From Firmicutes bacterium FC7 (GTDB lineage Bacteria; Bacillota; Clostridia; Tissierellales; Tissierellaceae): a DNA stretch of 64,000 nucleotides. How positions within the stretch are numbered: position 1 is the first letter of the stretch; every line of letters begins with the position of its first letter. Made by a program: the position numbers and the translations under genes. Below the pieces are notes generated by a model that was not told the DNA's origin, searched no databases, and saw only the letters and a list, made by a program, of their open reading frames with translations. Positions 1 through 64,000 of the stretch are shown here, piece after piece. Location of the stretch: NCBI GenBank assembly GCA_022760735.1, contig JAKELU010000004.1, forward strand, positions 80,583-144,582. The letters run 5' to 3'.

Positions 1-231
1 TTGCGGTCCTGGTGCTCCCTGTGGACCTGGTGGACCTGGTGGGCCTGGTGGGCCTGGTGGACCTGTATAAATATATAGGACTCCTGGCCAACTATAGCAT
101 GGTACAGGTATACAATTCCTTCTTGAACATCTTCTCGGATAATAACCATATTCTGCCCCATAGCCATATGAGTAAATATTATTATTAAATACCCTTGGTA
201 TAATATTTTCATTCATGCTTCTATAATTCAT
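1..231 (-). CDS. Collagen-like Gly-X-Y surface protein, 3' part outside window
   Basis: This is the first 77 codons of a gene that runs off the left edge. The start ATG at 231 follows an AAGGAGG ribosome site at 239-245. Residues 1-55 or so form a Tyr/Asn/Arg-rich head containing three Cys. From about residue 58 the chain becomes perfect Gly-Pro-Pro triplets followed by Gly-Pro-Gln and Gly-Ala-Pro, the signature of a collagen triple helix. In spore formers such proteins (BclA type) usually make the hair-like nap of the exosporium. That role is inference: no exosporium-targeting motif is recognised and the C-terminal domain is not visible. Confidence 0.8.
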   Translation of the reverse strand, partial: MNYRSMNENIIPRVFNNNIYSYGYGAEYGYYPRRCSRRNCIPVPCYSWPGVLYIYTGPPGPPGPPGPPGPQGAPGPQ

Positions 232-247
232 AAATTTTCCTCCTTAA

Positions 248-277
248 ATTATAGTCCTTCTTGTCATTAGACATCAA
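248..277 (-). promoter_or_regulatory. Possible sigma-A-type promoter of the collagen-like gene
   Basis: On the minus strand TTGATG (272-277) and TATAAT (248-253) are separated by 18 bases, just upstream of the ribosome site of the collagen-like gene. The -10 is perfect and the -35 matches 4 of 6. If the protein is a spore-surface protein a mother-cell sigma factor would be expected instead, so this call is tentative. Confidence 0.35.
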
Positions 278-353
278 TGCTTTAAAAATATTTTCTTTAG
301 TTTACTAATAGTATATTAAAAATGTAAAATATTGTGATATTTTGGTAAAAAAT

Positions 354-378
354 AAAACGGTCAGCCTGACCGTTTTTT
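354..378 (-). terminator. Rho-independent terminator after the YcdB/SLH gene
   Basis: Arms AAAACGGTCA (354-363) and TGACCGTTTT (367-376) form a 10-bp stem with a 3-base loop. T-runs lie on both sides, so it could act in both directions. It overlaps the stop codon of the leftward gene. Confidence 0.8.
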
Positions 379-2470
379 AGTTAAACATGTAATTATAGAT
401 TATACTTGCTGCATCTTCTCTCTTTAATTCTGCCTTCGGATTAATGTTTCCTGTACCGTCTCCATTTATTATCCCTAAACCATATGCAATATTCATATAT
501 CCTTTAAGGCTTGAAGTTATATCATTGCTATCTTTAAATAAATCAGAGAATATATTTGGAATTTCTGCTATCTTATCGTAATGCATAGCCCTAATAACAA
601 ATTTTACAGCTTCTTCCTTAGTTACTAGGTTTTCAGGGGATTTTTCCCCGTCCCTTATTATTCTTGTTAGAACAAGTTCTTCATATATTTTATCTATATC
701 TTTCTCAGTTTCTGTTCTATATGAATTCATTGATTTGAATAATAGATATATGAAATCCTTTTGAAGGATTTTATCCTTTGGCTTAAATTCACTAGAATTA
801 AATCCTACTCCATGTTCTGCTAAAGTATATATTATTTCCTTAGCATAAGTACCGTCTAAATCCTTATACTCAATTCCTTTTTTATCCTTATATGGTTCAC
901 CGGAATAATCTAAAATTTCACCGGTATTTGCATGAATAATTACTGGAATTTCTGGATTGATTGCATATACTAATTTTACTACTTTTTTACTATCATCAAT
1001 TTTTTCATAATCATATATAGTTGCATATTTTAATTCATATCCAATTTTATCAAATAAAATTTCATATGCTTTATCATACCCTATTACTTCACCTTTATCT
1101 GGAAATTGATCATTAAACCACTCAAAGTTATAGGACGTTATTTCTTTTTTGACAGTATCAACTGTCACTGAAATGGAATCTGACTCCACATAAGTATCAT
1201 CTATTTTTCTCATAAATCTAAAGTAATATGATAGTTGATTATCCTTTAAATCCTCTTTGATTAGTTCAACTTCATTTATCCTATTTGGCTGTACCTCTCT
1301 TATAAATTCCTCTGCAAGTACAAGAGCCTGAGCTTTATTTATTCTAGCTTTTGCCTTTGAATCATAGCTATCATATTTATAGAAACTTACTAACTCAGAT
1401 GTCTTTGCATTTATTGATATATTTGCACTTAAGCTAACCTCATCTGCATTCTTCACAAAATATAGTGACCATAGGTACTCTCCAGGATTTTTGTGACTTG
1501 AATATAGATTTTTACTCTGAAGCTCATATTCTGAATTAAGTTTTAGTATGTCTCTAGCTCTTTTTTCAATTTTTTCAATATCAAGTATACCAGTTAATTT
1601 GTCTATCTCAGCTCTTTCTTCAGGAGTTAAAGCAAGACCTTCACCTGCTGCTATATCCATTGATTTTTCATTAGCATAAATAGGTCCGTAGAAACCTAAG
1701 CTAATAGGTTCTCCTGTTATTGCATCGATGGCCTTATTCTTATCAAAATTTGAATACGCTAAGTAGTATCCATCTTCATTATTTAAATCGCTCATTCTAT
1801 ATAATCTACTGGTTGATTTGTACATGAGGTTGAGTCCGATCTTATCCATATAAGCTTCTTTTCCCTCATCTAGTGATATTATATTTTCCGGCTTTGGAAA
1901 TACAATATCTCTATCCCAATTAGCATAGTAATTGCTTACTTCCCCAGTATATTTATTTACGCTGATACTTACAGTATTATCAGGATATTCAATATTATTT
2001 ACAACTCGATTAAAATTAAAGCCATAATAAATATCATTAGAATTTATTGGGTGTTTGTTTTCAACAAGCTTAATTTCATTGTATATGTACTTATCAATTT
2101 TTCCAACAAACTCCATAGCTAATTTTAATGCCTGTTCTCTTGTGTAATTTGGCTTCTTTGATCCTGGTTCTATATAGTTAACATTATATTTTGAGTAGGA
2201 AATAATATTGCCTGAAGAGTCAGTAGATATATTTAAGTTATCAAGTTTATTTTGTGTGTCTGACCAATTCATATAGAAGTAAAATTTATTCCCACTTGAA
2301 CTTACGTGTGAGTTGAAGGTGTCATATTGGTTAGAAATAGCAAAAAGGTCCTTGACTTTAAGAATTGCTGCCTCAAGTTCCTTATCAATAGCCGATTGAC
2401 CAAAAGAATCTAGTGGCATTGTACCTATTAGTAACATTACCACTAGACAAATAATAAAACGTTTTCTCAT
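377..2470 (-). CDS. Secreted YcdB/YcdC-repeat protein with C-terminal SLH domains
   Basis: The 697-residue protein has a signal peptide (MRKR, then a hydrophobic run to about residue 20). The body holds repeated YcdB/YcdC (PepSY-like) modules: helices with TREQALKLAMEFV near 107 and NKAQALVLAEEFI near 375 are each followed by beta strands ending in a Thr-Gly-Glu-type turn. Residues from about 550 to the end form S-layer-homology modules, the last with GIINGDGTGNINP. SLH domains bind secondary cell-wall polymer, so the protein is probably displayed on the surface. PepSY-like modules often modulate proteases, but a substrate cannot be read here. It lies 11 bp downstream of the anti-sigma-like gene, so the two are probably cotranscribed. 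Confidence 0.8.
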   Translation of the reverse strand: MRKRFIICLVVMLLIGTMPLDSFGQSAIDKELEAAILKVKDLFAISNQYDTFNSHVSSSGNKFYFYMNWSDTQNKLDNLNISTDSSGNIISYSKYNVNYIEPGSKKPNYTREQALKLAMEFVGKIDKYIYNEIKLVENKHPINSNDIYYGFNFNRVVNNIEYPDNTVSISVNKYTGEVSNYYANWDRDIVFPKPENIISLDEGKEAYMDKIGLNLMYKSTSRLYRMSDLNNEDGYYLAYSNFDKNKAIDAITGEPISLGFYGPIYANEKSMDIAAGEGLALTPEERAEIDKLTGILDIEKIEKRARDILKLNSEYELQSKNLYSSHKNPGEYLWSLYFVKNADEVSLSANISINAKTSELVSFYKYDSYDSKAKARINKAQALVLAEEFIREVQPNRINEVELIKEDLKDNQLSYYFRFMRKIDDTYVESDSISVTVDTVKKEITSYNFEWFNDQFPDKGEVIGYDKAYEILFDKIGYELKYATIYDYEKIDDSKKVVKLVYAINPEIPVIIHANTGEILDYSGEPYKDKKGIEYKDLDGTYAKEIIYTLAEHGVGFNSSEFKPKDKILQKDFIYLLFKSMNSYRTETEKDIDKIYEELVLTRIIRDGEKSPENLVTKEEAVKFVIRAMHYDKIAEIPNIFSDLFKDSNDITSSLKGYMNIAYGLGIINGDGTGNINPKAELKREDAASIIYNYMFN

Positions 2471-2481
2471 TATTCAGCCTC

Positions 2482-2886
2482 CTATTGTATATTCTTTATT
2501 GAGATAACTCTGTTCTTCTCTACATGAAACTCATCAGATAAACCGTTTACTAAAACCAGTCCCCTACCCCAGGTTTTTAAATCATTTGGATCATAGGAAC
2601 AGATGTCAAAATTTATTCCCTTTCCTTCATCCTCTACTTCTATTTTCAACTTATTGTCAACCATCTCTAATGTCAGGCTAACACATTTCGATAACATACA
2701 TTGATTTCCATGAAGTGCTCCATTTACGATAAGCTCATTTAAAATTAATCTAATATCGAACATTATATCTTTATCATTTATTTGTGTTTCTAAGTTTTTT
2801 AAAATTTTATCTATAAATTTTTTAATTGTTTTCAAATCACTACATACTGTACCTTTGTATACATACGCCATGTCAATCACATCCAA
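2482..2886 (-). CDS. RsbW/SpoIIAB-like anti-sigma factor serine kinase
   Basis: A small (134-residue) GHKL-type ATPase. The N box is ELIVNGALHGN (51-61), the G1 box DEGKGI (86-91) and the G2 box GRGLVLV (107-113), the layout of anti-sigma kinases such as RsbW and SpoIIAB. These sequester a sigma factor and phosphorylate an anti-anti-sigma protein. No sigma or anti-anti-sigma gene is next to it. Two starts are possible, 2886 or 2871 (MAYVYKG); neither has a strong ribosome site. A sigma-B-like promoter lies just upstream, which would give feedback control if its target is a sigma-B-type factor (inference). Confidence 0.75.
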   Translation of the reverse strand: MDVIDMAYVYKGTVCSDLKTIKKFIDKILKNLETQINDKDIMFDIRLILNELIVNGALHGNQCMLSKCVSLTLEMVDNKLKIEVEDEGKGINFDICSYDPNDLKTWGRGLVLVNGLSDEFHVEKNRVISIKNIQ

Positions 2887-2912
2887 TACTATTTTGTTTA
2901 GTTATAATGATT

Positions 2913-2938
2913 TTACCCAAATTTCTATACTATTAATC
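2913..2938 (-). promoter_or_regulatory. Sigma-B-like promoter of the anti-sigma factor gene
   Basis: Read on the minus strand: GATTAA (2933-2938), 14 bases, GGGTAA (2913-2918). The known sigma-B consensus is GTTTAA, 12-15 bases, GGGTAT. The -10 lies in a 13-base arm (2910-2922) that is perfectly inverted at 3015-3027, where it forms the -10 of the divergent rubredoxin gene. Confidence 0.5.
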
Positions 2939-2999
2939 TATAGCTAAAGTAATAATTTCTGAATACTTCATAAAATATTAGAATAATAATATTTTAGAG

Positions 3000-3024
3000 G
3001 TTTGAAATAATAATATTTGGGTAA
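3000..3024 (+). promoter_or_regulatory. Sigma-B-like promoter of rubredoxin
   Basis: GTTTGA (3000-3005), 13 bases, GGGTAA (3019-3024), close to the sigma-B consensus. The expected transcript start is about 30 bases before the rubredoxin ATG. No well-spaced TTGACA/TATAAT pair was found here. Confidence 0.5.
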
Positions 3025-3060
3025 AATTATGGTAGCTATAATAATGAAAGGAGAATGCTC

Positions 3061-3219
3061 ATGGATAAATATGTTTGTGACCCATGTGGATATGTTTACG
3101 ACCCAGCTGAAGGAGACCCAGATGGAGATATAGCTCCAGGAACTGCTTTTGAAGATCTTCCTGAGGATTGGGTATGCCCAGTATGTGGAGCTAGTAAGGA
3201 TCAATTCTCAAAACTATAA
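3061..3219 (+). CDS. Rubredoxin
   Basis: A 52-residue protein too short for most ORF filters. It has both iron-binding CxxC pairs, CDPCG near the start and CPVCG near residue 39, and the typical middle section with YVYDP, GDIAPGT and [10 protein letters not shown]. The single Fe(Cys)4 centre carries one electron; in anaerobes rubredoxin passes electrons to rubrerythrin, superoxide reductase or flavoproteins that detoxify oxygen and peroxide. Ribosome site AAAGGAG (3047-3053) is 7 bases before the ATG. It is transcribed away from the anti-sigma gene. An ORF on the opposite strand across this stretch is an antisense shadow. Confidence 0.97.
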
Positions 3220-3239
3220 AAGTGCAATATGTACTACAT

Positions 3240-3270
3240 AAAGACCAGTATGAGTAATTACTGGTCTTTT
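3240..3270. terminator. Bidirectional terminator between rubredoxin and engB
   Basis: Arms AAAGACCAGTA and TACTGGTCTTT form an 11-bp stem between two convergent genes. It overlaps the end of engB and has T-rich flanks on both strands. Confidence 0.85.
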
Positions 3271-3857
3271 GTCTTGTCTAAAACTGGCTCCAGTACTTTC
3301 CATACCTTATCAACATTTATTTTCTTTTCTGAAGAAAATGGTATGACTAAATCCATATCTTTAATTTCTAATTTTTGACGTATTATTTTAGTATGCTTCT
3401 GCCAGTTAGCCTTACTTATCTTATCCGCTTTTGTAGCTATAACCAATCCTCTGAATCCAAAGGATTTTATCCATTCATACATCATTTTATCCAAATTTGT
3501 TGGCTCATGCCTCATATCAACAACCAAAATTACCTCTTTTAAATTCTTTCTAGTAGTTAAATATGTTTCTATAAATTTTGCCCACTTCTCTCTTTCAGAC
3601 ATTGAAACTTGAGCATACCCATATCCAGGTAAGTCTACAAACCTGAAAGATTCATTTATTATATAGAAATTAATTGTTCTAGTCTTTCCAGGTTTGCTAC
3701 TTGTCCTAGCAAGATTTACCCTATTTATCATTGCATTGATAAATGAAGATTTACCCACATTTGACCTGCCGGCAAAAGCAATTTCCGGCAAGTCATCTTT
3801 AGGATATTGACTCGGTAGAGCTGCTATGGCATGAAGGTCTGATTTAATTATCTTCAT
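3258..3857 (-). CDS. engB: Ribosome biogenesis GTPase EngB (YsxC)
   Basis: A 199-residue TRAFAC-class GTPase. The P-loop is GRSNVGKS (30-37), G3 is DLPG (75-78, in DLPGYGYA, typical of YihA/YsxC) and G4 is TKAD (142-145). The family helps late assembly of the 50S ribosomal subunit in the cytoplasm. Its start overlaps the end of lon by 14 bp, a gene pair conserved in many Firmicutes, so translation is probably coupled. Confidence 0.95.
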
Positions 3858-6198
3858 TATTATCCACCTTCCTTACAAGAGCATGCTCTAATACCTCATC
3901 CATCTTTTTAACTAATACAAACTCCATTTTTTTCTTTACCCTATCAGGTATTTCGTCCAAGTCCTTGCTATTCTCGTATGGCAATAATACTTTCTTTATC
4001 CCCATTCTATGAGCAGCAAGTACTTTTTCTTTTATTCCTCCCACAGGTAAAACTCTTCCTCTTAATGTTATTTCTCCAGTCATTGCTATATCTCTATATA
4101 TAGGAGTATTGGATAACGCTGATACCACTGCTGTCGTAATTGTAATCCCAGCAGATGGTCCATCCTTAGGTATTGCACCTTCTGGAACGTGAATATGAAT
4201 ATCCATATCCTTATAGAAGTCTTCCTCTATATTCAAAATTGTAGAATTTGCTCTAATATAGCTGATACCAGCCATGGCAGATTCCTTCATGACATCTCCT
4301 AGCTTACCTGTAAGCTGTATTTTACCTGTACCCTTCATTGTAGTTACTTCAACTGAAAGGGTTTCGCCTCCAACAGCTGTCCAAGCTAAACCATTAGCAA
4401 CTCCTATTTGATTTTGCTCTTCAACTTCATCAAATCTAAATTTCTTAGCTCCTAGATAATTTTCTAAATTTCCTGCATTTATTCTTACTACCTTAAGGTT
4501 TTCTTCAACAATTCTCTTAGCTGCCTTTCTACAAATGTTAGCAATATTTCTCTCGAGATTTCTAACTCCAGCTTCCCTAGTATAATAATTTACTATACCT
4601 CTTATTGCTGATTCAGAAACTATAAGCTGGTCTTCCTTTAATCCATGTTCCTTCATTTGCTTTGGAAGCAAGTATTTTAATGATATTTGTAGTTTTTCTT
4701 CATCTGTATATCCACTTATTCTAATAACTTCCATTCTGTCTAGTAGTGGTGCAGGTATACTTGATGTAGTATTAGCAGTAGTTATAAAGAATATCTTAGA
4801 TAAATCAAAAGGTACATCTAAGAAATGGTCTGTAAATGTAGTATTTTGCTCAGGGTCTAATACCTCAAGTAATGCACTTGCTGGGTCTCCTCTAAAGTCG
4901 CTACTTAATTTATCTATCTCATCAAATAAGAAAAGTGGATTCTTGCTTCCTGCCTTTCTTATTGAGCTTATTATTCTTCCAGGCATACTTCCAACATAGG
5001 TCCTTCTGTGTCCACGAATTTCTGCTTCATCTCTAACACCACCAAGAGACATTCTAACAAAATTTCTATTTAAGGATCGGGCTATAGACCTTGCAATGGA
5101 TGTTTTCCCAACTCCTGGTGGACCAACTAAGCATAGAATAGGCCCTTTCATGCTATTTGTTAGTTTTCGTATAGCAATAAATTCTAATATTCTTTCCTTA
5201 ACATCCTCGAGACCATAATGATCTTCGTCTAAAATTTCTCTAGCTTTCTTAATATCAATCTTTTCCTTAGTTTCTTTATTCCATGGAAGTTCAACTATCC
5301 AGTCTAAATATGTTCTAATAACTCCTACCTCCGCAGAATGAGGTGACATTTTAGTCAATCGATTTAATTCTTTTAATGCCTTCTCCTTTACTTCTTTAGG
5401 CATTTTCAGCTTTTCTATCTTTTCTCTGTACTCTTCTATATCTGCAGAAAGCTCATCATCTTCACCTAGTTCTTTCTGAATAGCTTTTAGTTGCTCTTTA
5501 AGATAATACTCTTTTTGTACTTTGTTAATTTGCTTTTTTACTCTTTGATTTATCTTGTCTTCTATTTTTAAAAGCTCAATTTCTTTTTGTAGTATTCCAT
5601 GAAGAACTTCTAGTCGCTCGTAAAAGTCGAAGGTTTCTAATATTTTCTGGTTGTCTTCTTGCTTTAAGAAGATATATGAAGATATTACATCAGCTAGTCT
5701 TCCTGGATCCTCAATATCAGAAATTGATACAATTACTTCAGATGAAACCCTACTATTTAAGGATATATACTCCTCTAAATCCTCAACAACCAATCTCATT
5801 GCTGCCTCTAAATTTTGTGTGATTTCAATATCATTTGGATTATAAATCATATCCTCTATTAAAGCTTCAAAATAAGGGTCTTCCTGGGTAACATCTATTA
5901 TTTTTCCTCTACTTATACCTTCTACTAATACTCTGATACTTCCACCAGGTAGCTTTAGCATTTGCTTTACCCTTGCTACAGTTCCTACATGATAAAAGTC
6001 GTTTTTATTAGGATCATCAATTTTTGGGTTTATCTGAGTACATAAAAGTATAAGAGAATCATTCATCATTGACTTTTCTAGTGCTTCTATTGACTTATCC
6101 CTTCCAACATCAAAATGAATCACCATATGTGGAAATATGGATATCCCTCTTAAAGGTATAAGTGGAAGAGTTTTATTTTCAGGTTTATATATGTTCAC
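3844..6198 (-). CDS. lon: ATP-dependent protease Lon (LonA)
   Basis: At 784 residues it is the usual LonA length. The N-terminal substrate-binding domain begins with [16 protein letters not shown] and is followed by a coiled-coil stretch (about 205-290). The AAA+ domain has Walker A GPPGVGKT (359-366) and Walker B FLFDEID (423-429). The protease domain carries the serine in KDGPSAG (Ser682) and the lysine in GGIKEKV (about Lys725), the catalytic dyad. Lon degrades misfolded and regulatory proteins in the cytoplasm. With clpX and clpP next door, this is a proteostasis cluster. Confidence 0.97.
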
Positions 6199-6223
6199 TA
6201 TTACACCTCCTCGTTATAAAAAA

Positions 6224-6248
6224 GAAAGCTCACTAACGTGAGCCTTTA
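6224..6248 (-). terminator. Terminator between clpX and lon
   Basis: GCTCAC (6228-6233) and GTGAGC (6238-6243) form a stem with a 4-base loop, extended by A-T pairs. On the minus strand it is followed by TTTCTTTTTT. It overlaps the clpX stop codon and separates clpX from lon, at least in part. Confidence 0.7.
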
Positions 6249-7526
6249 AGATGCAGATTCTTTGTTGCCTGATTTCTTTGACCTACTCTTCTTTTTTCTA
6301 TCAGAAAGTACCAAAGTAGGCTCTCCCTTTCTTTCTATTGTTTCCTTTGTTATTATACACTTTTCTATATCATCTCTATTCGGGATCTCATACATTATCT
6401 CAAGCATTGATTCTTCTATAATACTTCTTAGACCTCTTGCACCTGTTTTTCTTTCAATTGCTTTCTGAGCTACCAATTCTAATGCAGCATCTTCAAATTC
6501 TAATTCTACATCATCCATTCGGAATAATTCTTTGTATTGTTTTACTAATGCATTCTTAGGTTCAGTCAATATTTTAACTAAAGCATCACAATCTAATTCT
6601 TCCAGTGTAACTATTACTGGAAGTCTTCCAACAAATTCAGGAATTAATCCATATTTTAGCAAGTCCTCAGGTTGTAGCTCTTTAAGCAATTCTCCCATTG
6701 TATTCTCAGTACTTGATTTAATATCAGCACCAAAGCCCATGGACTTCTTACCAATTCTAGATTGGATTATCTTATCTAGACCATCAAAAGCTCCACCTAC
6801 TATAAATAATATATTTGTTGTATCTACTTGTATGAACTCTTGATGAGGATGCTTTCTTCCACCTTGTGGAGGTACATTTGCTATTGTACCTTCAAGAATT
6901 TTTAATAAAGCCTGCTGAACACCTTCACCACTAACATCTCTAGTTATTGAAGGATTTTCAGTCTTTCTAGCAATTTTATCAATCTCATCTATATAAACTA
7001 TTCCTTTTTCAGCTCTTTCAATATCATAATCTGCAGCTTGAATTAGTTTTAGAATTATATTTTCAACGTCCTCACCAACATATCCTGCTTCTGTTAAAGA
7101 AGTAGCATCTGCTATGGCAAAAGGAACATTTAAAATCTTTGCTAATGTTTGAGCTAACAGAGTTTTACCAGAACCTGTTGGCCCTATCATTACTATATTG
7201 CTTTTTTGCAATTCTACATCATTATTTTTTGATGGTTTCTTGTTAATTCTTTTATAATGGTTATAAACAGCCACAGCAAGGGCTTTTTTTGCTTTTTCCT
7301 GTTTAATTACATATTCATCTAAAGTATCCTTGATTTTAGCAGGTTTTGGTACTTCTTCTAAATCATAATCGTAAGATTCAATAAATTCCTCCTCGATTAT
7401 TTCCTGACAGAGTTCAATACACTCATTGCAAATATATACATTTGGTCCAGCAATAAGCCTTCTTACCTGATCTTGTGGTTTCCCGCAAAAAGAACAACGT
7501 AGCTGCTTATCATCAATTTTTGCCAT
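6246..7526 (-). CDS. clpX: ATP-dependent Clp protease ATP-binding subunit ClpX
   Basis: A 426-residue AAA+ unfoldase that feeds substrates into ClpP. The N-terminal zinc finger has Cys11, Cys14, Cys33 and Cys36 (CSFC, CNEC). Walker A is GPTGSGKT near 115 and Walker B is VYIDEIDK. The reading frame extends ten codons further upstream, but the start chosen is 7526 because MAKIDDKQ matches the family and GAGGTGAG sits just before it. clpP lies 30 bp upstream, so clpP-clpX are cotranscribed. Confidence 0.96.
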
Positions 7527-7556
7527 GGACTCACCTCTCATAAATATTCGTAGCAA

Positions 7557-8141
7557 TTAATTTCTGCTCTTAATTACCTCATCTATAATACCATATGCTA
7601 CAGCTTCTTCAGCAGTCATATAGTAATCTCTATCGGTGTCCTTAGTTATTCTTTCAATTGGTTGACCTGTTCTTTCTGATAAGATTTTATTGATTCTTTC
7701 TCTTATTTCGATAATTTTCTCAGCCTGAATTCTTATATCTTCAGCTTGACCTTGAGTACCTCCAAGAGGTTGGTGAATCATAATATCAGAATTTGGCAGT
7801 GCTAATCTCTTACCCTTCGCACCAGCAGCAAGTAAGAACGCACCCATACTTGCAGCTCTTCCTATACAGATAGTTGAAATATCTGGTTTTATATACTGCA
7901 TAGTGTCATATATAGCAAATCCAGCACTAACTGAACCACCAGGGCTATTTATATATAAAATTATATCCTTATCAGGATCTTCCGCCTCAAGGAACAACAA
8001 TTGAGCAACAACTAAATCCGCTGTAGTATCATTTATTTCTCCACCTAAAAATATAATCCTCTCTTTTAAAAGTCTAGAATAAATGTCATAAGATCTCTCG
8101 CCTCGGTTTGTTTGCTCTACTACCATTGGTACTAATGCCAT
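7557..8141 (-). CDS. clpP: ATP-dependent Clp protease proteolytic subunit ClpP
   Basis: At 194 residues this is standard ClpP length. The catalytic triad is Ser98 (GRAASMGA), His123 (MIHQPLGG) and Asp172 (DTDRDYYM). ClpP forms a tetradecameric barrel that works with ClpX. The start has a GGAGG ribosome site. It lies between tig and clpX, the classic tig-clpP-clpX order. Confidence 0.98.
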
Positions 8142-8180
8142 ATCAATACCTCCTATTATATTATACCATATGCGGAAACA

Positions 8181-9467
8181 CTAAATAAATTTAACCTTTG
8201 TCATTAGAAGGTCAATTACCTTATTGTTTGTTATACCCGCCTTAAGGAATGATAAATCACCCTTCTTCATGTCAGCTATGAACTTCTCTTTATTATCTTT
8301 ATTATATTGCTCAGCCAATTTTTCTAATTCTGCATCAATATCTTCGTCTGTCACTTCAATATTTTCCGCTTTAGCGATAGCTTCTAGCACTAAATCTGAT
8401 TTAACTCTTTTTTCTGCCATAGGTCTAACTTGTTCTCTTAGTGCTTCCATATTGCTTCCAGTAAACTCAAAGTATTGGTTTAAGTCTAAGCCTTGCATTC
8501 TGATTCTGTACTCAAATTCAGATATTTCATTATCTATTTGAGTATTTATCATACCTTCTGGAATTTCCATTTCAGCTAATTCTACAACTTTATCTACAAC
8601 TTTATTCTCTAGGTCTATTTTCTCTTGTCTCTCATATGTTTCTTCTAATTTTCTTCTGATGTCATTTTTATATTCTTCTAAAGTATCAAATTCACTAACA
8701 TCCTTAGCAAATTCATCATCCAATTCCGGAAGTTCTCTAGTCTTGATTTCATGAATAGTTACTTTGAATGTAGCATCTTTGCCTTCTAATTCTTTTGAAT
8801 GATACTCTTCAGGGAATGTTACGTTAACTTCAACTTCCTCACCCTTTTTCTTACCAATTAATTGGTCCTCAAATCCTGGTATAAATCTATTTGAACCTAT
8901 TTCTAATTGCTGTTTTTCTGCAGTACCACCTTCGAATTGAACTCCATCAACGAAACCAGCATAATCAATAGTTAGAATATCACCCTTTTGAACTTCTCTA
9001 TCACCAGCATCAACGACTCTTCCATTCATCTCTTGAGCTCTTCTTAGCTCATCTTCAACCATTTCGTCTGTAACATTATACTCTACTTTTTCTATTTCTA
9101 TACTTTCATAATCGCCTAACTTAACTTCTGGCTTTACATCAACATGAATTTCTACTTTTATAGGTTCACCTTTATTAATTTCATCAATATGAACATGTGG
9201 CATATCAACAGGCTCTAAGTTTAATTCCTTAATTGCAGCCTCATATGCATCTGGTAATAAAGCATTTATAGCATCTTCATAGAAGAAATCTTCACCATAG
9301 AATTGATCTATAATTTTTTTAGGTGCCTTTCCTTTTCTAAAACCCGGAATATTAAATCTTGATCTATTCTTTAAGTAAGCTTGATTAACTGCTTTCTCAA
9401 AATCTTCTACGCTTAATTCAAAATTAAAGTAAACTGTATTTTTTTCTCTTTTCTCAAATACTGCCAT
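8181..9467 (-). CDS. tig: Trigger factor, ribosome-associated chaperone and prolyl isomerase
   Basis: A 428-residue protein with the three trigger-factor parts. The N-terminal ribosome-binding domain has the GFRKGKAP signature (about 43-50). The FKBP-type isomerase domain spans about 150-245 (GDILTIDYAGF and the GFEDQLIGKKKGEE turn). The C-terminal helical arms form the chaperone cradle. It meets nascent chains at the ribosome exit. It is first in the tig-clpP-clpX set. Confidence 0.97.
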   Translation of the reverse strand: MAVFEKREKNTVYFNFELSVEDFEKAVNQAYLKNRSRFNIPGFRKGKAPKKIIDQFYGEDFFYEDAINALLPDAYEAAIKELNLEPVDMPHVHIDEINKGEPIKVEIHVDVKPEVKLGDYESIEIEKVEYNVTDEMVEDELRRAQEMNGRVVDAGDREVQKGDILTIDYAGFVDGVQFEGGTAEKQQLEIGSNRFIPGFEDQLIGKKKGEEVEVNVTFPEEYHSKELEGKDATFKVTIHEIKTRELPELDDEFAKDVSEFDTLEEYKNDIRRKLEETYERQEKIDLENKVVDKVVELAEMEIPEGMINTQIDNEISEFEYRIRMQGLDLNQYFEFTGSNMEALREQVRPMAEKRVKSDLVLEAIAKAENIEVTDEDIDAELEKLAEQYNKDNKEKFIADMKKGDLSFLKAGITNNKVIDLLMTKVKFI

Positions 9468-9570
9468 GTGTAATGGACCCCCTAAATATATTTAATTATT
9501 TTTTTTCGAATTTAACTATAACATTATACCATATTATTGTAACTTAACAAACAATATCTGTACACATAGT

Positions 9571-9599
9571 AAAAAAACCAATGGTATAACCACTGGTTT
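9571..9599 (-). terminator. Terminator after tRNA-Leu
   Basis: On the minus strand AACCAGTGG and CCATTGGTT form a stem followed by a T-run, directly downstream of the tRNA CCA end. Confidence 0.85.
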
Positions 9600-9603
9600 C
9601 ATC

Positions 9604-9687
9604 TGGTGCGGGATAGAGGACTTGAACCCCCACGTCAATGACACTAGATCCTAAGTCTAGCGCGTCTGCCAATTCCGCCAATCCCGC
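9604..9687 (-). tRNA. tRNA-Leu (anticodon UAG)
   Basis: Cloverleaf read on the minus strand: acceptor GCGGGAT pairs with ATCCCGC, discriminator A, encoded CCA. The anticodon stem is CTAGA/TCTAG with loop CTTAGGA, giving anticodon UAG. The T-loop is GTTCAAGTC. The 84-base length with a variable arm fits a class II leucine tRNA reading CUA and related codons. Confidence 0.97.
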
Positions 9688-9766
9688 ATAGAAATTAACA
9701 ATTAAACTGCTCACTATTTAATTATAGCATCCAGATGAAATTTGTCAAATATTTTTTTGTTATTTT

Positions 9767-10849
9767 TTAATCCATAATTTCTCTAATAATACCACCACCA
9801 ATAACAAGGTCACCCTTATAGAATACTACTGCCTGGCCCTTAGTTATAGCTCGCTGCGGTTCGTCAAATTCAACTAATACTCCTTTATTATATGGCCTAA
9901 TAACAGCTTTTGACTCTTTCATTGTGTGTCTTATTTTAGCTGTTACTTCCATTTCTCCATAAAAGGAATCAAAGGGTATTAGATTTATTTCTTCTGCATA
10001 TAATTTCTTATTATATAAACCATCTTCTAATCCTACCACAATCTCATTTCTCTCTGCATCTATTTTTTGTACAAATACTCTATGCCCAGTGGCTAAGCCT
10101 AATCCCTTCCTCTGACCAATTGTATAATATACTATACCTTTATGCTGACCAAGGATATTTCCTTCAGTATCAACAAAATTTCCCGGTTTAACCTCATTTG
10201 GAACTCTTTTTTCTATAAATCTTCCATGGTCATTATCTGGTATAAAGCATATCTCCTCACTATCCGGTTTATTGTGAGTCAATAATCCTATTTCTTCTGC
10301 AATCTTTCTTACCTTATCCTTAGTAAGCCCACCAAGAGGAAAAAGTACATGTGATAATTGATGTTGATTAAGTGTATGTAAAAAATAGGTTTGGTCTTTT
10401 CTATTATCTGCACTTTTTTTCATTAAATACCTATTTGTATCACAATCTTTTTCAACTATCGCATAATGACCTGTAGCTAGATAATCAGCCCCTAAACTAA
10501 TGGCTTTATCTAGGAACTTGTCGAATCTTATATATTTGTTGCACATTAAACAGGGGTTTGGTGTTCGCCCCTGTAAGTATTCTTCCACAAAGTAAGTTAT
10601 GACCTTTTTATCGAATATATCTCTAAAGTTAATAACATAATGAGGTATCCCTAATGTATGTGCAACTATTTTTGCATCTAGAACAGAGGATAATGAACAA
10701 CATCCACCTGCATTTTCATCAGCTTCTTCATCATGAGGAACTTGACTTAGGGTAACTCCTATTACATCATATCCCTGCTCCCTTAGTAAATATGCTGCAA
10801 CAGATGAGTCTACACCTCCACTCATCCCTAATACTACCTTTTTCTTCAT
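9767..10849 (-). CDS. mnmA: tRNA-specific 2-thiouridylase MnmA
   Basis: A 360-residue ATP-pyrophosphatase-type enzyme that makes 2-thiouridine at wobble U34 of Lys, Glu and Gln tRNAs. The PP-loop is SGGVDSS (10-16). The catalytic cysteines by alignment are Cys103 ([12 protein letters not shown]) and Cys201 (EEICF). Sulfur would be delivered by a cysteine desulfurase not present in this window. It ends before a gap of about 80 bp that leads to tRNA-Leu, which lies downstream. Confidence 0.97.
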
Positions 10850-10862
10850 TTAATCAACCTTT

Positions 10863-11696
10863 CTAGAAAGCAACTATTATGCCGCCGTCATTTACATACC
10901 CAGTACTTAAGCCTTTTGTCTGCACAATAATAATATCCTTAAAATTAAGCTTTTTTAGTTCTTCCTTCAAATCCAACGCCTTTTGTAGAGCATTTGCATG
11001 GGAGATTGCTAAAATTCTCTCCTCAAAATTTACACCTGAGTTAGCTATTATATCAACAAGCTTTTTAAATGCCTTCTTACTTCCTCGTGCTTTATCTACT
11101 AATCCTATATTACCATCCTCAGTAGCACACATTACTGGCACAATATTTAAAGCATTAATGATCAAGCCTTTAGCTTTAGATATTCTACCATTCTTTACTA
11201 GATTATCTAAATTCTCTGATATAAAATATGTCTTCATACTATCTATAAATTTTTCTACTTTCTCAACAATTTGTGAATTAGATAATCTTTCATCTATACA
11301 TTCCTTAATCTTAATGGCTGTAAGAGTTTCACCAACACTTGCTGATTTAGAATTAAATACATGTATGAATTTACTAGGGGATTTCTCCATTACCATATCC
11401 TTAGCTAAAAGTGCACTATTATAAGTTCCAGATAGCTGCTCTGAAATAGTGACTACAAATACACTGTCGGCGCCAACATATTCTGATGCAAAATCTCCCG
11501 GAGAAGGACAAGATGTCTTTATTGGGTTTGGACTCTTATTCATAACATCGATTAACTTTGCTACATCTAAATTTTTATCATCTACAAATGAATAATTATC
11601 TACATCTATTTTAAATGGTACAAGCTTTACATCTATTTTTCTTTCTAAATCTTCATTTAAGTCACAGCTGCTATCTGCAACAATTTTAAACTGCAT
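10863..11696 (-). CDS. DegV family fatty-acid-binding protein
   Basis: A 277-residue DegV/EDD-fold protein. It opens with FKIVADSSCDLNEDL and has the TSCPSPGDF loop and an SGTYNSA motif, all typical of the family. Known members bind fatty acids and act as FakB subunits that present fatty acid to the FakA kinase. No fakA gene is near, so a FakB role is inference. It lies between mnmA and glmM with short gaps, so it may be part of the same transcript. Confidence 0.85.
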   Translation of the reverse strand: MQFKIVADSSCDLNEDLERKIDVKLVPFKIDVDNYSFVDDKNLDVAKLIDVMNKSPNPIKTSCPSPGDFASEYVGADSVFVVTISEQLSGTYNSALLAKDMVMEKSPSKFIHVFNSKSASVGETLTAIKIKECIDERLSNSQIVEKVEKFIDSMKTYFISENLDNLVKNGRISKAKGLIINALNIVPVMCATEDGNIGLVDKARGSKKAFKKLVDIIANSGVNFEERILAISHANALQKALDLKEELKKLNFKDIIIVQTKGLSTGYVNDGGIIVAF

Positions 11697-11709
11697 TTCT
11701 TCACCCCTA

Positions 11710-13056
11710 TTAGTTTCCTATTCTTTTTTCTATGAAATCTGCTAAATCCTGTGCTATTTTAGTTATTTCTGCTTGATCTTTTCCTTCTATCATTACTCGA
11801 ACTAAAGGTTCAGTTCCAGAAGGTCTAATTACTACTCTGCCTTCGCCTTTGAATAGATTTTCAATTCTTTCAATCTCCGCTTTGATTTCAACATTTTCCA
11901 AATACTTGTACTTTAAATTATTATCAACTTTTGCATTTATCAAAACTTGTGGATAACTCTTCATCAACTGGTTAAGCTCTGACATTTTTTTCTTTGTAGA
12001 TAACATTACATCTAATAAATGTAATCCTGTAGCAAGTCCATCTCCTGTAGTATTGTAATCGAGGAAAATTATATGCCCTGACTGTTCCCCACCTAAGGAA
12101 TAATCATTCTTTAACATTTCCTCAAGAATATATCTGTCACCTACCGTAGTCTTTACGATATTTATATCGTTTTCTTTTAGATAAAGATCTAAACCTATAT
12201 TTGTCATAACAGTTCCTACTACAGTATTATTTTTTAATTTACCCTTATTTTTTAAATCTGTACCACAAATAGCTAGTATATGATCCCCATCTAAAAGTTC
12301 ACCTTTTTCATCAACAGCTATAATTCTATCTGCATCTCCATCAAAGGAAATTCCTACATCAGCCTTTGTGTCTAATACTAATTTTTGAATAATCTCTGGA
12401 TTTGTTGAGCCACAATTGTCATTAATATTCATCCCATTAGGAGAAGTGTTTATTGCAATAACATTTGCCCCTAATTCCTTCATTATCTCTGGCCCAATTT
12501 TATAAAGTGCCCCATTACCACAATCCATGGCAATAGTCAAACCGTGTAAGTCTACATTTATTGAGGACTTTAAGAATTCCTTGTAATCCTTTGCTCCATT
12601 TACTTCGTTATATACCCTTCCAATATAATTTTTAATTGGTCTAATTTCTATTTCTTTATTATTTAATATTATATCTTCAATTTGATTTTCAACCTCATCA
12701 GGCAACTTTAACCCTTCATGATTAAAAAATTTAATACCATTGTATTCGCCTGGATTATGTGAAGCAGATATCACAACGCCAGCTAAAGCTCCATATTTAC
12801 GTGTAAGATAAGCTACTGCAGGTGTTGGTATTATACCTAGGGAAACTACATCAATACCCATAGAACAAAAACCGGCAGTTAAAGCAGCCTCAAGCATATC
12901 TCCAGAAGCTCTAGTATCCTTACCTATTAAAATCTTTCCTCTCTTTTCTTTAGCCAGGATGTAGGCACCAGCTCTACCAATCGTATATGCTAATTCCGGG
13001 GTCAATTCCTGGTTAGCAATACCTCTTACACCATCTGTACCAAATAATTTACCCAT
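11710..13056 (-). CDS. glmM: Phosphoglucosamine mutase GlmM
   Basis: A 448-residue alpha-D-phosphohexomutase converting glucosamine-6-phosphate to glucosamine-1-phosphate for peptidoglycan precursor synthesis. It has the start MGKLFGTDGVRG, the phosphoserine loop SASHNPGEYNG (Ser99), the Mg-binding DGDADR loop near 240 and the C-terminal RPSGTEP phosphate loop. The frame is open 13 codons further upstream; 13056 was chosen because AAGGGGG precedes it. In many Firmicutes glmM follows cdaA-ybbR, but here those genes are about 15 kb away. Confidence 0.96.
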   Translation of the reverse strand: MGKLFGTDGVRGIANQELTPELAYTIGRAGAYILAKEKRGKILIGKDTRASGDMLEAALTAGFCSMGIDVVSLGIIPTPAVAYLTRKYGALAGVVISASHNPGEYNGIKFFNHEGLKLPDEVENQIEDIILNNKEIEIRPIKNYIGRVYNEVNGAKDYKEFLKSSINVDLHGLTIAMDCGNGALYKIGPEIMKELGANVIAINTSPNGMNINDNCGSTNPEIIQKLVLDTKADVGISFDGDADRIIAVDEKGELLDGDHILAICGTDLKNKGKLKNNTVVGTVMTNIGLDLYLKENDINIVKTTVGDRYILEEMLKNDYSLGGEQSGHIIFLDYNTTGDGLATGLHLLDVMLSTKKKMSELNQLMKSYPQVLINAKVDNNLKYKYLENVEIKAEIERIENLFKGEGRVVIRPSGTEPLVRVMIEGKDQAEITKIAQDLADFIEKRIGN

Positions 13057-13091
13057 ATATTTTTCCCCCTTATATTGAGAATTACGAAATG

Positions 13092-14423
13092 TCATTTATA
13101 TTTGTTTCTTATCAGTTCAATCAATTTTTCCTTATTATTATATTCTGGATGTTCAATAACCTTTTCTACCAAATAATTCAATATTTCTCCAATTAGCTTC
13201 CCTTTAGGAAAACCTAAAGCTATTATATCATTTCCATTTATTTTTAAGTGACTTTTATTATAAGGTTCATTATTTTCCAGAATTTCCTTAATTTGATTAA
13301 TTCTTTTGTCTATAAGACTTAGGTCCTTGTTGGTCCCTTTGCATATCATATCTGCTCTCTTTAGCTCGTAAAGGTCAAATATATTTTCTTCTCCTACACG
13401 TGCGAGCTCTTTTTTTAACCCTTTTTTCTTAGTGTTTCTTTGATACATGTGATTGCTTATATAAACAGAAACCTTTTCTATAAAATCATTAGAACATTTT
13501 AACCTAGTCAATATGGTTTTTGAGACTTTAGCACCCAGTTTATCGTGACCATAATAATGACCTACTCCTTTTTCATCAACACTATAGGTAATCGGTTTTG
13601 CTATATCATGCAATAAAGCCGCCATTCTTAAATCTAACTTGGGTGGAGTATTATCTAGAACACATAAAATATGATCTCCTAATGTTTTACTATGATGAGG
13701 ATTTTTTTGATCGTAACCTATAGTTTGAATTAGTTCTGGAATTACATGCTTTAAAATCCCCAAGTCGTACATTAGTCTAATTCCTTTTGAAGGTTTATTG
13801 GATAGAAGAATTTTGAATAGCTCATCCCTTATTCTTTCAGCACTTATATATTTTAAAGAATCACTTAGTTCTTTGCAAGCATTATAGGTATTTTCTTCAA
13901 TTGTGAAATCAAGTTGAGTTGCAAATCGAACTGCTCTCATTATTCTTAAATGATCCTCATTAAATCTATCTAAAGGAGGACCAACCGTTTTTATTATTTT
14001 ATTTTTAATATCGATAACTCCATTAAACGGATCCAATATACCTCTATTCTCGTTATATGCAATGGAATTAACGGTAAAATCTCGACGACTTAAATCTTCT
14101 AATATATTATTAGAGAAAGAAACTTCACTAGGTCTTCTTCCATCTTTATATTCTCCATCAGATCTATAGGTTGTAACCTCGACGCATCCTTCCTTTTGCA
14201 CGATTACAATTGTTCCAAATTCCTTGCCAATTTCAATCGTTTTATAATTTTTGAATATTGACTGTATTTCATCAGGGGGAGCAGAAGTGGTTACATCATA
14301 ATCTGAAGGTTCTCGTCCCAAGATTAAATCCCTTACACATCCACCAACTATAAAAGCTTCGTATCCTTCTTTATCTAAACTTTTCAAAATTTTATTAACA
14401 TAATCGGGTATATTAATTTTCAT
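13092..14423 (-). CDS. cca: CCA tRNA nucleotidyltransferase
   Basis: A 443-residue polymerase-beta-fold enzyme that adds or repairs the 3' CCA of tRNAs. It has GGCVRD near residue 27 followed by the metal-binding DYDVTT, then ERDFTVN-like (RRDFTVNS) and the RFNEDHLRIMRAVRFA motif. A central HD domain is seen as LLHDIAKP with a downstream HxxxGA (HDKLGA), linked in other enzymes to phosphohydrolase activity. Because at least the tRNA-Leu in this window has an encoded CCA, repair is one likely role (inference). Confidence 0.93.
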   Translation of the reverse strand: MKINIPDYVNKILKSLDKEGYEAFIVGGCVRDLILGREPSDYDVTTSAPPDEIQSIFKNYKTIEIGKEFGTIVIVQKEGCVEVTTYRSDGEYKDGRRPSEVSFSNNILEDLSRRDFTVNSIAYNENRGILDPFNGVIDIKNKIIKTVGPPLDRFNEDHLRIMRAVRFATQLDFTIEENTYNACKELSDSLKYISAERIRDELFKILLSNKPSKGIRLMYDLGILKHVIPELIQTIGYDQKNPHHSKTLGDHILCVLDNTPPKLDLRMAALLHDIAKPITYSVDEKGVGHYYGHDKLGAKVSKTILTRLKCSNDFIEKVSVYISNHMYQRNTKKKGLKKELARVGEENIFDLYELKRADMICKGTNKDLSLIDKRINQIKEILENNEPYNKSHLKINGNDIIALGFPKGKLIGEILNYLVEKVIEHPEYNNKEKLIELIRNKYK

Positions 14424-14489
14424 AATACTCCTCCATAATTATAAACTTAGTATAACATAGTATAAGCAAATTGGAATATAAAATAACAA

Positions 14490-14518
14490 AGGACTCTGAA
14501 GCAAAACTTCAAAGTCCT
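14490..14518 (-). terminator. Terminator of the fatty-acid synthesis operon
   Basis: On the minus strand AGGACTTTGAAG and CTTCAGAGTCCT form a 12-base stem with one mismatch and a 5-base loop, followed by a T-rich tract. It lies 7 bp after the fabF stop codon. Confidence 0.85.
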
Positions 14519-14524
14519 ATAACC

Positions 14525-15757
14525 CTAATATTTTTTTAATAAAATACTTGCGTTATGACCACCAAATCCAAGTGAATTAGACATTGCATATTTAATATCT
14601 TTTTTTACCATTATATTTGGAGTATAGTTAAGGTCACATTCCTCATCAGGAATTTCGTAGTTTACAGTTGGTGGAATATTTCCCGTATTTAAAGCCAATG
14701 CTGTTGCAATAGCTTCAATGCCACCAGCAGCTCCGAGCAAATGACCTGTCATGGATTTAGTCGAACTAATATTTAATTCATATGCGTATTCCTTAAATAC
14801 ATTTTTAATCGCTAAAGTCTCTAACTTATCATTAAAATAAGTTGAAGTACCATGTGCATTAATATAACCTACTTCTTTATAGTCAACTTTTCCATCCTCT
14901 AAAGCTAAAGAAATAGCTCTTGAAGCACCCTTTGCATCTGGATCAGGTTGAGTAATATGGAATGCATCTGAAGTGGACCCATATCCTACTACTTCTGCAT
15001 AAATGGTAGCCCCTCTTTTTACTGCATGTTCGAACTCTTCTAAAATAAGTATCCCTGCACCTTCACCCATTATAAACCCGTCTCTCTCCTTATCAAAAGG
15101 ACGGCATGCTTTAGATGGGTCATCATTTCTTGTAGAAAGCGCCTTCATAGAAGTAAATCCAGCAACAGATACAGGAGTTATAGAGGCTTCAGCCCCACCT
15201 GTAACTACCATATCTAAATATCCATGTTTAATCATTCTAAAGGATTCACCAATAGCATGAGTTGCTGATGCACAGGCAGTGGTTAATGTCATTGATGCAC
15301 CTGTTAATCCGAATGTCATGGATACTTGACCAGCAGCCATATTTGATATCATCATAGGTATAAACAGCGGGCTAACTCTTTTAGCCCCCTTGTCAGTATA
15401 TCTATTAACTTCAGCTTCTAAAGTTTCTATCCCACCTATTCCAGAACCAATGATAGCACCAATTCTATCCTTGTTTAGGTCATCAAGATTTATATTTCCA
15501 TCTTCAATAGCTAGCTTAGTAGCTGCAACTGCAAATTGAGCAAATCTATCCATTCTCTTAGCTTCTTTTTTATCCAAGAAATCAGTTGGATTAAAATCCT
15601 TTACTTCCGCACCTATTTTGACATCATGGTCTTTAGTATCAAATCTAGTTATATAACCAATGCCGGAATTCCCTTTTAAAAGGGAATTCCAATAGTTTTC
15701 TTTTCCTATACCAATTGGTGTAATTGCTCCAATCCCTGTTATAACAACTCTTTTCAA
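14525..15757 (-). CDS. fabF: Beta-ketoacyl-ACP synthase II (FabF)
   Basis: A 410-residue thiolase-fold condensing enzyme that elongates acyl-ACP with malonyl-ACP. The nucleophile is Cys162 (TACASATHAIG), and the two histidines lie in NAHGTSTYFND and STKSMTGHLLGAAG, the Cys-His-His triad of KAS I/II. It is the last gene of the leftward fab operon. Confidence 0.97.
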   Translation of the reverse strand: MKRVVITGIGAITPIGIGKENYWNSLLKGNSGIGYITRFDTKDHDVKIGAEVKDFNPTDFLDKKEAKRMDRFAQFAVAATKLAIEDGNINLDDLNKDRIGAIIGSGIGGIETLEAEVNRYTDKGAKRVSPLFIPMMISNMAAGQVSMTFGLTGASMTLTTACASATHAIGESFRMIKHGYLDMVVTGGAEASITPVSVAGFTSMKALSTRNDDPSKACRPFDKERDGFIMGEGAGILILEEFEHAVKRGATIYAEVVGYGSTSDAFHITQPDPDAKGASRAISLALEDGKVDYKEVGYINAHGTSTYFNDKLETLAIKNVFKEYAYELNISSTKSMTGHLLGAAGGIEAIATALALNTGNIPPTVNYEIPDEECDLNYTPNIMVKKDIKYAMSNSLGFGGHNASILLKKY

Positions 15758-15772
15758 TTTTATTCTCCTCTC

Positions 15773-16003
15773 TTAGGAGATTTTATCTTGTAGATAATTC
15801 ACTATATCTCCGATATTTTTTAAGTTTTCTGCATCTTCATCAGGAATACTTACACCAAATTCGTCTTCTAAAGCCATCATTATTTCTACAGCATCTAATG
15901 AGTCTGCCTCTAAATCCTTCATCATTGATGTTTCCATTGTAATTCCTTCTGCTTCTACATCTAATTGTTCTGCTATTATATCTCTAACTTTTTCAAATAA
16001 CAT
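15773..16003 (-). CDS. acpP: Acyl carrier protein
   Basis: A 76-residue acidic four-helix protein. The phosphopantetheine attachment site is Ser35 in [11 protein letters not shown]. It carries growing acyl chains between the Fab enzymes. It sits between fabG and fabF, the usual place. Confidence 0.98.
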
Positions 16004-16053
16004 ACTTATTTCCTCCTAAAATTTAAATTAATATAAAATTTTGGGTTAGAGCA

Positions 16054-16791
16054 TCACATAGCCATTCCGCCGTCTACTCTAATTACCTCACCTGTAATAT
16101 AATCTGATTCTTCACTTGCTAAAAAGTTCACTAAATTGCTTATATCCTTTGGAGAACCTAAGCTTCCTAGTGGGATATTTCTAACTAATTCTTCTTTTAC
16201 TTCATCTTTTAAAACATCTGTCATATCTGTTTGAATAAAGCCTGGCGCTATGGCATTTACTCTGATTCCACGAGAAGCTAATTCCTTAGCCATAGTTTTT
16301 GTAAAGCCTATAACTCCAGCTTTAGATGCCGAATAGTTCGCTTGACCAGCATTACCATTGATACCAACAACAGATGCTATATTAATTATCTTTCCATATT
16401 TCTTCTTCATCATACCTCGGACTACTGCCTTGGTACAAAGAAATACTCCCTTTAAATTTACGTTCAATACGTCATCCCAATCCTCAGATTTCATTCTAAT
16501 CAAAAGATTGTCTTTAGTGATACCTGCATTGTTTACTAAAATATCAATAGTTCCTAATTTTTCTTCAACGGTCTTTACAATATGGTTTACGTCCTCTTCT
16601 ATACTTGAATTTCCCTTTATCGCAATAGCATTAACACCATTTTTCTTTATTTCTTCAACTACTTCTTCGGCCTTAGCTTGATTTGAATTATAGGTAATAG
16701 CCACATTTACACCTTTTCTTGACAAGCCTAAGGCTATTTCTCTTCCAATTCCTCTGCTACCGCCAGTAACTAATGCAACTTTATTTTCCAT
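16054..16791 (-). CDS. fabG: 3-oxoacyl-ACP reductase FabG
   Basis: A 245-residue short-chain dehydrogenase. It has the NADP-binding TGGSRGIG loop (9-16), the NNAG motif (87-90) and the catalytic Ser140, Tyr153 and Lys157 (YSASK). It reduces beta-ketoacyl-ACP. Two bases separate it from fabD, so the two are cotranscribed and probably translationally coupled. Confidence 0.97.
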   Translation of the reverse strand: MENKVALVTGGSRGIGREIALGLSRKGVNVAITYNSNQAKAEEVVEEIKKNGVNAIAIKGNSSIEEDVNHIVKTVEEKLGTIDILVNNAGITKDNLLIRMKSEDWDDVLNVNLKGVFLCTKAVVRGMMKKKYGKIINIASVVGINGNAGQANYSASKAGVIGFTKTMAKELASRGIRVNAIAPGFIQTDMTDVLKDEVKEELVRNIPLGSLGSPKDISNLVNFLASEESDYITGEVIRVDGGMAM

Positions 16792-16793
16792 TA

Positions 16794-17747
16794 CTAAGCC
16801 TCCCTTTTTAAAATACTTAATGCATTCTTGTATGACTCTAAATCAGAGATGCTTAGTGATTGAACCTTTTTATTCATATGTTTTCCGATTCTTTTTACAA
16901 AGCCTGATAATGATTTACCTGGACCAATCTCAACAAAAGTATCTACTCCCTGGTTAATCATAAATTCAACAGACTGTTGCCAAAGTACTGAGTGACTGAC
17001 TTGGTCAACAAGCTTTGGAACCAACTCATCCTTATTAGCTATTACGTTGCCGTCAACATTCGATACCACTTTTTTGTCTAAATCATTGATTTTAACCTTC
17101 TCAAATTCCTTAGAAAGTCTCTCTCCTGCTTTAGATAAAAGACTAGTATGGAATGGTGCACTTACAGGAAGTTCTACAACTTTTCTAGCTCCAAGTTCCA
17201 AAGCCTTTTCACCAGCAATTCTGATTCCCTTTAATTCTCCAGAAATAACTATTTGTTCAGGACTATTGTAGTTAGCAACTTCTACTATTCCATAAGCCTT
17301 AGATGCTTCAATTACTAGAGGAAGGTTTAGTCGGTCCAGCCCAAGTATAGCTGCCATTCCGCCAATTCCTTGTGGAACTGCTTCCTGCATGAATCTTCCT
17401 CTTTTCCTTACTAAATCTAAAGCATCGCTAAATTCAATAGCTTTACTCATAACTATAGAGCTATACTCACCAAGGCTAAGGCCAGCAGTATAGTCACAGT
17501 CAATCCCCTCTTTTTGTAAAGCTCTTAGAATAGCTATACAGGTTGTTAAAATAGCTGGTTGAGTATTTTCCGTCTTCTTTAAATCCTCTTCTTCTCCATC
17601 AAATATTAGCCCACTTAAGTCCATATTTAAAACATCATTTGCCTCATCAAAAACTTCCCTAGCTTCTCTAATGTTTTCATAGAAGTCCTGACCCATACCT
17701 ATATATTGAGCCCCTTGACCTGGAAATATAAAGGCTAGCTTATTCAT
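16794..17747 (-). CDS. fabD: Malonyl-CoA:ACP transacylase FabD
   Basis: A 317-residue acyltransferase that loads malonate onto ACP. It has the start region FIFPGQGAQ, the nucleophile Ser91 in GLSLGEYSS and the catalytic His in SAPFHTSLL. An upstream GTG (17756) is in frame, but AAGGAGG lies over it and points to the ATG at 17747. The start overlaps the end of fabK by a few bases. Confidence 0.96.
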   Translation of the reverse strand: MNKLAFIFPGQGAQYIGMGQDFYENIREAREVFDEANDVLNMDLSGLIFDGEEEDLKKTENTQPAILTTCIAILRALQKEGIDCDYTAGLSLGEYSSIVMSKAIEFSDALDLVRKRGRFMQEAVPQGIGGMAAILGLDRLNLPLVIEASKAYGIVEVANYNSPEQIVISGELKGIRIAGEKALELGARKVVELPVSAPFHTSLLSKAGERLSKEFEKVKINDLDKKVVSNVDGNVIANKDELVPKLVDQVSHSVLWQQSVEFMINQGVDTFVEIGPGKSLSGFVKRIGKHMNKKVQSLSISDLESYKNALSILKREA

Positions 17748-18696
17748 TATCTTCACCTCCTTTCAGTGAAGATAACCTGTGTAAAACTACCTCCGCTTCT
17801 TTAAACATATCGTCGATTATATCCTTACAGCTTTTAATTTCAGTGATTAGTCCAGCAATTTGTCCGCACATTACTGAACCATTATCAACATCTCCATCAA
17901 CAACTGCAAGCTTTAATCTTCCAGTACCCATGCCTTCTAAAGCTTCAGGCCCTTGAGTTTTTTCTACTTCTAGATATTGTCTTGTAAACTTATTTTTCAA
18001 AACCCTTACTGGATGCCCAGTACTTCTCCCAGTTACTATGGCATCTCTATCCTTGGCTTTTATTATTTGATCTTTGTAATTAACATGAACCTTTGCCTCT
18101 TTTGAGCAAACAAATCTCGTACCTACCTGCACTCCATCCGCACCTAGTGCCAAAGCAGCTACAAGTCCTCTGCTGTCAGCTATTCCACCGGCAGCTATTA
18201 CTGGTATCTTAACCGCATCACAAACTTGAGGTACCAACGCCATGGTTGTTAACTCTCCAATATGACCACCAGCTTCTGTACCTTCAACAATTACCGCATC
18301 TACTCCTAATTTTTCTAATCTCTGCGCTAAGGACACTGTAGGTACTACAGGAATGACTTTAATGCCTAATTTCTTAAATCTTTCAATATATTTCCCAGGA
18401 TTTCCTGCTCCTGTAGTTACAACAGGAATCCTCTCGTCACATATTATATCTACAATATCCTCAGCATAAGAAGACATTAACATTATATTTACACCAAACG
18501 GTTTATCTGTCTTATCCCTAAGCTTTCTAATCTCTTCCCTTACATATTCTCCAGACGCATTACCTGCTGCAATAATTCCTAAACCACCTGCCTCAGAAAC
18601 AGCTGCTGCAAGTTCATGTGTTGCAATCCAGGCCATACCTCCTTGAATAATAGGGTACTTTATGTTCAATAATTCTGTAATTCTTGTATTAATCAT
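17740..18696 (-). CDS. fabK: Enoyl-ACP reductase II, FMN-dependent (FabK)
   Basis: A 318-residue TIM-barrel flavoprotein of the nitronate monooxygenase/FabK family. It has YPIIQGGMAWI at the start, a GTEAGGHIGE loop near 140 and GADGVQVGTRF near 190. Its position inside the fab operon supports the enoyl reductase role, the last reduction of each elongation cycle. It would replace FabI, which is not seen here. A related protein is encoded at 20330-21388. Confidence 0.92.
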   Translation of the reverse strand: MINTRITELLNIKYPIIQGGMAWIATHELAAAVSEAGGLGIIAAGNASGEYVREEIRKLRDKTDKPFGVNIMLMSSYAEDIVDIICDERIPVVTTGAGNPGKYIERFKKLGIKVIPVVPTVSLAQRLEKLGVDAVIVEGTEAGGHIGELTTMALVPQVCDAVKIPVIAAGGIADSRGLVAALALGADGVQVGTRFVCSKEAKVHVNYKDQIIKAKDRDAIVTGRSTGHPVRVLKNKFTRQYLEVEKTQGPEALEGMGTGRLKLAVVDGDVDNGSVMCGQIAGLITEIKSCKDIIDDMFKEAEVVLHRLSSLKGGEDNE

Positions 18697-19696
18697 CTAT
18701 GCCCTCCTTATTCCATCTTATTACTAGTGACCCCCAGGTCAAACCAGCACCAAATGCAACCATAACTAGGTTATCTCCCTTTTGAATTCTTCCATCTCTT
18801 ACCGCTTCATCAAGTGCAACTGGAATAGATGCAGAAGACATATTTCCATATTTATTTAGATTAATACAAGCTTTATCTCTGCTTAAATTTAATTTCTTAA
18901 GAGCAGCATCAATAATTCTTATATTAGCCTGATGAGGTACAAGAAAATCTAATTCTTCAACTTTAAGCCCTGCTTTCTCTGTGGCACTTATGGATGCTTT
19001 TTCCATAATCCTTACGGCAAATTTAAATACATCTCTTCCTTCCATTTGAATTGCGTGAAGCTTATTTTTAACAGTATCCTCTGATGCAGGTAGTTTTGAT
19101 CCCCCCGCTGGTACTATTAAGCAATCCCTGTCCTTTCCGTCTGAACCCAATTCATATGAAAGAATTCCATAACCATCCTTACACTGTTCCAATACAACTG
19201 CTCCTGCACCATCTCCAAATAATACACAGGTATTTCTATCCTCCCAGTTTACAATCTTGGACAAAACCTCTGAGCCGATTACAAGTACCTTTTTATAAAT
19301 TCCTGAAGATATAAAGTTTGCTCCTGTGGCTACAGCATATACAAATCCAGTACACCCAACACTCATATCAAAAGCTGCTGCCTTTTTAGCATTGAGATTT
19401 GCCTGAACTACACAAGCAGTAGAAGGAAATAAATGATCTGGAGTAGCAGTTGCAACAATAATTAAATCAATTTCATCTGGAGTAGCATTAGCACTTTCTA
19501 AGGCCTTAATTGCAGCCCGAGTAGCTAAATCTGATGCAGCCTGATCTTTATCTGCGATTCTTCTAGTTTCAATTCCTGTTCTTTCTACGATCCACTCGTT
19601 GCTAGTCTCTACCATTTGAGATAGATCGTAATTGGTAAGAATCTTATCAGGTACATAGCTGCCTATTCCAGAAATGCCTACAGAAATTTTCTTCAA
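18689..19696 (-). CDS. fabH: Beta-ketoacyl-ACP synthase III FabH
   Basis: A 335-residue initiating condensing enzyme that joins acyl-CoA to malonyl-ACP. Catalytic residues are Cys115 (SVGCTGFVYA), His in VPHQANIRI and Asn in NKYGNMSSAS. It is the first gene of the leftward operon and overlaps fabK by 8 bp. The acyl-CoA products of the nearby 2-oxoacid oxidoreductase could prime it, giving branched fatty acids (inference). Confidence 0.97.
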   Translation of the reverse strand: MKKISVGISGIGSYVPDKILTNYDLSQMVETSNEWIVERTGIETRRIADKDQAASDLATRAAIKALESANATPDEIDLIIVATATPDHLFPSTACVVQANLNAKKAAAFDMSVGCTGFVYAVATGANFISSGIYKKVLVIGSEVLSKIVNWEDRNTCVLFGDGAGAVVLEQCKDGYGILSYELGSDGKDRDCLIVPAGGSKLPASEDTVKNKLHAIQMEGRDVFKFAVRIMEKASISATEKAGLKVEELDFLVPHQANIRIIDAALKKLNLSRDKACINLNKYGNMSSASIPVALDEAVRDGRIQKGDNLVMVAFGAGLTWGSLVIRWNKEGIDD

Positions 19697-19795
19697 TTCT
19701 TCACCTCCAATATTCAGTTGTGATAGAAACTTAAACTAACACCTCCAAAAATTTATTTGCATAATATTTAGCTTTCAATTATCATTTTAATAAGA

Positions 19796-19859
19796 TAATC
19801 AAAAACTTATGATTAGTATATATTAATTTTTTTATTTTATCAATCATTAGTTTTCGATT
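19796..19859. promoter_or_regulatory. Paired operator-like motifs between divergent fab genes
   Basis: The 187-bp gap between fabH and fabZ contains a 13-base motif AAAACTTATGATT (19801-19813) and, inverted, AAAACTAATGATT (read on the minus strand in 19841-19859), 12 of 13 identical. Each is preceded by TAATC, directly or with one G between. Such a pair could bind a fatty-acid regulator (FapR or FabT type), but it does not match their consensus sites closely, and the region is AT-rich. Confidence 0.35.
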
Positions 19860-19883
19860 AAATTTAAATGAAGAGGTGATAAC

Positions 19884-20315
19884 ATGAGTAAAATAGTGAA
19901 TATTGATGAAATTATGGAGATAATTCCCCATAGGTCCCCATTTCTCTTCGTTGATAAAGTTATCGTTGAAGAAGATGGAGTAAGAGGTACAGGTTTTAAA
20001 AATGTTACAGTCAACGAATACTTTTTCCAGGGTCACTTCCCAGGTAATCCGGTCCTACCAGGTGTAATCATAGTTGAAACTATGGCTCAGGTTGGTTCTG
20101 TAATTTTACTTCTTAGAGAGGATTTCAAGGGAAAAACACCTTACTTTGCAGGAATTAACAAATTTAGATTTAAAAAAGTTGTGAAACCTGGTGATACTCT
20201 AAGAATAGAAGTAGAAATTACAAAGCTAAGAGGTAAAATTGGTATAGGCCAAGGAAAAGCTTATGTAGGTGAAGATGTGGCAGCTGAAGGTGAATTTATG
20301 TTTGCAATTGACTAG
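19884..20315 (+). CDS. fabZ: 3-hydroxyacyl-ACP dehydratase FabZ
   Basis: A 143-residue hot-dog-fold dehydratase. It has [11 protein letters not shown] near 15-25 and the catalytic His51 and Glu65 in [10 protein letters not shown]...VETMAQ. It removes water from 3-hydroxyacyl-ACP. It is transcribed away from fabH, with a GAGGTG ribosome site. Its separation from the main operon implies a shared divergent control region. Confidence 0.96.
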
Positions 20316-20329
20316 AAAGAGGTGTTTAA

Positions 20330-21388
20330 ATGAACCTACCCCAATTATATATAGGTAGTAAAGTGACAAAAATTCCTATTATCCAAGGAGGAATGGGAAT
20401 TGGAGTTTCATTGTCCAGATTAGCTTCTACAGTGGCTAACTTAGGTGGAATAGGAGTCATCTCAGGAGTACAGATAGGATTTAGAGAAGAAGATTTTGAA
20501 AAAAATACGTCAAAAGCCAACGAAAGAGCTCTTGCTAAAGAAATAAAAAAGTCAAGAAGTTTAAGCCCAAATGGAATCCTAGGTGTAAATTTAATGGTAG
20601 CTATGAAAAACTATAAGGAAATGGTTAAAATTGCTGTAAATGAAAATATAGATTTGATAATTTCTGGAGCAGGTTTACCTAGTGAATTACCTTCTCTTGT
20701 AAAGGGAAGCAATACAAAGATTGCCCCAATTGTTTCTTCAGGGAAGGCTGCTGCAGTAATTATCAAACTATGGAAAAAGAGATATGATTATCTACCTGAT
20801 CTTGTTATAGTTGAAGGCCCAAAAGCTGGTGGTCATTTAGGGTTTTCCCTAGATGAGTTAAACGAAAAAGATCTACCAAGTTTAAGTAAAATAGTGAAAG
20901 ATGTGATAAAAGTAATCAGGCCATACGAAGAAGAAAGTGACAAGGAGATACCTATAATAGCAGCAGGTGGTATATATGATAGTAAAGATGTAAAAGAAAT
21001 GCTGGATATAGGTGCTAAAGGTGTTCAGATTGGTACTAGATTTGTCGCAACTCACGAATGTGATGCTTCCACTGAATTTAAAGAAGCATATTTAAACTCT
21101 AAGAAAGAGGATATAGATATAGTACTAAGCCCTGTTGGAATGCCAGGCCAGGCAATTATTAACCCCTTTATAAAGAAAATGAAGCTGATTCAGGAAAAAG
21201 TTACTAAATGCTATAATTGTCTAACTCCATGTAATCCATCAAATACTCCTTATTGTATTTCAAAGGCTTTAATCAATGCAGTTAGCGGCGATGTAGACAA
21301 TGGCCTTATATTTATCGGCAAAAACGGACATAGAATTAATAAAATCGTTAGTGTAAAGGATGTTATTGCCGAATTATTAGATTTTTAG
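20330..21388 (+). CDS. FabK/nitronate monooxygenase-like flavoprotein with Cys-rich tail
   Basis: A 352-residue TIM-barrel flavoprotein related to FabK: IPIIQGGMGIG at the start, EGPKAGGHLG near 165 and GAKGVQIGTRF near 230. Unlike FabK in this window it has a C-terminal stretch with four Cys (CYNCLTPCNPSNTPYC, about 290-305). It is 14 bp after fabZ with its own ribosome site, so it belongs to that transcript. It could be a nitronate monooxygenase or a second enoyl reductase; the operon favours a lipid role, but the substrate is unknown. Confidence 0.75.
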   Translation: MNLPQLYIGSKVTKIPIIQGGMGIGVSLSRLASTVANLGGIGVISGVQIGFREEDFEKNTSKANERALAKEIKKSRSLSPNGILGVNLMVAMKNYKEMVKIAVNENIDLIISGAGLPSELPSLVKGSNTKIAPIVSSGKAAAVIIKLWKKRYDYLPDLVIVEGPKAGGHLGFSLDELNEKDLPSLSKIVKDVIKVIRPYEEESDKEIPIIAAGGIYDSKDVKEMLDIGAKGVQIGTRFVATHECDASTEFKEAYLNSKKEDIDIVLSPVGMPGQAIINPFIKKMKLIQEKVTKCYNCLTPCNPSNTPYCISKALINAVSGDVDNGLIFIGKNGHRINKIVSVKDVIAELLDF

Positions 21389-21498
21389 TTATTTATTCAC
21401 CTAATTTAGTTCCTCTGAATATATTGTACTAGGGATGAGGACAAATATATTGTTCTTTATCAACAAACATCAACAACAATATGATTGGAGGAACAAAG

Positions 21499-22335
21499 AT
21501 GAGTAAATATTTAGGGAACTCTAGAATAACTAATGTCAGAGTTATTGATAACAGCGTAAAAGAAAATTCATCATTTTCAAAATCTATAGTTTGTGATAAA
21601 TGTGTAGATGTTAATGCTACAACTTTAGACAGCACGACAAATACACCTATAACACCTATAGGAATTCCAGGTGGTGTTGTAGTTAAAGTACCTGTAGTCT
21701 TAGCTGAATTAACTGTCAGATTCAATGTATCAGCTTTAATAAAACTTCCTGAACCAGCTTTAGATGTAAAGAATATTAAAAAGAGGTTGAAAATTACTCA
21801 ATGCACACTACTTCAACCTACTAATATTTTATTTGTAAAAGGTTTTGTTCGTAAGAATATTGACTATACTACAAAGAAATGTTCAAATATAACTGGTATA
21901 TGTGGAGAAGTTCATCATTGTACAGTGGATGTACCGTTTGAGTTTACAACTCCAGTAAACTTCACTGTTTCTCCAGCTCCACTCAGAACAAATTCTACAA
22001 CTGAATTTGAATACTTCAAGGTATCAGATCTACCAAATAAATACTTTGCAGAGAAAGATGGCTTACGTGCAGGTGACTTATCAGAATTTAATCAATTTAC
22101 TACTGAAAACTTTAATGAGCTTCCATTCTGCGAGCTAATAACTGCAAGAATATATGAATTTGATGAATTTATAGATAGAAGCAGTGTAAATTATACAGAA
22201 TTACCTGTTGAAGAAAAGATATTTAAGAGAATTGAAGAGAAAATGGTTATTGAACTTACTCTTAAGGTACTTCAAAACAGACAAGTTTCTATACCTGCGT
22301 TTGCAGGAGAAACAGACGATGACAATTATTGTTAA
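21499..22335 (+). CDS. Probable spore coat/exosporium protein (CsxC/BMQ_0737-like)
   Basis: A 278-residue beta-rich protein without a signal peptide. It has a CDKCVDVNATTLDST segment, a GIPGGVVVKVPVVLAE stretch, and a middle region with several Cys (KKCSNITGICGEVHHC). The pattern recalls the CsxC/BMQ_0737 family of morphogenetic spore proteins; I recognise it only by resemblance. The start is ATG at 21499, after TTGGAGG. It stands alone downstream of the fabZ operon. Confidence 0.5.
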   Translation: MSKYLGNSRITNVRVIDNSVKENSSFSKSIVCDKCVDVNATTLDSTTNTPITPIGIPGGVVVKVPVVLAELTVRFNVSALIKLPEPALDVKNIKKRLKITQCTLLQPTNILFVKGFVRKNIDYTTKKCSNITGICGEVHHCTVDVPFEFTTPVNFTVSPAPLRTNSTTEFEYFKVSDLPNKYFAEKDGLRAGDLSEFNQFTTENFNELPFCELITARIYEFDEFIDRSSVNYTELPVEEKIFKRIEEKMVIELTLKVLQNRQVSIPAFAGETDDDNYC

Positions 22336-22343
22336 GAATGAAA

Positions 22344-22365
22344 ATAGGCGCCAATGGGCGCCTAT
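22344..22365. terminator. Bidirectional terminator between convergent genes
   Basis: ATAGGCGCC (22344-22352) and GGCGCCTAT (22357-22365) form a perfect 9-bp stem with a 4-base loop. It lies between the coat-like gene and the leftward oxidoreductase operon; the T-run is better on the minus strand. Confidence 0.85.
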
Positions 22366-22377
22366 ATTTATAAGCCT

Positions 22378-22935
22378 TTAAACTGTATCTGTTTGAACTT
22401 GTTTAACAGTCTCCATACCTTTTTCAAGAGCTTCTTTATTAAGAGGTAGCAAATGTGCCTTTGATTCACCAAAGACCTTACCAAAGGCTTCAAGAATTGA
22501 TTCAACTTCAACGGTATTTGAAACTTCTAGATAGGCACCAAGCATTACCATATTTGCAACTCTTGGATTGCCCAACTCATTTGCTATTTCAGTTGCTGGC
22601 ACATAATAAACATCTATATCATCTCTAGTAGATTTTCTATCGATAAGTGATGAGTTTATAAATAATTTCCCACCAGGTACTACTGCAGATTCAAATTTGT
22701 CGAGGGATGGTTTATTTAAAACTATTGCTGTTGATGCTTCTACTACAACTGGTGAACCTACTGGCTCTGTTGATATTATAACATTACAGTTTGCAGTACC
22801 ACCTCTCATTTCTGGTCCGTATGAAGGTAACCATGATACTTTTTTCCCTTCGATCATCCCCGAATAGGTTATGAGTTGACCCATGGCCATTACCCCTTGG
22901 CCTCCAAATCCAGCTATTATTATACGTTCTTCCAT
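22378..22935 (-). CDS. 2-oxoacid:ferredoxin oxidoreductase, gamma subunit
   Basis: A 185-residue gamma subunit: IIAGFGGQGVMAMG at the start, then PSYGPEMRGGTANC, both family hallmarks. It helps join the catalytic subunits around thiamine diphosphate. It is the last gene of a leftward operon and follows the beta subunit by 2 bp. Substrate type (2-oxoglutarate or branched-chain 2-oxoacid) is inferred from the ptb-buk context, not from residues. Confidence 0.92.
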   Translation of the reverse strand: MEERIIIAGFGGQGVMAMGQLITYSGMIEGKKVSWLPSYGPEMRGGTANCNVIISTEPVGSPVVVEASTAIVLNKPSLDKFESAVVPGGKLFINSSLIDRKSTRDDIDVYYVPATEIANELGNPRVANMVMLGAYLEVSNTVEVESILEAFGKVFGESKAHLLPLNKEALEKGMETVKQVQTDTV

Positions 22936-22937
22936 GA

Positions 22938-23684
22938 TTATTTCCCCTCCTCTGGCTTTTTAAAGTTACCTAGTGGATAATAAGGTATCATGTTCTTTTC
23001 AAGCCATCTAAGTGCTTCAACTGGTGTTAATCCCCAGTTAGTAGGACATGTTGATAATACTTCTACGATTCCAAAACCTTTACCTTCAATCTGAACTTTG
23101 AAGCATTCTTTTATGGCCTTTTTAGCTTTTCTAATATGTGCAGGTGTAGTAACCGTTACTCTTTCAACAAATTTTGCTCCATCAATTGTAGCTAACATTT
23201 CACTCATTCTAATTGGCTTACCAGCTAGAGCTTCATCTCTACCATAAGGAGCTGTGGTTGCCTTTTGTCCTACTAAAGTAGTAGGAGCCATTTGACCTCC
23301 AGTCATTCCATATATGGCATTGTTTACAAATATTGTTGAAATTTTTTCGCCTCTGTGAGCCGCGTGTACTATTTCAGCTGTACCAATTGAAGCTAAGTCT
23401 CCATCACCTTGATAGGTAAAGACAAAATTGTCCGGGTGAACTCTTTTTATTCCAGTTGCGACTGCCGGTGCTCTTCCGTGAGCAGCTTCATGCATATCAC
23501 AGTTAAAGTATTTATATGCTAAAACTGAACATCCAACCGGTGCAACACCGATAGCTTTATCTAATACTCCTAATTCTTCCATCGATTCTGCTACTAATCT
23601 ATGGATTATACCATGTGTGCAACCTGGACAATAATGAGTTGGTATATCTGTTAAACCTCTTGTTTTTTCAAATGCTATAGCCAT
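22938..23684 (-). CDS. 2-oxoacid:ferredoxin oxidoreductase, beta subunit (TPP-binding)
   Basis: A 248-residue thiamine diphosphate subunit. It has YCPGCTHGIIHRL, the TPP motif GDGDLASIGTAEI ending in NNAIYGMTGGQ, and a VGCS/AHGRAPAVATG stretch. It oxidatively decarboxylates a 2-oxoacid to an acyl-CoA and passes electrons to ferredoxin. Its start overlaps the end of the alpha subunit gene by 1 bp. Confidence 0.94.
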   Translation of the reverse strand: MAIAFEKTRGLTDIPTHYCPGCTHGIIHRLVAESMEELGVLDKAIGVAPVGCSVLAYKYFNCDMHEAAHGRAPAVATGIKRVHPDNFVFTYQGDGDLASIGTAEIVHAAHRGEKISTIFVNNAIYGMTGGQMAPTTLVGQKATTAPYGRDEALAGKPIRMSEMLATIDGAKFVERVTVTTPAHIRKAKKAIKECFKVQIEGKGFGIVEVLSTCPTNWGLTPVEALRWLEKNMIPYYPLGNFKKPEEGK

Positions 23685-24745
23685 TACTTTGCACCTCCAT
23701 AGATTTCTTTTACTTTATTTACAATCTCCTCAGGAGTTGGCACCATTCCACCAGTTCTTCCATAGAAATATGTAGGAACTCGACCATTTAATGCAATTCT
23801 TACATCATCTAGCATCTGGCCTGTATTCATTTCAACTGTTAGAACTCCTTTACAGTCGTCTTTAATTTTATTGAATTCGTCATATGGATAAGGGAATAAT
23901 GATATAGGTCTTATAAGCCCTACCTTATATCCTTCTTTTTCTAATTTTGATATTGCAGTTTTAGCTATTCTTGCTGTTGTTCCATAAGCAGAAATTACTA
24001 CATCTGCATCTTCAACATTGTAAGACTCTACTCTTACTTCTTTTTCCCTCATTTTGTTATATTTATTTTGCAAATAAGTATTGTGTTTCTCCAAGTCTTC
24101 AGCATTTAAGTAAAGTGAATTAATAATATTAGGTTTTCTCTTACCATTTGTTCCAGTAGTTGCCCAATCCTTTGGTGGCAGTTCTCTTTTTTCTCTTTCC
24201 TTGAACTCTACTGGCTCCATCATCTGTCCAATCATTCCATCTCCAAGTATCATTACTGGATTTCTATATTCATCAGCTAAATCAAAGCCTTCTATTACTA
24301 AATCCACTAGTTCCTGAACATCAGAAGGTGCTAATACTAATACTCTATAATCACCATTACCTCCACCTCTAGTAGCTTGGAAATAATCAGTCTGAGATGG
24401 TTGAATTCCTCCTAATCCAGGACCTCCTCTCATCATGTTCACAATGACACAAGGAAGCTCAGCGCCAGCAAGATAGGAAATTCCCTCTTGTTTCAGAGAT
24501 ATACCTGGGCTCGATGAAGAAGTCATTACTCTTGCTCCAGCACCTGCAGCTCCATAAACCATATTTATAGCAGCAATCTCAGATTCAGCTTGTACAAACA
24601 TTCCTCCTACCTTTGGCAACTCTCTTGACATATATTCTGGTATTTCATTTTGTGGAGTAATAGGATACCCAAAGAAAAACCTACAACCAGCTTCAATAGC
24701 CGCTGCTCCTACTGCTTCATTCCCTTTCATGAGAACTTTCGCCAT
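23684..24745 (-). CDS. 2-oxoacid:ferredoxin oxidoreductase, alpha subunit
   Basis: A 353-residue alpha subunit: GNEAVGAAAIEAGCRFFFGYPITP at the start (split here by convention as GCRFFFGYPITPQNE), then RVMTSSSSPGISLKQEG and a C-terminal domain with ADVVISAYGTTARIAK. It binds the pyrimidine end of the cofactor together with the beta subunit. It is followed immediately by beta and gamma and preceded by a ferredoxin, the four-part KorABCD/VorABCD layout. Confidence 0.93.
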   Translation of the reverse strand: MAKVLMKGNEAVGAAAIEAGCRFFFGYPITPQNEIPEYMSRELPKVGGMFVQAESEIAAINMVYGAAGAGARVMTSSSSPGISLKQEGISYLAGAELPCVIVNMMRGGPGLGGIQPSQTDYFQATRGGGNGDYRVLVLAPSDVQELVDLVIEGFDLADEYRNPVMILGDGMIGQMMEPVEFKEREKRELPPKDWATTGTNGKRKPNIINSLYLNAEDLEKHNTYLQNKYNKMREKEVRVESYNVEDADVVISAYGTTARIAKTAISKLEKEGYKVGLIRPISLFPYPYDEFNKIKDDCKGVLTVEMNTGQMLDDVRIALNGRVPTYFYGRTGGMVPTPEEIVNKVKEIYGGAK

Positions 24746-24769
24746 ATTAAAACCCCCTTATTCTAAAAA

Positions 24770-25018
24770 TTAAAGAGCAAGTGCCTCTTTATTTTCTTCT
24801 AGTTTTTCAACTGTAATTACTAGATCTGGACAAATAAGTGCACAGCTAATACATGCAATACATTTATCCATTTCTGTGACACCTACGGGATGATAACCCT
24901 TAGAATTTAACCTATCTGGGTCTTGATATAAGATTTTTGTAGGACATACATTTACACAAAGTCCACAACCTTTACAAAGGTCTTCACTGAATGTAACAAT
25001 ACCTTTTTGCTTTGCCAT
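24770..25018 (-). CDS. 4Fe-4S ferredoxin subunit of the oxidoreductase
   Basis: An 82-residue protein with two 4Fe-4S cluster motifs, CKGCGLCVNVCP and CIACISCALICP. It is the delta subunit that relays electrons from the TPP site to free ferredoxin. It lies 24 bp upstream of the alpha subunit. Confidence 0.95.
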   Translation of the reverse strand: MAKQKGIVTFSEDLCKGCGLCVNVCPTKILYQDPDRLNSKGYHPVGVTEMDKCIACISCALICPDLVITVEKLEENKEALAL

Positions 25019-25039
25019 TTTCTTCTCCTCCTTTTTTTG

Positions 25040-25714
25040 TTATAGCATCCACTCTTCTCTCATATACAAGTTTATCGGGAAAATATTTCCATCGAGTCCT
25101 AATGGAAGCTGCGATGCTATGGATTCTAAAGCTGAATTATATTTAATTGGAATATCTGTTTCCATAGAAACCTTTTTAGCAAGGTCATATCCTTTTAAAA
25201 CATCCTCTACTGTTGTCCTTTTTAGAAGATGAGTATTGTTAATGATCCCTGTAACCTTTGCTCTAGCTACATCCTGTATTTTTAGTATATACTCTTTTGC
25301 TTTCTCAACTGTTTGAGTTTCGGGTCTATTTGCATTTAATACAAAGAACATGTCATAATTCCCTTCAATAAAAAAGCTTTTATATCTACCAAGTGTTCTT
25401 GCACCAGCAGGATCTCCACCTACATCTAATACTGTTTCATATGATTCATCCTGTAATGGAGTTAAAACCTCACTAGAAATACTAGGTATATCTACTGCAG
25501 ATGCTTTTATAGCTCCCCCAATGACTTTTATTCCGTTTCCCTCAAGGAATTTAGCCTTTTCCCTACTTCTAAAGTATAGATTTACCACATCTAAATCTAC
25601 TAAGGCAACTTTTTTGCCTAAGGAAGCAAGCTTTACTGCATAATTTACACTAAATTCAGTTTTTCCACTGCCATAATGCCCAATAATAATTCTTATTCTT
25701 TTATCCGTTAACAT
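25040..25714 (-). CDS. MinD/ParA-like P-loop ATPase of unknown role
   Basis: A 224-residue P-loop protein: IIIGHYGSGKTEFSVNYA gives a Walker A of GSGKTE type, VALVDLDVVN resembles the deviant-Walker switch I of SIMIBI ATPases, and ETVLDVGGDPAG is the Walker B region. It has no DNA-binding or membrane part. It lies between buk and the ferredoxin subunit, with gaps of 14-21 bp, so it is cotranscribed with the 2-oxoacid pathway. A role in cofactor or cluster maturation is possible but unproven. Confidence 0.75.
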   Translation of the reverse strand: MLTDKRIRIIIGHYGSGKTEFSVNYAVKLASLGKKVALVDLDVVNLYFRSREKAKFLEGNGIKVIGGAIKASAVDIPSISSEVLTPLQDESYETVLDVGGDPAGARTLGRYKSFFIEGNYDMFFVLNANRPETQTVEKAKEYILKIQDVARAKVTGIINNTHLLKRTTVEDVLKGYDLAKKVSMETDIPIKYNSALESIASQLPLGLDGNIFPINLYMREEWML

Positions 25715-25728
25715 ATGTCATCTCCTTA

Positions 25729-26814
25729 TTAAGCCAAAGCCTCTTCTTCAAAATATCTTTTAGCTTCTTCTTCACCTCTAAGTACTCTTAGTCCTCCTTC
25801 GCATAAAGCTAATAATTCATCCTCACCCGGGAATATCTCAACTGGTGCTAGAAATTCGACCATATCTCTAATCCATCCCGTTAACAATTTATCATGAGCC
25901 ATACCACCTGTAAGAAGAATAGCATCTATTTTACCTTCTAAAACAACTGAGACAGCACCTATTTCCTTTGCTATCTGATAAGCCATAGCTCTATATATTA
26001 ATTTTGCATATTCATCGCCTTCTTCAATTCTCTTTAAGACTTCTTTTGCGTTGTTTGTACCAAGATAGGAAACTATACCTCCCAAGCCAGTCAAAAGTTT
26101 TTTCATTTCTGGATAGGTATATTTTCCTGAATAACATAACTTTATTAGAGATCCTACAGGAAGAGAGCCAGATCTTTCTGGAGAGAAAGGTCCTTCACCA
26201 TCAAGTGCATTAGCACAATCAATTACCTTGCCGTATTCATGAGCACCAACTGAAACGCCTCCTCCAAGATGCACAACAACAAGTCTTAAATCTTCGTATC
26301 TTTTATTAATTTTCTTTGCATATTTCCTAGCAATTGCTTTGTGGTTAAGAGCATGGAAAATGCTTACTCTTTCTATTTCTTTTAATCCAGAAATCCTTGC
26401 TACTGGTTGCAACTCATCTACTACAACAGGGTCTACTATATATGCTCTACAGCCAATATCCTTAGCTAACTCATGAGCTAGAAGACCACCTAAATTAGAT
26501 GCATGTTCTCCCATATATCCACACTTCAAATGCTCTAGCATTAGTTCATTAACTTCATATGTACCGCTTTCTATTGGTTTTACAAGTCCACCTCTACCTA
26601 TTACTGCATCTATATTTACAACATCAATTTCGTTATATTTAAAGGTCTCTAGTATAATTCTTTTTCTAAAATCTAATTGGTCATAAACATATTTATAATT
26701 CTTCAATTCCTCAACGGAATGCCTTATGGTTTTTTCAAATACCAACTTATCATCTTCAAATACCCCTATTTTCGTTGAAGTAGAGCCTGGATTGATTATA
26801 ATTTGCCTAAACAT
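25729..26814 (-). CDS. buk: Butyrate kinase
   Basis: A 361-residue ASKHA-fold kinase. It opens with IIINPGSTSTKIGVFED and has the phosphate-2 loop LVVVHLGGGVSVGAH and the ALDGEGPFSPERSG segment. It converts butyryl- (or branched acyl-) phosphate and ADP into the acid and ATP. It overlaps ptb by 8 bp, so the two are coupled. Confidence 0.95.
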   Translation of the reverse strand: MFRQIIINPGSTSTKIGVFEDDKLVFEKTIRHSVEELKNYKYVYDQLDFRKRIILETFKYNEIDVVNIDAVIGRGGLVKPIESGTYEVNELMLEHLKCGYMGEHASNLGGLLAHELAKDIGCRAYIVDPVVVDELQPVARISGLKEIERVSIFHALNHKAIARKYAKKINKRYEDLRLVVVHLGGGVSVGAHEYGKVIDCANALDGEGPFSPERSGSLPVGSLIKLCYSGKYTYPEMKKLLTGLGGIVSYLGTNNAKEVLKRIEEGDEYAKLIYRAMAYQIAKEIGAVSVVLEGKIDAILLTGGMAHDKLLTGWIRDMVEFLAPVEIFPGEDELLALCEGGLRVLRGEEEAKRYFEEEALA

Positions 26815-27727
26815 TATCCTTTCCTCCTTTTGCTGCCATTAATGCCGCTAGTGCAATTGAGTTTAGTTTAGCTTCATCGCTGTCTGCTCTAGAAGTTAAT
26901 ACTATTGGTGCCTTTGTACCAACTATTAAACCGGCATTCTTTGCATTTGCTAGAAATGCCAATGCCTTGTACAATACATTCCCCGCTTCTATATCCGGTG
27001 CTAGGAGAATATCTGCATCACCTGCTACAATACTATCTATCCCTTTTATTCGAGCAGATTCTTTGCTTACAGCATTATCCAAAGCAAAAGGTCCATCCAC
27101 AATACAGTTCTTTATTTCACCATTTTTGTTCATATCACTTAATTCTTTTGCATGTACAGTAGCTTCCATTTTAGGATTTACCTTTTCCTTTGCAGCAAGA
27201 ACTGCCACCTTAGGGTTTTCAATATCTAATGAAAGAGCCAACTCTACTGCGTTTTTAATAATTTCCTTTTTCTGCATTAAATCAGGAGCAACTACCATTG
27301 CTGCATCAGTTACTAATAAGATTTTGTGGTAAGTTGGAACTTCAAAAACTGCTACATGGCTGATAACGTTTTCACCTCTTAAACCAATTTCCTTATCTAA
27401 TACTTGTTTCATAATAATTGATGTATCTACCAAGCCCTTCATTAAGATGTGCGCTTCATTTTTACTAACTAATTCTGTAGCTTTTCTAGCAGCAAGCACT
27501 ATATCTCTTTCGTCAATTACTTCAATATCAGTAAGATCTAAGCCAATACTCGCTGCAATCTCTATAATCTTGTCACTATTTCCTACTAGAATTGGCTCTA
27601 TGATGTTGTGCTCAATAGCAGCCTTAATTGATAAGAGTACTTCTTCGTCTTCTGCTACTGCTACAGATATTTTTCTCTTCCCCTTTGCTTTAGCAAGTTT
27701 AAGCAAATCATCAAAACTTTTTGCCAC
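26807..27727 (-). CDS. ptb: Phosphate butyryltransferase
   Basis: A 306-residue phosphotransacylase-fold enzyme. It has KRKISVAVAEDEEVL at the start, a VDTSIIMKQVLDKEIGLR stretch and the C-terminal LIVGTKAPIVLTSRADS signature. It swaps CoA for phosphate on butyryl- or branched acyl-CoA. With buk and the oxidoreductase it forms a full energy-yielding route from 2-oxoacids, as in the oxidative branch of amino-acid fermentation. It is the first gene of the operon. Confidence 0.95.
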   Translation of the reverse strand: MAKSFDDLLKLAKAKGKRKISVAVAEDEEVLLSIKAAIEHNIIEPILVGNSDKIIEIAASIGLDLTDIEVIDERDIVLAARKATELVSKNEAHILMKGLVDTSIIMKQVLDKEIGLRGENVISHVAVFEVPTYHKILLVTDAAMVVAPDLMQKKEIIKNAVELALSLDIENPKVAVLAAKEKVNPKMEATVHAKELSDMNKNGEIKNCIVDGPFALDNAVSKESARIKGIDSIVAGDADILLAPDIEAGNVLYKALAFLANAKNAGLIVGTKAPIVLTSRADSDEAKLNSIALAALMAAKGGKDNV

Positions 27728-27788
27728 ATTACCACCTCTTTTATATTTTTTATATTTATAGAGCTAGTCCAAAAACTAAGTAGGTTGT

Positions 27789-27875
27789 GAAATCGATTTC
27801 CTGTATTATAGACTTTTCCCTCTATATAAGACCCGTACAGGGTAAGTGTAGTGATACTGCTTGCCACTACACTTA
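27789..27875 (-). promoter_or_regulatory. Control region upstream of ptb: palindrome, -10 and long hairpin
   Basis: On the minus strand a perfect TATAAT (27805-27810) is followed at once by the 12-bp perfect palindrome GAAATCGATTTC (27789-27800), placed where a repressor would cover the transcript start. No good -35 is seen. Further upstream TAAGTGTAGTG (27843-27853) and CACTACACTTA (27865-27875) form a perfect 11-bp inverted repeat with an 11-base gap. It has no T-run, so it is not an ordinary terminator. Confidence 0.45.
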
Positions 27876-27902
27876 GGGAAAGATAGTAAAATATCTTAGC
27901 TG

Positions 27903-29114
27903 TTAATGATTGATTAAATTTAATACTAAATTCTGTGGATTTATATCAACTTGAGTGATTCCTTCAATTTTATTAATTTCGACACTTACCTCATGTCTTC
28001 CTTCTGTTAATCTATTTAAATCTATAGATAACCCTAAATCTTTATTTTCTAAGTTATCAATAATTGACTTATATCCAGTTAAGGTTACTTTAATTAGAGT
28101 ATTTAAATCATCCTCATGTATCTCAAGTTTATTATCTAGGTTCTGAATATTTAAATCTCTAACAGGTATTGCAAATTCTCTAGTTGCAGCCTCTTCTATA
28201 TTATAGATGATTGTTATCTTTTCATCAGGATTTAAAAGTTGTACTCCGATTGGAAGTTGAAGTTCTACTTCCATTGCTGATTTTCCTAGTAAAGAATTGA
28301 TATCTATTGGTTTTGTATCTATTTTTTGAAGATTTACTATATCATTTTTGCCCTTTACTGCTATTCTGCTTGGTGTTATTGATATGTCGGTAATTGTATA
28401 ATTCTCAGGTAGTTCATTTATTGTTTGAAGTTCTATTGGCAATATAACCGTTCTGTATACAGGTACAGTTATATCCACTATATTAGGTTCTTTACCTACT
28501 CCTCTAACCTCATTGCCTTTATCATCTAATATAACTGTCGCAACCCTTTCTGAAGCTGTGGAAGTCCTATCATTCAAGTTGATTTCTGCTACTACCTGAC
28601 TAACTTCATTAACCCAAGTTCTAGGTCCACTAATTAAAACGGATTTTGTCCTACTAATAATATCACCTAAAACGTAATTTTCAGGTAAATCACCAGTAGT
28701 CTTAATGGTAACTGGCATTTCCTTTGTAATTAGTTTATCAAATCTAAATAATATCTCTCTTGGTTCAACATTTGTAATTCTTATTCCATTTACTTGATCC
28801 ATTAAACTAACTGTAACAGGTATTTTTACCTGGCCCTCATTGTAACCACTTAAATCAACTTGTGCTAGAATATTAGATGCAGAAAACTTATCCATATCAG
28901 ATTTTTTACCTGTAACCCTCACATTTATAGTAGCATCTTGAGGTTCCATGACAACTAGTCCTTGTCTATCAAGGGCAGAAATATTGCTCAAATTTACGTT
29001 TATGTTTCTATATTCCCTTGTTATTTCAGGATTTACATCACTCATAACAAAGCTCCACAAAAATATTGCTATTATTAATACTGAAATCTTTGCTGGTATA
29101 TCATTCTTCTTCAT
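27903..29114 (-). CDS. YbbR-domain protein, probable CdaA regulator (CdaR)
   Basis: About 403 residues. One N-terminal membrane segment (AKISVLIIAIFLWSFVMS) is followed by four YbbR repeats with the recurring pattern of a beta strand, EITREYRNINV or TVYR-type joint and a PENY turn. YbbR proteins bind and modulate the diadenylate cyclase CdaA at the membrane. The frame is open further upstream, but GGAGG lies just before the twin ATGs at 29117 and 29114; 29114 has the better spacing. It overlaps the end of cdaA by 14 bp. Confidence 0.88.
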   Translation of the reverse strand: MKKNDIPAKISVLIIAIFLWSFVMSDVNPEITREYRNINVNLSNISALDRQGLVVMEPQDATINVRVTGKKSDMDKFSASNILAQVDLSGYNEGQVKIPVTVSLMDQVNGIRITNVEPREILFRFDKLITKEMPVTIKTTGDLPENYVLGDIISRTKSVLISGPRTWVNEVSQVVAEINLNDRTSTASERVATVILDDKGNEVRGVGKEPNIVDITVPVYRTVILPIELQTINELPENYTITDISITPSRIAVKGKNDIVNLQKIDTKPIDINSLLGKSAMEVELQLPIGVQLLNPDEKITIIYNIEEAATREFAIPVRDLNIQNLDNKLEIHEDDLNTLIKVTLTGYKSIIDNLENKDLGLSIDLNRLTEGRHEVSVEINKIEGITQVDINPQNLVLNLINH

Positions 29115-29937
29115 CATTTTGCCTCCATTTAGAAAGGAATGACTGATTACTAGACTTTGGTTTATACATGTCAAGCAATATTTGTTTTAAGGTCTTTGAA
29201 TCCAGGTATCTAGATATGGTTCCATTTTCAGCAATTGAAATTGCACCAGTTTCTTCAGAAACAATAATAGCAAGACAATCGGATCTTTCAGATATTCCGA
29301 GAGCTGCTCTATGCCTTGTTCCAAGCTCCTTACTAAGAGTATTATTGTCAGTTAATGGTAGAAAACATGCAGCTGCTTTTATCTTATCATCCTTAATAAT
29401 TACTGCCCCATCATGAAGTGGTGTATTAGGAATAAATATATTAATCAGTAAATCGCTGGAAACCCTACCGTCGATTCTAGTTCCAGTTTCAACTACCTCA
29501 TTTAAACCTGTCTGCCTTTCCATTACTATTAGTGCGCCGATTTTCTGTCTAGATAAGCTTGCCACAGCCTCTACAATTTCATCTACTACGTTTGAAAGGC
29601 TTTCTCCTCTAATTTCGATAAATGATTTAGTAAAAAATCTACTTCTTCCTATGTATTCAAGTCCACGCCTTAACTCAGGCTGGAATACAATAAGTAAAGC
29701 TATTGCCCCTACGGTCATTGCACCATTAAGTATCCAATTTATTGTATATAATTGCATCCACTCACTGACTTTAGTAAGAATCATTAAAATTACAATACCC
29801 TTTGCGAGCTGTTCAGCTCTTGTTTCCCTTAAGAGTACAAATATTTTATATAAAACTACCGCAACTATTACAATATCTAGGACATCCCTAACTCTAATAT
29901 TAACAAAAATATCTATAAAAGATTGCAAGGTTACCAC
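29101..29937 (-). CDS. cdaA: Diadenylate cyclase CdaA
   Basis: A 278-residue membrane enzyme that makes cyclic-di-AMP from two ATP. Three membrane helices span about residues 18-90. The DAC domain has the DGA motif (176-178, in PLHDGAVI) and RHR (208-210, in RHRAALG), both needed for catalysis. The start is GTG at 29937. Cyclic-di-AMP controls potassium and osmolyte uptake and cell-wall balance. It is paired with ybbR; glmM, often third in this operon, is elsewhere in the window. Confidence 0.95.
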   Translation of the reverse strand: MVTLQSFIDIFVNIRVRDVLDIVIVAVVLYKIFVLLRETRAEQLAKGIVILMILTKVSEWMQLYTINWILNGAMTVGAIALLIVFQPELRRGLEYIGRSRFFTKSFIEIRGESLSNVVDEIVEAVASLSRQKIGALIVMERQTGLNEVVETGTRIDGRVSSDLLINIFIPNTPLHDGAVIIKDDKIKAAACFLPLTDNNTLSKELGTRHRAALGISERSDCLAIIVSEETGAISIAENGTISRYLDSKTLKQILLDMYKPKSSNQSFLSKWRQNDEEE

Positions 29938-30043
29938 ACTTTCTAATTTATTTAGAACTTAATCTATCAATATATATTATATAACAATTCAATTGTTAAA
30001 TGAACATAATAACTGCAATTAGAGAAAAGATTAAATATTCATA

Positions 30044-31270
30044 CTATTCTGCCACCTGAATTTCAAGATCAAAAGAAATTTTATTGATAGTATCATTGTA
30101 TGACTTTTCCATTCTAACTATTGTATCATTAGATAAATTGTAGTTTTCTAAGTTACTTAATATTTCTTCTATAGGTAATATTTCATATTTCAGTTTATTT
30201 TGATTTCTATATCTATGAACCCAAGTTGGGATATAAGTTACATTTTCTATTCTCATAGTATCATCAAATGAATTCTTACTAAGAGTAATTTCTACCATTA
30301 CTCCATCTTCTGTATAGGAATTTCCCATGGTTTCATATCTTTGGTTTGACAAAAAATTTCCCATGGAATATACAATTAGCTTGTCCCTACCGTCAATATT
30401 TAGTAATTCAGACTTTTGAATTACATGAGGGTGACTACCAAGTATAATATCTACACCCCACTCTAACAATTTTCTACCAAATTCTACTTGTGCTTCAGTT
30501 GGCTCTCTATAGTATTCAAAGCCCCAATGTAGATAAGCAATTATAACATCTACACCTTCTTTTTTTAAGGCATTTATATCTTCAATCATATTATTTTCAT
30601 TAAATTTATTTACCATGTAGGAATCTTCTGTAGATAACAAACTATCTAATCCATTTAACGATGAAGTATATGAAATAAAACCTATTTTTATATCGTTGAT
30701 CTCCTCAATAACTAGAGGTCTTGTATTATCTTTAAATGTCCCAATATTTATTAATCCTTGCTTGTTTATTTCGTTAATTGTATTTATAATTCCTTCTTTA
30801 TTTTTATCAAGACTATGATTATTAGCAGTAACTAGAATATCAAATCCTGTATTCTTTAAAGCAGATATGGTTTCAATAGGACTATTAAACCTTGGAAAGC
30901 CACTAAATCCATATTCATTTCCTAAAGTTACTGTTTCAAAATTTCCAATTGCCAAATCTGCTGACTCTATATATTTTTTCACATGTTCAAATACAGGATT
31001 GAAATCATAACCCCCCATATCTGTTTTCGCTGCATTTATTTGTGGCATATGAAACATAATATCCCCAACTGCGATAAGTTTTGCTTTTGCTTCTATAGGA
31101 ACAATACGCTCAGCTGGTATGGCTACAGGCTCAGGTATTTCAACAGGTTCATTAACAACAATAACTTCTTCTTCCATCTTATATCCATGAGGAATAAATG
31201 ACATTGCTGTTAACCCAAATACAGCTGAGATAAATAACAATAAAGTAAAAAGTAATAGACTCTTTCTCAT
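30044..31270 (-). CDS. CapA-family (PGA_cap) metallophosphatase-like protein
   Basis: A 408-residue protein with an N-terminal membrane anchor (residues 4-26). The PGA_cap domain has KLIAVGDIMFH, IGNFETVT, TANNHSLD, YLHWGFEY, GSHPHVIQ and YSMGNFLSN, the metal-binding set of a calcineurin-like fold. Relatives include CapA/PgsA of poly-gamma-glutamate synthesis. No capB or capC partner is present, so a role in poly-gamma-glutamate is not supported; the true substrate is unknown. Confidence 0.85.
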   Translation of the reverse strand: MRKSLLLFTLLLFISAVFGLTAMSFIPHGYKMEEEVIVVNEPVEIPEPVAIPAERIVPIEAKAKLIAVGDIMFHMPQINAAKTDMGGYDFNPVFEHVKKYIESADLAIGNFETVTLGNEYGFSGFPRFNSPIETISALKNTGFDILVTANNHSLDKNKEGIINTINEINKQGLINIGTFKDNTRPLVIEEINDIKIGFISYTSSLNGLDSLLSTEDSYMVNKFNENNMIEDINALKKEGVDVIIAYLHWGFEYYREPTEAQVEFGRKLLEWGVDIILGSHPHVIQKSELLNIDGRDKLIVYSMGNFLSNQRYETMGNSYTEDGVMVEITLSKNSFDDTMRIENVTYIPTWVHRYRNQNKLKYEILPIEEILSNLENYNLSNDTIVRMEKSYNDTINKISFDLEIQVAE

Positions 31271-31333
31271 TTAATCACCCTTCTCTTAGTCTATTACCAT
31301 TTTACCCTTTATATGGTTGTTTAACAAGCTATT

Positions 31334-32035
31334 CTATTCTCTAGTTTTATTACCAAATCTAGTTTTAGAATCATATAAAAAAACTGATAGTTTCCTATGG
31401 TTCAACCACCATAAAAACAGCACGTATGGTACAAAGAAAATCGTTAACTCTGGTATATTTGCCATAAGTATAAAGTCAAATACACCATGTAATAACACAG
31501 GATAAAATAAAGACTTTAGCATATTCTTTCGCTTTCTATTCTCATCTTTCTCGAATTTTGCAAGTGAAATATAATATCCCATAGTTACACCAAAAATTGC
31601 GTGTGCTGGTACTGAAAATATGCCCCTATAAAGCCCTACAAAAGGGTTGTTAGTATAGGTAAATACTACATAAATAATATTTTCTACTGCTGCAAATCCA
31701 AGTGCAGTAAATACCCCATATACTATACCATCTAATTTTTCATTGAAGTGATTTGTTCTTAATGGCAGTTTCAATATCATATATCTCTTAAAATATTCCT
31801 CCGTTAAGCCAGCAACTATAAACGCATTATAAAATGCACCTAATACACCTGGGAATATATTAAACAATATTAATATTTCTTCTACAATTATAGAAGGAAT
31901 TACAGATATACAACCTAATAAAAAGGTAACCACTAGCAATTTAGCAGGTTCTCTATCATGCCTATCACTTAAGTATATAGCTGACAAACCAATTATGGCT
32001 GGTGTAATAGCTATAATAAATAATCTTATGTTCAT
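31334..32035 (-). CDS. PrsW family intramembrane metalloprotease
   Basis: A 233-residue protein with about seven membrane segments. It has the PrsW/CPBP-type motifs: TEEYFKRY (Glu79-Glu80), AAVENIIYV, HAIFGVTMGY and HGVFDFILM, whose Glu and His residues form the membrane-embedded metal site. In Bacillus, PrsW cuts an anti-sigma factor at site 1. The target here is unknown. It stands alone; an anti-sigma-like ATPase exists at 2482, but that is cytoplasmic and not an obvious substrate. Confidence 0.85.
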   Translation of the reverse strand: MNIRLFIIAITPAIIGLSAIYLSDRHDREPAKLLVVTFLLGCISVIPSIIVEEILILFNIFPGVLGAFYNAFIVAGLTEEYFKRYMILKLPLRTNHFNEKLDGIVYGVFTALGFAAVENIIYVVFTYTNNPFVGLYRGIFSVPAHAIFGVTMGYYISLAKFEKDENRKRKNMLKSLFYPVLLHGVFDFILMANIPELTIFFVPYVLFLWWLNHRKLSVFLYDSKTRFGNKTRE

Positions 32036-32218
32036 CCATAATCCTCCTTATTTTAAAATTATGAGATACAGGATGAACTTATTATTCCATTAATAAAAAA
32101 ATTTAACCTATAAAAATTTCTAATATATAATATGTATCTGCCATTGAAGAAAAATATAGCGATAAAATGACGATACGGAATTAAGGTTTAATAAACAGAA
32201 TTAAATATGAATTTTAAA

Positions 32219-32261
32219 AAGCCTATATCTTAATCTAGTTTGTAGAATAAGATATAGGCTT
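32219..32261 (-). terminator. Terminator after rubrerythrin
   Basis: AAGCCTATATCTTA (32219-32232) and TAAGATATAGGCTT (32248-32261) form a perfect 14-bp stem with a 15-base loop; TTTTT follows on the minus strand. The remainder of the 265-bp gap to prsW (32036-32300) is AT-rich, with only one TATAGCGATA motif noted at 32155. Confidence 0.85.
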
Positions 32262-32300
32262 ATTTTCTGCTAATGAGTTGAACAATATATTATTTATTAA

Positions 32301-32846
32301 TTAATACTCTATAAATTTCTCTTTTTTAACACCACATAATGGGCAAGCTTCCTCTTCCCCAGTTATGGATACAAATCCACATACTGGACATAAATAAATT
32401 TTATCTACTTCTAGATCTTTGCCTTGATCAACTAGTTCTTTTGCGTGAGTAAATAGCTTAGCATGAGTTTTTTCTGCTTCTATGGCATATTTATATGCAC
32501 GTAAAGCTGTTTTCTCGCCTTGCATTTCAGCAACCGCTATGTAAGCAGGATACATTTGTTCAACTTCGAACATCTCACCATTTATACCACCTTGAAGGTT
32601 TTCAGATGTACTTCCTAATCCAAAACCAGCTCCTGAAGTTACTGAAAAATCACCAGAAACATCCCCTAAAGCTTTGAAGTGATGAGTAGCATGTACTTGT
32701 TCAGCATCTGATATAGCCATGAATAATCTCTGAACATTTGGATATCCTTCTTCTTTAGCTTTTTCACCCCATATTCTGTATCTCATATGGGCTTGACTTT
32801 CACCACCAAAAGCCGATCTTAAATTATCTTGCGTCATTGCATTCAT
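32301..32846 (-). CDS. Rubrerythrin
   Basis: A 181-residue protein. The ferritin-like diiron domain has the E-x-x-H type ligands in GGESQAHMRY, AISDAEQVHATHH and EAEKTHAKLF. The C-terminal rubredoxin domain has CPVCG near 153 and CPLCG near 169. It reduces hydrogen peroxide to water using electrons from rubredoxin. GGAGG precedes the ATG. A sigma-B-like promoter lies upstream (32885-32909). Confidence 0.96.
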   Translation of the reverse strand: MNAMTQDNLRSAFGGESQAHMRYRIWGEKAKEEGYPNVQRLFMAISDAEQVHATHHFKALGDVSGDFSVTSGAGFGLGSTSENLQGGINGEMFEVEQMYPAYIAVAEMQGEKTALRAYKYAIEAEKTHAKLFTHAKELVDQGKDLEVDKIYLCPVCGFVSITGEEEACPLCGVKKEKFIEY

Positions 32847-32884
32847 GTTTTTTCCTCCCTTACCAATTTTTCTTATATTGTCTT

Positions 32885-32909
32885 ATACCCCAAAAAAATT
32901 TAGTCTAAC
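32885..32909 (-). promoter_or_regulatory. Sigma-B-like promoter of rubrerythrin
   Basis: On the minus strand GTTAGA (32904-32909), 13 bases, GGGTAT (32885-32890). The -10 equals the sigma-B consensus and the spacer equals that of the rubredoxin promoter in this window. The -35 matches 4 of 6. Confidence 0.45.
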
Positions 32910-32973
32910 AAGAAATATTATATTACACTTTATAAAATATATACCATATTTTTGATATTTTTGTTATTATTTC

Positions 32974-33276
32974 TTACGTTTCCTGTTTATTAACATTTTT
33001 ATTAAATAGAGCTCTTATTAGATTAATAACTTCCTCATTTTTTATACTATAGTAAATCTCTGTGCCTTTTCTCTCATACTCAATAATATGTGCCATTCTT
33101 AACTTTGCCAGATGTTGTGATAATGTGGACTGAGGTAAGTCCAAGCACTTTTGAATATAAGATACATTATTTTTACCATATTCTATCAAACCACTTACTA
33201 TACAAAGTCTGATTGGATGACCTAATATTTTTAATAGCTCTGCCTTTTCATTTAATATATTTTTATCTACATTCAT
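32974..33276 (-). CDS. ArsR-family winged-helix regulator
   Basis: A 100-residue winged-helix repressor: LKILGHPIRLCIVSGL near 15-30, the recognition helix LPQSTLSQHLAKLR (about 47-60) and a wing with YERKGTEIYYSI. ArsR/SmtB proteins sense metals or redox through Cys residues; only two Cys (Cys25 and Cys44) are seen and no CxC metal motif, so the signal is unclear. It lies between rubrerythrin and cotJC with its own ribosome site. Confidence 0.88.
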   Translation of the reverse strand: MNVDKNILNEKAELLKILGHPIRLCIVSGLIEYGKNNVSYIQKCLDLPQSTLSQHLAKLRMAHIIEYERKGTEIYYSIKNEEVINLIRALFNKNVNKQET

Positions 33277-33311
33277 GCTTATCCTCCAAATATATATATT
33301 TATATATTAGA

Positions 33312-33330
33312 CTATAGCGATATAGCGATA
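33312..33330. repeat. Tandem TATAGCGA repeat upstream of the ArsR gene
   Basis: TATAGCGATA occurs twice with an 8-base period (33313-33330), about 40 bp upstream of the regulator start, and a third copy is at 32155-32164. It may be an operator for the ArsR protein. Confidence 0.3.
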
Positions 33331-33341
33331 TTTAAGTTTAA

Positions 33342-33370
33342 AATTTCAGCGGCTAAGTCCCGCTGAAATT
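33342..33370 (-). terminator. Terminator of the cotJ operon
   Basis: AATTTCAGCGG (33342-33352) and CCGCTGAAATT (33360-33370) form a perfect 11-bp stem with a 7-base loop, followed on the minus strand by TTTTAAACTT, 10 bp after the cotJC stop. Confidence 0.85.
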
Positions 33371-33380
33371 AGATAAATTA

Positions 33381-33953
33381 TTAATAGTATTTTTTAGTCT
33401 CCAGCTGTTCCTGAACTATTCTCAATGCTTCACCAAATCTTTGGAAGTGTACAATTTCTCTTTCTCTTAAGAACCTTAATGTATCAGTAACACCTGGGTC
33501 ATCGCTTATGTTTATTAACCATTCATATGTTGCTCGCGCTTTCTCCTCTGCCGCCATGTCTTCGTGTAAATCTGCTATTGGGTCGCCCTTAACATTGTAA
33601 TAAGCTGCAATCCACGGATTACCAGACGCATCATGGGTATATAATCCCTTTCCATGATTTACATAATGTGCTTCAAATGGTGTACCTTTAACTTGATCGA
33701 TTGTTGCATCCTTAGTTAATTTATAAACTAAGGTTCCTATTATTTCCCAATGTGCAAGCTCTTCAGTACCAATATCATTCAATGTTGCAATTGCCCTATT
33801 ATTTGGCATAGACCATCTCTGAGTAAGATACCTTATTCCAGCAGATAGCTCACCATCTGCTCCGCCAAATTGCTCAATTATCATTGCAGCTAACCTTGGG
33901 TTAGTAGTATCAACTCTTACTGGGTATTGTAATTTCTTTTCATATATCCACAT
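33381..33953 (-). CDS. cotJC: Spore coat protein CotJC (manganese-catalase fold)
   Basis: A 190-residue ferritin-like protein of the Mn-catalase family. It begins MWIYEKKLQYPVRV and has the ligand regions EQFGGADGELSAG, EELAHWEIIGT and DMAAEEKARATYE plus REREIVHFQRFGEA. CotJC sits in the spore coat and is related to Mn catalase. The frame is open 17 codons further upstream, but AGGAGG supports the start at 33953. It follows cotJB by 10 bp. Confidence 0.94.
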   Translation of the reverse strand: MWIYEKKLQYPVRVDTTNPRLAAMIIEQFGGADGELSAGIRYLTQRWSMPNNRAIATLNDIGTEELAHWEIIGTLVYKLTKDATIDQVKGTPFEAHYVNHGKGLYTHDASGNPWIAAYYNVKGDPIADLHEDMAAEEKARATYEWLINISDDPGVTDTLRFLREREIVHFQRFGEALRIVQEQLETKKYY

Positions 33954-33963
33954 AACTATCCTC

Positions 33964-34242
33964 CTATACATTATTAAAGTCCATATCCCATGGCCAAGGG
34001 TCATTTATATAAGACCAAGGATATCTACTCATTCCTTGATTTGTAAGAGGACCATAGCGAGCCTGATACATTTCCTTTAACTGTGCATATTGACTTGAAG
34101 TATTATTGTGTAATCTTAATGCTCTTTCATCATTTGGATGAGTATTTAAATATAAAGCTGTCTCGAGTAAGACAAAAGAAACTTCCATTAATTCTTTTAT
34201 CATCCTCATTTGTTCTCTATCAACGATTATTTCTCTAGTCAT
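33964..34242 (-). CDS. cotJB: Spore coat protein CotJB
   Basis: A 92-residue CotJB-domain protein: a helix with LMEVSFVLLETALYLNTHPND, then ALRLHNN and the C-terminal YGPLT and WPWDMDFNNV that close the family. It is needed with CotJA for CotJC placement in the coat of Bacillus. It overlaps cotJA by 8 bp. Confidence 0.92.
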   Translation of the reverse strand: MTREIIVDREQMRMIKELMEVSFVLLETALYLNTHPNDERALRLHNNTSSQYAQLKEMYQARYGPLTNQGMSRYPWSYINDPWPWDMDFNNV

Positions 34243-34417
34243 AATATCTACCTCCAGATCTGTCTCTTTCTTTTTTTATATAAGGCATATCTAATTCTGG
34301 AAATAGCGTGCCTCTACTTAGAGCTTCTTTTTGAGTATAAACTTGATTCATTATTTGAAAAGGTACATAAGCTTTAGCTAATTCTTTATTTCTATTTTTT
34401 TCTTCATATTCTCTCAT
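34235..34417 (-). CDS. cotJA: Spore coat associated protein CotJA
   Basis: A 60-residue protein with the CotJA core: LAKAYVPFQIMNQVYTQ, then ALSRGTLFPELDMPY. It is the first gene of cotJABC and has an AAGGAGG ribosome site. In Bacillus the operon is read by mother-cell sigma-E. No clear sigma-E site was found in the 250 bp upstream. Confidence 0.9.
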   Translation of the reverse strand: MREYEEKNRNKELAKAYVPFQIMNQVYTQKEALSRGTLFPELDMPYIKKERDRSGGRYYD

Positions 34418-34594
34418 AACTTTCCTCCTTAATTTGTACTGTAATATATCATACGTAAAATTTAAAAAAACGTGTCTAATAAAAGGCTCAATTGGATATA
34501 GTAATGTTTAGATTTAAACAATTTTTTAATTCTTTTAATGAATTCAAAAGTTTTACAAATTTAGAAAACATCACTATCACTTCATTTTTTTACA

Positions 34595-34624
34595 TGATTA
34601 ATCTAATAAGTTTTACACATAATA
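34595..34624 (+). promoter_or_regulatory. Sigma-G-like promoter of the SASP gene
   Basis: TGATT (34595-34599), 18 bases, CATAATA (34618-34624), followed by CTA. This fits the forespore sigma-G pattern, as expected for a SASP gene. Confidence 0.55.
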
Positions 34625-34670
34625 CTACTAGACAAACCAAATAACAAAAATTTTGAAAGGAGATATTTAA

Positions 34671-34898
34671 ATGGCAACTAACAATAACAATAATAATAGA
34701 ATAGTAGTTCCAGCTGCTCGTCAAGCATTAGATCAAATGAAATTAGAAATAGCATCTGAATTAGGTATGGCAAACTATGACGCACTAGACAAAGGAAATC
34801 TTCCATCAAGACAAAATGGTTATGTTGGTGGATATATGACTAAAAGATTAGTAGAAATGGCTCAACAAAGCATGAGCGGAGGAACTCCTACTAAATAG
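34671..34898 (+). CDS. Alpha/beta-type small acid-soluble spore protein
   Basis: A 75-residue SASP. After an Asn-rich start come the two family motifs: ALDQMKLEIASELG, which contains the Glu-Ile-Ala germination-protease site, and GYVGGYMTKRLVEMAQQ. These proteins coat spore DNA, shift it toward an A-like form and protect it from UV and heat. A strong ribosome site AAAGGAG precedes the ATG. Confidence 0.97.
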   Translation: MATNNNNNNRIVVPAARQALDQMKLEIASELGMANYDALDKGNLPSRQNGYVGGYMTKRLVEMAQQSMSGGTPTK

Positions 34899-34899
34899 T

Positions 34900-34941
34900 A
34901 AGCAAAAAAAGATAGGTCTTATGACCTATCTTTTTTTGCTT
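34900..34941 (+). terminator. Terminator between SASP and ferritin
   Basis: AAGCAAAAAAAGATAGGTC and its perfect complement give a 19-bp stem with loop TTAT. The T7 run lies in the arm. It serves both convergent genes. Confidence 0.9.
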
Positions 34942-34957
34942 ATTTAAACTATTTAAA

Positions 34958-35443
34958 CTATCTTTGTCCCAATTCTTTATCGTATAAATATAATCCATTA
35001 AAGTTGCCATCTATTCCTTTTAATACAAAGATAATGTCCTTTATACTGTTTTCTTCTTCTAATTGTTCTTCAATGAACCATTGTAAGAAGTGAGCTGTTG
35101 CATGACATTTTTCTTCCAAAGCCATATCCAATAGTTCATAAATTTTAGCAGTAATCTTCTTCTCATGGGCTAATGCTTCTTCAAAAGCTTCAAGGAAAGA
35201 GCTATAATCATTCTTAGGTGCCTCTAATGCTTGAGGTAATACTCTTCCATCCATATCATTTATAAATTTATAAAACTTCATTGCATGCTCATATTCTTCC
35301 TTTGCCTGTTCATTCATAAAATGTGCAAATCCATTCATGTTTTCAGATGAAAAGTAAGCAGCCATACCTAAGTAAATATAAGCTGATTGTAATTCATTGT
35401 TAAATTGTTCATTTAGTTTTTCTAATAATTTATCTGTTGCCAT
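34958..35443 (-). CDS. Bacterial ferritin (non-heme, FtnA type)
   Basis: A 161-residue four-helix ferritin. Ferroxidase ligands are in the NELQSAYIYLGM helix, NEQAKEEYEHAMKF and the FEEALAHEKKI and HFLQWFIEEQLEEE helices. It stores iron and limits Fenton chemistry. Upstream on the minus strand is GGGTATAAT, which reads as a sigma-A -10 or a GGGTAT element; no fitting -35 was found for either. Confidence 0.95.
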   Translation of the reverse strand: MATDKLLEKLNEQFNNELQSAYIYLGMAAYFSSENMNGFAHFMNEQAKEEYEHAMKFYKFINDMDGRVLPQALEAPKNDYSSFLEAFEEALAHEKKITAKIYELLDMALEEKCHATAHFLQWFIEEQLEEENSIKDIIFVLKGIDGNFNGLYLYDKELGQR

Positions 35444-35510
35444 TTTTTACCTCCTAATATCAATATAAAATTTTATAATTTTAATAATTATACCCAATTC
35501 ATAAAAGCAC

Positions 35511-36224
35511 CTATTCAATTAAAACTATACCTAGACTCTCATAAATATCTATAGCAATCTCATCAGTCAGTTGTAAGTTGTTATCAAGCAAATACTCTAT
35601 AAGACTTTTCTTCATTCCTTCACCATAGATTCCATCTAACTCACCATCATAATACCCTAATAAAGCTAATCTCTTCTGAACTTCTAAAACATCTGAACCT
35701 CTATCACCAGGTCTTAAATTTCTATATCCATAACCGAAAGGACCATAATACCCATTGGTTATTACAACAATAGTACCTATACCAACCCTGTCAAATAAAT
35801 CCTCCACATCGCTATTTCTCATTCTTATGCAACCAGCCGATGCATTAAATCCTATTGATCCAGGTTTATTTGTACCATGAATCCCATATCTACCCCAAGG
35901 AACGCTCAATCCCAACCATCTAGATCCAAAACCTTCACCCCATTTACCCATGTCAGTAATTTTAAATGTGCCAAGAGGAGTTGGTGAATCAGGCTTCCCA
36001 GTTGCTACAGGATACTTTTTTAAGATCTCCTTACTATCTTTGTCAATTAAATAAAGAACTTTATTATCAACTTCGATATGGATTATATAATCATCGCTTT
36101 TTGATTTATAATAAACATTTAAGTGTTTTCTTTTAATATACCCACTGTTTAAAATTAAATTACCAATTAAAATGAAAATAATAACTAATAAAAATAGTAC
36201 AAATATATGTGTATGACGTTTCAT
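35511..36224 (-). CDS. L,D-transpeptidase with C-terminal peptidoglycan-binding domain
   Basis: A 237-residue protein with an N-terminal membrane anchor (about 8-28). The YkuD domain (about 45-160) has the HGTN motif and catalytic Cys in SAGCIRM. The C-terminal PG_binding_1 domain (about 178-225) has LRPGDRGSDVLEVQKRL and GIYGEGMKKSL. It would make 3-3 cross-links or attach proteins in the cell wall or spore cortex, outside the membrane. Confidence 0.93.
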   Translation of the reverse strand: MKRHTHIFVLFLLVIIFILIGNLILNSGYIKRKHLNVYYKSKSDDYIIHIEVDNKVLYLIDKDSKEILKKYPVATGKPDSPTPLGTFKITDMGKWGEGFGSRWLGLSVPWGRYGIHGTNKPGSIGFNASAGCIRMRNSDVEDLFDRVGIGTIVVITNGYYGPFGYGYRNLRPGDRGSDVLEVQKRLALLGYYDGELDGIYGEGMKKSLIEYLLDNNLQLTDEIAIDIYESLGIVLIE

Positions 36225-36311
36225 AATTTCACCCCTCCATAATTTATATGCTGAAGAGTTTATATTTAATCTAAAATTAGATATAATTGATGTTAATACG
36301 GAGGTGGTATT

Positions 36312-36818
36312 GTGTTTAGAGAAATAAAATATAATGAAGATTTGGATATAGTTTTAGACCAAATTAGAAAAGGGGCATTCTTAACTGTAAAATCTGGAGA
36401 TAAATTGAACACTATGACAATTGGATGGGCAACCTTCGGTATAATTTGGAACAAGCCAATTCTAATGGTCCTCGTTAGAAAATCAAGACATACGCACGAG
36501 ATTATTGAAAATGCATCAGACTTTACTGTTAGTGTTCCAGTGAACAAGGATTTGAAAAAAGCATTATCATTTTGTGGATCTTATTCAGGAAGGGATATCG
36601 ATAAGATTAAAGAGGCTAAATTAACAACAAAAAAAGCAGTATCTGTAGATACTCCTATAATCAAAGAATGCAATTATCACTATGAATGTAAGATTCTATT
36701 TAAACTGCATATGAATGAAGAAAATTTACATGAAGATATAGTTAAAAGTTCATATCCGATTGGAGATTATCATACTCTATATTTTGGCCAAATCCTTAAA
36801 AGTTATAAAACAGATTGA
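36312..36818 (+). CDS. Flavin reductase-like FMN-binding protein
   Basis: A 168-residue flavin reductase-like (flavoredoxin type) protein. It has GAFLTVKSGDKLNTMTIGW near 27-45, a PILMVLVRKSRHT stretch and FTVSVP followed by CGSYSGRD. The fold is a split barrel that binds FMN. It may pass electrons between a flavin and rubredoxin or iron proteins; the partner is unknown. It has a GGAGGTG ribosome site and is divergent from the transpeptidase. Confidence 0.85.
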   Translation: MFREIKYNEDLDIVLDQIRKGAFLTVKSGDKLNTMTIGWATFGIIWNKPILMVLVRKSRHTHEIIENASDFTVSVPVNKDLKKALSFCGSYSGRDIDKIKEAKLTTKKAVSVDTPIIKECNYHYECKILFKLHMNEENLHEDIVKSSYPIGDYHTLYFGQILKSYKTD

Positions 36819-36819
36819 A

Positions 36820-36842
36820 ATAGGGGTAGATATTACCCCTAT
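36820..36842 (+). terminator. Terminator after the flavin reductase gene
   Basis: ATAGGGGTA and TACCCCTAT form a perfect 9-bp stem with a 5-base loop, followed by AAAATTTTAT. The T-run is weak. Confidence 0.65.
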
Positions 36843-36886
36843 AAAATTTTATATAAGAGAAATCTAGATTGAGAATAATTTGCTAA

Positions 36887-37171
36887 TTATAACTCAGGCT
36901 CGTAAATTTCATATACACTATAAATCGATATGTCTGCAAGTGATAGTAACTTAATAATCTTAGGAATCATTTGAGCATCCATATTTATCTCAACGCCGTT
37001 GTATTTATAAATTATATCATCAATATCTAATAAATCAGATGAACTTAGAACTTCAACCAATCTTTCTTCAACCTTTGGCACATTCATATCTCCAATTAAG
37101 AAGAACATTTTCTTTTTTTGTTTAGTGAAATCCTGTGGATTAATTCTATTTATTAGTAATGTCTTATTCAT
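36887..37171 (-). CDS. Small protein of unknown function
   Basis: A 94-residue protein I do not recognise. It begins MNKTLLINRINPQDF, has a basic KQKKKMFFLIGDMN stretch and an acidic C-terminus (YEIYEPEL). The alternation of strands and helices looks like a small alpha/beta domain of ACT-like size, but no ligand motif is seen. GGAGCTC precedes the ATG. It is divergent from the Crp/Fnr gene. Confidence 0.65.
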   Translation of the reverse strand: MNKTLLINRINPQDFTKQKKKMFFLIGDMNVPKVEERLVEVLSSSDLLDIDDIIYKYNGVEINMDAQMIPKIIKLLSLADISIYSVYEIYEPEL

Positions 37172-37228
37172 AATTAGAGCTCCTTGTTTAATTTAATATA
37201 CCCTTATAAATCTACCCATTTTTTTTAA

Positions 37229-37257
37229 TATCAAACTTATTTTTTAAATGTTTGATA
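37229..37257. promoter_or_regulatory. Inverted repeat in the divergent region before the Crp/Fnr gene
   Basis: TATCAAAC (37229-37236) and GTTTGATA (37250-37257) are perfectly inverted with a 13-base gap, about 55 bp upstream of the regulator start. It may be an autoregulatory site. Confidence 0.4.
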
Positions 37258-37311
37258 AATAATTTTTATTGGTACTAATATATAGATAAGCAAAGTTACA
37301 TGGAGGTATAT

Positions 37312-37992
37312 ATGGAAGCATATTTAGATAGTTTGCTTAAATGCGTTTTATTTAAAAATATGGATAAAGAAGATATCAGTAAAGTTCTTAAAAATATTCC
37401 TAATAATATTCATAATTATAATATAGGTGACGTTATTGCCATTGAAGGAGAAAGTTGTGAGAGCGTAGGAATAATTTTAAGTGGAAATATCGAAATTCAT
37501 AAATCCTTTGCATCTGGTAAATTGGTAACCATAAACTATTTTGAAGCAGGAAATATTTTTGGAGAGGCATTGGTCTTTTCTGGAAAACACCAATATCCAG
37601 CTACAATTATATCAACTACAATCTCAACTCTCATGTTTATCGCTAGAGAAGATATTGTTAAACTTATGACATTAGATACTAGAGTTCTTAATAATTTTAT
37701 GGGTGTGTTGTCCGATAGAATACTAATGTTAAATCAGAGGTTGAGTAACTTAACACTTGATACAATTAGAAAAAAAATCGCTAATATCATATTAATTGAA
37801 TACAATAAGCAAAAAACAAATTATATTACCTTGCCTTATAGTCGTAAAAAAATGGCTGAAATGCTTAATATTCCTCGACCCTCTCTCTCTAGAGAATTAT
37901 CTAAAATGAAGGAAGAAGGGCTAATAGATTTTTATAAGAACAAGATTAAACTAATTAATGTTCAGGCATTAGAGGATACACTTTCAAAATAG
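37312..37992 (+). CDS. Crp/Fnr-family transcription regulator
   Basis: A 226-residue regulator. The cyclic-nucleotide-binding-like beta roll has IGDVIAIEGESCESVGIILSGNIEIHKS split over residues 35-65 and NYFEAGNIFGEALVFSG. The C-terminal winged helix has LPYSRKKMAEML and a recognition helix IPRPSLSRELSKMKEEG. No Fnr-type Cys cluster is seen, so it probably senses a small ligand. An upstream in-frame ATG (37300) overlaps the GGAGG site, so 37312 is preferred. It is next to yedE and may control it. Confidence 0.9.
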   Translation: MEAYLDSLLKCVLFKNMDKEDISKVLKNIPNNIHNYNIGDVIAIEGESCESVGIILSGNIEIHKSFASGKLVTINYFEAGNIFGEALVFSGKHQYPATIISTTISTLMFIAREDIVKLMTLDTRVLNNFMGVLSDRILMLNQRLSNLTLDTIRKKIANIILIEYNKQKTNYITLPYSRKKMAEMLNIPRPSLSRELSKMKEEGLIDFYKNKIKLINVQALEDTLSK

Positions 37993-38062
37993 CTTAATCA
38001 AATTTAACTGAAAGATAAGCCTATATTAGGATTATTAATTCTATCTATACTAAATTTACCAG

Positions 38063-38107
38063 TATTGAATAATTCTATTTCAATAAATCTCCTTTATTGT
38101 ATATACT
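38063..38107 (+). promoter_or_regulatory. Palindrome and promoter upstream of yedE
   Basis: TATTGAA (38063-38069) and TTCAATA (38079-38085) make a 23-base palindrome with a 9-base centre. Its right arm overlaps a weak -35 (TTCAAT, 38079-38084) that is 17 bases from TATACT (38102-38107). The place suggests a repressor or Crp/Fnr-family site. Confidence 0.45.
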
Positions 38108-38150
38108 TTAACTAGATTAGCAAATTTTTAACAATGAAGGAGGTTTTATT

Positions 38151-39248
38151 ATGGGAAGTAAACGAAAAATGTTTATCTTCGGAGGAATTATTGGAATTAT
38201 AGCAGCAATTCTAATGAAGCTGGGAAACCCAGGTAATATGGGTATGTGTATAGCCTGCTTCTGGAGAGATATCGCTGGTGCTTTAGGTCTTCATAAGGCT
38301 GGGGTTGTTCAATACATAAGGCCAGAAATAATAGGGATTATATTTGGTGCTTTTTCTATCTCATATTTAACTGGTGATTTTAAAGTAAAAGGTGGTTCTT
38401 CACCTCTAATTAGATTTATTTTGGGTTTTTTCTTAATGATTGGTGGTTTAGTATTTTTAGGTTGCCCTTTAAGAATGATTTTAAGACTAGCAAATGGAGA
38501 CTTAAACGCATTAGTTGGATTAATGGGTTACATAGCAGGTATATTTATAGGAGTTCAATTTCTAAAGAAAGGATATTCACTTGGAAAAAATTACGATCAA
38601 CCTAAGATTGCAGGATACCTATTCCCTATCTTTGCAGTAGTTCTTTTAATTTTCCTAGTAGTTAAACCAGCATTTATTCTATTTAGTACTGAAGGTCCTG
38701 GTTCTATGGCTGCTCCAGTAATTATTTCCTTATTAGCAGGTGCAATTGTAGGCATATGTCTGCAAAGAAGTAGAATTTGTACAGCTGGTGGTTTTAGAGA
38801 CTTGATTCTAATTAGAGATACTCATTTCTTATGGGGAATATTAGGAATATTTATATTTACTCTTATAGGTAATTTAGTTCTAAACTTTGAGAAATTTAAC
38901 TTTGGATTTACAGGACAACCAATTGCCCACAATGACTTTTTATTCAATTTCCTAGGCATGACACTTGTAGGTCTATGTTCTATATTACTAGGTGGTTGCC
39001 CAATTAGACAAACTATTCTTGCTAGTCAAGGGGATACTGATGCTGGAATTACTGTTATAGGATTAATAGTAGGAGCAGCTTTTGCTCATAACTTTGGACT
39101 TGCTGCCAGTGGAAATGGTGTGCCTACTAATGGAAAAATAGCAGTTATTATAGGTATTGTCTTTGTTTTAATCCTTGCTAGTTCGATAGTCTTAAATAAC
39201 GTTAAAAAAGTAAGTAAAGATTCAAAGGGGGTTTCTGCTAATGTGTAA
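38151..39248 (+). CDS. YedE-family selenium/sulfur transporter
   Basis: A 365-residue membrane protein with about ten segments. It has two YeeE/YedE half-repeats, each with the conserved Gly-Cys-Pro: FLGCPLRMILRLANGD near 103 and LLGGCPIRQTILASQGDTD near 280. A Cys-containing CLQRSRICTAGGFRD loop lies near 205. YedE proteins next to TusA-like and DUF3343 proteins are linked to selenium metabolism. A strong AAGGAGG precedes the ATG. Confidence 0.88.
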   Translation: MGSKRKMFIFGGIIGIIAAILMKLGNPGNMGMCIACFWRDIAGALGLHKAGVVQYIRPEIIGIIFGAFSISYLTGDFKVKGGSSPLIRFILGFFLMIGGLVFLGCPLRMILRLANGDLNALVGLMGYIAGIFIGVQFLKKGYSLGKNYDQPKIAGYLFPIFAVVLLIFLVVKPAFILFSTEGPGSMAAPVIISLLAGAIVGICLQRSRICTAGGFRDLILIRDTHFLWGILGIFIFTLIGNLVLNFEKFNFGFTGQPIAHNDFLFNFLGMTLVGLCSILLGGCPIRQTILASQGDTDAGITVIGLIVGAAFAHNFGLAASGNGVPTNGKIAVIIGIVFVLILASSIVLNNVKKVSKDSKGVSANV

Positions 39249-39450
39249 AATAGTAGATGCAAGAGGAAGATCCTGTCCAGAACCAGTAATAATGACAAAG
39301 AAAGCATTAGAATCAAATAGTGAAGGTGTTAATGTTATAGTTGACACTAATGTTGCTGTTGAAAATATAACTCGTTTTGCTAAAAGTAAGGGTTATGATG
39401 TTGAAGTTAAGGAAAATAACGATGACTTTGAATTAAATATCAGAAGGTAG
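39241..39450 (+). CDS. TusA-like sulfur/selenium carrier protein
   Basis: A 69-residue SirA/TusA-fold protein. It has the DARGRSCPEPVIMTKKAL motif with the carrier cysteine Cys13 in CPEP. It would hold a persulfide or perselenide. It overlaps the end of yedE by 8 bp, so the two are coupled. Confidence 0.92.
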   Translation: MCKIVDARGRSCPEPVIMTKKALESNSEGVNVIVDTNVAVENITRFAKSKGYDVEVKENNDDFELNIRR

Positions 39451-39457
39451 TTAAAAA

Positions 39458-39727
39458 ATGGAAAATTCTTGTTGTGTTGTTACTTTTGAAATTACTCAGC
39501 ATTCTTTAATATTTGAAAAGAAATTAAGAGATAATGGCTTTGAAGTTAAGCTTATGCCTGTACCTAGGGAACTTAGCTCTAGTTGTGGAATAGCAGCTTA
39601 TATAAACTGTGATGATAAAGCAAATATTCTATCTTTGTGTGAGGATGAAAATGTCATCTTTGAGAAATTTCATGAAGTAAACCTTAATAAAAGTAAATCT
39701 TGGTTTTTTAAACATCTAAAAAAGTAA
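39458..39727 (+). CDS. DUF3343 putative Se/S carrier protein
   Basis: An 89-residue DUF3343 protein. It has SCCVVTFEITQHSLIFEK at the start and the family PVPRELSSSCGIA loop with a conserved Cys near 48. These proteins occur with YedE and TusA in selenium-using bacteria. It is the last gene of the trio, 7 bp after the TusA-like gene. Confidence 0.88.
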   Translation: MENSCCVVTFEITQHSLIFEKKLRDNGFEVKLMPVPRELSSSCGIAAYINCDDKANILSLCEDENVIFEKFHEVNLNKSKSWFFKHLKK

Positions 39728-39747
39728 GACTTTTGTCTTACTTTTTT
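39719..39747 (+). terminator. Terminator of the yedE operon
   Basis: AAAAAGTAAGAC (39719-39730) and GTCTTACTTTTT form a 12-bp stem with loop TTTT, ending in a T-run. The stem overlaps the last codons of the DUF3343 gene. Confidence 0.9.
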
Positions 39748-39819
39748 CTTTATTTAACTAGATTTATTCAATTTATTAGTGTATCATATTCATTGGTTAA
39801 AAATAAGGAGGGGCTTTAA

Positions 39820-41208
39820 ATGAAATATGATGTAATTATTATAGGGGCTGGGCCTTGTGGAATATTTACAGCACTAGAAATGAAGAAAGCTAATTCTGAT
39901 ACTTCAATTCTACTACTTGAAAAGGGAAATTCCATTAAAAAGAGAATTTGCCCAAAAAGAAAAACCGGTGTATGTGTTGGCTGTAAGCCATGTAATATAA
40001 CAACAGGTTTTGCTGGTGCGGGAGCTTATTCTGATGGCAAATTATCTCTATCGCCTGATGTCGGTGGCAATCTTCCACAGTACTTAGGATATGAAGAAAC
40101 CCAAAGACTTATAAATTACGTTGATGATATATATTTACAATTTGGTGCAGACGAAACTATATATGGTGTTGATAAGAAGGAAGAAATTAGAAATATAAGA
40201 AGAAAAGCAATTAATGCAAACCTAAAATTGGTAGAATGTCCTATTAGACATATGGGGACCGAAGAAGGTTACAATATTTATTCCAGAATCCAGGAGTACT
40301 TGGAAGATCTTGGAGTAGAAATGAAGTTCAGAAACCCAGTAAAGGACATAATTGTGGATGAAAATAACACAATCAAAGGTGTAATAGCTGACAAAGAGTA
40401 TTTCTCAGATAAAGTTGTTTTAGCAGTAGGTCGTGAAGGCTCAGACTGGTTAAAAGACATATGTACTAAGCATAATATCCTAACTACTACTGGTGATGTA
40501 GATATAGGTGTTAGAGTAGAAACTAGAAATGAAATAATGGAAGAATTAAACAATGCCATGTATGAAAGCAAGCTAATTTATTATAGTGATACCTTCGATG
40601 ATAAGGTTAGAACCTTCTGCTCAAATCCAGGTGGAGAAGTTTCAACTGAATATTATGAAGGAAATCTTGCTGTTGTTAATGGTCATAGCTATAAATCAGA
40701 AGAATTAAAATCTGATAATACAAATTTTGCAATTTTAGTAACTAAGCACTTTACTAAACCATTTAACTCTCCTATTGAATATGGTATGCATATTGCACAA
40801 CTTGGGAATATGCTATCAGGAAATAAAGTATTAGTTCAAAGATATGGTGACTTTAAGAGAGGAAGAAGAACTACTGAAGAGAGACTAATGAGAAACAACA
40901 TAATACCTACCCTTAAAGATGCAGTTCCAGGAGATTTGAGCCTAGTTTTACCATATAGAATATTAAAGAGTATTGATGAGATGATAATTGCCCATGACCA
41001 AGTAACTCCAGGTCTAGCAAGTGATGAAACGTTGCTTTACGGTGTAGAGGTTAAGTTCTACTCTAACAAGGTCATTGTAGATAATAACTTCCAAACAAAT
41101 ATTAAAGGATTGTATGTTGGAGGAGACGGAGCTGGCCTTACAAGAGGTTTAATGCAGGCCAGTGTAAATGGACTAGTTTTGGCTAATATTCTAATAAATG
41201 GAAAATAA
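39820..41208 (+). CDS. FAD-dependent dehydrogenase of the COG2509 type
   Basis: A 462-residue flavoprotein. The N-terminal Rossmann motif is DVIIIGAGPCGIFTALE (4-20). Near 50 is a Cys-rich segment CPKRKTGVCVGCKPC, then FAGAGAYSDGKL. A second FAD-contact motif GLYVGGDGAGLTRGLMQA lies near the C-terminus. The family has no agreed substrate; it looks like a redox enzyme of the HI0933/ubiquinone-type fold. It has an AAGGAGG site and stands alone before the ABC exporter region. Confidence 0.82.
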   Translation: MKYDVIIIGAGPCGIFTALEMKKANSDTSILLLEKGNSIKKRICPKRKTGVCVGCKPCNITTGFAGAGAYSDGKLSLSPDVGGNLPQYLGYEETQRLINYVDDIYLQFGADETIYGVDKKEEIRNIRRKAINANLKLVECPIRHMGTEEGYNIYSRIQEYLEDLGVEMKFRNPVKDIIVDENNTIKGVIADKEYFSDKVVLAVGREGSDWLKDICTKHNILTTTGDVDIGVRVETRNEIMEELNNAMYESKLIYYSDTFDDKVRTFCSNPGGEVSTEYYEGNLAVVNGHSYKSEELKSDNTNFAILVTKHFTKPFNSPIEYGMHIAQLGNMLSGNKVLVQRYGDFKRGRRTTEERLMRNNIIPTLKDAVPGDLSLVLPYRILKSIDEMIIAHDQVTPGLASDETLLYGVEVKFYSNKVIVDNNFQTNIKGLYVGGDGAGLTRGLMQASVNGLVLANILINGK

Positions 41209-41211
41209 TTG

Positions 41212-41240
41212 TTGACAAATAAAAATAAACTTAATAAAAT
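41212..41240 (+). promoter_or_regulatory. Strong sigma-A promoter of the leader/ABC exporter operon
   Basis: TTGACA (41212-41217), 17 bases, TAAAAT (41235-41240). It starts only 4 bp after the stop codon of the flavoprotein gene and drives the leader ORF. Confidence 0.8.
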
Positions 41241-41274
41241 TAAAGTGTTGAATATTAAAAAGGAGGTCGTGAGA

Positions 41275-41349
41275 ATGTTAATGAATAATAAATTTAGATT
41301 AAGTTATGTTATAAATAATGATTCACGGCCTATGATTAATGTTCAATAA
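41275..41349 (+). CDS. 24-codon leader peptide of the ABC exporter operon
   Basis: A short ORF with AGGAGG (41261-41266) 8 bases before the ATG. The peptide ends NDSRPMINVQ. Its last codons (CCT ATG ATT AAT GTT CAA TAA) lie in the 5' arm of a hairpin that would compete with the terminator downstream. In Bacillus subtilis the bmrCD exporter is controlled by a translated leader (bmrB) in a comparable way; this peptide is shorter and is proposed as a functional analogue, not a homologue. Antibiotics that stall ribosomes would be the natural trigger. Confidence 0.7.
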   Translation: MLMNNKFRLSYVINNDSRPMINVQ

Positions 41350-41472
41350 ATAAGCTAAACATTACCATAGGCTCATACTGCCTATGGTTTTCGTCTCTTT
41401 TTTCTATACGCTAAAATTGACTATATTTTTATACTATATAAAACCATAGGTGTTTAAACCTATGGTTTTTTT
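41328..41472 (+). promoter_or_regulatory. Attenuator with an antiterminator and two tandem terminators
   Basis: Three structures use related arms. Antiterminator: GCCTATG (41328-41334) with CATAGGC (41366-41372), plus AATGTT (41338-41343) with AACATT (41358-41363). Terminator 1: ACCATAGGC (41364-41372) with GCCTATGGT (41380-41388), then a T-rich tract. Terminator 2: AAACCATAGGT (41441-41451) with ACCTATGGTTT (41458-41468), then a T7 run. The antiterminator and terminator 1 share CATAGGC, so only one can form. Confidence 0.7.
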
Positions 41473-41496
41473 ATTATGTTGACAGGAGGGGATATT

Positions 41497-43290
41497 GTGA
41501 AGGAGTTTAAAAAATTGTTGCAATTTGCAGATGGTTATAAGCTAATGTACCTACTTGGAATGATATCTATTATAATATCACAGGTCTTTAACACAATTGG
41601 ACCATTGATTATAAGCAATACTATTGATTCCATTGTTGGAAATAAACCAATAACATCTAACTTTTTTCAATTATTAGTGAATGTTATAGGCGGAAGAGAA
41701 TTTCTAGCTGCAAATTTATGGATTATGGGAATTATAATTGTTTTAAATACTGGATTAAGGGGTGTTTTCTTATATTTGAAGAATACTTTATCAAGTAAGT
41801 CTTCTGAGAATATTGCAATGAGAATAAGAAATAAGCTTTATGATCATATTCAAAGACTGCCATATGAATATCATGTAAAGGCAGACACTGGTGAACTAAT
41901 TCAAAAATGTACTTCAGATGTAGAAACAATAAGAAAATTTTTAGCCATACAGCTAGTTGAAGTAGCAGGTTCATTGTTTATGCTATTCTTTATTCTTTAT
42001 ATAATGTTGACACTAAACAAAACTATGGTGCTTATATCCTTTATTTTGGTACCTTTCATATTTAGCTTTGCGTTTATATTTTTTAAAAGAGTTCAAAGGG
42101 ATTTTGAAAAGGCAGATGAATCTGAAGCTAAACTATCGACTACACTTCAAGAAAATCTGACTGGCATAAGAGTTGTTAAGGCATTTGCAAGAGAAAAATA
42201 TGAAATGGATAAATTCAAATTAAGAAATACTGACTATAGAAATAAGGTCAATAAGTTAATTATAAATCTTGCAATGTACTGGTCAATTTCAGATTTCTTT
42301 AGCATTATCCAGGTAGCCCTTGTAGTAATCCTTGGAAGCTATTTTGTAATCTTAGATAAAATGTCTCTAGGAACTTTGATAGCGTTTGTGAGCTATGTGA
42401 ATATGATGATTTGGCCTATACGACAGATGGGAAGAACCCTTACAGACATGGGCAAGGCCACTGTATCAATAAAAAGAATAGATGAAATATTGGTAGAACC
42501 TATAGAAATATTAAAGGTAACTGGCGAAACTCCTAAGATTAATGGAAATATAGAATTTAATAGTGTGTCATTCAGCTATGATGATGGTATTCCGGTATTA
42601 AAGGGTATTTCCTTTAGTGTGAAGGCTGGTGAAACTATAGCTATTATAGGCTCAACAGGATCTGGTAAAAGTTCCTTGGTTCATCTTTTACCAAGATTAT
42701 ACGAGTATGATAGTGGTTCTATAAAAATAGATGGAATGGAGTTAAACACAATAGACAAATATTGGATTAGAAAAAATGTCGGTCTTGTGCTTCAAGAACC
42801 ATTTCTATATGCCAAGACAATTAAGGAGAATATTAAATTATCCGATCCATCAATGGCTGATGAAAGGGTATTTGAAGCTGCAAAGATAGCATCTATACAT
42901 GATGATATAATTTCCTTTGAAAATCAGTATGAAACCCTAGTTGGTGAAAGAGGCGTTTCCTTATCAGGAGGCCAAAAACAAAGAATGGCTATAGCTAGAA
43001 CAATAATAAATGAGTGCCCTATAGTTATATTTGATGACTCTCTTTCAGCAGTAGATACTGAAACAGATCTAGCAATTAGAAAATCCTTAAATTCAAGAAA
43101 GAATAAAGCAACAACAATCATTATTTCACACAGAATTTCTACTGTTTCTGAAGCAGATAAAATTCTAGTAATGGATAAAGGAAAAATAGTTCAAAGTGGT
43201 ACTCACGATGAACTGATAAATGAAGAAGGACTTTATAAGCGTATATATACAATTCAATCTTCTTTCGAGGAAGATGTAGAATTTGAATAG
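41497..43290 (+). CDS. Heterodimeric ABC exporter subunit, BmrC-like (degenerate site)
   Basis: A 597-residue fusion of six membrane helices and an ATPase domain. Walker A is GSTGSGKSS and the signature is LSGGQKQR. Walker B is IVIFDDSLSAVD, with Asp where the catalytic Glu would be, so its own site should be hydrolysis-deficient, as in BmrC or TM287. The start is GTG at 41497 after AGGAGGGG; an in-frame ATG at 41476 is too close to the terminator and lacks a ribosome site. It pairs with the next gene. Confidence 0.9.
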   Translation: MKEFKKLLQFADGYKLMYLLGMISIIISQVFNTIGPLIISNTIDSIVGNKPITSNFFQLLVNVIGGREFLAANLWIMGIIIVLNTGLRGVFLYLKNTLSSKSSENIAMRIRNKLYDHIQRLPYEYHVKADTGELIQKCTSDVETIRKFLAIQLVEVAGSLFMLFFILYIMLTLNKTMVLISFILVPFIFSFAFIFFKRVQRDFEKADESEAKLSTTLQENLTGIRVVKAFAREKYEMDKFKLRNTDYRNKVNKLIINLAMYWSISDFFSIIQVALVVILGSYFVILDKMSLGTLIAFVSYVNMMIWPIRQMGRTLTDMGKATVSIKRIDEILVEPIEILKVTGETPKINGNIEFNSVSFSYDDGIPVLKGISFSVKAGETIAIIGSTGSGKSSLVHLLPRLYEYDSGSIKIDGMELNTIDKYWIRKNVGLVLQEPFLYAKTIKENIKLSDPSMADERVFEAAKIASIHDDIISFENQYETLVGERGVSLSGGQKQRMAIARTIINECPIVIFDDSLSAVDTETDLAIRKSLNSRKNKATTIIISHRISTVSEADKILVMDKGKIVQSGTHDELINEEGLYKRIYTIQSSFEEDVEFE

Positions 43291-43301
43291 GCGGTGATAA
43301 C

Positions 43302-45119
43302 ATGGAACAGAATGAAAAAATAAATTATAGTATGAACCTAAACATATGGAAGGATTTTTTTAAGCTATTAAAACCCTATAAAGTAGATTTTATTAAACTA
43401 ACTACACTAAACGTATCACTTGGTATATTAGATAGCTCCTTTCCTATGTTCTCAAAATATGCCATAGATAACTTTGTTGCTAAAAAAAGCCTAGATGGAC
43501 TTGGAGTATATATTGCATTATATTTATTGGCAATAATTCTTATAAGTATTGTAATTTATGGTTTTATTGTCATGGCTGGAAAATTAGAAACAAAGATGGC
43601 TTATGATATAAGAGAAAAGGGCTTTAGAAAGCTTCAGGAACTTCCACTCTCCTTTTACGATAATAAGGCTGTTGGTTGGTTGTTGGCAAGAATGACTTCT
43701 GATATCAGTAGGTTATCTGAGACCATTTCCTGGGGTCTAGTAGATTTTTCCTGGGGACTAACTATGATGATAGGAGTAACAATCTACATGGTATTTTTAA
43801 ATTGGAAATTAGCATTGATAACTTTATCAGTAATTCCAATTTTAGCCGTAATAAGCGTATATTTTCAAAAGAAAATACTTATCGCACAAAGAGGCGTGAG
43901 GAAGATAAACTCACAAATTACTGGAGCTTATAATGAAGATATTCAAGGTGCAAAGACTACTAAAACACTTGTTAGAGAAGACATAAACCTTGAAGAGTTT
44001 TCAGCCCTAACAAATTCCCTAAAGGAAAAAGCAATTAGGGCTACAATTCTTTCTTCAATATATCTGCCTCTTGTTATAGGATTAGGCAGTGTTGGCACAG
44101 CTTTGGCCATTACCTTTGGTGGGAAATTTATAATGCTGGAGATAATATCCTATGGTACTTTAGTTGCATTTATATCCTATACTGCACAGTTCTTTGAACC
44201 TGTTAGACAGATGGCAGTTATCTTTGCTGAAGTACAAGCAGCACAGGCTTCTGCTGAGAGGGTATTTTCACTCCTTAATGAAGAGGTTACTATTCAAGAT
44301 AGTGAAGAAGTAATTGGAAAATATGGTGACATATTTAATCCTAAGAGGGAAAATTGGCCAGAAGTTATAGGCAAGGTTGAATTCAAGAACGTATCCTTCT
44401 CCTATAATAATGGAGAACAGGTACTGGACAATTTTAATTTAAGTGTAGAACCAGGCCAGACAGTAGCATTAGTAGGAGAAACTGGCTCTGGAAAATCAAC
44501 AATAGTAAACTTGTTCTGTAGGTTTTATGAGCCTACGAGTGGCGAGATTTTAATAGATGGAAAGAATTACAAAGAAATGCCTCAGACTTGGATTCATGAA
44601 AATTTAGGTTACGTCCTTCAATCTCCTCATCTTTTTAGCGGCACCATAAGCGAAAATATAAGATACGGTAAACTTGATGCTACTGATGATGAAATTGTAG
44701 AAGCAGCAAAGTTGGTAGATGCTCATGACTTTATAATGAATATGGAAAAGGGATATGATACAGAAGTAGGTGAAGGTGGTAGTCTTCTATCTACAGGACA
44801 AAAGCAGCTAATTTCCTTTGCTAGGGCAATTATTAGAAAGCCAAAGCTTTTCGTACTAGATGAAGCTACTTCTTCTATTGATACTGAAACTGAAAAAATA
44901 ATACAAGATGCAATACAGAAGGTATTAGAAGGAAGGACTAGTTTTGTCATAGCTCATAGACTTTCTACCATAAAAAATGCGGATAAAATATTAGTTATTA
45001 GAGATGGTAAGATAACTGAAGCAGGAAATCATAAAGAACTAATTAAGAAAAAGGGTTATTACTATAACCTATATACCAATCAGTTTATAGATGAACAGAG
45101 CAAGAATGTTCTAGGTTAA
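43302..45119 (+). CDS. Heterodimeric ABC exporter subunit, BmrD-like (catalytic site)
   Basis: A 605-residue ABC exporter half. It has six membrane helices, an insertion before the ATPase domain (NPKRENWPEVIG), Walker A GETGSGKST and Walker B LFVLDEATSSID with the catalytic Glu. The signature is LSTGQKQ, a change from LSGGQ that matches the degenerate site of heterodimers. Together the two subunits make one active and one silent ATP site. Family members expel drugs and peptides. It is 11 bp after its partner. Confidence 0.9.
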   Translation: MEQNEKINYSMNLNIWKDFFKLLKPYKVDFIKLTTLNVSLGILDSSFPMFSKYAIDNFVAKKSLDGLGVYIALYLLAIILISIVIYGFIVMAGKLETKMAYDIREKGFRKLQELPLSFYDNKAVGWLLARMTSDISRLSETISWGLVDFSWGLTMMIGVTIYMVFLNWKLALITLSVIPILAVISVYFQKKILIAQRGVRKINSQITGAYNEDIQGAKTTKTLVREDINLEEFSALTNSLKEKAIRATILSSIYLPLVIGLGSVGTALAITFGGKFIMLEIISYGTLVAFISYTAQFFEPVRQMAVIFAEVQAAQASAERVFSLLNEEVTIQDSEEVIGKYGDIFNPKRENWPEVIGKVEFKNVSFSYNNGEQVLDNFNLSVEPGQTVALVGETGSGKSTIVNLFCRFYEPTSGEILIDGKNYKEMPQTWIHENLGYVLQSPHLFSGTISENIRYGKLDATDDEIVEAAKLVDAHDFIMNMEKGYDTEVGEGGSLLSTGQKQLISFARAIIRKPKLFVLDEATSSIDTETEKIIQDAIQKVLEGRTSFVIAHRLSTIKNADKILVIRDGKITEAGNHKELIKKKGYYYNLYTNQFIDEQSKNVLG

Positions 45120-45125
45120 AAAAGT

Positions 45126-45165
45126 ATGCTTCACTTGTGGCAAAAACCTGCTACAAATGAAGCAT
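45126..45165. terminator. Bidirectional terminator between the ABC operon and the racemase
   Basis: ATGCTTCACTTGTGGC (45126-45141) and GCTACAAATGAAGCAT (45150-45165) pair over 16 positions (14 Watson-Crick pairs; the two differences are pairable as G-T or A-C). T-rich flanks lie on the plus strand. Confidence 0.8.
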
Positions 45166-45174
45166 TATTTTTAA

Positions 45175-45870
45175 TTATTCCTTTGCAATTTCTACTGCCC
45201 TACTTGCTAAAATATCCGTTGAAGATATAAATTTAAAATCCTTAAACTCATCTACTCTTGGACAAAATACTAAAGGTAGTTCAGTACAACCTAGAATTAC
45301 TGTATTTATTCCCTTCTCTATAAATTCACTTAAAAGATAATAAAGCTCTTCAGTTTTAAAATTGTAATTACCAGCTTTCACCTCATAGATTAAATTCAAA
45401 ACCGCTTTTTTTATTTCATCTTTAGGAACTATGACATCAATTCCTAAAGAATTAAGGTATTTTTCATAAACTCTACCCTCATAGGTACCAGTTGTTGCCA
45501 ATAACCCAATTTTACATTTTCCATAATTTTTTAAAATGTGTTTGCCTACTTCTTCTATCATATTTATTATTGGAATATCTGCCATTTCAGTCAATTCATC
45601 ATAGAAATAATGAGCAGTATTACATGGAATTACTATAAAATCTGCTCCTGCCGCTTTTAACCTTGTAACTCCCTCTATTAAAGCACTTATTGGGCTCTCA
45701 CCATTACCTAATATATAAGCGGTTCTATCTGGAATTTTAGGATTATTGTCAATTAATATATGGATATGATCTTGATCCTTTTCTGCTGGTGTTAAATCAA
45801 TTATCTTATTAAATAAATCTACAGTAGCTTTTGGTCCCATCCCACCTAATATACCTATTATCTTTTTCAT
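45175..45870 (-). CDS. Aspartate/glutamate racemase family protein
   Basis: A 231-residue Asp/Glu racemase. It has IGILGGMGPKATVDLF at the start and the two catalytic Cys in VIPCNTAHYF (about Cys85) and LGCTELPL (about Cys192). It interconverts L- and D-aspartate or glutamate without cofactor. ATG at 45870 follows GGAG; the frame extends 7 codons further. It lies just downstream of the symporter gene, so uptake and racemization of the same amino acid is likely. Confidence 0.9.
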   Translation of the reverse strand: MKKIIGILGGMGPKATVDLFNKIIDLTPAEKDQDHIHILIDNNPKIPDRTAYILGNGESPISALIEGVTRLKAAGADFIVIPCNTAHYFYDELTEMADIPIINMIEEVGKHILKNYGKCKIGLLATTGTYEGRVYEKYLNSLGIDVIVPKDEIKKAVLNLIYEVKAGNYNFKTEELYYLLSEFIEKGINTVILGCTELPLVFCPRVDEFKDFKFISSTDILASRAVEIAKE

Positions 45871-45892
45871 ATCACATTCTCCAATCAACAAA

Positions 45893-47164
45893 TTATAAAT
45901 TAGCAGCTTTACTTGCTTTTTTATTACCTATTAAAACAGCTGCATTATCATAATCTATTTCTCCTTCTGTTCCTGCAACTACAATTGATGCTGATAGATT
46001 TCCTGCTACGTTTACCGTTGTTCTACCCATATCTAATATTCTTTCTATACCAGCTATTAATGCCATTCCTTCAACAGGAAGTCCGACTGAAGATAGTACC
46101 ATAGTTAGCATTATAAATCCTGCACCTGGTACGCCTGCTGTTCCTACAGATGCTAGAGTCGCTGTTAAAATTATAGTTAACTGCTGACTCAATGTAAGAT
46201 CTATTCCATAAACTTGGGCTATAAACACAGCACATGCACCTTGGAAAATAGCAGTTCCATCCATATTTACTGTGGTTCCTAAAGGTAGTACAAAGCTAGA
46301 GATGGATTCTGATACACCAAAGTCTTCTTGGGCTATCTTCATTCCTAAAGGCAATGTTGCTGCACCACTACTTGTACTAAATGCCATGGCAAAAGCAGGA
46401 GCGCCACCTTTAAAAAATTGTAATATTGAAAACCTTGACCATATTTTGATAGTCGTTGAATATGTTATCAATACATGTAATAAGTATGCAGAATAGCAAA
46501 CAAATATTAACCTTATTAGAGGTAATAATACATGAGGACCATTGTTTGCAACAACTGGTGTCATCAATGCAAATACACCATATGGAGCTAAATTCATTAT
46601 CTTCTCAGTAAGTTTATACATAATTTCTGCTAAACTGTAACAGAAATTTAAGTATGCTTGTCCCTTTTCGCCTATAAATGTTGCTCCTATTCCAGTTAAA
46701 ATTGCAAAGAATATTATCTGAAGCATATTTCCATTAACCAATGCATCAAATGGATTTGTAGGCACTATATTTATAATTGTATCAACCAATGATGGAGCTT
46801 CTGCAGCTTCCTGAACCACAGGTTCTGATAAGGATAATGTAATCCCTATGCCAGGTTTTAATACATTTGAAACAAATAAACCAATAAATACAGCAAAAGC
46901 AGTTGTTACGAAAAAGTATATCATTGTCTTGCCGCCAACTCTACCTAATTTTTTCACATCACCTATACTTGCAGCTCCTACAACTAATGAAGCAAATACT
47001 AAAGGTACTATTGTCATTTTTACTAAGTTCAAGAATAGTGTTCCAAAAGGTTTTATATAATTATCCGGTATTGATGGGTTAGAAAGAAATAGTATACCTA
47101 CTGCAACCCCTAAAACTAAACCTATCATAATTTTTGAGACTAGGCTCATTTTTTTCTTTTCCAT
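45893..47164 (-). CDS. Dicarboxylate/amino acid:cation symporter (GltP/DctA family)
   Basis: A 423-residue DAACS-family transporter. It has the two re-entrant hairpin signatures, AFSTSSGAATLPLGMK and the DGTAIFQGACAVFIAQ region, and LTATLASVGTAGVPGAGF, plus the substrate-binding NVAGNLSASIV near the end. It imports glutamate, aspartate or C4-dicarboxylates with Na+ or H+. AAGGGGG precedes the ATG. It overlaps by 19 bp the end of a decayed malic enzyme fragment. Confidence 0.94.
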   Translation of the reverse strand: MEKKKMSLVSKIMIGLVLGVAVGILFLSNPSIPDNYIKPFGTLFLNLVKMTIVPLVFASLVVGAASIGDVKKLGRVGGKTMIYFFVTTAFAVFIGLFVSNVLKPGIGITLSLSEPVVQEAAEAPSLVDTIINIVPTNPFDALVNGNMLQIIFFAILTGIGATFIGEKGQAYLNFCYSLAEIMYKLTEKIMNLAPYGVFALMTPVVANNGPHVLLPLIRLIFVCYSAYLLHVLITYSTTIKIWSRFSILQFFKGGAPAFAMAFSTSSGAATLPLGMKIAQEDFGVSESISSFVLPLGTTVNMDGTAIFQGACAVFIAQVYGIDLTLSQQLTIILTATLASVGTAGVPGAGFIMLTMVLSSVGLPVEGMALIAGIERILDMGRTTVNVAGNLSASIVVAGTEGEIDYDNAAVLIGNKKASKAANL

Positions 47165-47406
47165 GTGTTTTCCCCCTTATGATTAAAGTGTCTGGTTTCT
47201 TCCGATGTGACTCTTACCACTCCAGTTTTTCGCAGCATCTTTAACTGCTTTTGCACATCAGACATTAAGTCTGGAACAGTTAGCATAGCAAATATAATAG
47301 AATCATTATTCATTGATTTTACCATATCAGCGCTTAATACACCAGCGTAAGATATATCTATAAATACATCACCACCAATTAAAACATCTTCCAATGAATC
47401 ATAATC
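47146..47406 (-). pseudogene. Malic enzyme fragment
   Basis: The translated frame reads DSLEDVLIGGDVFIDIS, then GVLSADMVKSMNNDSIIFAML. This matches the NAD-binding part of malic enzymes (pattern GADVFIGVSAPGVL...MVKSM...IIFAMANP), but only about 60 residues survive. AMANP is degraded to AMLTVP, both ends are missing, and the frame begins after a stop at 47407-47409 with only a TTG start. The C-terminal 25 residues do not match the family. It is a remnant, not a working enzyme. Confidence 0.7.
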
Positions 47407-47599
47407 TCACATGTACCAAAAAAGATAAGACAATTGACAAACTCTAATAAAATATAATCACAAAACTATATTTTAAAAGAAGCTTGTCATTGTCTCATCA
47501 TGATTTTACACAAATTAGCTTAGTTATAAAGAATAAATATCGAAATTATCTTAATATCATATTTTAAATGACCTAGTGTGAAAATTTAACAACATTAAT

Positions 47600-47776
47600 T
47601 TATATTAAGAACATAGCTACAATTGTAGTTACTGCTAATCCTATAACTACAGGCTTGAAATTTCTTCTTGTTAATTCAAAAGGATCCACTCCACAAATTG
47701 CTGCAACTGGAATTACAGCCCATGGAATTAAAGTTCCGCCTCCTACCCAATAACAACCACTGGGACTTTGTGATGA
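47600..47776 (-). pseudogene. C-terminal fragment of a membrane transporter
   Basis: The minus-strand frame between stops runs 58 codons and ends at a natural stop (47600-47602). It reads GCYWVGGGTLIPWAVIP, then GVDPFELTRRNFKPVV and a hydrophobic tail. This looks like the last membrane helices of an ion or carboxylate transporter; the family is not certain. There is no start codon. The upstream break falls within 10 bp of a terminator and close to the mobile region, so the gene was cut by insertion or deletion. The 190 bp between this and the malic enzyme fragment shows nothing I recognise. Confidence 0.65.
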
Positions 47777-47778
47777 TT

Positions 47779-47804
47779 AAAGGACCTAATTAAAGGTCCT
47801 TTTT
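47779..47804 (+). terminator. Hairpin at the boundary of the mobile region, copy 1
   Basis: AAAGGACC (47779-47786) and GGTCCTTT (47795-47802) with a T-run to the right. It closely resembles the hairpin at 47959-47980. Confidence 0.7.
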
Positions 47805-47929
47805 AATTAATAAATAGTTACGTAATGGTAACAAATATGAGAAACTATGAAATTTCAACTAAAAGAGCTATTTTTATCGTATATAATAATTTTCTCGATA
47901 TGAATAAATGCAAATAATTGTGAATAAAT

Positions 47930-47954
47930 TTTTGACGTTTTTTTGCCGTCAAAA
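47930..47954. repeat. Inverted repeat near the element edge
   Basis: TTTTGACG (47930-47937) and CGTCAAAA (47947-47954), perfect, with a T-rich 9-base gap. It lies just outside the large ATPase gene and could be a terminator part or a recombination site. Confidence 0.35.
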
Positions 47955-47958
47955 GAAT

Positions 47959-47980
47959 AAGGACCAATTAAGGTCCTTTT
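47959..47980 (-). terminator. Terminator after the large ATPase gene
   Basis: AAGGACC (47959-47965) and GGTCCTT (47972-47978), loop AATTAA, one base before the ATPase stop codon. It is a near copy of the hairpin at 47779. Confidence 0.7.
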
Positions 47981-50308
47981 CTATTTTATAGGTTTAGGTA
48001 ATTTAGTTATAAACTTTGCCCAACCTTTTTCATACTTAATCAGATTAAGGCTATGGTATCTCTTTAGATTCAATAGATCTTCTACCTCATAAGGATATAA
48101 TTCGTCCTTTAATTCTTTATAATTGTCTTTATCGCATCCACTAATTAACATATAAGAACTATTAGCAGCCTTTAATTCATCCCTTATAATACCTATCTGA
48201 CCTAAGTAATGACAACTGATTATAGGCTTACAAGTGAATTTAGCAATTTGAGATAACTTACTTCTTAAAAATTCCTGACAATTTGGTACCTGGTATAATT
48301 CATCAAATACTATATTAACTTTCACCCTTTTATCTTCCTCTGGTATATCCCATTTTCTCTTTTGCAATGCTCCCCATATTTTAGTTAACCAATAAGTTGC
48401 ATATATATCTTTCTCTGTTTCTGTATTAAACATTATTTCAGGCATTTTAATACAGATTAATTGACCTTTTTGCATTTCATCAATCAAGTTAATATTATTA
48501 CTACAGTCTTTTTTTAGCATAAGCTCCATGTATGTATTTTGCTTTAGTTTATTAACCCTGTTTAATATTCCTTGTACATAGCTTAGTTTAGTCCCGATTA
48601 TTTCTGATGGAGTATCTTTAGTGGCTTTAGACCATTCGTCAAGTTCTTGTAAAGCTAATATATATTCTTTCAAGTTATCCTTTTGGTTTTCGGGAATATT
48701 ATCTATATAGTATTTTCTCGATAAATGATTTTGCAGGATTTCAAATACATCTTTAATAGGCCCATCTTGAATAAATACTACTACAGCTGCAGCTTCTAAA
48801 TATCTTTCCATTCTAGCGCGAAGTTCTCCGTCATCGCTGTTTATAGAATTTATCAACGTCATTAATTGACTTGTTTTTGCTTTTGCACACCTATATACTT
48901 CAAATACATTATTGTTCATAGGTGTAACCTCATTATATCCTAATCCTTGTAGGTTATTAAAATCACTACAATCAATATTTAATACCTTATCTGGATTAAT
49001 TACACTAGCTACTTCTTCAGATAGCTCTGCATTGCCACAAAAGTCAAATAAAATCGTACATTCTCCATGTTTAATACTATCATTTGATAAGTTAGCAATT
49101 AGCTTTGTTTTACCAGCTCTTGTAGGGCCTATAATAGTTAAAGTTAAGTTTCTTAAATCTTTATCCTCAGTTAAATATGATTTCGTCACTTGCCCTTTAA
49201 ACGTATTGTCACCTATACACATTACACCTTGTTGGAGTTCCTCAGGAACTTGACTTTCAAAAGTATCTATTTTATCAATAAAGTTATATTGTTCTAATAG
49301 TTCTCTACCAGGTAGTGCTATAAAGTTTTGACATTCAAGTGTACTGACTTTAATTGAATCAGTATTTTGCCATCTATAATCGTTTATTTGGAAACTTTTC
49401 TTTTGTTTCTTATGTATTAGTTCGTTATCCTCTGAAATGCTTTTAAAACTCTGTATAACTGCCATAGCGTTATTATCTTTTCTATTCTTATCTGTACTCT
49501 CTGAAATAATTGCTATTTGAGTATCTAGTACAGTTTGCTCCTTTTTATTTCTAGTTGCAGAACTTAGTTCTTTAGAGTTTAGCCTTGCAGCTAATAGATC
49601 TACTAAACTATCTTCTTTTACGTTTGTATTTGCTACTACCCCTAATACATCATTTGCTGTATCGGTTATTATACTCATTACTGCAATTACAAGATTTAAT
49701 AGCATTTTCCCAATATATGCAGCATTAAATTTTTCTCTATCTATTGGTTTGTTTTCTTTTAATTTCTTCATGGTATTATCATAATTCGCTCTCCAGGTAA
49801 ATTGAGTGGTAGGCATAAAATTATACAGTATTCCAACTTTATCCCCTTCTTCCATTACATCAATTACATTCATTGAAGATGTTAATAAAGTATTGGTCCT
49901 TCTATCTACTGCCAAAGATAAAGCATCTTCATTCTTATATGTTAGATAGTATTTAACTGCTTCGTCAGAAAAAGTAGGTAACTGATCAACCTCTGTAATT
50001 GTTATTCCCTTCCAGGTATCTCCTATTTTATCTTTGATTAATCCTAAATGTTGTTTTGGTATAATAAAGTAAAACTCAACTCGCTTTTTCTCAATATACA
50101 TAAAGTAAACTACTTTAGATGGTTTATAAATAAGTCTCTGTTTATCTACTTTTCTTATTCTGGCTCTAAGATTCATATAAAGTGAGCTAATTGCCTTTGC
50201 TATTTTATCCGAATTGTAATTTCTAATAGAGTTGTTTGGAGTAAGTTTTAGATAAACATATTCAGGATTAATTATCTTATAATATTCCGTTAGTTTTAAG
50301 GTTTTCAA
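47981..50308 (-). CDS. Large HerA/TraG-type secretion-like ATPase
   Basis: A 775-residue P-loop ATPase. The first 350 residues are a mixed domain of unknown type with a possible membrane stretch near 198-220. The motor domain has Walker A GPTRAGKTKL near 393-401 and Walker B VNIVFDELYQ near 662. A CHYLGQIGIIRDEL segment near 700 resembles the sensor region of conjugation and HerA-type motors. It would drive DNA or protein movement at the membrane. It follows two small membrane proteins with no gaps. No relaxase is near. Zot-type phage assembly or a T4SS-like role are alternatives. Confidence 0.75.
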   Translation of the reverse strand: MKTLKLTEYYKIINPEYVYLKLTPNNSIRNYNSDKIAKAISSLYMNLRARIRKVDKQRLIYKPSKVVYFMYIEKKRVEFYFIIPKQHLGLIKDKIGDTWKGITITEVDQLPTFSDEAVKYYLTYKNEDALSLAVDRRTNTLLTSSMNVIDVMEEGDKVGILYNFMPTTQFTWRANYDNTMKKLKENKPIDREKFNAAYIGKMLLNLVIAVMSIITDTANDVLGVVANTNVKEDSLVDLLAARLNSKELSSATRNKKEQTVLDTQIAIISESTDKNRKDNNAMAVIQSFKSISEDNELIHKKQKKSFQINDYRWQNTDSIKVSTLECQNFIALPGRELLEQYNFIDKIDTFESQVPEELQQGVMCIGDNTFKGQVTKSYLTEDKDLRNLTLTIIGPTRAGKTKLIANLSNDSIKHGECTILFDFCGNAELSEEVASVINPDKVLNIDCSDFNNLQGLGYNEVTPMNNNVFEVYRCAKAKTSQLMTLINSINSDDGELRARMERYLEAAAVVVFIQDGPIKDVFEILQNHLSRKYYIDNIPENQKDNLKEYILALQELDEWSKATKDTPSEIIGTKLSYVQGILNRVNKLKQNTYMELMLKKDCSNNINLIDEMQKGQLICIKMPEIMFNTETEKDIYATYWLTKIWGALQKRKWDIPEEDKRVKVNIVFDELYQVPNCQEFLRSKLSQIAKFTCKPIISCHYLGQIGIIRDELKAANSSYMLISGCDKDNYKELKDELYPYEVEDLLNLKRYHSLNLIKYEKGWAKFITKLPKPIK

Positions 50309-50563
50309 TCATATCACCACCGATATAGCTTTTATAAGAACATAAGTTATTATGGTAAAATTCATTATTCTTAATGGCTTACGTGATTTAGTGCCTATAT
50401 AGTAAATTAAACAAGCTATAGATATTAAAACTGCTAACCAATAACTTACATCTACTAACCAATTGAATATAACTATAGGATGTGTTATAACATAAAAGAA
50501 CTTACTAATCGGTGCTAATGTTTCTTGTAGGCTTTGGAATATTTCTTGCAATCTACCAACCAT
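50309..50563 (-). CDS. Small membrane protein of the secretion-like cassette
   Basis: An 84-residue protein with an amphipathic start and about three membrane segments: FFYVITHPIVIFNWLV, WLAVLISIACLIYYI and FTIITYVLIKAISVVI, with a basic GTKSRKP turn. No family is recognised. It starts one base after the pilin-like gene ends and stops one base before the ATPase gene, so the three are made together. Confidence 0.75.
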   Translation of the reverse strand: MVGRLQEIFQSLQETLAPISKFFYVITHPIVIFNWLVDVSYWLAVLISIACLIYYIGTKSRKPLRIMNFTIITYVLIKAISVVI

Positions 50564-50854
50564 CTAAAACACTCCTTCCACTAATCGTAATAACCATGGA
50601 ATCATGAATAAAGCTCCATACATCAATAGATACTTTGTGATTATTCCACCTAATGAATGAGTATCACCTGACATTGCAGCTTTCATAATGTCTTGTATAG
50701 CTTTAATTAAGATAACCCAGTAAGCAATCCTTCTAAAGATAGAAAGTATTCTATTTCCGGCAGAATCTAATTTATCTAAATTGCCTGCAAAAGAAACTGT
50801 ATAAAAAGAAAACAGAATGCTCATAATAATCATAAGAACCAATATCTTTTTCAA
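50564..50854 (-). CDS. Signal-peptide two-helix membrane protein, VirB2/TrbC pilin-like
   Basis: A 96-residue protein. It has a signal peptide (MKKILVLMIIMSILFSF, cleavage near AFAG-like SFAG), a short soluble part and two membrane helices joined by a DTHSLGG loop. This is the layout of VirB2/TrbC pilins of type IV secretion systems. Similarity is in architecture rather than clear sequence. It heads the three-gene membrane/ATPase block and has a GGAGG ribosome site. Confidence 0.6.
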   Translation of the reverse strand: MKKILVLMIIMSILFSFYTVSFAGNLDKLDSAGNRILSIFRRIAYWVILIKAIQDIMKAAMSGDTHSLGGIITKYLLMYGALFMIPWLLRLVEGVF

Positions 50855-50900
50855 ATTGACAACCTCCTTCTTAATAATTAAACCGAAAGGAATGAACTAA

Positions 50901-50969
50901 ATGGAATGGGCAGCATTTGGAGTTATAGTTTTAATAGATATAGTTGAATTTTTTATGAGAATTTCATGA
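50901..50969 (+). CDS. Possible 22-residue hydrophobic peptide
   Basis: A tiny rightward ORF in an otherwise leftward region. GAAAGGAATG lies about 10 bases before the ATG. The peptide begins MEWAAFGVIVLIDIVEFF and is one membrane helix. Size and nature recall type I toxins or small phage membrane peptides. It is not proven to be translated. Confidence 0.35.
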   Translation: MEWAAFGVIVLIDIVEFFMRIS

Positions 50970-51002
50970 TGTACTAGCATTTTTTTCAGTTTCATTTCAT
51001 AT

Positions 51003-51049
51003 GCTGGGAGTAAAGGCTTTGAAGCATAGCGAAGAGACTTACTCCTAGC
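51003..51049. repeat. Long inverted repeat beside the RHH-like gene
   Basis: GCTGGGAGTAA (51003-51013) and TTACTCCTAGC (51039-51049) pair over 11 positions with one wobble and a 25-base loop; TATGC (51000-51004) and GCATA (51056-51060) could extend it. It has no T-run on either strand, so it is not a plain terminator. It may be an operator, origin or structured RNA. Confidence 0.5.
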
Positions 51050-51061
51050 TACCTGGCATAC

Positions 51062-51292
51062 TTATTGTCTATTATTATCGGTGTTCTTTGCACCGATATT
51101 TTTTATTTGTTCTGCTGTTTCTCTAAGATATTTATTAACCTCTTTTCTTACAATCTCGCTAATATCAACGTTTTTCATATCTTTTCTTATCAGTTCTTTT
51201 ATATAATTAGTTTGATTCCCTTTAGTTTCTAAGAACTCTAACAAATCTTTATCCTCTTTAATGTCAAAGTAAAAACCTTTTAACTTTTTCAT
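51062..51292 (-). CDS. Small ribbon-helix-helix-like DNA-binding protein
   Basis: A 76-residue basic protein. It has a strand KGFYFDIKEDKDLLEFL followed by a helix with NQTNYIKELIRKDM, the pattern of plasmid and ICE RHH proteins. The C-terminus is a charged helix. ATG at 51292 follows GGAGG; the frame is open 6 codons more. It lies upstream of the pilin-like gene and could repress the cassette. Confidence 0.6.
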   Translation of the reverse strand: MKKLKGFYFDIKEDKDLLEFLETKGNQTNYIKELIRKDMKNVDISEIVRKEVNKYLRETAEQIKNIGAKNTDNNRQ

Positions 51293-51387
51293 ATAGACCT
51301 CCTTTAACATTTTTTAACTTTTAATAATTTGTATGCTATATAGCATACAATATGTCTGTCCTAGCTGAAATAAAAATAAAAAAATAC

Positions 51388-51591
51388 CTAGAAAATTAAT
51401 TCTAGGTAGAATATTTCATTTACAGACCTATTTAGTTTGTCAGATATTTTTAATGCTATTTCTAAAGAAGGTACAGTATCAATTTCATATTTTATATATT
51501 GTTTATAATTTATATCTAACATATCAGCAAATTGTGTTTTATTCATCATATACTCTCTCATTCTAATTTCTTTTAACCTATTTTTAACCAT
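51388..51591 (-). CDS. Cro/CI-type helix-turn-helix regulator
   Basis: A 67-residue HTH_3-like regulator: NRLKEIRMREYMMNKTQFADML, then the recognition region DINYKQYIKYE and ALKISDKLNRSVNEIF. This is a phage-type regulator of the short form. The 257 bp upstream (51592-51848) holds only the terminator of the next gene and AT-rich sequence. Confidence 0.85.
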   Translation of the reverse strand: MVKNRLKEIRMREYMMNKTQFADMLDINYKQYIKYEIDTVPSLEIALKISDKLNRSVNEIFYLELIF

Positions 51592-51805
51592 TTTATCCCC
51601 TCCGTATGAGGAATTATTCTACTTCAATACTAAAATATCCTTCTTTATGTATAAATTAATTTATGACCTCTTATTTGCCATTGTGGCACGATTTTATATG
51701 TTAGTATAGCAATTAATCATTAAATATATAAAGCCTCTTGTATACCCTTGTTTTTTAAGTTAATTTAATCTGCATTTGTAATTACATTATCAAAAAATAA
51801 AAAAG

Positions 51806-51826
51806 ACCAGGATGGTTAGTCCTGGT
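51806..51826 (-). terminator. Terminator after the DUF2283 gene
   Basis: ACCAGGA (51806-51812) and TCCTGGT (51820-51826) form a 7-bp stem, followed on the minus strand by CTTTTTTATTTTTTG. Confidence 0.85.
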
Positions 51827-51848
51827 ATCTATTATTGGATTATTTTAT

Positions 51849-52082
51849 CTAGATTACAAAATCAAATTCTACTGGTATTGTTTCCTTTAATTTCAATTTA
51901 TTTCTAGTAGAATAATATAAAATTTCGACACCGATTAAATTGTCTGTGATTTCATCTCTTATAAAATAAACACCCTTACACTCTTCATTTGAATATATTT
52001 TTTCAGCCCTACCTAAATAAAGATTCAAACTATCAGCGATAGGATCATAATAATAGGATATATTATTTTTTTGAACTATCAT
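51849..52082 (-). CDS. DUF2283-family protein, possible antitoxin
   Basis: A 77-residue protein with the DUF2283 pattern: ISYYYDPIADSLNLYL near the start and LIGVEILYYSTRN near 50. DUF2283 proteins often sit beside small toxins such as DUF4258 and are thought to be antitoxins. It overlaps the end of the upstream gene by 20 bp. Confidence 0.7.
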   Translation of the reverse strand: MIVQKNNISYYYDPIADSLNLYLGRAEKIYSNEECKGVYFIRDEITDNLIGVEILYYSTRNKLKLKETIPVEFDFVI

Positions 52083-52482
52083 ATATAATCCTACCTCCTT
52101 TCCTTACACCTCTAATCCTACCATTCATTTTATGTGTGGTTACTATGTCGCCGTTATTTTTTTGATCAAAATCCACTATTGTTTTAATAATACCCAATTT
52201 ATCTTCCTTATCAAAGAAAAATCTATAATATTCTTCTCTTTTCTCATTAGGTATTTCGATTTCATTACCATAGTCATCACATACTAACTTAGTATCCTGC
52301 AAAATATAATGTGGATGTTCAACACTATTCTCTACTTCATTATAATAGTTAGACATTTCGGGATGGCTGTTACCACACTCTCCATTATTATTAGTATTGT
52401 GATAATTACATATTTTATACTCCCAAGTTGATTTTTTCAACTTAATTTCCCTATTAAAAGGGTCTTTCTTAATAAACATCAT
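52063..52482 (-). CDS. Putative PBECR-like nuclease/toxin protein
   Basis: A 139-residue protein of the mobile region. Residues near 20-60 contain several His and Cys, and HPEM; then HPHYILQDTKLV and TIVDFDQKNNGDIVTTHKM. The order (H-P-E-M, HP-x-x-I-x-x-D, K-T-I-V, D-I-V-T-T-H) resembles the phage Barnase-EndoU-ColicinE5-RelE (PBECR) fold, but I recognise it weakly. It is followed by the DUF2283 gene with overlap, as in toxin-antitoxin pairs. Confidence 0.4.
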   Translation of the reverse strand: MMFIKKDPFNREIKLKKSTWEYKICNYHNTNNNGECGNSHPEMSNYYNEVENSVEHPHYILQDTKLVCDDYGNEIEIPNEKREEYYRFFFDKEDKLGIIKTIVDFDQKNNGDIVTTHKMNGRIRGVRKGGRIIYDSSKK

Positions 52483-52515
52483 ATGTATGCACTCCTAAAA
52501 GAATTACAATTATTT

Positions 52516-52800
52516 TTACTCCATATGTTCTTGAGTATTTGGTTCTATATTTATTTCACCAAAAGTATCTTCGTAGTCTTTAAGAGCAGAATTTAATAAC
52601 TCTATTAATGATTTTGCATACTGTGGACTCATTACAACCTTTGCCTGCTCTTGTGTAGCATCAGAAATTCTCATGAAAAAGTTAATAATTAAGTCATATG
52701 TACTCATATTTACTACAGCATAATTTGCATAATATGTTGGCATGTCCTTAATTATAACATCATCTAATTCTAATTCCAAATTTTCTCTTACTTCAGACAT
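52516..52800 (-). CDS. DUF3467-family protein
   Basis: A 94-residue protein matching DUF3467: TYYANYAVVNMSTYDLIINF, then VVMSPQYAKSLIELLNSAL and YEDTFGEI. Its function is unknown; members occur in phages and bacteria. ATG at 52800 follows AGGGGG, while the frame extends 19 codons further. It lies between the lysis module and the putative toxin pair. Confidence 0.8.
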   Translation of the reverse strand: MSEVRENLELELDDVIIKDMPTYYANYAVVNMSTYDLIINFFMRISDATQEQAKVVMSPQYAKSLIELLNSALKDYEDTFGEINIEPNTQEHME

Positions 52801-52971
52801 AATACATCCCCCTAGTTGTATAATATTTTGTTTTAATACTTCAATATCTTTTTTCAATATCCTTCTTTTTTTGTAAAAACTGTGGATAAGTATTTATCGA
52901 CTTTATTCGACATTTGGTTTATTATTATGCCTTTACCTATATTATCATGCCGCACGCCAAAAATAAAAAAA

Positions 52972-52992
52972 GCCCTGGTTTTATTCCAGGGC
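52972..52992 (-). terminator. Terminator of the prophage late operon
   Basis: GCCCTGG (52972-52978) and CCAGGGC (52986-52992) with a T7 run on the minus strand, overlapping the stop of the holin gene. Confidence 0.88.
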
Positions 52993-53292
52993 ATCTTCTT
53001 CATCTTCTATTCTCTTTTTAGTAGTTTGTATTTTTAGTTGATGGACATATACTGCCATTCCAGCTGCAAGTATTCCTTGTAGGATTCCAGTTACTATTAC
53101 TGGGGCATAGAATCCTTCAGCAAAGCCAAGAATTAATACTGCAAATAAAATACCTAACACTCCAAGAATAATAGGTATGGTCCAATCTTTAATAAAAGTA
53201 ATCTTCTTTAGCACTAGCCCTAGTATTATGAGCACTGGGATTAATATCAGGATCTCTGGCCTTATAAAACTTAATATTTCATTACCTATCAT
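52981..53292 (-). CDS. Phage holin, Hol44 (SPP1) type
   Basis: A 103-residue membrane protein: three membrane segments (EILILIPVLIILGLVL, TIPIILGVLGILFAVLILGF and APVIVTGILQGILAAGMAVYV) and a charged, Lys/Glu-rich tail. This fits the Hol44 family of phage holins, which open the membrane for endolysin. It begins right after the amidase stop. Confidence 0.85.
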   Translation of the reverse strand: MIGNEILSFIRPEILILIPVLIILGLVLKKITFIKDWTIPIILGVLGILFAVLILGFAEGFYAPVIVTGILQGILAAGMAVYVHQLKIQTTKKRIEDEEDALE

Positions 53293-53886
53293 TTATTTCA
53301 CACTCCCTAAATAATTTAATAAACCTTCAGCTATATGATCTGCACAAAGTTGTCTAAAATTATTGTCTTTCAGTTTTTCTGCAGCTTCTTTATTAGTATA
53401 GAATTCATGCTCTACTAATACCGCAGGCATCTTTGTGTTAGTTAGTACAACAAAATTTGCTTCTTTGATGCCTCTATTCTTTATCTCAGTACCTATACCT
53501 AGAATATTTCTTCCAGCTTCTAATACACATTTAGCAATCTCATGAGCTTCACTTCCATGCTTGTACACAAATATTTCATAACCTGAAGCATTAGGATTAG
53601 TTGCTGCATTAGCATGAATAGATACAAATATTACTTTACCTTTTATTTTATTTGCGATATTACACCGTTCTAATAAATTTAACCTTCTTCCTTTTTCGGT
53701 GTATTCTGAATAAGGATGATTTTCAGTAGTTATTGTAAATACTACATTTACATAAGGTTCTAGTAATTTTGCAAGTCTATGAGCTACATCATCATTGAAC
53801 TCATATTCTCTTAACCCATTACCTTGCTTACCAGGAGTATCTTCCCTATGGCCTGGATCTATTACGACTGTAATATCGCTTTTTAC
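53293..53886 (-). CDS. N-acetylmuramoyl-L-alanine amidase domain, entered by -1 frameshift
   Basis: About 197 residues of an Amidase_3 zinc enzyme. It has VVIDPGHRED (metal His), NGLREYEF (metal Glu), IFVSIHANAAT (metal His) and AVLVEHEFYTN (catalytic Glu). The frame is open from the end of the protease gene, but has no ATG, GTG or TTG before VYKHGSEA, and that late GTG would lose all the metal ligands. A -1 slip at A AAA AAG (53886-53892) puts the ribosome exactly in this frame at GTA. The product would be a 551-residue protease-SLH-amidase fusion. A mutation or base-call error in the A6 run is the alternative. Confidence 0.8.
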   Translation of the reverse strand, partial: VKSDITVVIDPGHREDTPGKQGNGLREYEFNDDVAHRLAKLLEPYVNVVFTITTENHPYSEYTEKGRRLNLLERCNIANKIKGKVIFVSIHANAATNPNASGYEIFVYKHGSEAHEIAKCVLEAGRNILGIGTEIKNRGIKEANFVVLTNTKMPAVLVEHEFYTNKEAAEKLKDNNFRQLCADHIAEGLLNYLGSVK

Positions 53887-54947
53887 TTTTTTCCTAATAA
53901 GGCCTTTACCTCATCCATTATAGTTTCTCTTAATACAACTGCTATTTTAGAAACTTCTTCTCTAGTAATTGGATCAGTTGGGCGGATATTTCCTTTTCCA
54001 TCTCCACTTAATATTCCTAATTCTGCTAACTTATTATTAAATTGTTCACTCCATCTGCCATTATCATCTTTAAAGTAATCTTTTCCTGACATATTATCAT
54101 CCCCTTCTTTTGGTTCTTCAATAGGTTCATCTGGTGTCGGTACATCATTTATTTCTATTGGCGGAATTTCTTTAGGTAATACAAATAATCCATAACCTGA
54201 TTTGTAATCGTGTCCTTTTTGAAGTACATCAATACAATTGTCATGTATGAATTTTCTTATTTCTTCTCTGCCTAATCGTGGTAAATTGTTCGCTTTTCTC
54301 CATGATAGATAACAAGCCAACATACTTGATGCAAATATTGTTGCTCCACTTGTATCAGAAATTGCAAACAAACTACCATTAGCTTTTTTAATATTTACAT
54401 TAGTATAGGCTATTGCATCCACCTCAGGACCGCCATTGCTTATAGGTGTAGGTAAATCATTACTTGCTGAAGCAGCACCAATAGCTATAGTATAATCATA
54501 CCTAGCAGGTCTATGAATACTATCTACTTTATAATCATTGCCGGTAGCACATAAAATAGGAATATCAAAATCTTTTAATCTTTCAAATTCCTCTTTACCC
54601 GTTGTTCCTCCCCAACTGCAACTAATAATATCTATTTCATCTTTATGTTCCTCTATCCAGTCAATAGCAATTTTTCTATTTGGAGTAGTTAAACCATTCC
54701 AAGGTATAGTTATAATCCTAACTTTAGATACTGCTTCCCTTGCTACTGCACACATATAAGTATTATGGTCGGTATCATTTTTATGAAACTCTCTAAATGG
54801 AGTTTCTACATTAGTCGAATCAAAAGGCATCCCTTTATCATCTAATATTAAAATAGTTACGTTTTGCCCCTCATATCCTTTATCAAGAAATACTTTTAGA
54901 TTAGATTTTTTAAAAATACTTTCGTTTTGTTTTAGCACTGAATTCAC
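53883..54947 (-). CDS. Subtilisin-like (S8) protease with C-terminal SLH domain in the lysis module
   Basis: A 354-residue protein. The S8 domain (about 20-250) has Asp36 (ILILDDKG), His61 (TDHNTYMC), oxyanion Asn137 (CATGND) and Ser200 (DTSGATIF). Motifs are divergent around His and Ser, so activity is likely but not certain. A Pro-rich linker (PTPDEPIEEPKEG) leads to an S-layer homology module with LAELGILSGDGKGNIRP. No signal peptide is present, so export would need the holin or lysis. The last codons GGA AAA AAG TAA are a slippery site. Such proteases are unusual in phage lysis modules. Confidence 0.8.
   Translation of the reverse strand: MNSVLKQNESIFKKSNLKVFLDKGYEGQNVTILILDDKGMPFDSTNVETPFREFHKNDTDHNTYMCAVAREAVSKVRIITIPWNGLTTPNRKIAIDWIEEHKDEIDIISCSWGGTTGKEEFERLKDFDIPILCATGNDYKVDSIHRPARYDYTIAIGAASASNDLPTPISNGGPEVDAIAYTNVNIKKANGSLFAISDTSGATIFASSMLACYLSWRKANNLPRLGREEIRKFIHDNCIDVLQKGHDYKSGYGLFVLPKEIPPIEINDVPTPDEPIEEPKEGDDNMSGKDYFKDDNGRWSEQFNNKLAELGILSGDGKGNIRPTDPITREEVSKIAVVLRETIMDEVKALLGKK
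53886..53892 (-). promoter_or_regulatory. Slippery heptamer A AAA AAG for -1 frameshifting
   Basis: The protease frame reads GGA AAA AAG TAA, so A AAA AAG, the motif used in dnaX and many IS elements, lies directly before the stop. A ribosome-site-like GAGGTAAAGG is 10-18 bases upstream. Downstream is a small hairpin TATTAC-AGTC-GTAATA. All three are the elements expected at -1 sites. Confidence 0.65.
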
Positions 54948-55150
54948 CGCCTATTTAATTCGGTTTTAATATCACTAACATCTTTTTGAATATCCTCAAC
55001 TATCCCAAACTTGTCTGATAAATCATTAATAATTTTTTGATAATTCGCTTCTCTTCTTCTACTGTCATATATTGTGTATAAAAATAATACTACAAATAAT
55101 AATGCCCATATCCCATTAGCTGCCCCCAATTCAACTAGTTTTTGTTCCAT
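54944..55150 (-). CDS. BhlA/UviB-family holin-like protein
   Basis: A 68-residue protein: one membrane helix (NGIWALLFVVLFLYTIYD), then the basic SRRREANYQ and a coiled-coil tail. This is the layout of BhlA/UviB proteins linked to phage lysis and bacteriocin release. It overlaps the protease gene start by 4 bp. Confidence 0.85.
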   Translation of the reverse strand: MEQKLVELGAANGIWALLFVVLFLYTIYDSRRREANYQKIINDLSDKFGIVEDIQKDVSDIKTELNRR

Positions 55151-55171
55151 ATCCTACCTCCAAAAGTATTA

Positions 55172-55200
55172 AAGCAGGGCATAAAAAATACACCCTGCTT
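55172..55200 (-). terminator. Hairpin between tail and lysis genes
   Basis: AAGCAGGG (55172-55179) and CCCTGCTT (55193-55200) with a 13-base loop. The T-run on the minus strand is weak, so it may be a partial terminator. Confidence 0.6.
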
Positions 55201-55229
55201 AGGTGTTATTGATGCTGCATACTTGAAAC

Positions 55230-55382
55230 CTATTGTACATCTAATAAATCTACTAGCTCATTATACTGCTCTTGTGTGATTCTATTGTTCAATAGAAAAA
55301 CATCTAATTTCAACAACATCTCTTCCTTAGTTCCATAAGTTTTATTCTGTATCACCTTTTTACATAATGTATAAGTTGTCAT
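55230..55382 (-). CDS. Small phage protein (XkdX-like position)
   Basis: A 50-residue protein too short for most ORF filters. It starts with ATG after GAAAGGAG. It begins MTTYTLCKKV and has an EEMLLKLDVFLLNNRITQEQY helix pair and ends LVDLLDVQ. The size and place at the end of the tail genes recall XkdX of PBSX. No clear function. Confidence 0.65.
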   Translation of the reverse strand: MTTYTLCKKVIQNKTYGTKEEMLLKLDVFLLNNRITQEQYNELVDLLDVQ

Positions 55383-55396
55383 TTATATTCTCCTTT

Positions 55397-55654
55397 CTAA
55401 AACCCTAATTCTATCATTGATACTCTGAAATCTAAGTCTAGTAAATAATCTTCTTGAGTAGGAGTGGGCAACTGCTTATCAACATACGCATAATATACTC
55501 TTTCTTCTAATTTGTTTGCTCTTAATAATGGAATTTTACCCTCAACCTGTTCGGGTTCTGGTAAACTACTCACTACCACAGCCCGAGATTTTTCTTCTTC
55601 GGTAAGGGTGCTTACATCATATACTATTGCCCCATTTTCAAATACACATAGCAT
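55397..55654 (-). CDS. Small phage tail-associated protein (XkdW-like position)
   Basis: An 85-residue protein I recognise only by place: it follows the tail fibre gene as XkdW does in PBSX. It has VSTLTEEEKSRAVVVSSLPEPE and a C-terminal TQEDYLLDLDFRVSMIELGF, a helix common to small phage proteins at this site. It begins one base after the fibre gene ends. Confidence 0.65.
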   Translation of the reverse strand: MLCVFENGAIVYDVSTLTEEEKSRAVVVSSLPEPEQVEGKIPLLRANKLEERVYYAYVDKQLPTPTQEDYLLDLDFRVSMIELGF

Positions 55655-56878
55655 TTAAACCACCTTCTTCCCAAATATTTTTTTCAAGACCTCAAACTCA
55701 TGGACACCTGAGTAATCCGACGCATAGAGTTTGTCATTGTTTATTGTCACCCTCGATGCCTCTACTTCTTGTGACCTAAATAATAAGGATAAATCACTTA
55801 GATTGAATATGCCTAAGCCATTTAATGAACTAACGTAAAGTAAATCCTGATAAATCACCATATCAGTTATTGTATTTTTGAAATCATATTGACTCACTAT
55901 TTGTCTTGTGTTTTTATTGTATTTTACAATAACCCCCAATGCACTACCAGCATAAACGTAATTGTTATCAGTTATTATTGCCCTAGCTTCCATACTAGTG
56001 CTTGATGGAAATTGGTTATAATACTCTAGAGTGTTTTTATTAAACATTTGTATACACTTATTCGTAGCACCACTAGTATATACATATTCACTATCAACGG
56101 CTATTCCTTTTAGATTTCCAACGTTTGTATCGAGTTGCACTGATGCCGATAAAGCTAAATTAGATTTACTATATTTTTCGATATATCTTTGCGTAGTTGT
56201 AACTATATAAATAAAATTTGCATCTTGACACATATCATTGGCTCTAATTGTAAGGGCAGGTGATGTTGATGCTACACTTAAATTCGATTTATTTAGTTTT
56301 CTTATACATGGAATAGGTGTGCTTGTAGATGCAAATAGTGATATATATAAATAGTTATCATCACTAATTAATTGCCCTATAGTATATCTGCTATCATCGG
56401 TAAAAGTAGCAACAATTGTAAAGTCATCAATGTTTATTTTATAAACTTTATTTCTATCACTCATATATAAAAAATTACCGTCGTATACTAGCCCATTTTT
56501 TTGTGTATCACCAAAATAATATGAATTTGTTAATACTAGATCTGGATTTGTAAATGTTAAGTTTTGCTTATCTTTCGCATAATCTGCCTTATGTGCAACT
56601 AAAGCTTGATTTATTTCATTTATTGCTGCTACTAAACTTAATTTTGTATCTGTATCTAATTCTTCTATATTGCCTATTTCAGTTTCTATCTCTTCAAATT
56701 TTTCTGATATTGTTTTACCATCTGGTAGAGTTATGCCATCTGCATCCAAATCCTTTATTGCATCGTTCAATTTTTTCAATTCAGCATCAATAATATCAGC
56801 ATTATCGTTAAAATCCTCGATATTGACCGTATCTGTTCCCTCAGGCTTTTTTAAGTTATAATTACCTGTATATTTCAA
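55655..56878 (-). CDS. Phage tail fibre with seven-bladed beta-propeller tip
   Basis: A 407-residue fibre. The N-terminus (YTGNYNLKKPEGTDTVNIED) is a baseplate-attachment type seen in XkdV-like fibres, followed by a coiled coil (about 30-100). From about 125 there are seven repeats of the form D-x-x-Y/L-Y followed by a short hairpin and a KINI/KYNKNT-type strand: YLYISL, FIYIVT, YVYTSG, YVYAGS, LLYVSS, KLYASD and others. This predicts a beta-propeller, probably the receptor-binding tip that recognises the host surface. Confidence 0.8.
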   Translation of the reverse strand: MKYTGNYNLKKPEGTDTVNIEDFNDNADIIDAELKKLNDAIKDLDADGITLPDGKTISEKFEEIETEIGNIEELDTDTKLSLVAAINEINQALVAHKADYAKDKQNLTFTNPDLVLTNSYYFGDTQKNGLVYDGNFLYMSDRNKVYKINIDDFTIVATFTDDSRYTIGQLISDDNYLYISLFASTSTPIPCIRKLNKSNLSVASTSPALTIRANDMCQDANFIYIVTTTQRYIEKYSKSNLALSASVQLDTNVGNLKGIAVDSEYVYTSGATNKCIQMFNKNTLEYYNQFPSSTSMEARAIITDNNYVYAGSALGVIVKYNKNTRQIVSQYDFKNTITDMVIYQDLLYVSSLNGLGIFNLSDLSLLFRSQEVEASRVTINNDKLYASDYSGVHEFEVLKKIFGKKVV

Positions 56879-56884
56879 TGTCTA

Positions 56885-57502
56885 TCACTCTCCTTCATAT
56901 ACTCTTAGGTCATCCCAAGTCATTTTATTAGCTTGTTCCCATGTAAAATCTGTTAAGTGGTTCCATATAGTATAGGTATACTTGAAAGAATAAGCTAAAT
57001 GTGCAGGCTTAATCTGTTCTAACATTTCAATAAAACCTTGCATATTTCTAGGAATACCTAGAACCCCAATGAATTTGACTACGAACCTGTATTCCTCAGG
57101 ATGTTCTATTACATCAACTTCACCCCCCGAAAAGGCTTCGGCAGTATTTTTAATCATCTCTTTAGTTGTAGTTCCATACCCTCTTAATTTAGCTTTTATA
57201 ATCTCTCGCCTTTCCTCATAAGTTAGACTCATATTTGTTTGTAGTCCTAATTCTTTTTCATAGATTGATAATCCCCAAGTTGCAGAATCAATAAAGAACT
57301 GTTTTTCTAAATCAATTATATTGTAATTTAGTACTCCAAATTCTCTAGCTATTGCATCTTGGATTTCTTTGGTTGTGCTAGAATTTTGATAATATATAGG
57401 CAAATACTTCATCAAATTAGGTATAAACTCTTCTATTTCTTGCCCACTTGGTAAATCTTCTTCACCATATCTATACTCACCATATTGATATTGCCCATAC
57501 AT
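56885..57502 (-). CDS. DUF2313 baseplate protein (XkdU/YmfQ-like)
   Basis: A 205-residue protein with the DUF2313 core: LMKYLPIYYQNSSTTKEIQ, then FFIDSATWGLSIYEKELGL and YEERREIIKAKLRGYGTTT. It lies at the edge of the baseplate of Mu- and PBSX-like tails. Its N-terminus is a repeat of Gln-Tyr-Gly-type residues (MYGQYQYGEYRYGEED). The last residues contain MTWDDL, shared with the fibre gene upstream. Confidence 0.9.
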   Translation of the reverse strand: MYGQYQYGEYRYGEEDLPSGQEIEEFIPNLMKYLPIYYQNSSTTKEIQDAIAREFGVLNYNIIDLEKQFFIDSATWGLSIYEKELGLQTNMSLTYEERREIIKAKLRGYGTTTKEMIKNTAEAFSGGEVDVIEHPEEYRFVVKFIGVLGIPRNMQGFIEMLEQIKPAHLAYSFKYTYTIWNHLTDFTWEQANKMTWDDLRVYEGE

Positions 57503-57505
57503 AGC

Positions 57506-58720
57506 TTACACCCCCTTTAAGTCATTCCAGGTTAGAGGGCCTTTTTCCATCTTATTGTCTAAAGCATTTTGTAGCCCGGTAACATTTGATATTGAATGAG
57601 TGTGACTTGAAGGTGTAAATGTGTTTGGTTTATTAGTTACTCCATTCCATGGTACTTTATCAGCTAGTTCTGCTATATCCACTTTACCATTATTGTTGGT
57701 GTCATATATGCTTTTTAACATATCACCATATCCAGCACTACCTAAGTCATCCTGTGTTACATAGTTTTTGTCATTAGTTAATTGAGATATTTTTGTTGGA
57801 ATATCTGATAATTCTGCCTTGCTCTCAACTGTATTCCATTTATCTCTTTCCGCCTCTGTTATATGCCTAATATTATCCTCTATATGTTCTACTGCATCAT
57901 TCCATTCAGCCTTTTCTACATCAGATACAAACCTTTTGCTGGAGGTTTCTACAATCATATTTGCACTATGAGTAGTAGGGTGAGTGTATTTATTAGCTTC
58001 TTTTTCTATTCCCGCTAATTTTTGTTTTTCTTCATTAGTATAATCATTGGTACTTAGCCCTTTCCCAGCAACCTTGTCTACTTTTGCAGACAATAAATTA
58101 ATTATATTAGTAGCGAAATTTGGGTCATTATCTAATGCTTCTGCCAATTTACCTAAGGTGTCCAATGCTTCAGGTGCAGCATCTATTATTTCCTCTATTT
58201 TCTGTAATACTTCCTCTTTCGTGAATACTTCATCTTTGTTGTATTTTTTGTTTAGTTCGGTATCTACATAAGTTTTATCAGCCTTTGTTTCTTTTAAATC
58301 TTCTACTTCTTCATTTAATTTTTCATCTTCTGTAATAGCCCTCACTATTTCATTATCTAATTTTTTATCTATTCTATTTTCTTCTGATATAGCTCTGTCT
58401 ATTTCTTCTACTAAACTGTCTTGCAATAAGTTTATATCTTCTGCCTCTACCTGATCGCCTGTGGTTTCGTAGGTGATATAGATTTTTTCGCTATTAGAAA
58501 AGACTTTTAAGTGCGTTTTCCATGGCGTTTCAGACGGTGTAGAAATAAAATAATTTTCTACTTTTTCTCCCGTTAGTTTAGGTCCTGTATAGATGTATAT
58601 AGTTTCATGATTTACATTGTCATGATTTAAATATCCTTCCCATATTCCATTTGCTACATCTTTTTCTTCCTCTATTACATATACACCTTCCTGTTTCTTA
58701 TTTAATTTCTCCACAAACAA
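57506..58720 (-). CDS. Phage tail fibre/collar protein, coiled-coil rich
   Basis: A 404-residue fibre. It opens with an N-terminal beta domain (IYIYTGPKLTGE, PWKTHLKVFS). Long coiled coils follow (about 115-210), then fibre repeats with LTNDKNYVTQDDL and NKPNTFTPSSHTHSISNVTGL, typical of tail fibre shafts. The C-terminus ends LTWNDLKGV. It lies between the baseplate J gene and DUF2313, earlier than the usual fibre place. Confidence 0.85.
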   Translation of the reverse strand: MFVEKLNKKQEGVYVIEEEKDVANGIWEGYLNHDNVNHETIYIYTGPKLTGEKVENYFISTPSETPWKTHLKVFSNSEKIYITYETTGDQVEAEDINLLQDSLVEEIDRAISEENRIDKKLDNEIVRAITEDEKLNEEVEDLKETKADKTYVDTELNKKYNKDEVFTKEEVLQKIEEIIDAAPEALDTLGKLAEALDNDPNFATNIINLLSAKVDKVAGKGLSTNDYTNEEKQKLAGIEKEANKYTHPTTHSANMIVETSSKRFVSDVEKAEWNDAVEHIEDNIRHITEAERDKWNTVESKAELSDIPTKISQLTNDKNYVTQDDLGSAGYGDMLKSIYDTNNNGKVDIAELADKVPWNGVTNKPNTFTPSSHTHSISNVTGLQNALDNKMEKGPLTWNDLKGV

Positions 58721-58721
58721 T

Positions 58722-59771
58722 CTATATCACCTCCAGGGCAACAGTATCAAATATGGGTATTTCCTCTGTTCCTAATGCTATATTTTTCATCTCCCCATTT
58801 AGTTTCAAATCTGTATAGTCAAGTACTCCATCTACAGTAAATAAAATATTTCCTATAGCTGCATAACTTATATAGCTATCTTTAAAGACTACATCTTTTC
58901 TGTATTGCTCTAAATCGGATTTAAACTTATCTAGCACCAGTTGAATTGTATAGCCTTCTGCTAGACTTACCTTAGCTGTTATTTCTACATTCTTAGCTAC
59001 AGCACTTACAACCGTTACTGTAGCCCCTATCGGCCTTTCTTCTTCTATATGTTGAAATACATTAGTGATTAAATCCTCTGTAGCTGGATTTTTATTGCTA
59101 TCGACTATAACCACCTTTACAGTTCCAGGCCCATTCCAAAGGGGGATTACTTTTGCATCTCCAACGCCTGTTACCTCTTTTGTCCAGTTCAAGTAATGAT
59201 ACTTATTTCCTGATGTCGCAGGTGTGCGAATCCTCTCATAATACCTTTCTCTTAATTCTTCGTCACTTTCAGCATCATAGCCATTTACCACAGGCTCTAA
59301 ATTAGTCACAGAAGTTAATCCAGGTATTGATGCTGGAAAATATTTTATAGCTCCTGCGGGTACATTGCCTATAGTTCCAGCTACTTCACACTCAACTAAT
59401 ACAGTCGCTTCACCAGTAGAGCCTATAGTTCTATCTTCAAGCGATACAAATTTTATTGTATCTGAAGCTACAAGATCACCTTTAGAAATTCTTGCTCCTT
59501 CTTGTCCTGCTATTAGAACTGTTGTAGTCGCTTTAGTTGCAAGTTTTCTTACTATACCAGTTCTTTGATTAACATATCTTTCAAGTTCTTCACCTTCAAG
59601 GTTTTCTACATCCATTTTGTCTTTAAGTTCCTCTAACTGTAGAGTAAAATTAGCAAATTCCATTGCAGCTGGAGCTAAAGCATCATGAACTAGTGAATTT
59701 TGGCTTTTATCTATTGTATTCTGAATATTTTCCAACATTTCTTGTAGTATCTCTTCTTGGCTTCTAAACAC
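58722..59771 (-). CDS. Baseplate J/gp47-family protein (XkdT-like)
   Basis: A 349-residue baseplate wedge protein. It has the long helical N-terminus, LEGEELERYVNQRTGIVRK, and NGYDAESDEELRERYYERIRTPATSGNKYHYLNW (family core, about 165-200). It joins the wedge of contractile tails. It overlaps the preceding gene by 8 bp. Confidence 0.95.
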   Translation of the reverse strand: MFRSQEEILQEMLENIQNTIDKSQNSLVHDALAPAAMEFANFTLQLEELKDKMDVENLEGEELERYVNQRTGIVRKLATKATTTVLIAGQEGARISKGDLVASDTIKFVSLEDRTIGSTGEATVLVECEVAGTIGNVPAGAIKYFPASIPGLTSVTNLEPVVNGYDAESDEELRERYYERIRTPATSGNKYHYLNWTKEVTGVGDAKVIPLWNGPGTVKVVIVDSNKNPATEDLITNVFQHIEEERPIGATVTVVSAVAKNVEITAKVSLAEGYTIQLVLDKFKSDLEQYRKDVVFKDSYISYAAIGNILFTVDGVLDYTDLKLNGEMKNIALGTEEIPIFDTVALEVI

Positions 59772-60192
59772 TTATTTCCACCTCCCCATAAGGGGTAATA
59801 GCAATAAATTCTATTGTTAAAGTTCCTTCATCAAAGCTAACATTTACATTTCTTACATCTGTTACATAGTCTTTTAGGTTATATTCTATTGCCTCCCTAA
59901 CATATCTTTCTGCTTCACTGTTTAGGTACCCTTGAGTATATCCTTGCCCTATAAGATTTTCTAATTCATTGCCATAATCCCAATTAAATATAACTTCTCT
60001 GTATCTTGTAGTCATAAATAATTTCCATATCCATATCTTTACTGCTTCCTTCCCTTCTACTAAATACATTTTCCCATCTTTAATTTTAAAGTCCATTTTT
60101 TCAAAATCCCAAGCCCATTCTTTAGCTATAGGTAGTTCACTAGGTTGTACTTCTATCTCTTGAGGGTCTATGAAAGGAAATATGCTATCCAT
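59764..60192 (-). CDS. DUF2634 baseplate protein (XkdS-like)
   Basis: A 142-residue gp25-related wedge protein: WAWDFEKMDFKIKDGKMYLVEG, then the RYREVIFNWDYGNEL motif. The C-terminal beta strand ends FIAITPYGEVEISV. It is next to the baseplate J gene, as XkdS is in PBSX. Confidence 0.93.
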   Translation of the reverse strand: MDSIFPFIDPQEIEVQPSELPIAKEWAWDFEKMDFKIKDGKMYLVEGKEAVKIWIWKLFMTTRYREVIFNWDYGNELENLIGQGYTQGYLNSEAERYVREAIEYNLKDYVTDVRNVNVSFDEGTLTIEFIAITPYGEVEISV

Positions 60193-60575
60193 TAGAGGCT
60201 CACCACCCTTGCCAGGATTATATAGGTTTGTTTATCCTCTGTAGGTAACACTGTCAATCTGTCACCCTGTCTTATGGTGTCCAAAAAAGTTATTTCGACT
60301 TCATCTATGCCAATACTATCTACACTATGCTTGTGTTCATTATCAACTCCTGTTTCTCCTATTGCTGCTACTTTGGGAATTTTAATTTTACGTTTATATC
60401 CCTCTAATAAATAATCAGCGACAAGAATATTATCTTTATCTACTTGTAAATCACCAATTTTTATTACTAAAGGATTAGAAGAAACTACTGTACCTATCTG
60501 AGCAGAAGGAGGATTTAAACTTGCTCCTTGTCTTTTCATTATTTCAATCATCTTACTATATGGATTTTCTTTCAT
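60192..60575 (-). CDS. DUF2577 phage protein (XkdR-like)
   Basis: A 127-residue protein with the DUF2577 pattern: YSKMIEIMKRQGASLNPPSAQIGTV, PLVIKIGDLQ and GDRLTVLPTEDKQTYII. Probably an OB-fold hub or spike base of the baseplate. It overlaps the next gene by 1 bp. Confidence 0.9.
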   Translation of the reverse strand: MKENPYSKMIEIMKRQGASLNPPSAQIGTVVSSNPLVIKIGDLQVDKDNILVADYLLEGYKRKIKIPKVAAIGETGVDNEHKHSVDSIGIDEVEITFLDTIRQGDRLTVLPTEDKQTYIILARVVSL

Positions 60576-61520
60576 CTACTCCCCTCCTTCTTGTCTGTCC
60601 ATCATATTCTTAAAACTCAAACCTAACCGCATTGTGTGTTGTCCATTGCTAAAAGTATGCTCATCATTATCAATGTAAAACAAACCATTAAGACCTGTAT
60701 ATGGTTCTTTAATTACTACTGCATTCCCAGTTATGCACTCTACATCTCCTATCGCTTCTATCTCCGCCGTCCTTTCAATTCCTCTTAACATTCCTCTCGC
60801 CTGTACCTGTGCATCTTGACCTTTCTCAGTTTTGTAAATGTCTTGCAATATTCCAGGGATACCATCTAATGTTACTTGGCCTTTATAATTGCCATTTTCG
60901 TCATATATCTTAACTACATTTATTGCATTTTCCATGCTTTCACTGTAAGTTGAATTTATTATTGTAGTCTTTGCATCTAATACAAATTTAGTTATTATAC
61001 TTCCTTTTTCTATTACATTTAGCTTTCCTTTATCCATCCTAGGCATATATAATTTACCTGATTTATTGCTTTCAATAGTGTAAGTTGTCATTATTATGGT
61101 ATATATGGTTTCAGCATCAAATATCCTATTTAAAGGACTACCACTTGCTAAATTCCCTATAGGTATTCCAAAATCACTACATACTTTTTGTGTTATTGCT
61201 TGTGGTGTCATATTTTTAAAATTATATGTTCCTTTAGATTTAAGCAAATAAATAAGTCCATCATAAGCAGTAACTGTCATTTCGTTACTGTTGATAGACT
61301 TTTCTTTAAAGAATACATATCCTTGGAATAATTCTTTGCCCTCATCATCTACTAATCCAACCATATCACCCATTTTTATTGTTATTTTTGGTAAGTAATA
61401 ATCATTAGGAGATACTGCAATTCCAAACTCAAGTATTCTTGCTGCTTGCTTGTAACCTCCACTCCACGTTACAGAAGTTACTATTTCAGTTATATCCTTA
61501 CCACTGCAATATAGTTTCAT
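60576..61520 (-). CDS. Baseplate hub protein, late-control gene D type (XkdQ-like)
   Basis: A 314-residue hub protein. It has a start of the gpD/XkdQ type (KLYCSGKDITEIVTSVTWSG), GDMVGLVDDEGKELFQGYVF, AITQKVCSDFGIPIG near 120 and QAQARGML near 245. It forms the central hub on which the spike sits. It overlaps the LysM gene by 4 bp. Confidence 0.9.
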   Translation of the reverse strand: MKLYCSGKDITEIVTSVTWSGGYKQAARILEFGIAVSPNDYYLPKITIKMGDMVGLVDDEGKELFQGYVFFKEKSINSNEMTVTAYDGLIYLLKSKGTYNFKNMTPQAITQKVCSDFGIPIGNLASGSPLNRIFDAETIYTIIMTTYTIESNKSGKLYMPRMDKGKLNVIEKGSIITKFVLDAKTTIINSTYSESMENAINVVKIYDENGNYKGQVTLDGIPGILQDIYKTEKGQDAQVQARGMLRGIERTAEIEAIGDVECITGNAVVIKEPYTGLNGLFYIDNDEHTFSNGQHTMRLGLSFKNMMDRQEGGE

Positions 61521-62203
61521 ATTGTACGCCCTCTCTGAACTTGTTTAGGTTTAGGTGGGGTGTTATGAAGTTGAAGAATTGCACTTATAGTGCTTCCAGC
61601 TTCAGGTTTTACAATTGTATTCTTTTTTACTACGGATTGATTTCTTTCAGCTATAATTTTAGCATTGGCACTATTCCCAGTCGTCTTTTTAGCAACAGTA
61701 ATCAAAGTGTCATTAGGTTTTGGAACATATGTCTTTGGGATTTCTTTTGCTGGTCTAATGTGATTTTGTACATACCCATACGACTTACTGTCTTGCTTCA
61801 CTCCAACAAATACATACTCTGCTAATTCCAATGAGTAATATACATCCCCAGTGCCATCCTTTTCTCTGTATGAAAAGTTTTCTATGGCTATCGGTAGATT
61901 TATATTTGTTTCAGTTATAATTAGCCTTATAGGCCTCCCTGACTTCCTCCAAGCCTCTATTATTTCTACACATTCATAAGGTCTAGGAAATCCAGTATAT
62001 TCTACAAAATAATATTCTTGTGCTGGGAAAAATGATTCTATAACTATTTCTTTTAAATTAGATTTCCCAATTAAATTGATATTTCCTATCTCATTAATAT
62101 TTACTCTTGTATTGAGATTGCCAACTTCTACTTGAAAACTAGAAGGTAGAATAGGCAATCTAAGTCTTTGTTCATTGTTATTAAAACTTAACCATAATTC
62201 CAT
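61517..62203 (-). CDS. LysM-domain tail protein (XkdP-like)
   Basis: A 228-residue tail assembly protein. The first 150 residues match XkdP-type proteins (RLPILPSSFQVEVGNLNTRVN). A LysM domain follows (about 158-205, with VPKPNDTLITVAKKTTGN and IAERNQ), which may bind peptidoglycan. It is between the tape measure and the hub genes, as in PBSX. Confidence 0.92.
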   Translation of the reverse strand: MELWLSFNNNEQRLRLPILPSSFQVEVGNLNTRVNINEIGNINLIGKSNLKEIVIESFFPAQEYYFVEYTGFPRPYECVEIIEAWRKSGRPIRLIITETNINLPIAIENFSYREKDGTGDVYYSLELAEYVFVGVKQDSKSYGYVQNHIRPAKEIPKTYVPKPNDTLITVAKKTTGNSANAKIIAERNQSVVKKNTIVKPEAGSTISAILQLHNTPPKPKQVQRGRTI

Positions 62204-62214
62204 TATCCTACCTC

Positions 62215-64000
62215 CTATGCCATATTAAGGCCGGCTTTTTCTAGTTTTCTTACAAACGCATTTGCTAATTTGTCTATATCAGCCTCTTCTCTTATTACAA
62301 CCGTATCAGCTAATTTTGATAGGGTTATATTAGTTACTTTACTACCTTCTTTTCTTCCTTGTTCTCTCGCCATTTGTACTGACTTATCATGCGGAAATAC
62401 TCTAGAGCCACGAGGTAAATCTATTATTTCTCCGCCACGTTCATGGACTTGTACTATTCCACCCTTCCAAAAGTCCGTACCTTTAGCCAGTTTAGGGATT
62501 AAAGGTATATTAATACCCTTTCCGCCTATACCTGGTATCCACTTAGGAAGTTTTATTTTATTAAGTCCACCTATCAAGCCATTTATTAGACCGATTAGTC
62601 CATTTATTGTAGCCTTTCCTACTGCCAAAGGTACTCCCAAAAACCCACTAAGTATATCCGATAATCCCTTCCAAGCACGTTCCCAATCTCCAGTAAATAT
62701 ACCAACTATATAATCTATAATCCCACTTAGCACTTTTATTATATTTGCTACAACACTACCTATAAGCTCTAATCCAACCCAGAATATATTCTTAATTGTC
62801 TCCCATCCTATGCTCAATGCTGTTATAACTGGTAAAAGTGCTATCGATAAGACTTTAGATGTAGCATCAAAGATATTCCGTACGTGCTCCATAGTAGTTG
62901 CAATGTTCTGTGCTATATTTGGGAATACCTCTATAACCTTAGCCTTAATCTTATCCCAATTTTTATATAGTAGTATCCCTGCTGCAATCAATGCTAATAT
63001 TATACCGACTACTATCACGCCTGGACTGAATATCGCTTTTATTAACCCTAGCTTTTTAACTGTTCCGGCAAATTTACCAAAATTAAATATTAACTTGCCT
63101 ACACCTGTTGTCATTTTGCCTACAACCATTAATGACGGTCCTACTACTGCTGCTATCATTGCAAATCTTACAATAGTTTCCTTTGTTTCTTGATCTAGTT
63201 CACCAAATACTTTTACTGTATCTCTTACACTTTGAATTATTGGAGTTATTGTAGGCGACAATACTTCACCTATATCTGTTGCAAGATTTTTAATCTCTGT
63301 TCCTAATCCTCTAAGAGTACCACTTGCTCCGTTTGCTTCTCTTGCTGCTTGTCCTTGTGCATCTGCTGTCTGTTCCATTATTAAAGCTAATGTAGCCGCT
63401 TGTTTAGCTGCAAGGCTCAACTCTTCTTTTTCTTTAACCAGTCCCATTTCTAAAGCCTTTGACTTGATAACTGCTTCATTTACACCCATTCCATAATTAT
63501 CAAGCATGGAGTTATTGCCCTTTAATGCACCTGTCAAAGCTCTAATAGCATCATCCGTTGTACCACCAAACATAGCGGTCAGGTCACCAGCTAATTCTAT
63601 TAATGTTTGAGCTTGTTTTGCAGCTTCTTTTTCTGTTAATCCTCCAATATTTTTTAACATTGCTCCCATAGTATTTGCATAGGTTAACGCTTCAGTTTCT
63701 GCTATACCATATGCACTATCAAGAGTAGCAGCCCATTTTTGTATATCTCCAGCAGCACTCTTAAAAATTTGCTCACTAGCTCCTATTGCGTCTTCTAAAT
63801 CAGCTGCAAAATTATAGGATGCGGTGCCAGCTGCTACTAAAGGTAGAGTTAATCCTACAGTTAGTGTACTCCCTAATTTATCTACCTCTTTACCTACACT
63901 TTGTATTTCTTTTCCCATCCTCTTAGCTGTTCTGGAGAATCCACCAATGTTTTTCTCTACAGTTCGGAGTGTATCTGAGAAATTATCTTTAAGTTGTATC
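62215..64000 (-). CDS. Phage tail tape-measure protein, 5' end outside window
   Basis: The frame is open to the right edge; at least 595 residues are visible. It has long helices and the TP901-type signature around GALKGNNSMLDNYGMG (residues 150-165 of the shorter ORF), three or four hydrophobic segments (IFSPGVIVVGIILALIAAGILLY and others), and a WKGGIVQVHERGGEIIDLPRG motif near the C-terminus, typical of the family. It sets tail length and is ejected with DNA. The internal ATG at 63918 is not the true start. Confidence 0.95.
   Translation of the reverse strand, partial: IQLKDNFSDTLRTVEKNIGGFSRTAKRMGKEIQSVGKEVDKLGSTLTVGLTLPLVAAGTASYNFAADLEDAIGASEQIFKSAAGDIQKWAATLDSAYGIAETEALTYANTMGAMLKNIGGLTEKEAAKQAQTLIELAGDLTAMFGGTTDDAIRALTGALKGNNSMLDNYGMGVNEAVIKSKALEMGLVKEKEELSLAAKQAATLALIMEQTADAQGQAAREANGASGTLRGLGTEIKNLATDIGEVLSPTITPIIQSVRDTVKVFGELDQETKETIVRFAMIAAVVGPSLMVVGKMTTGVGKLIFNFGKFAGTVKKLGLIKAIFSPGVIVVGIILALIAAGILLYKNWDKIKAKVIEVFPNIAQNIATTMEHVRNIFDATSKVLSIALLPVITALSIGWETIKNIFWVGLELIGSVVANIIKVLSGIIDYIVGIFTGDWERAWKGLSDILSGFLGVPLAVGKATINGLIGLINGLIGGLNKIKLPKWIPGIGGKGINIPLIPKLAKGTDFWKGGIVQVHERGGEIIDLPRGSRVFPHDKSVQMAREQGRKEGSKVTNITLSKLADTVVIREEADIDKLANAFVRKLEKAGLNMA

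Follow-up and report, generated by a model that had tools for sequence, protein, structure and literature searches.

A conserved, probably translation-sensing attenuator with two look-alike terminators upstream of an ABC exporter, and a possible relay between them

In the window (the whole stretch of 64,000 nucleotides of DNA analysed here), two genes for an ABC exporter are preceded by a short open reading frame (ORF) and by two terminators with a common CCATAGG/CCTATGG core, with 57 nt between the cores. This arrangement raises the question of how one leader could govern two terminators in series. A preliminary description of the locus named a strong promoter, a 24-codon ORF with a good ribosome site, antiterminator arms in the final leader codons that compete with terminator 1 for CATAGGC, and a second terminator with the same core and a T7 run. 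We located each of these parts. The features are given below, with arms numbered from 1 to 6 and a pairing between two arms written with a colon.

41212-41240, + strand: promoter TTGACA-17-TAAAAT, 11/12 consensus matches
41247-41273, + strand: arm 1, the RNA 5' end (41247-41258) and the Shine-Dalgarno (SD) region (41264-41273), partner of arm 2; from the MFE fold and covariation of the SD-region part
41260-41266, + strand: leader SD, AAGGAGG
41275-41349, + strand: leader ORF MLMNNKFRLSYVINNDSRPMINVQ, 24 codons and a stop (ATG at 41275, stop at 41347-41349)
41322-41347, + strand: arm 2, the final leader codons, partner of arm 1 or arm 3; from the fold and covariation
41358-41372, + strand: arm 3, the 5' side of terminator 1 and its flank, partner of arm 2 or arm 4
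41364-41388, + strand: terminator 1 (3:4); from a terminator scan and covariation
41380-41391, + strand: arm 4, the 3' side of terminator 1 and the first T residues, complementary to arm 5
41440-41469, + strand: terminator 2 (5:6), followed by T7 (41466-41472); arm 5 is 41440-41451
41484-41491, + strand: exporter SD AGGAGGGG, not part of terminator 2
41497-43290, + strand: ABC exporter subunit A, with Asp for Glu after Walker B (VIFDDS)
43302-45119, + strand: ABC exporter subunit B, with the signature altered to LSTGQ and Glu after Walker B (VLDE)

The gene upstream of the element ends at 41208 and appears FAD-dependent from weak matches that fall short of the curated cut-offs. GTG 41497, behind AGGAGGGG, is the most likely exporter start, rather than the automatically called ATG 41476. 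Both subunits gave their best E-values to ABCB1 proteins, and their matches among bacterial half-transporters were TM287/288 (TM288 is 3qf4_B) and TmrAB (6raf); subunit B matched YheH/BmrD (7m33_D) with an E-value of 4.9e-100. Judging from motifs read in the sequence, the two half-transporters have one degenerate ATP site, as in the BmrCD/TM287-288 type, and the Asp of subunit A together with the signature of subunit B follows the pattern of asymmetric heterodimers. The motifs and matches agree with the earlier assignment of the regulated genes as a drug-type heterodimeric exporter, here a half-transporter pair of the ABCB/TM287-288 type.

The region folds at -63 kcal/mol, compared with a mean of -37.5 kcal/mol (sd 4.6) for 200 shuffles (z = -5.58). 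In the MFE fold, 22-23 bp join the RNA 5' end and the leader SD region to the final leader codons (1:2). The competing antiterminator (2:3) consists of GCCTATG (41328-41334) with CATAGGC (41366-41372) and TAATGTT (41337-41343) with AACATTA (41358-41364). Two pairings were absent from the preliminary description, namely 1:2 and that of the 3' arm of terminator 1 with the 5' arm of terminator 2 (4:5). In a simple scan of 5.5 kb, promoter-like and terminator-like sites were not more numerous than in shuffles. Therefore, the significance of the element rests on its fold and its conservation. A search of Rfam 15 at the gathering score found no family at the element, the sole match in the window being a tRNA. 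The U-tract of terminator 1 is short and interrupted (TTTTCG), and terminator 2 therefore looks the stronger of the two in the window. Terminator 2 (41440-41469) has A/T runs on both flanks; it also drew a minus-strand terminator call, and it may act in both directions.

The exporter is present in 44 of 60 related genomes, and the leader was recognised upstream of it in 37 of the 44 loci. In the others, its status was uncertain in two (L137 and L147), it was not seen in four (L028, L031, L148, and L149), and the upstream region was cut off in one (L033). Conservation of the ORF and arms in relatives, which had been set beforehand as a test, was thus confirmed. Of 69 related leaders, 57 have a promoter-like site (at least 9/12 matches) no more than 90 nt before the SD. 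Five of 82 loci yielded no leader, eight of 77 leaders were removed as near-duplicates, and one of 75 class-level genomes (G440) was left out, with its exporter at a contig edge. Some genomes in the same family as the window genome have leaders identical to those on contigs named Tissierellales and Tissierellaceae (L038 and L039 compared with L023 and L024). The window genome holds a single copy of the element, with one exact match to the SD arm.

An exact sequence pattern recovered 18 of 249 genomes in the order but not the window, in which arm 2 is CGGCCT; therefore, a covariance model (R1) was built. In the order, 61 of 249 genomes matched R1, and in the class 32 of 391 did (E 0.001); the phylum gave 14 of 398 (E 0.0001). 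These scans were run with strict filters, their weak matches may be chance, and the 41 sequences from which the model was built match by construction. The double terminator, which had seemed unusual, is instead common in this family. The sequence pattern also occurs in 12 viral contigs, all of which were judged chance, the rest of the element being absent. One plasmid record carries the exporter, at 46% identity and unannotated. On one contig of genome G238, the leader and exporter start occur twice, in opposite orientations (L123 and L136).

In 41 aligned sequences, the 1:2 and 3:4 pairings have standard pairs in 92.7% of cells and two-sided changes at 9 of 17 pairs, a count matched by none of 500 shuffles, which ignore the relatedness of the sequences. 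Compensatory changes include GGCCATGA with TATGGCC in L022 and L025, and GGTTGCGA with TCGCAACC in L032. For 2:3, whose counts were lowered by rows in which the aligner placed arm 2 wrongly (e.g., L140), 87.8% of cells pair, the covariation score was reached by 3 of 500 shuffles, and the count of cells altered on both sides was reached by 1 of 500. In 2:3, two-sided pairs were no more numerous than in shuffles (253 of 500 reach the count). For 1:2, 2:3, and 4:5, the arms of one locus also pair better with each other than with arms swapped in from other loci (0/5000 each), the own 1:2 value being favoured because the leader start had been chosen for the best duplex. The 1:2, 3:4, and, more weakly, 2:3 pairings covary, and the leader codons have in 2:3 the alternative pairing with the 5' arm of a terminator that characterises an attenuator.

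Another mark of an attenuator, a translated leader ORF before the terminator, is predicted from the SD frame. The arm-2 motif CG[AG]CC occurs in 44 of 69 loci, and in all 44 the SD frame is open through arm 2 with a stop at most 45 nt after it, as against 1 and 2 loci for the other frames; this test did not demand that arm 2 lie inside the ORF, though an ORF rule had still guided the choice of leaders. The leader has 24 codons in the window and a median of 26 in the 69 loci (range 21-67). No run of regulatory codons for one amino acid, as in trp/his-type leaders, is shared among the leader peptides compared. The 1:2 pairing holds the SD of the leader itself. The CCT of arm 2 precedes the stop codon by a median of 15 nt (quartiles 15 and 18) and, given this spacing, would be covered by a ribosome at the stop codon.

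We propose that the element is a transcription attenuator controlled by the ribosome, its six arms forming a chain, and we give this explanation as a whole, attenuator and relay together, a probability of about 0.6. In the OFF state, 1:2, 3:4, and 5:6 would be formed and RNA polymerase would stop. During normal translation, a ribosome at the leader stop codon would cover arm 2 and terminator 1 would form; with no ribosome, 1:2 would close and terminator 1 would form as well. An early stall, for example by a translation inhibitor, would leave the ribosome over arm 1 and arm 2 free. Arm 2 would then pair with arm 3 and open terminator 1, and the freed arm 4 would pair with the emerging arm 5, opening terminator 2 and thereby inducing transcription of the exporter. 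In erm(A)-type leaders, arms in series likewise re-pair one after another after a stall, but they act on translation of the main gene, whereas the arms in the window would act on terminators. The conserved ORF and arms and the covarying pairs support the logic of ribosome-mediated attenuation put forward earlier. We consider it highly probable that the element is a translation-sensing attenuator in kind, and sensing of translation is the most likely function of the conserved part.

Folding calculations bear on where such a stall might act. In the model, a ribosome on codons 1-3 blocks 1:2, and with a ribosome on codon 3 the antiterminator 2:3 reaches P 1.00 at the point where arm 3 is newly complete. 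With a ribosome on codon 6, 2:3 lacks P 1.00 since 1:2 forms, and ribosomes on codons 4-12 still permit 1:2. The model favours stalls in the first few leader codons. When 2:3 is held, 4:5 has P 1.00 until the 3' arm of terminator 2 emerges. At full length, both terminators win in 19/19 cases run, those with a stalled ribosome included. Because the full-length RNA prefers the terminators, the switch would have to be kinetic.

The relay step, by which one early stall would open both terminators, has in our estimate slightly better than even odds, and it was assessed in three sets of loci. Set 1 comprises 60 two-terminator loci, or 54 after removal of six near-duplicates, with terminators called by script and six loci entered by hand. 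Set 2 (copies fetched later, including exporter loci) and set 3 (from the phylum scan) were entered by hand from script output and were not thinned, L255/L256 and L257/L258 being alike. The mean 4:5 energy is -15.35 kcal/mol, compared with -6.38 kcal/mol for arm 4 with 18 unrelated terminators of the window, and 4:5 lies beyond the 5th percentile of this control in 50 of 54 loci. Terminators 1 and 2 usually retain matching cores where the core changes. Cores altered together include CCACAGG in both terminators of L137 and the 3' arms CCGCGG in L043 and CCTGCGG in L144; exceptions are L147, in which the cores are unlike, and L118, which pairs better at 3:6.

If mere likeness were at work, 3:6 should equal 4:5. 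In set 1, 4:5 is stronger than 3:6 in 28 loci, weaker in 19, and tied in 7 (p 0.008 by locus), and in set 2 it is stronger in 22, weaker in 6, and tied in 1 of 29 steps (p 0.0008). In the three sets pooled, 4:5 exceeds 3:6 in 54 and falls below it in 29 of 92 steps (sign test p 0.008). This excess speaks against a single bmrB-like switch in which terminator 2 is a separate, leaky backstop, similar to terminator 1 by duplication or gene conversion and unpaired with it. Such a one-switch arrangement, which we regard as unlikely, agrees with the bias being not significant by family (p 0.12 in set 1, with 11/18 families in favour) and absent in set 3 (4 stronger, 4 weaker, and 1 tied of 9; p 0.82), and with the existence of single-terminator versions (e.g., L183, L184, L186, and L187). 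Families f39, f8, and f9 have a reversed bias, with means of +2.2, +2.6, and +3.0 kcal/mol. The 3:6 pairing likewise fits better than swapped partners (0/5000), which the one-switch arrangement would also explain; because both 4:5 and 3:6 beat swapped arms, part of the signal reflects shared ancestry. However, the excess of 4:5 over 3:6 is itself larger for own than for swapped partners (75/5000 in set 1, 6/5000 in set 2, and 1/5000 in sets 1 and 2 pooled). In L159, L165, and L168, moreover, AACC/AAACC before terminator 2 fits arm 4 and lies outside the called stem of terminator 2, and a strong second terminator would need a release of its own. The repeated core had been taken as a duplicated gate. 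The duplication of the core is seen, but the relay through 4:5 fits better than a plain duplicated gate.

It is very improbable that arm 2 pairs with the 5' arm of either terminator, so that the repeated core would provide two chances of antitermination. The arm 2 of the window does match the core of terminator 2 as well (2:5, -10.1 kcal/mol); over 53 loci, however, 2:5 was at chance level, being no better than swapped (717/5000), and was weaker than 4:5 in 47 loci and stronger in 3. An arrest peptide, whose Arg-Pro-Met end would stall the ribosome on a specific compound, was set aside as similarly improbable. In its favour, 34/44 loci have Pro in frame at arm 2. The other 10/44 use a different frame for this RNA (34, 8, and 2 by frame), so that the peptide sequence at this point is not the conserved feature, and a ribosome held at that point would cover arm 2 and favour terminator 1.

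The proposed attenuator with its relay has partial counterparts among known systems. In the bmrBCD operon of Bacillus subtilis, ribosome-mediated attenuation controls an ABC exporter and is induced by ribosome-targeting antibiotics; as summarised in PMC4191407, it shares with the window a translated leader and a terminator and antiterminator before a heterodimeric multidrug ABC exporter, whereas the 53-residue BmrB, a terminator inside the coding region, and promoter control by AbrB are its own. Compared by description, the window element differs in its 24 codons and in two core-matched terminators after the stop codon. In five relatives (L034, L035, L036, L138, and L141), the stretch from terminator 2 to the exporter contains additional short ORFs that have SD-like sites. 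Several of these ORFs end in ..EYG, ..ESG, or ..ETG, and they recall the cryptic ORF that has been reported within the bmrCD mRNA. The uORF-controlled attenuation of cplR in Clostridioides difficile, which is induced by retapamulin and lincomycin, resembles the window element in the 5' hairpin hiding the upstream ORF, the alternating terminator and antiterminator, and the clostridial host, while its three-codon uORF (MRI), its one terminator that also hides the main SD, and its ABC-F gene set it apart (PMC10201436). With 24 codons and an exporter downstream, the window does not have the 3-4 codon uORF before an ABC-F gene of the ARE-ABCF (cplR-type) class. The layout of two adjacent intrinsic terminators behind a leader peptide is that of erm(K), a likeness of layout; in erm(K) the two terminators are described as adjacent and Rho-independent, and the gene encodes an rRNA methylase, in contrast to the exporter here (PMC4335068). 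The tlrB case is described in PMC6851288.

In the literature on tandem or double-terminator leader peptides and clostridial cases, no description of the element or of a terminator relay was found at title/abstract level, which weakly supports novelty of both. The relay has moderate support and would be the new, testable part of a well-conserved attenuator. If true, it would let one stalled ribosome open several serial terminators, giving low leak while keeping inducibility. The element, present in 61/249 genomes of the order and without an Rfam family at the window, flags uncharacterised genes, including arrays of ~30-codon ORFs, as likely translation-stress responders.

Copies found with R1 lie before other kinds of genes as well. 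These include MFS transporters (L251, L273, and L315), an EamA transporter (L265, with L266 and L268 looking alike by inspection), GNAT acetyltransferases (L252, L258, L278, and L303), an M16 peptidase (L282), an ABC ATPase (L308), and further ABC exporters (L259, L276, L277, L281, L288, and L304). In some copies, the first ORF of at least 110 codons is hundreds of bases away, so that its control by the element is only possible; such ORFs encode an M29 peptidase (L249 and L272), a TldD-like protein (L257), a SpoU methylase (L256), and SLFN_AlbA proteins (L280, L283, L284, and L286). Four terminators stand in a row in L249 and L263, and three in L255, L257, L258, and L256, the first of those in L256 having been added by hand.

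Small ORFs of ~30 codons follow the multi-terminator copies, and many end like GLEEYKKLELRK. They stand in tandem in L249:483-845, L254:597-828, L255:554-1357, L256:375-692, L263:740-1288, and L279:499-594, and also in L257 and L258, with chains of two to four terminators ahead of them. Five of these ORFs searched against NCBIfam, four of them also against Pfam, gave no accepted match, one hit lying far below the cut-off. As a guess, they may encode small peptides that are perhaps toxic or, like yrzI/spyTA, targets of a ribosome nuclease. The B. subtilis yrzI (spyTA) and bmrCD mRNAs are both reported to rise when tRNA maturation fails (PMC10100781, in summary), and both are listed as Rae1 candidates (PMC10632193; the yrzI operon is also cited in PMC12320835). 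ORFs of the YrzI family (PF09501) lie behind two look-alike terminators in two copies of the element, at L309:282-416 (+) and L313:2419-2556 (-), which links the element to the yrzI operon of B. subtilis.

A broader view, which we put forward only tentatively and consider doubtful as a whole, is that the relay is modular, so that a single stall would open between one and four look-alike terminators one after another, the 3' arm released from each disabling its successor. The element would then act as a switch of general use in translation stress, shared by several lineages within the phylum. It would serve exporters, acetyltransferases, peptidases, and arrays of tiny peptides that are possibly toxic, and its chains would be longer where leak is more costly. 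A sub-type marked by GTCACGGG/GTCATGG-type terminators is seen in five copies (L280, L283, L284, L285, and L286). An SLFN_AlbA gene lies further downstream in all of these except L285, with ORFs of ~60-95 codons between.
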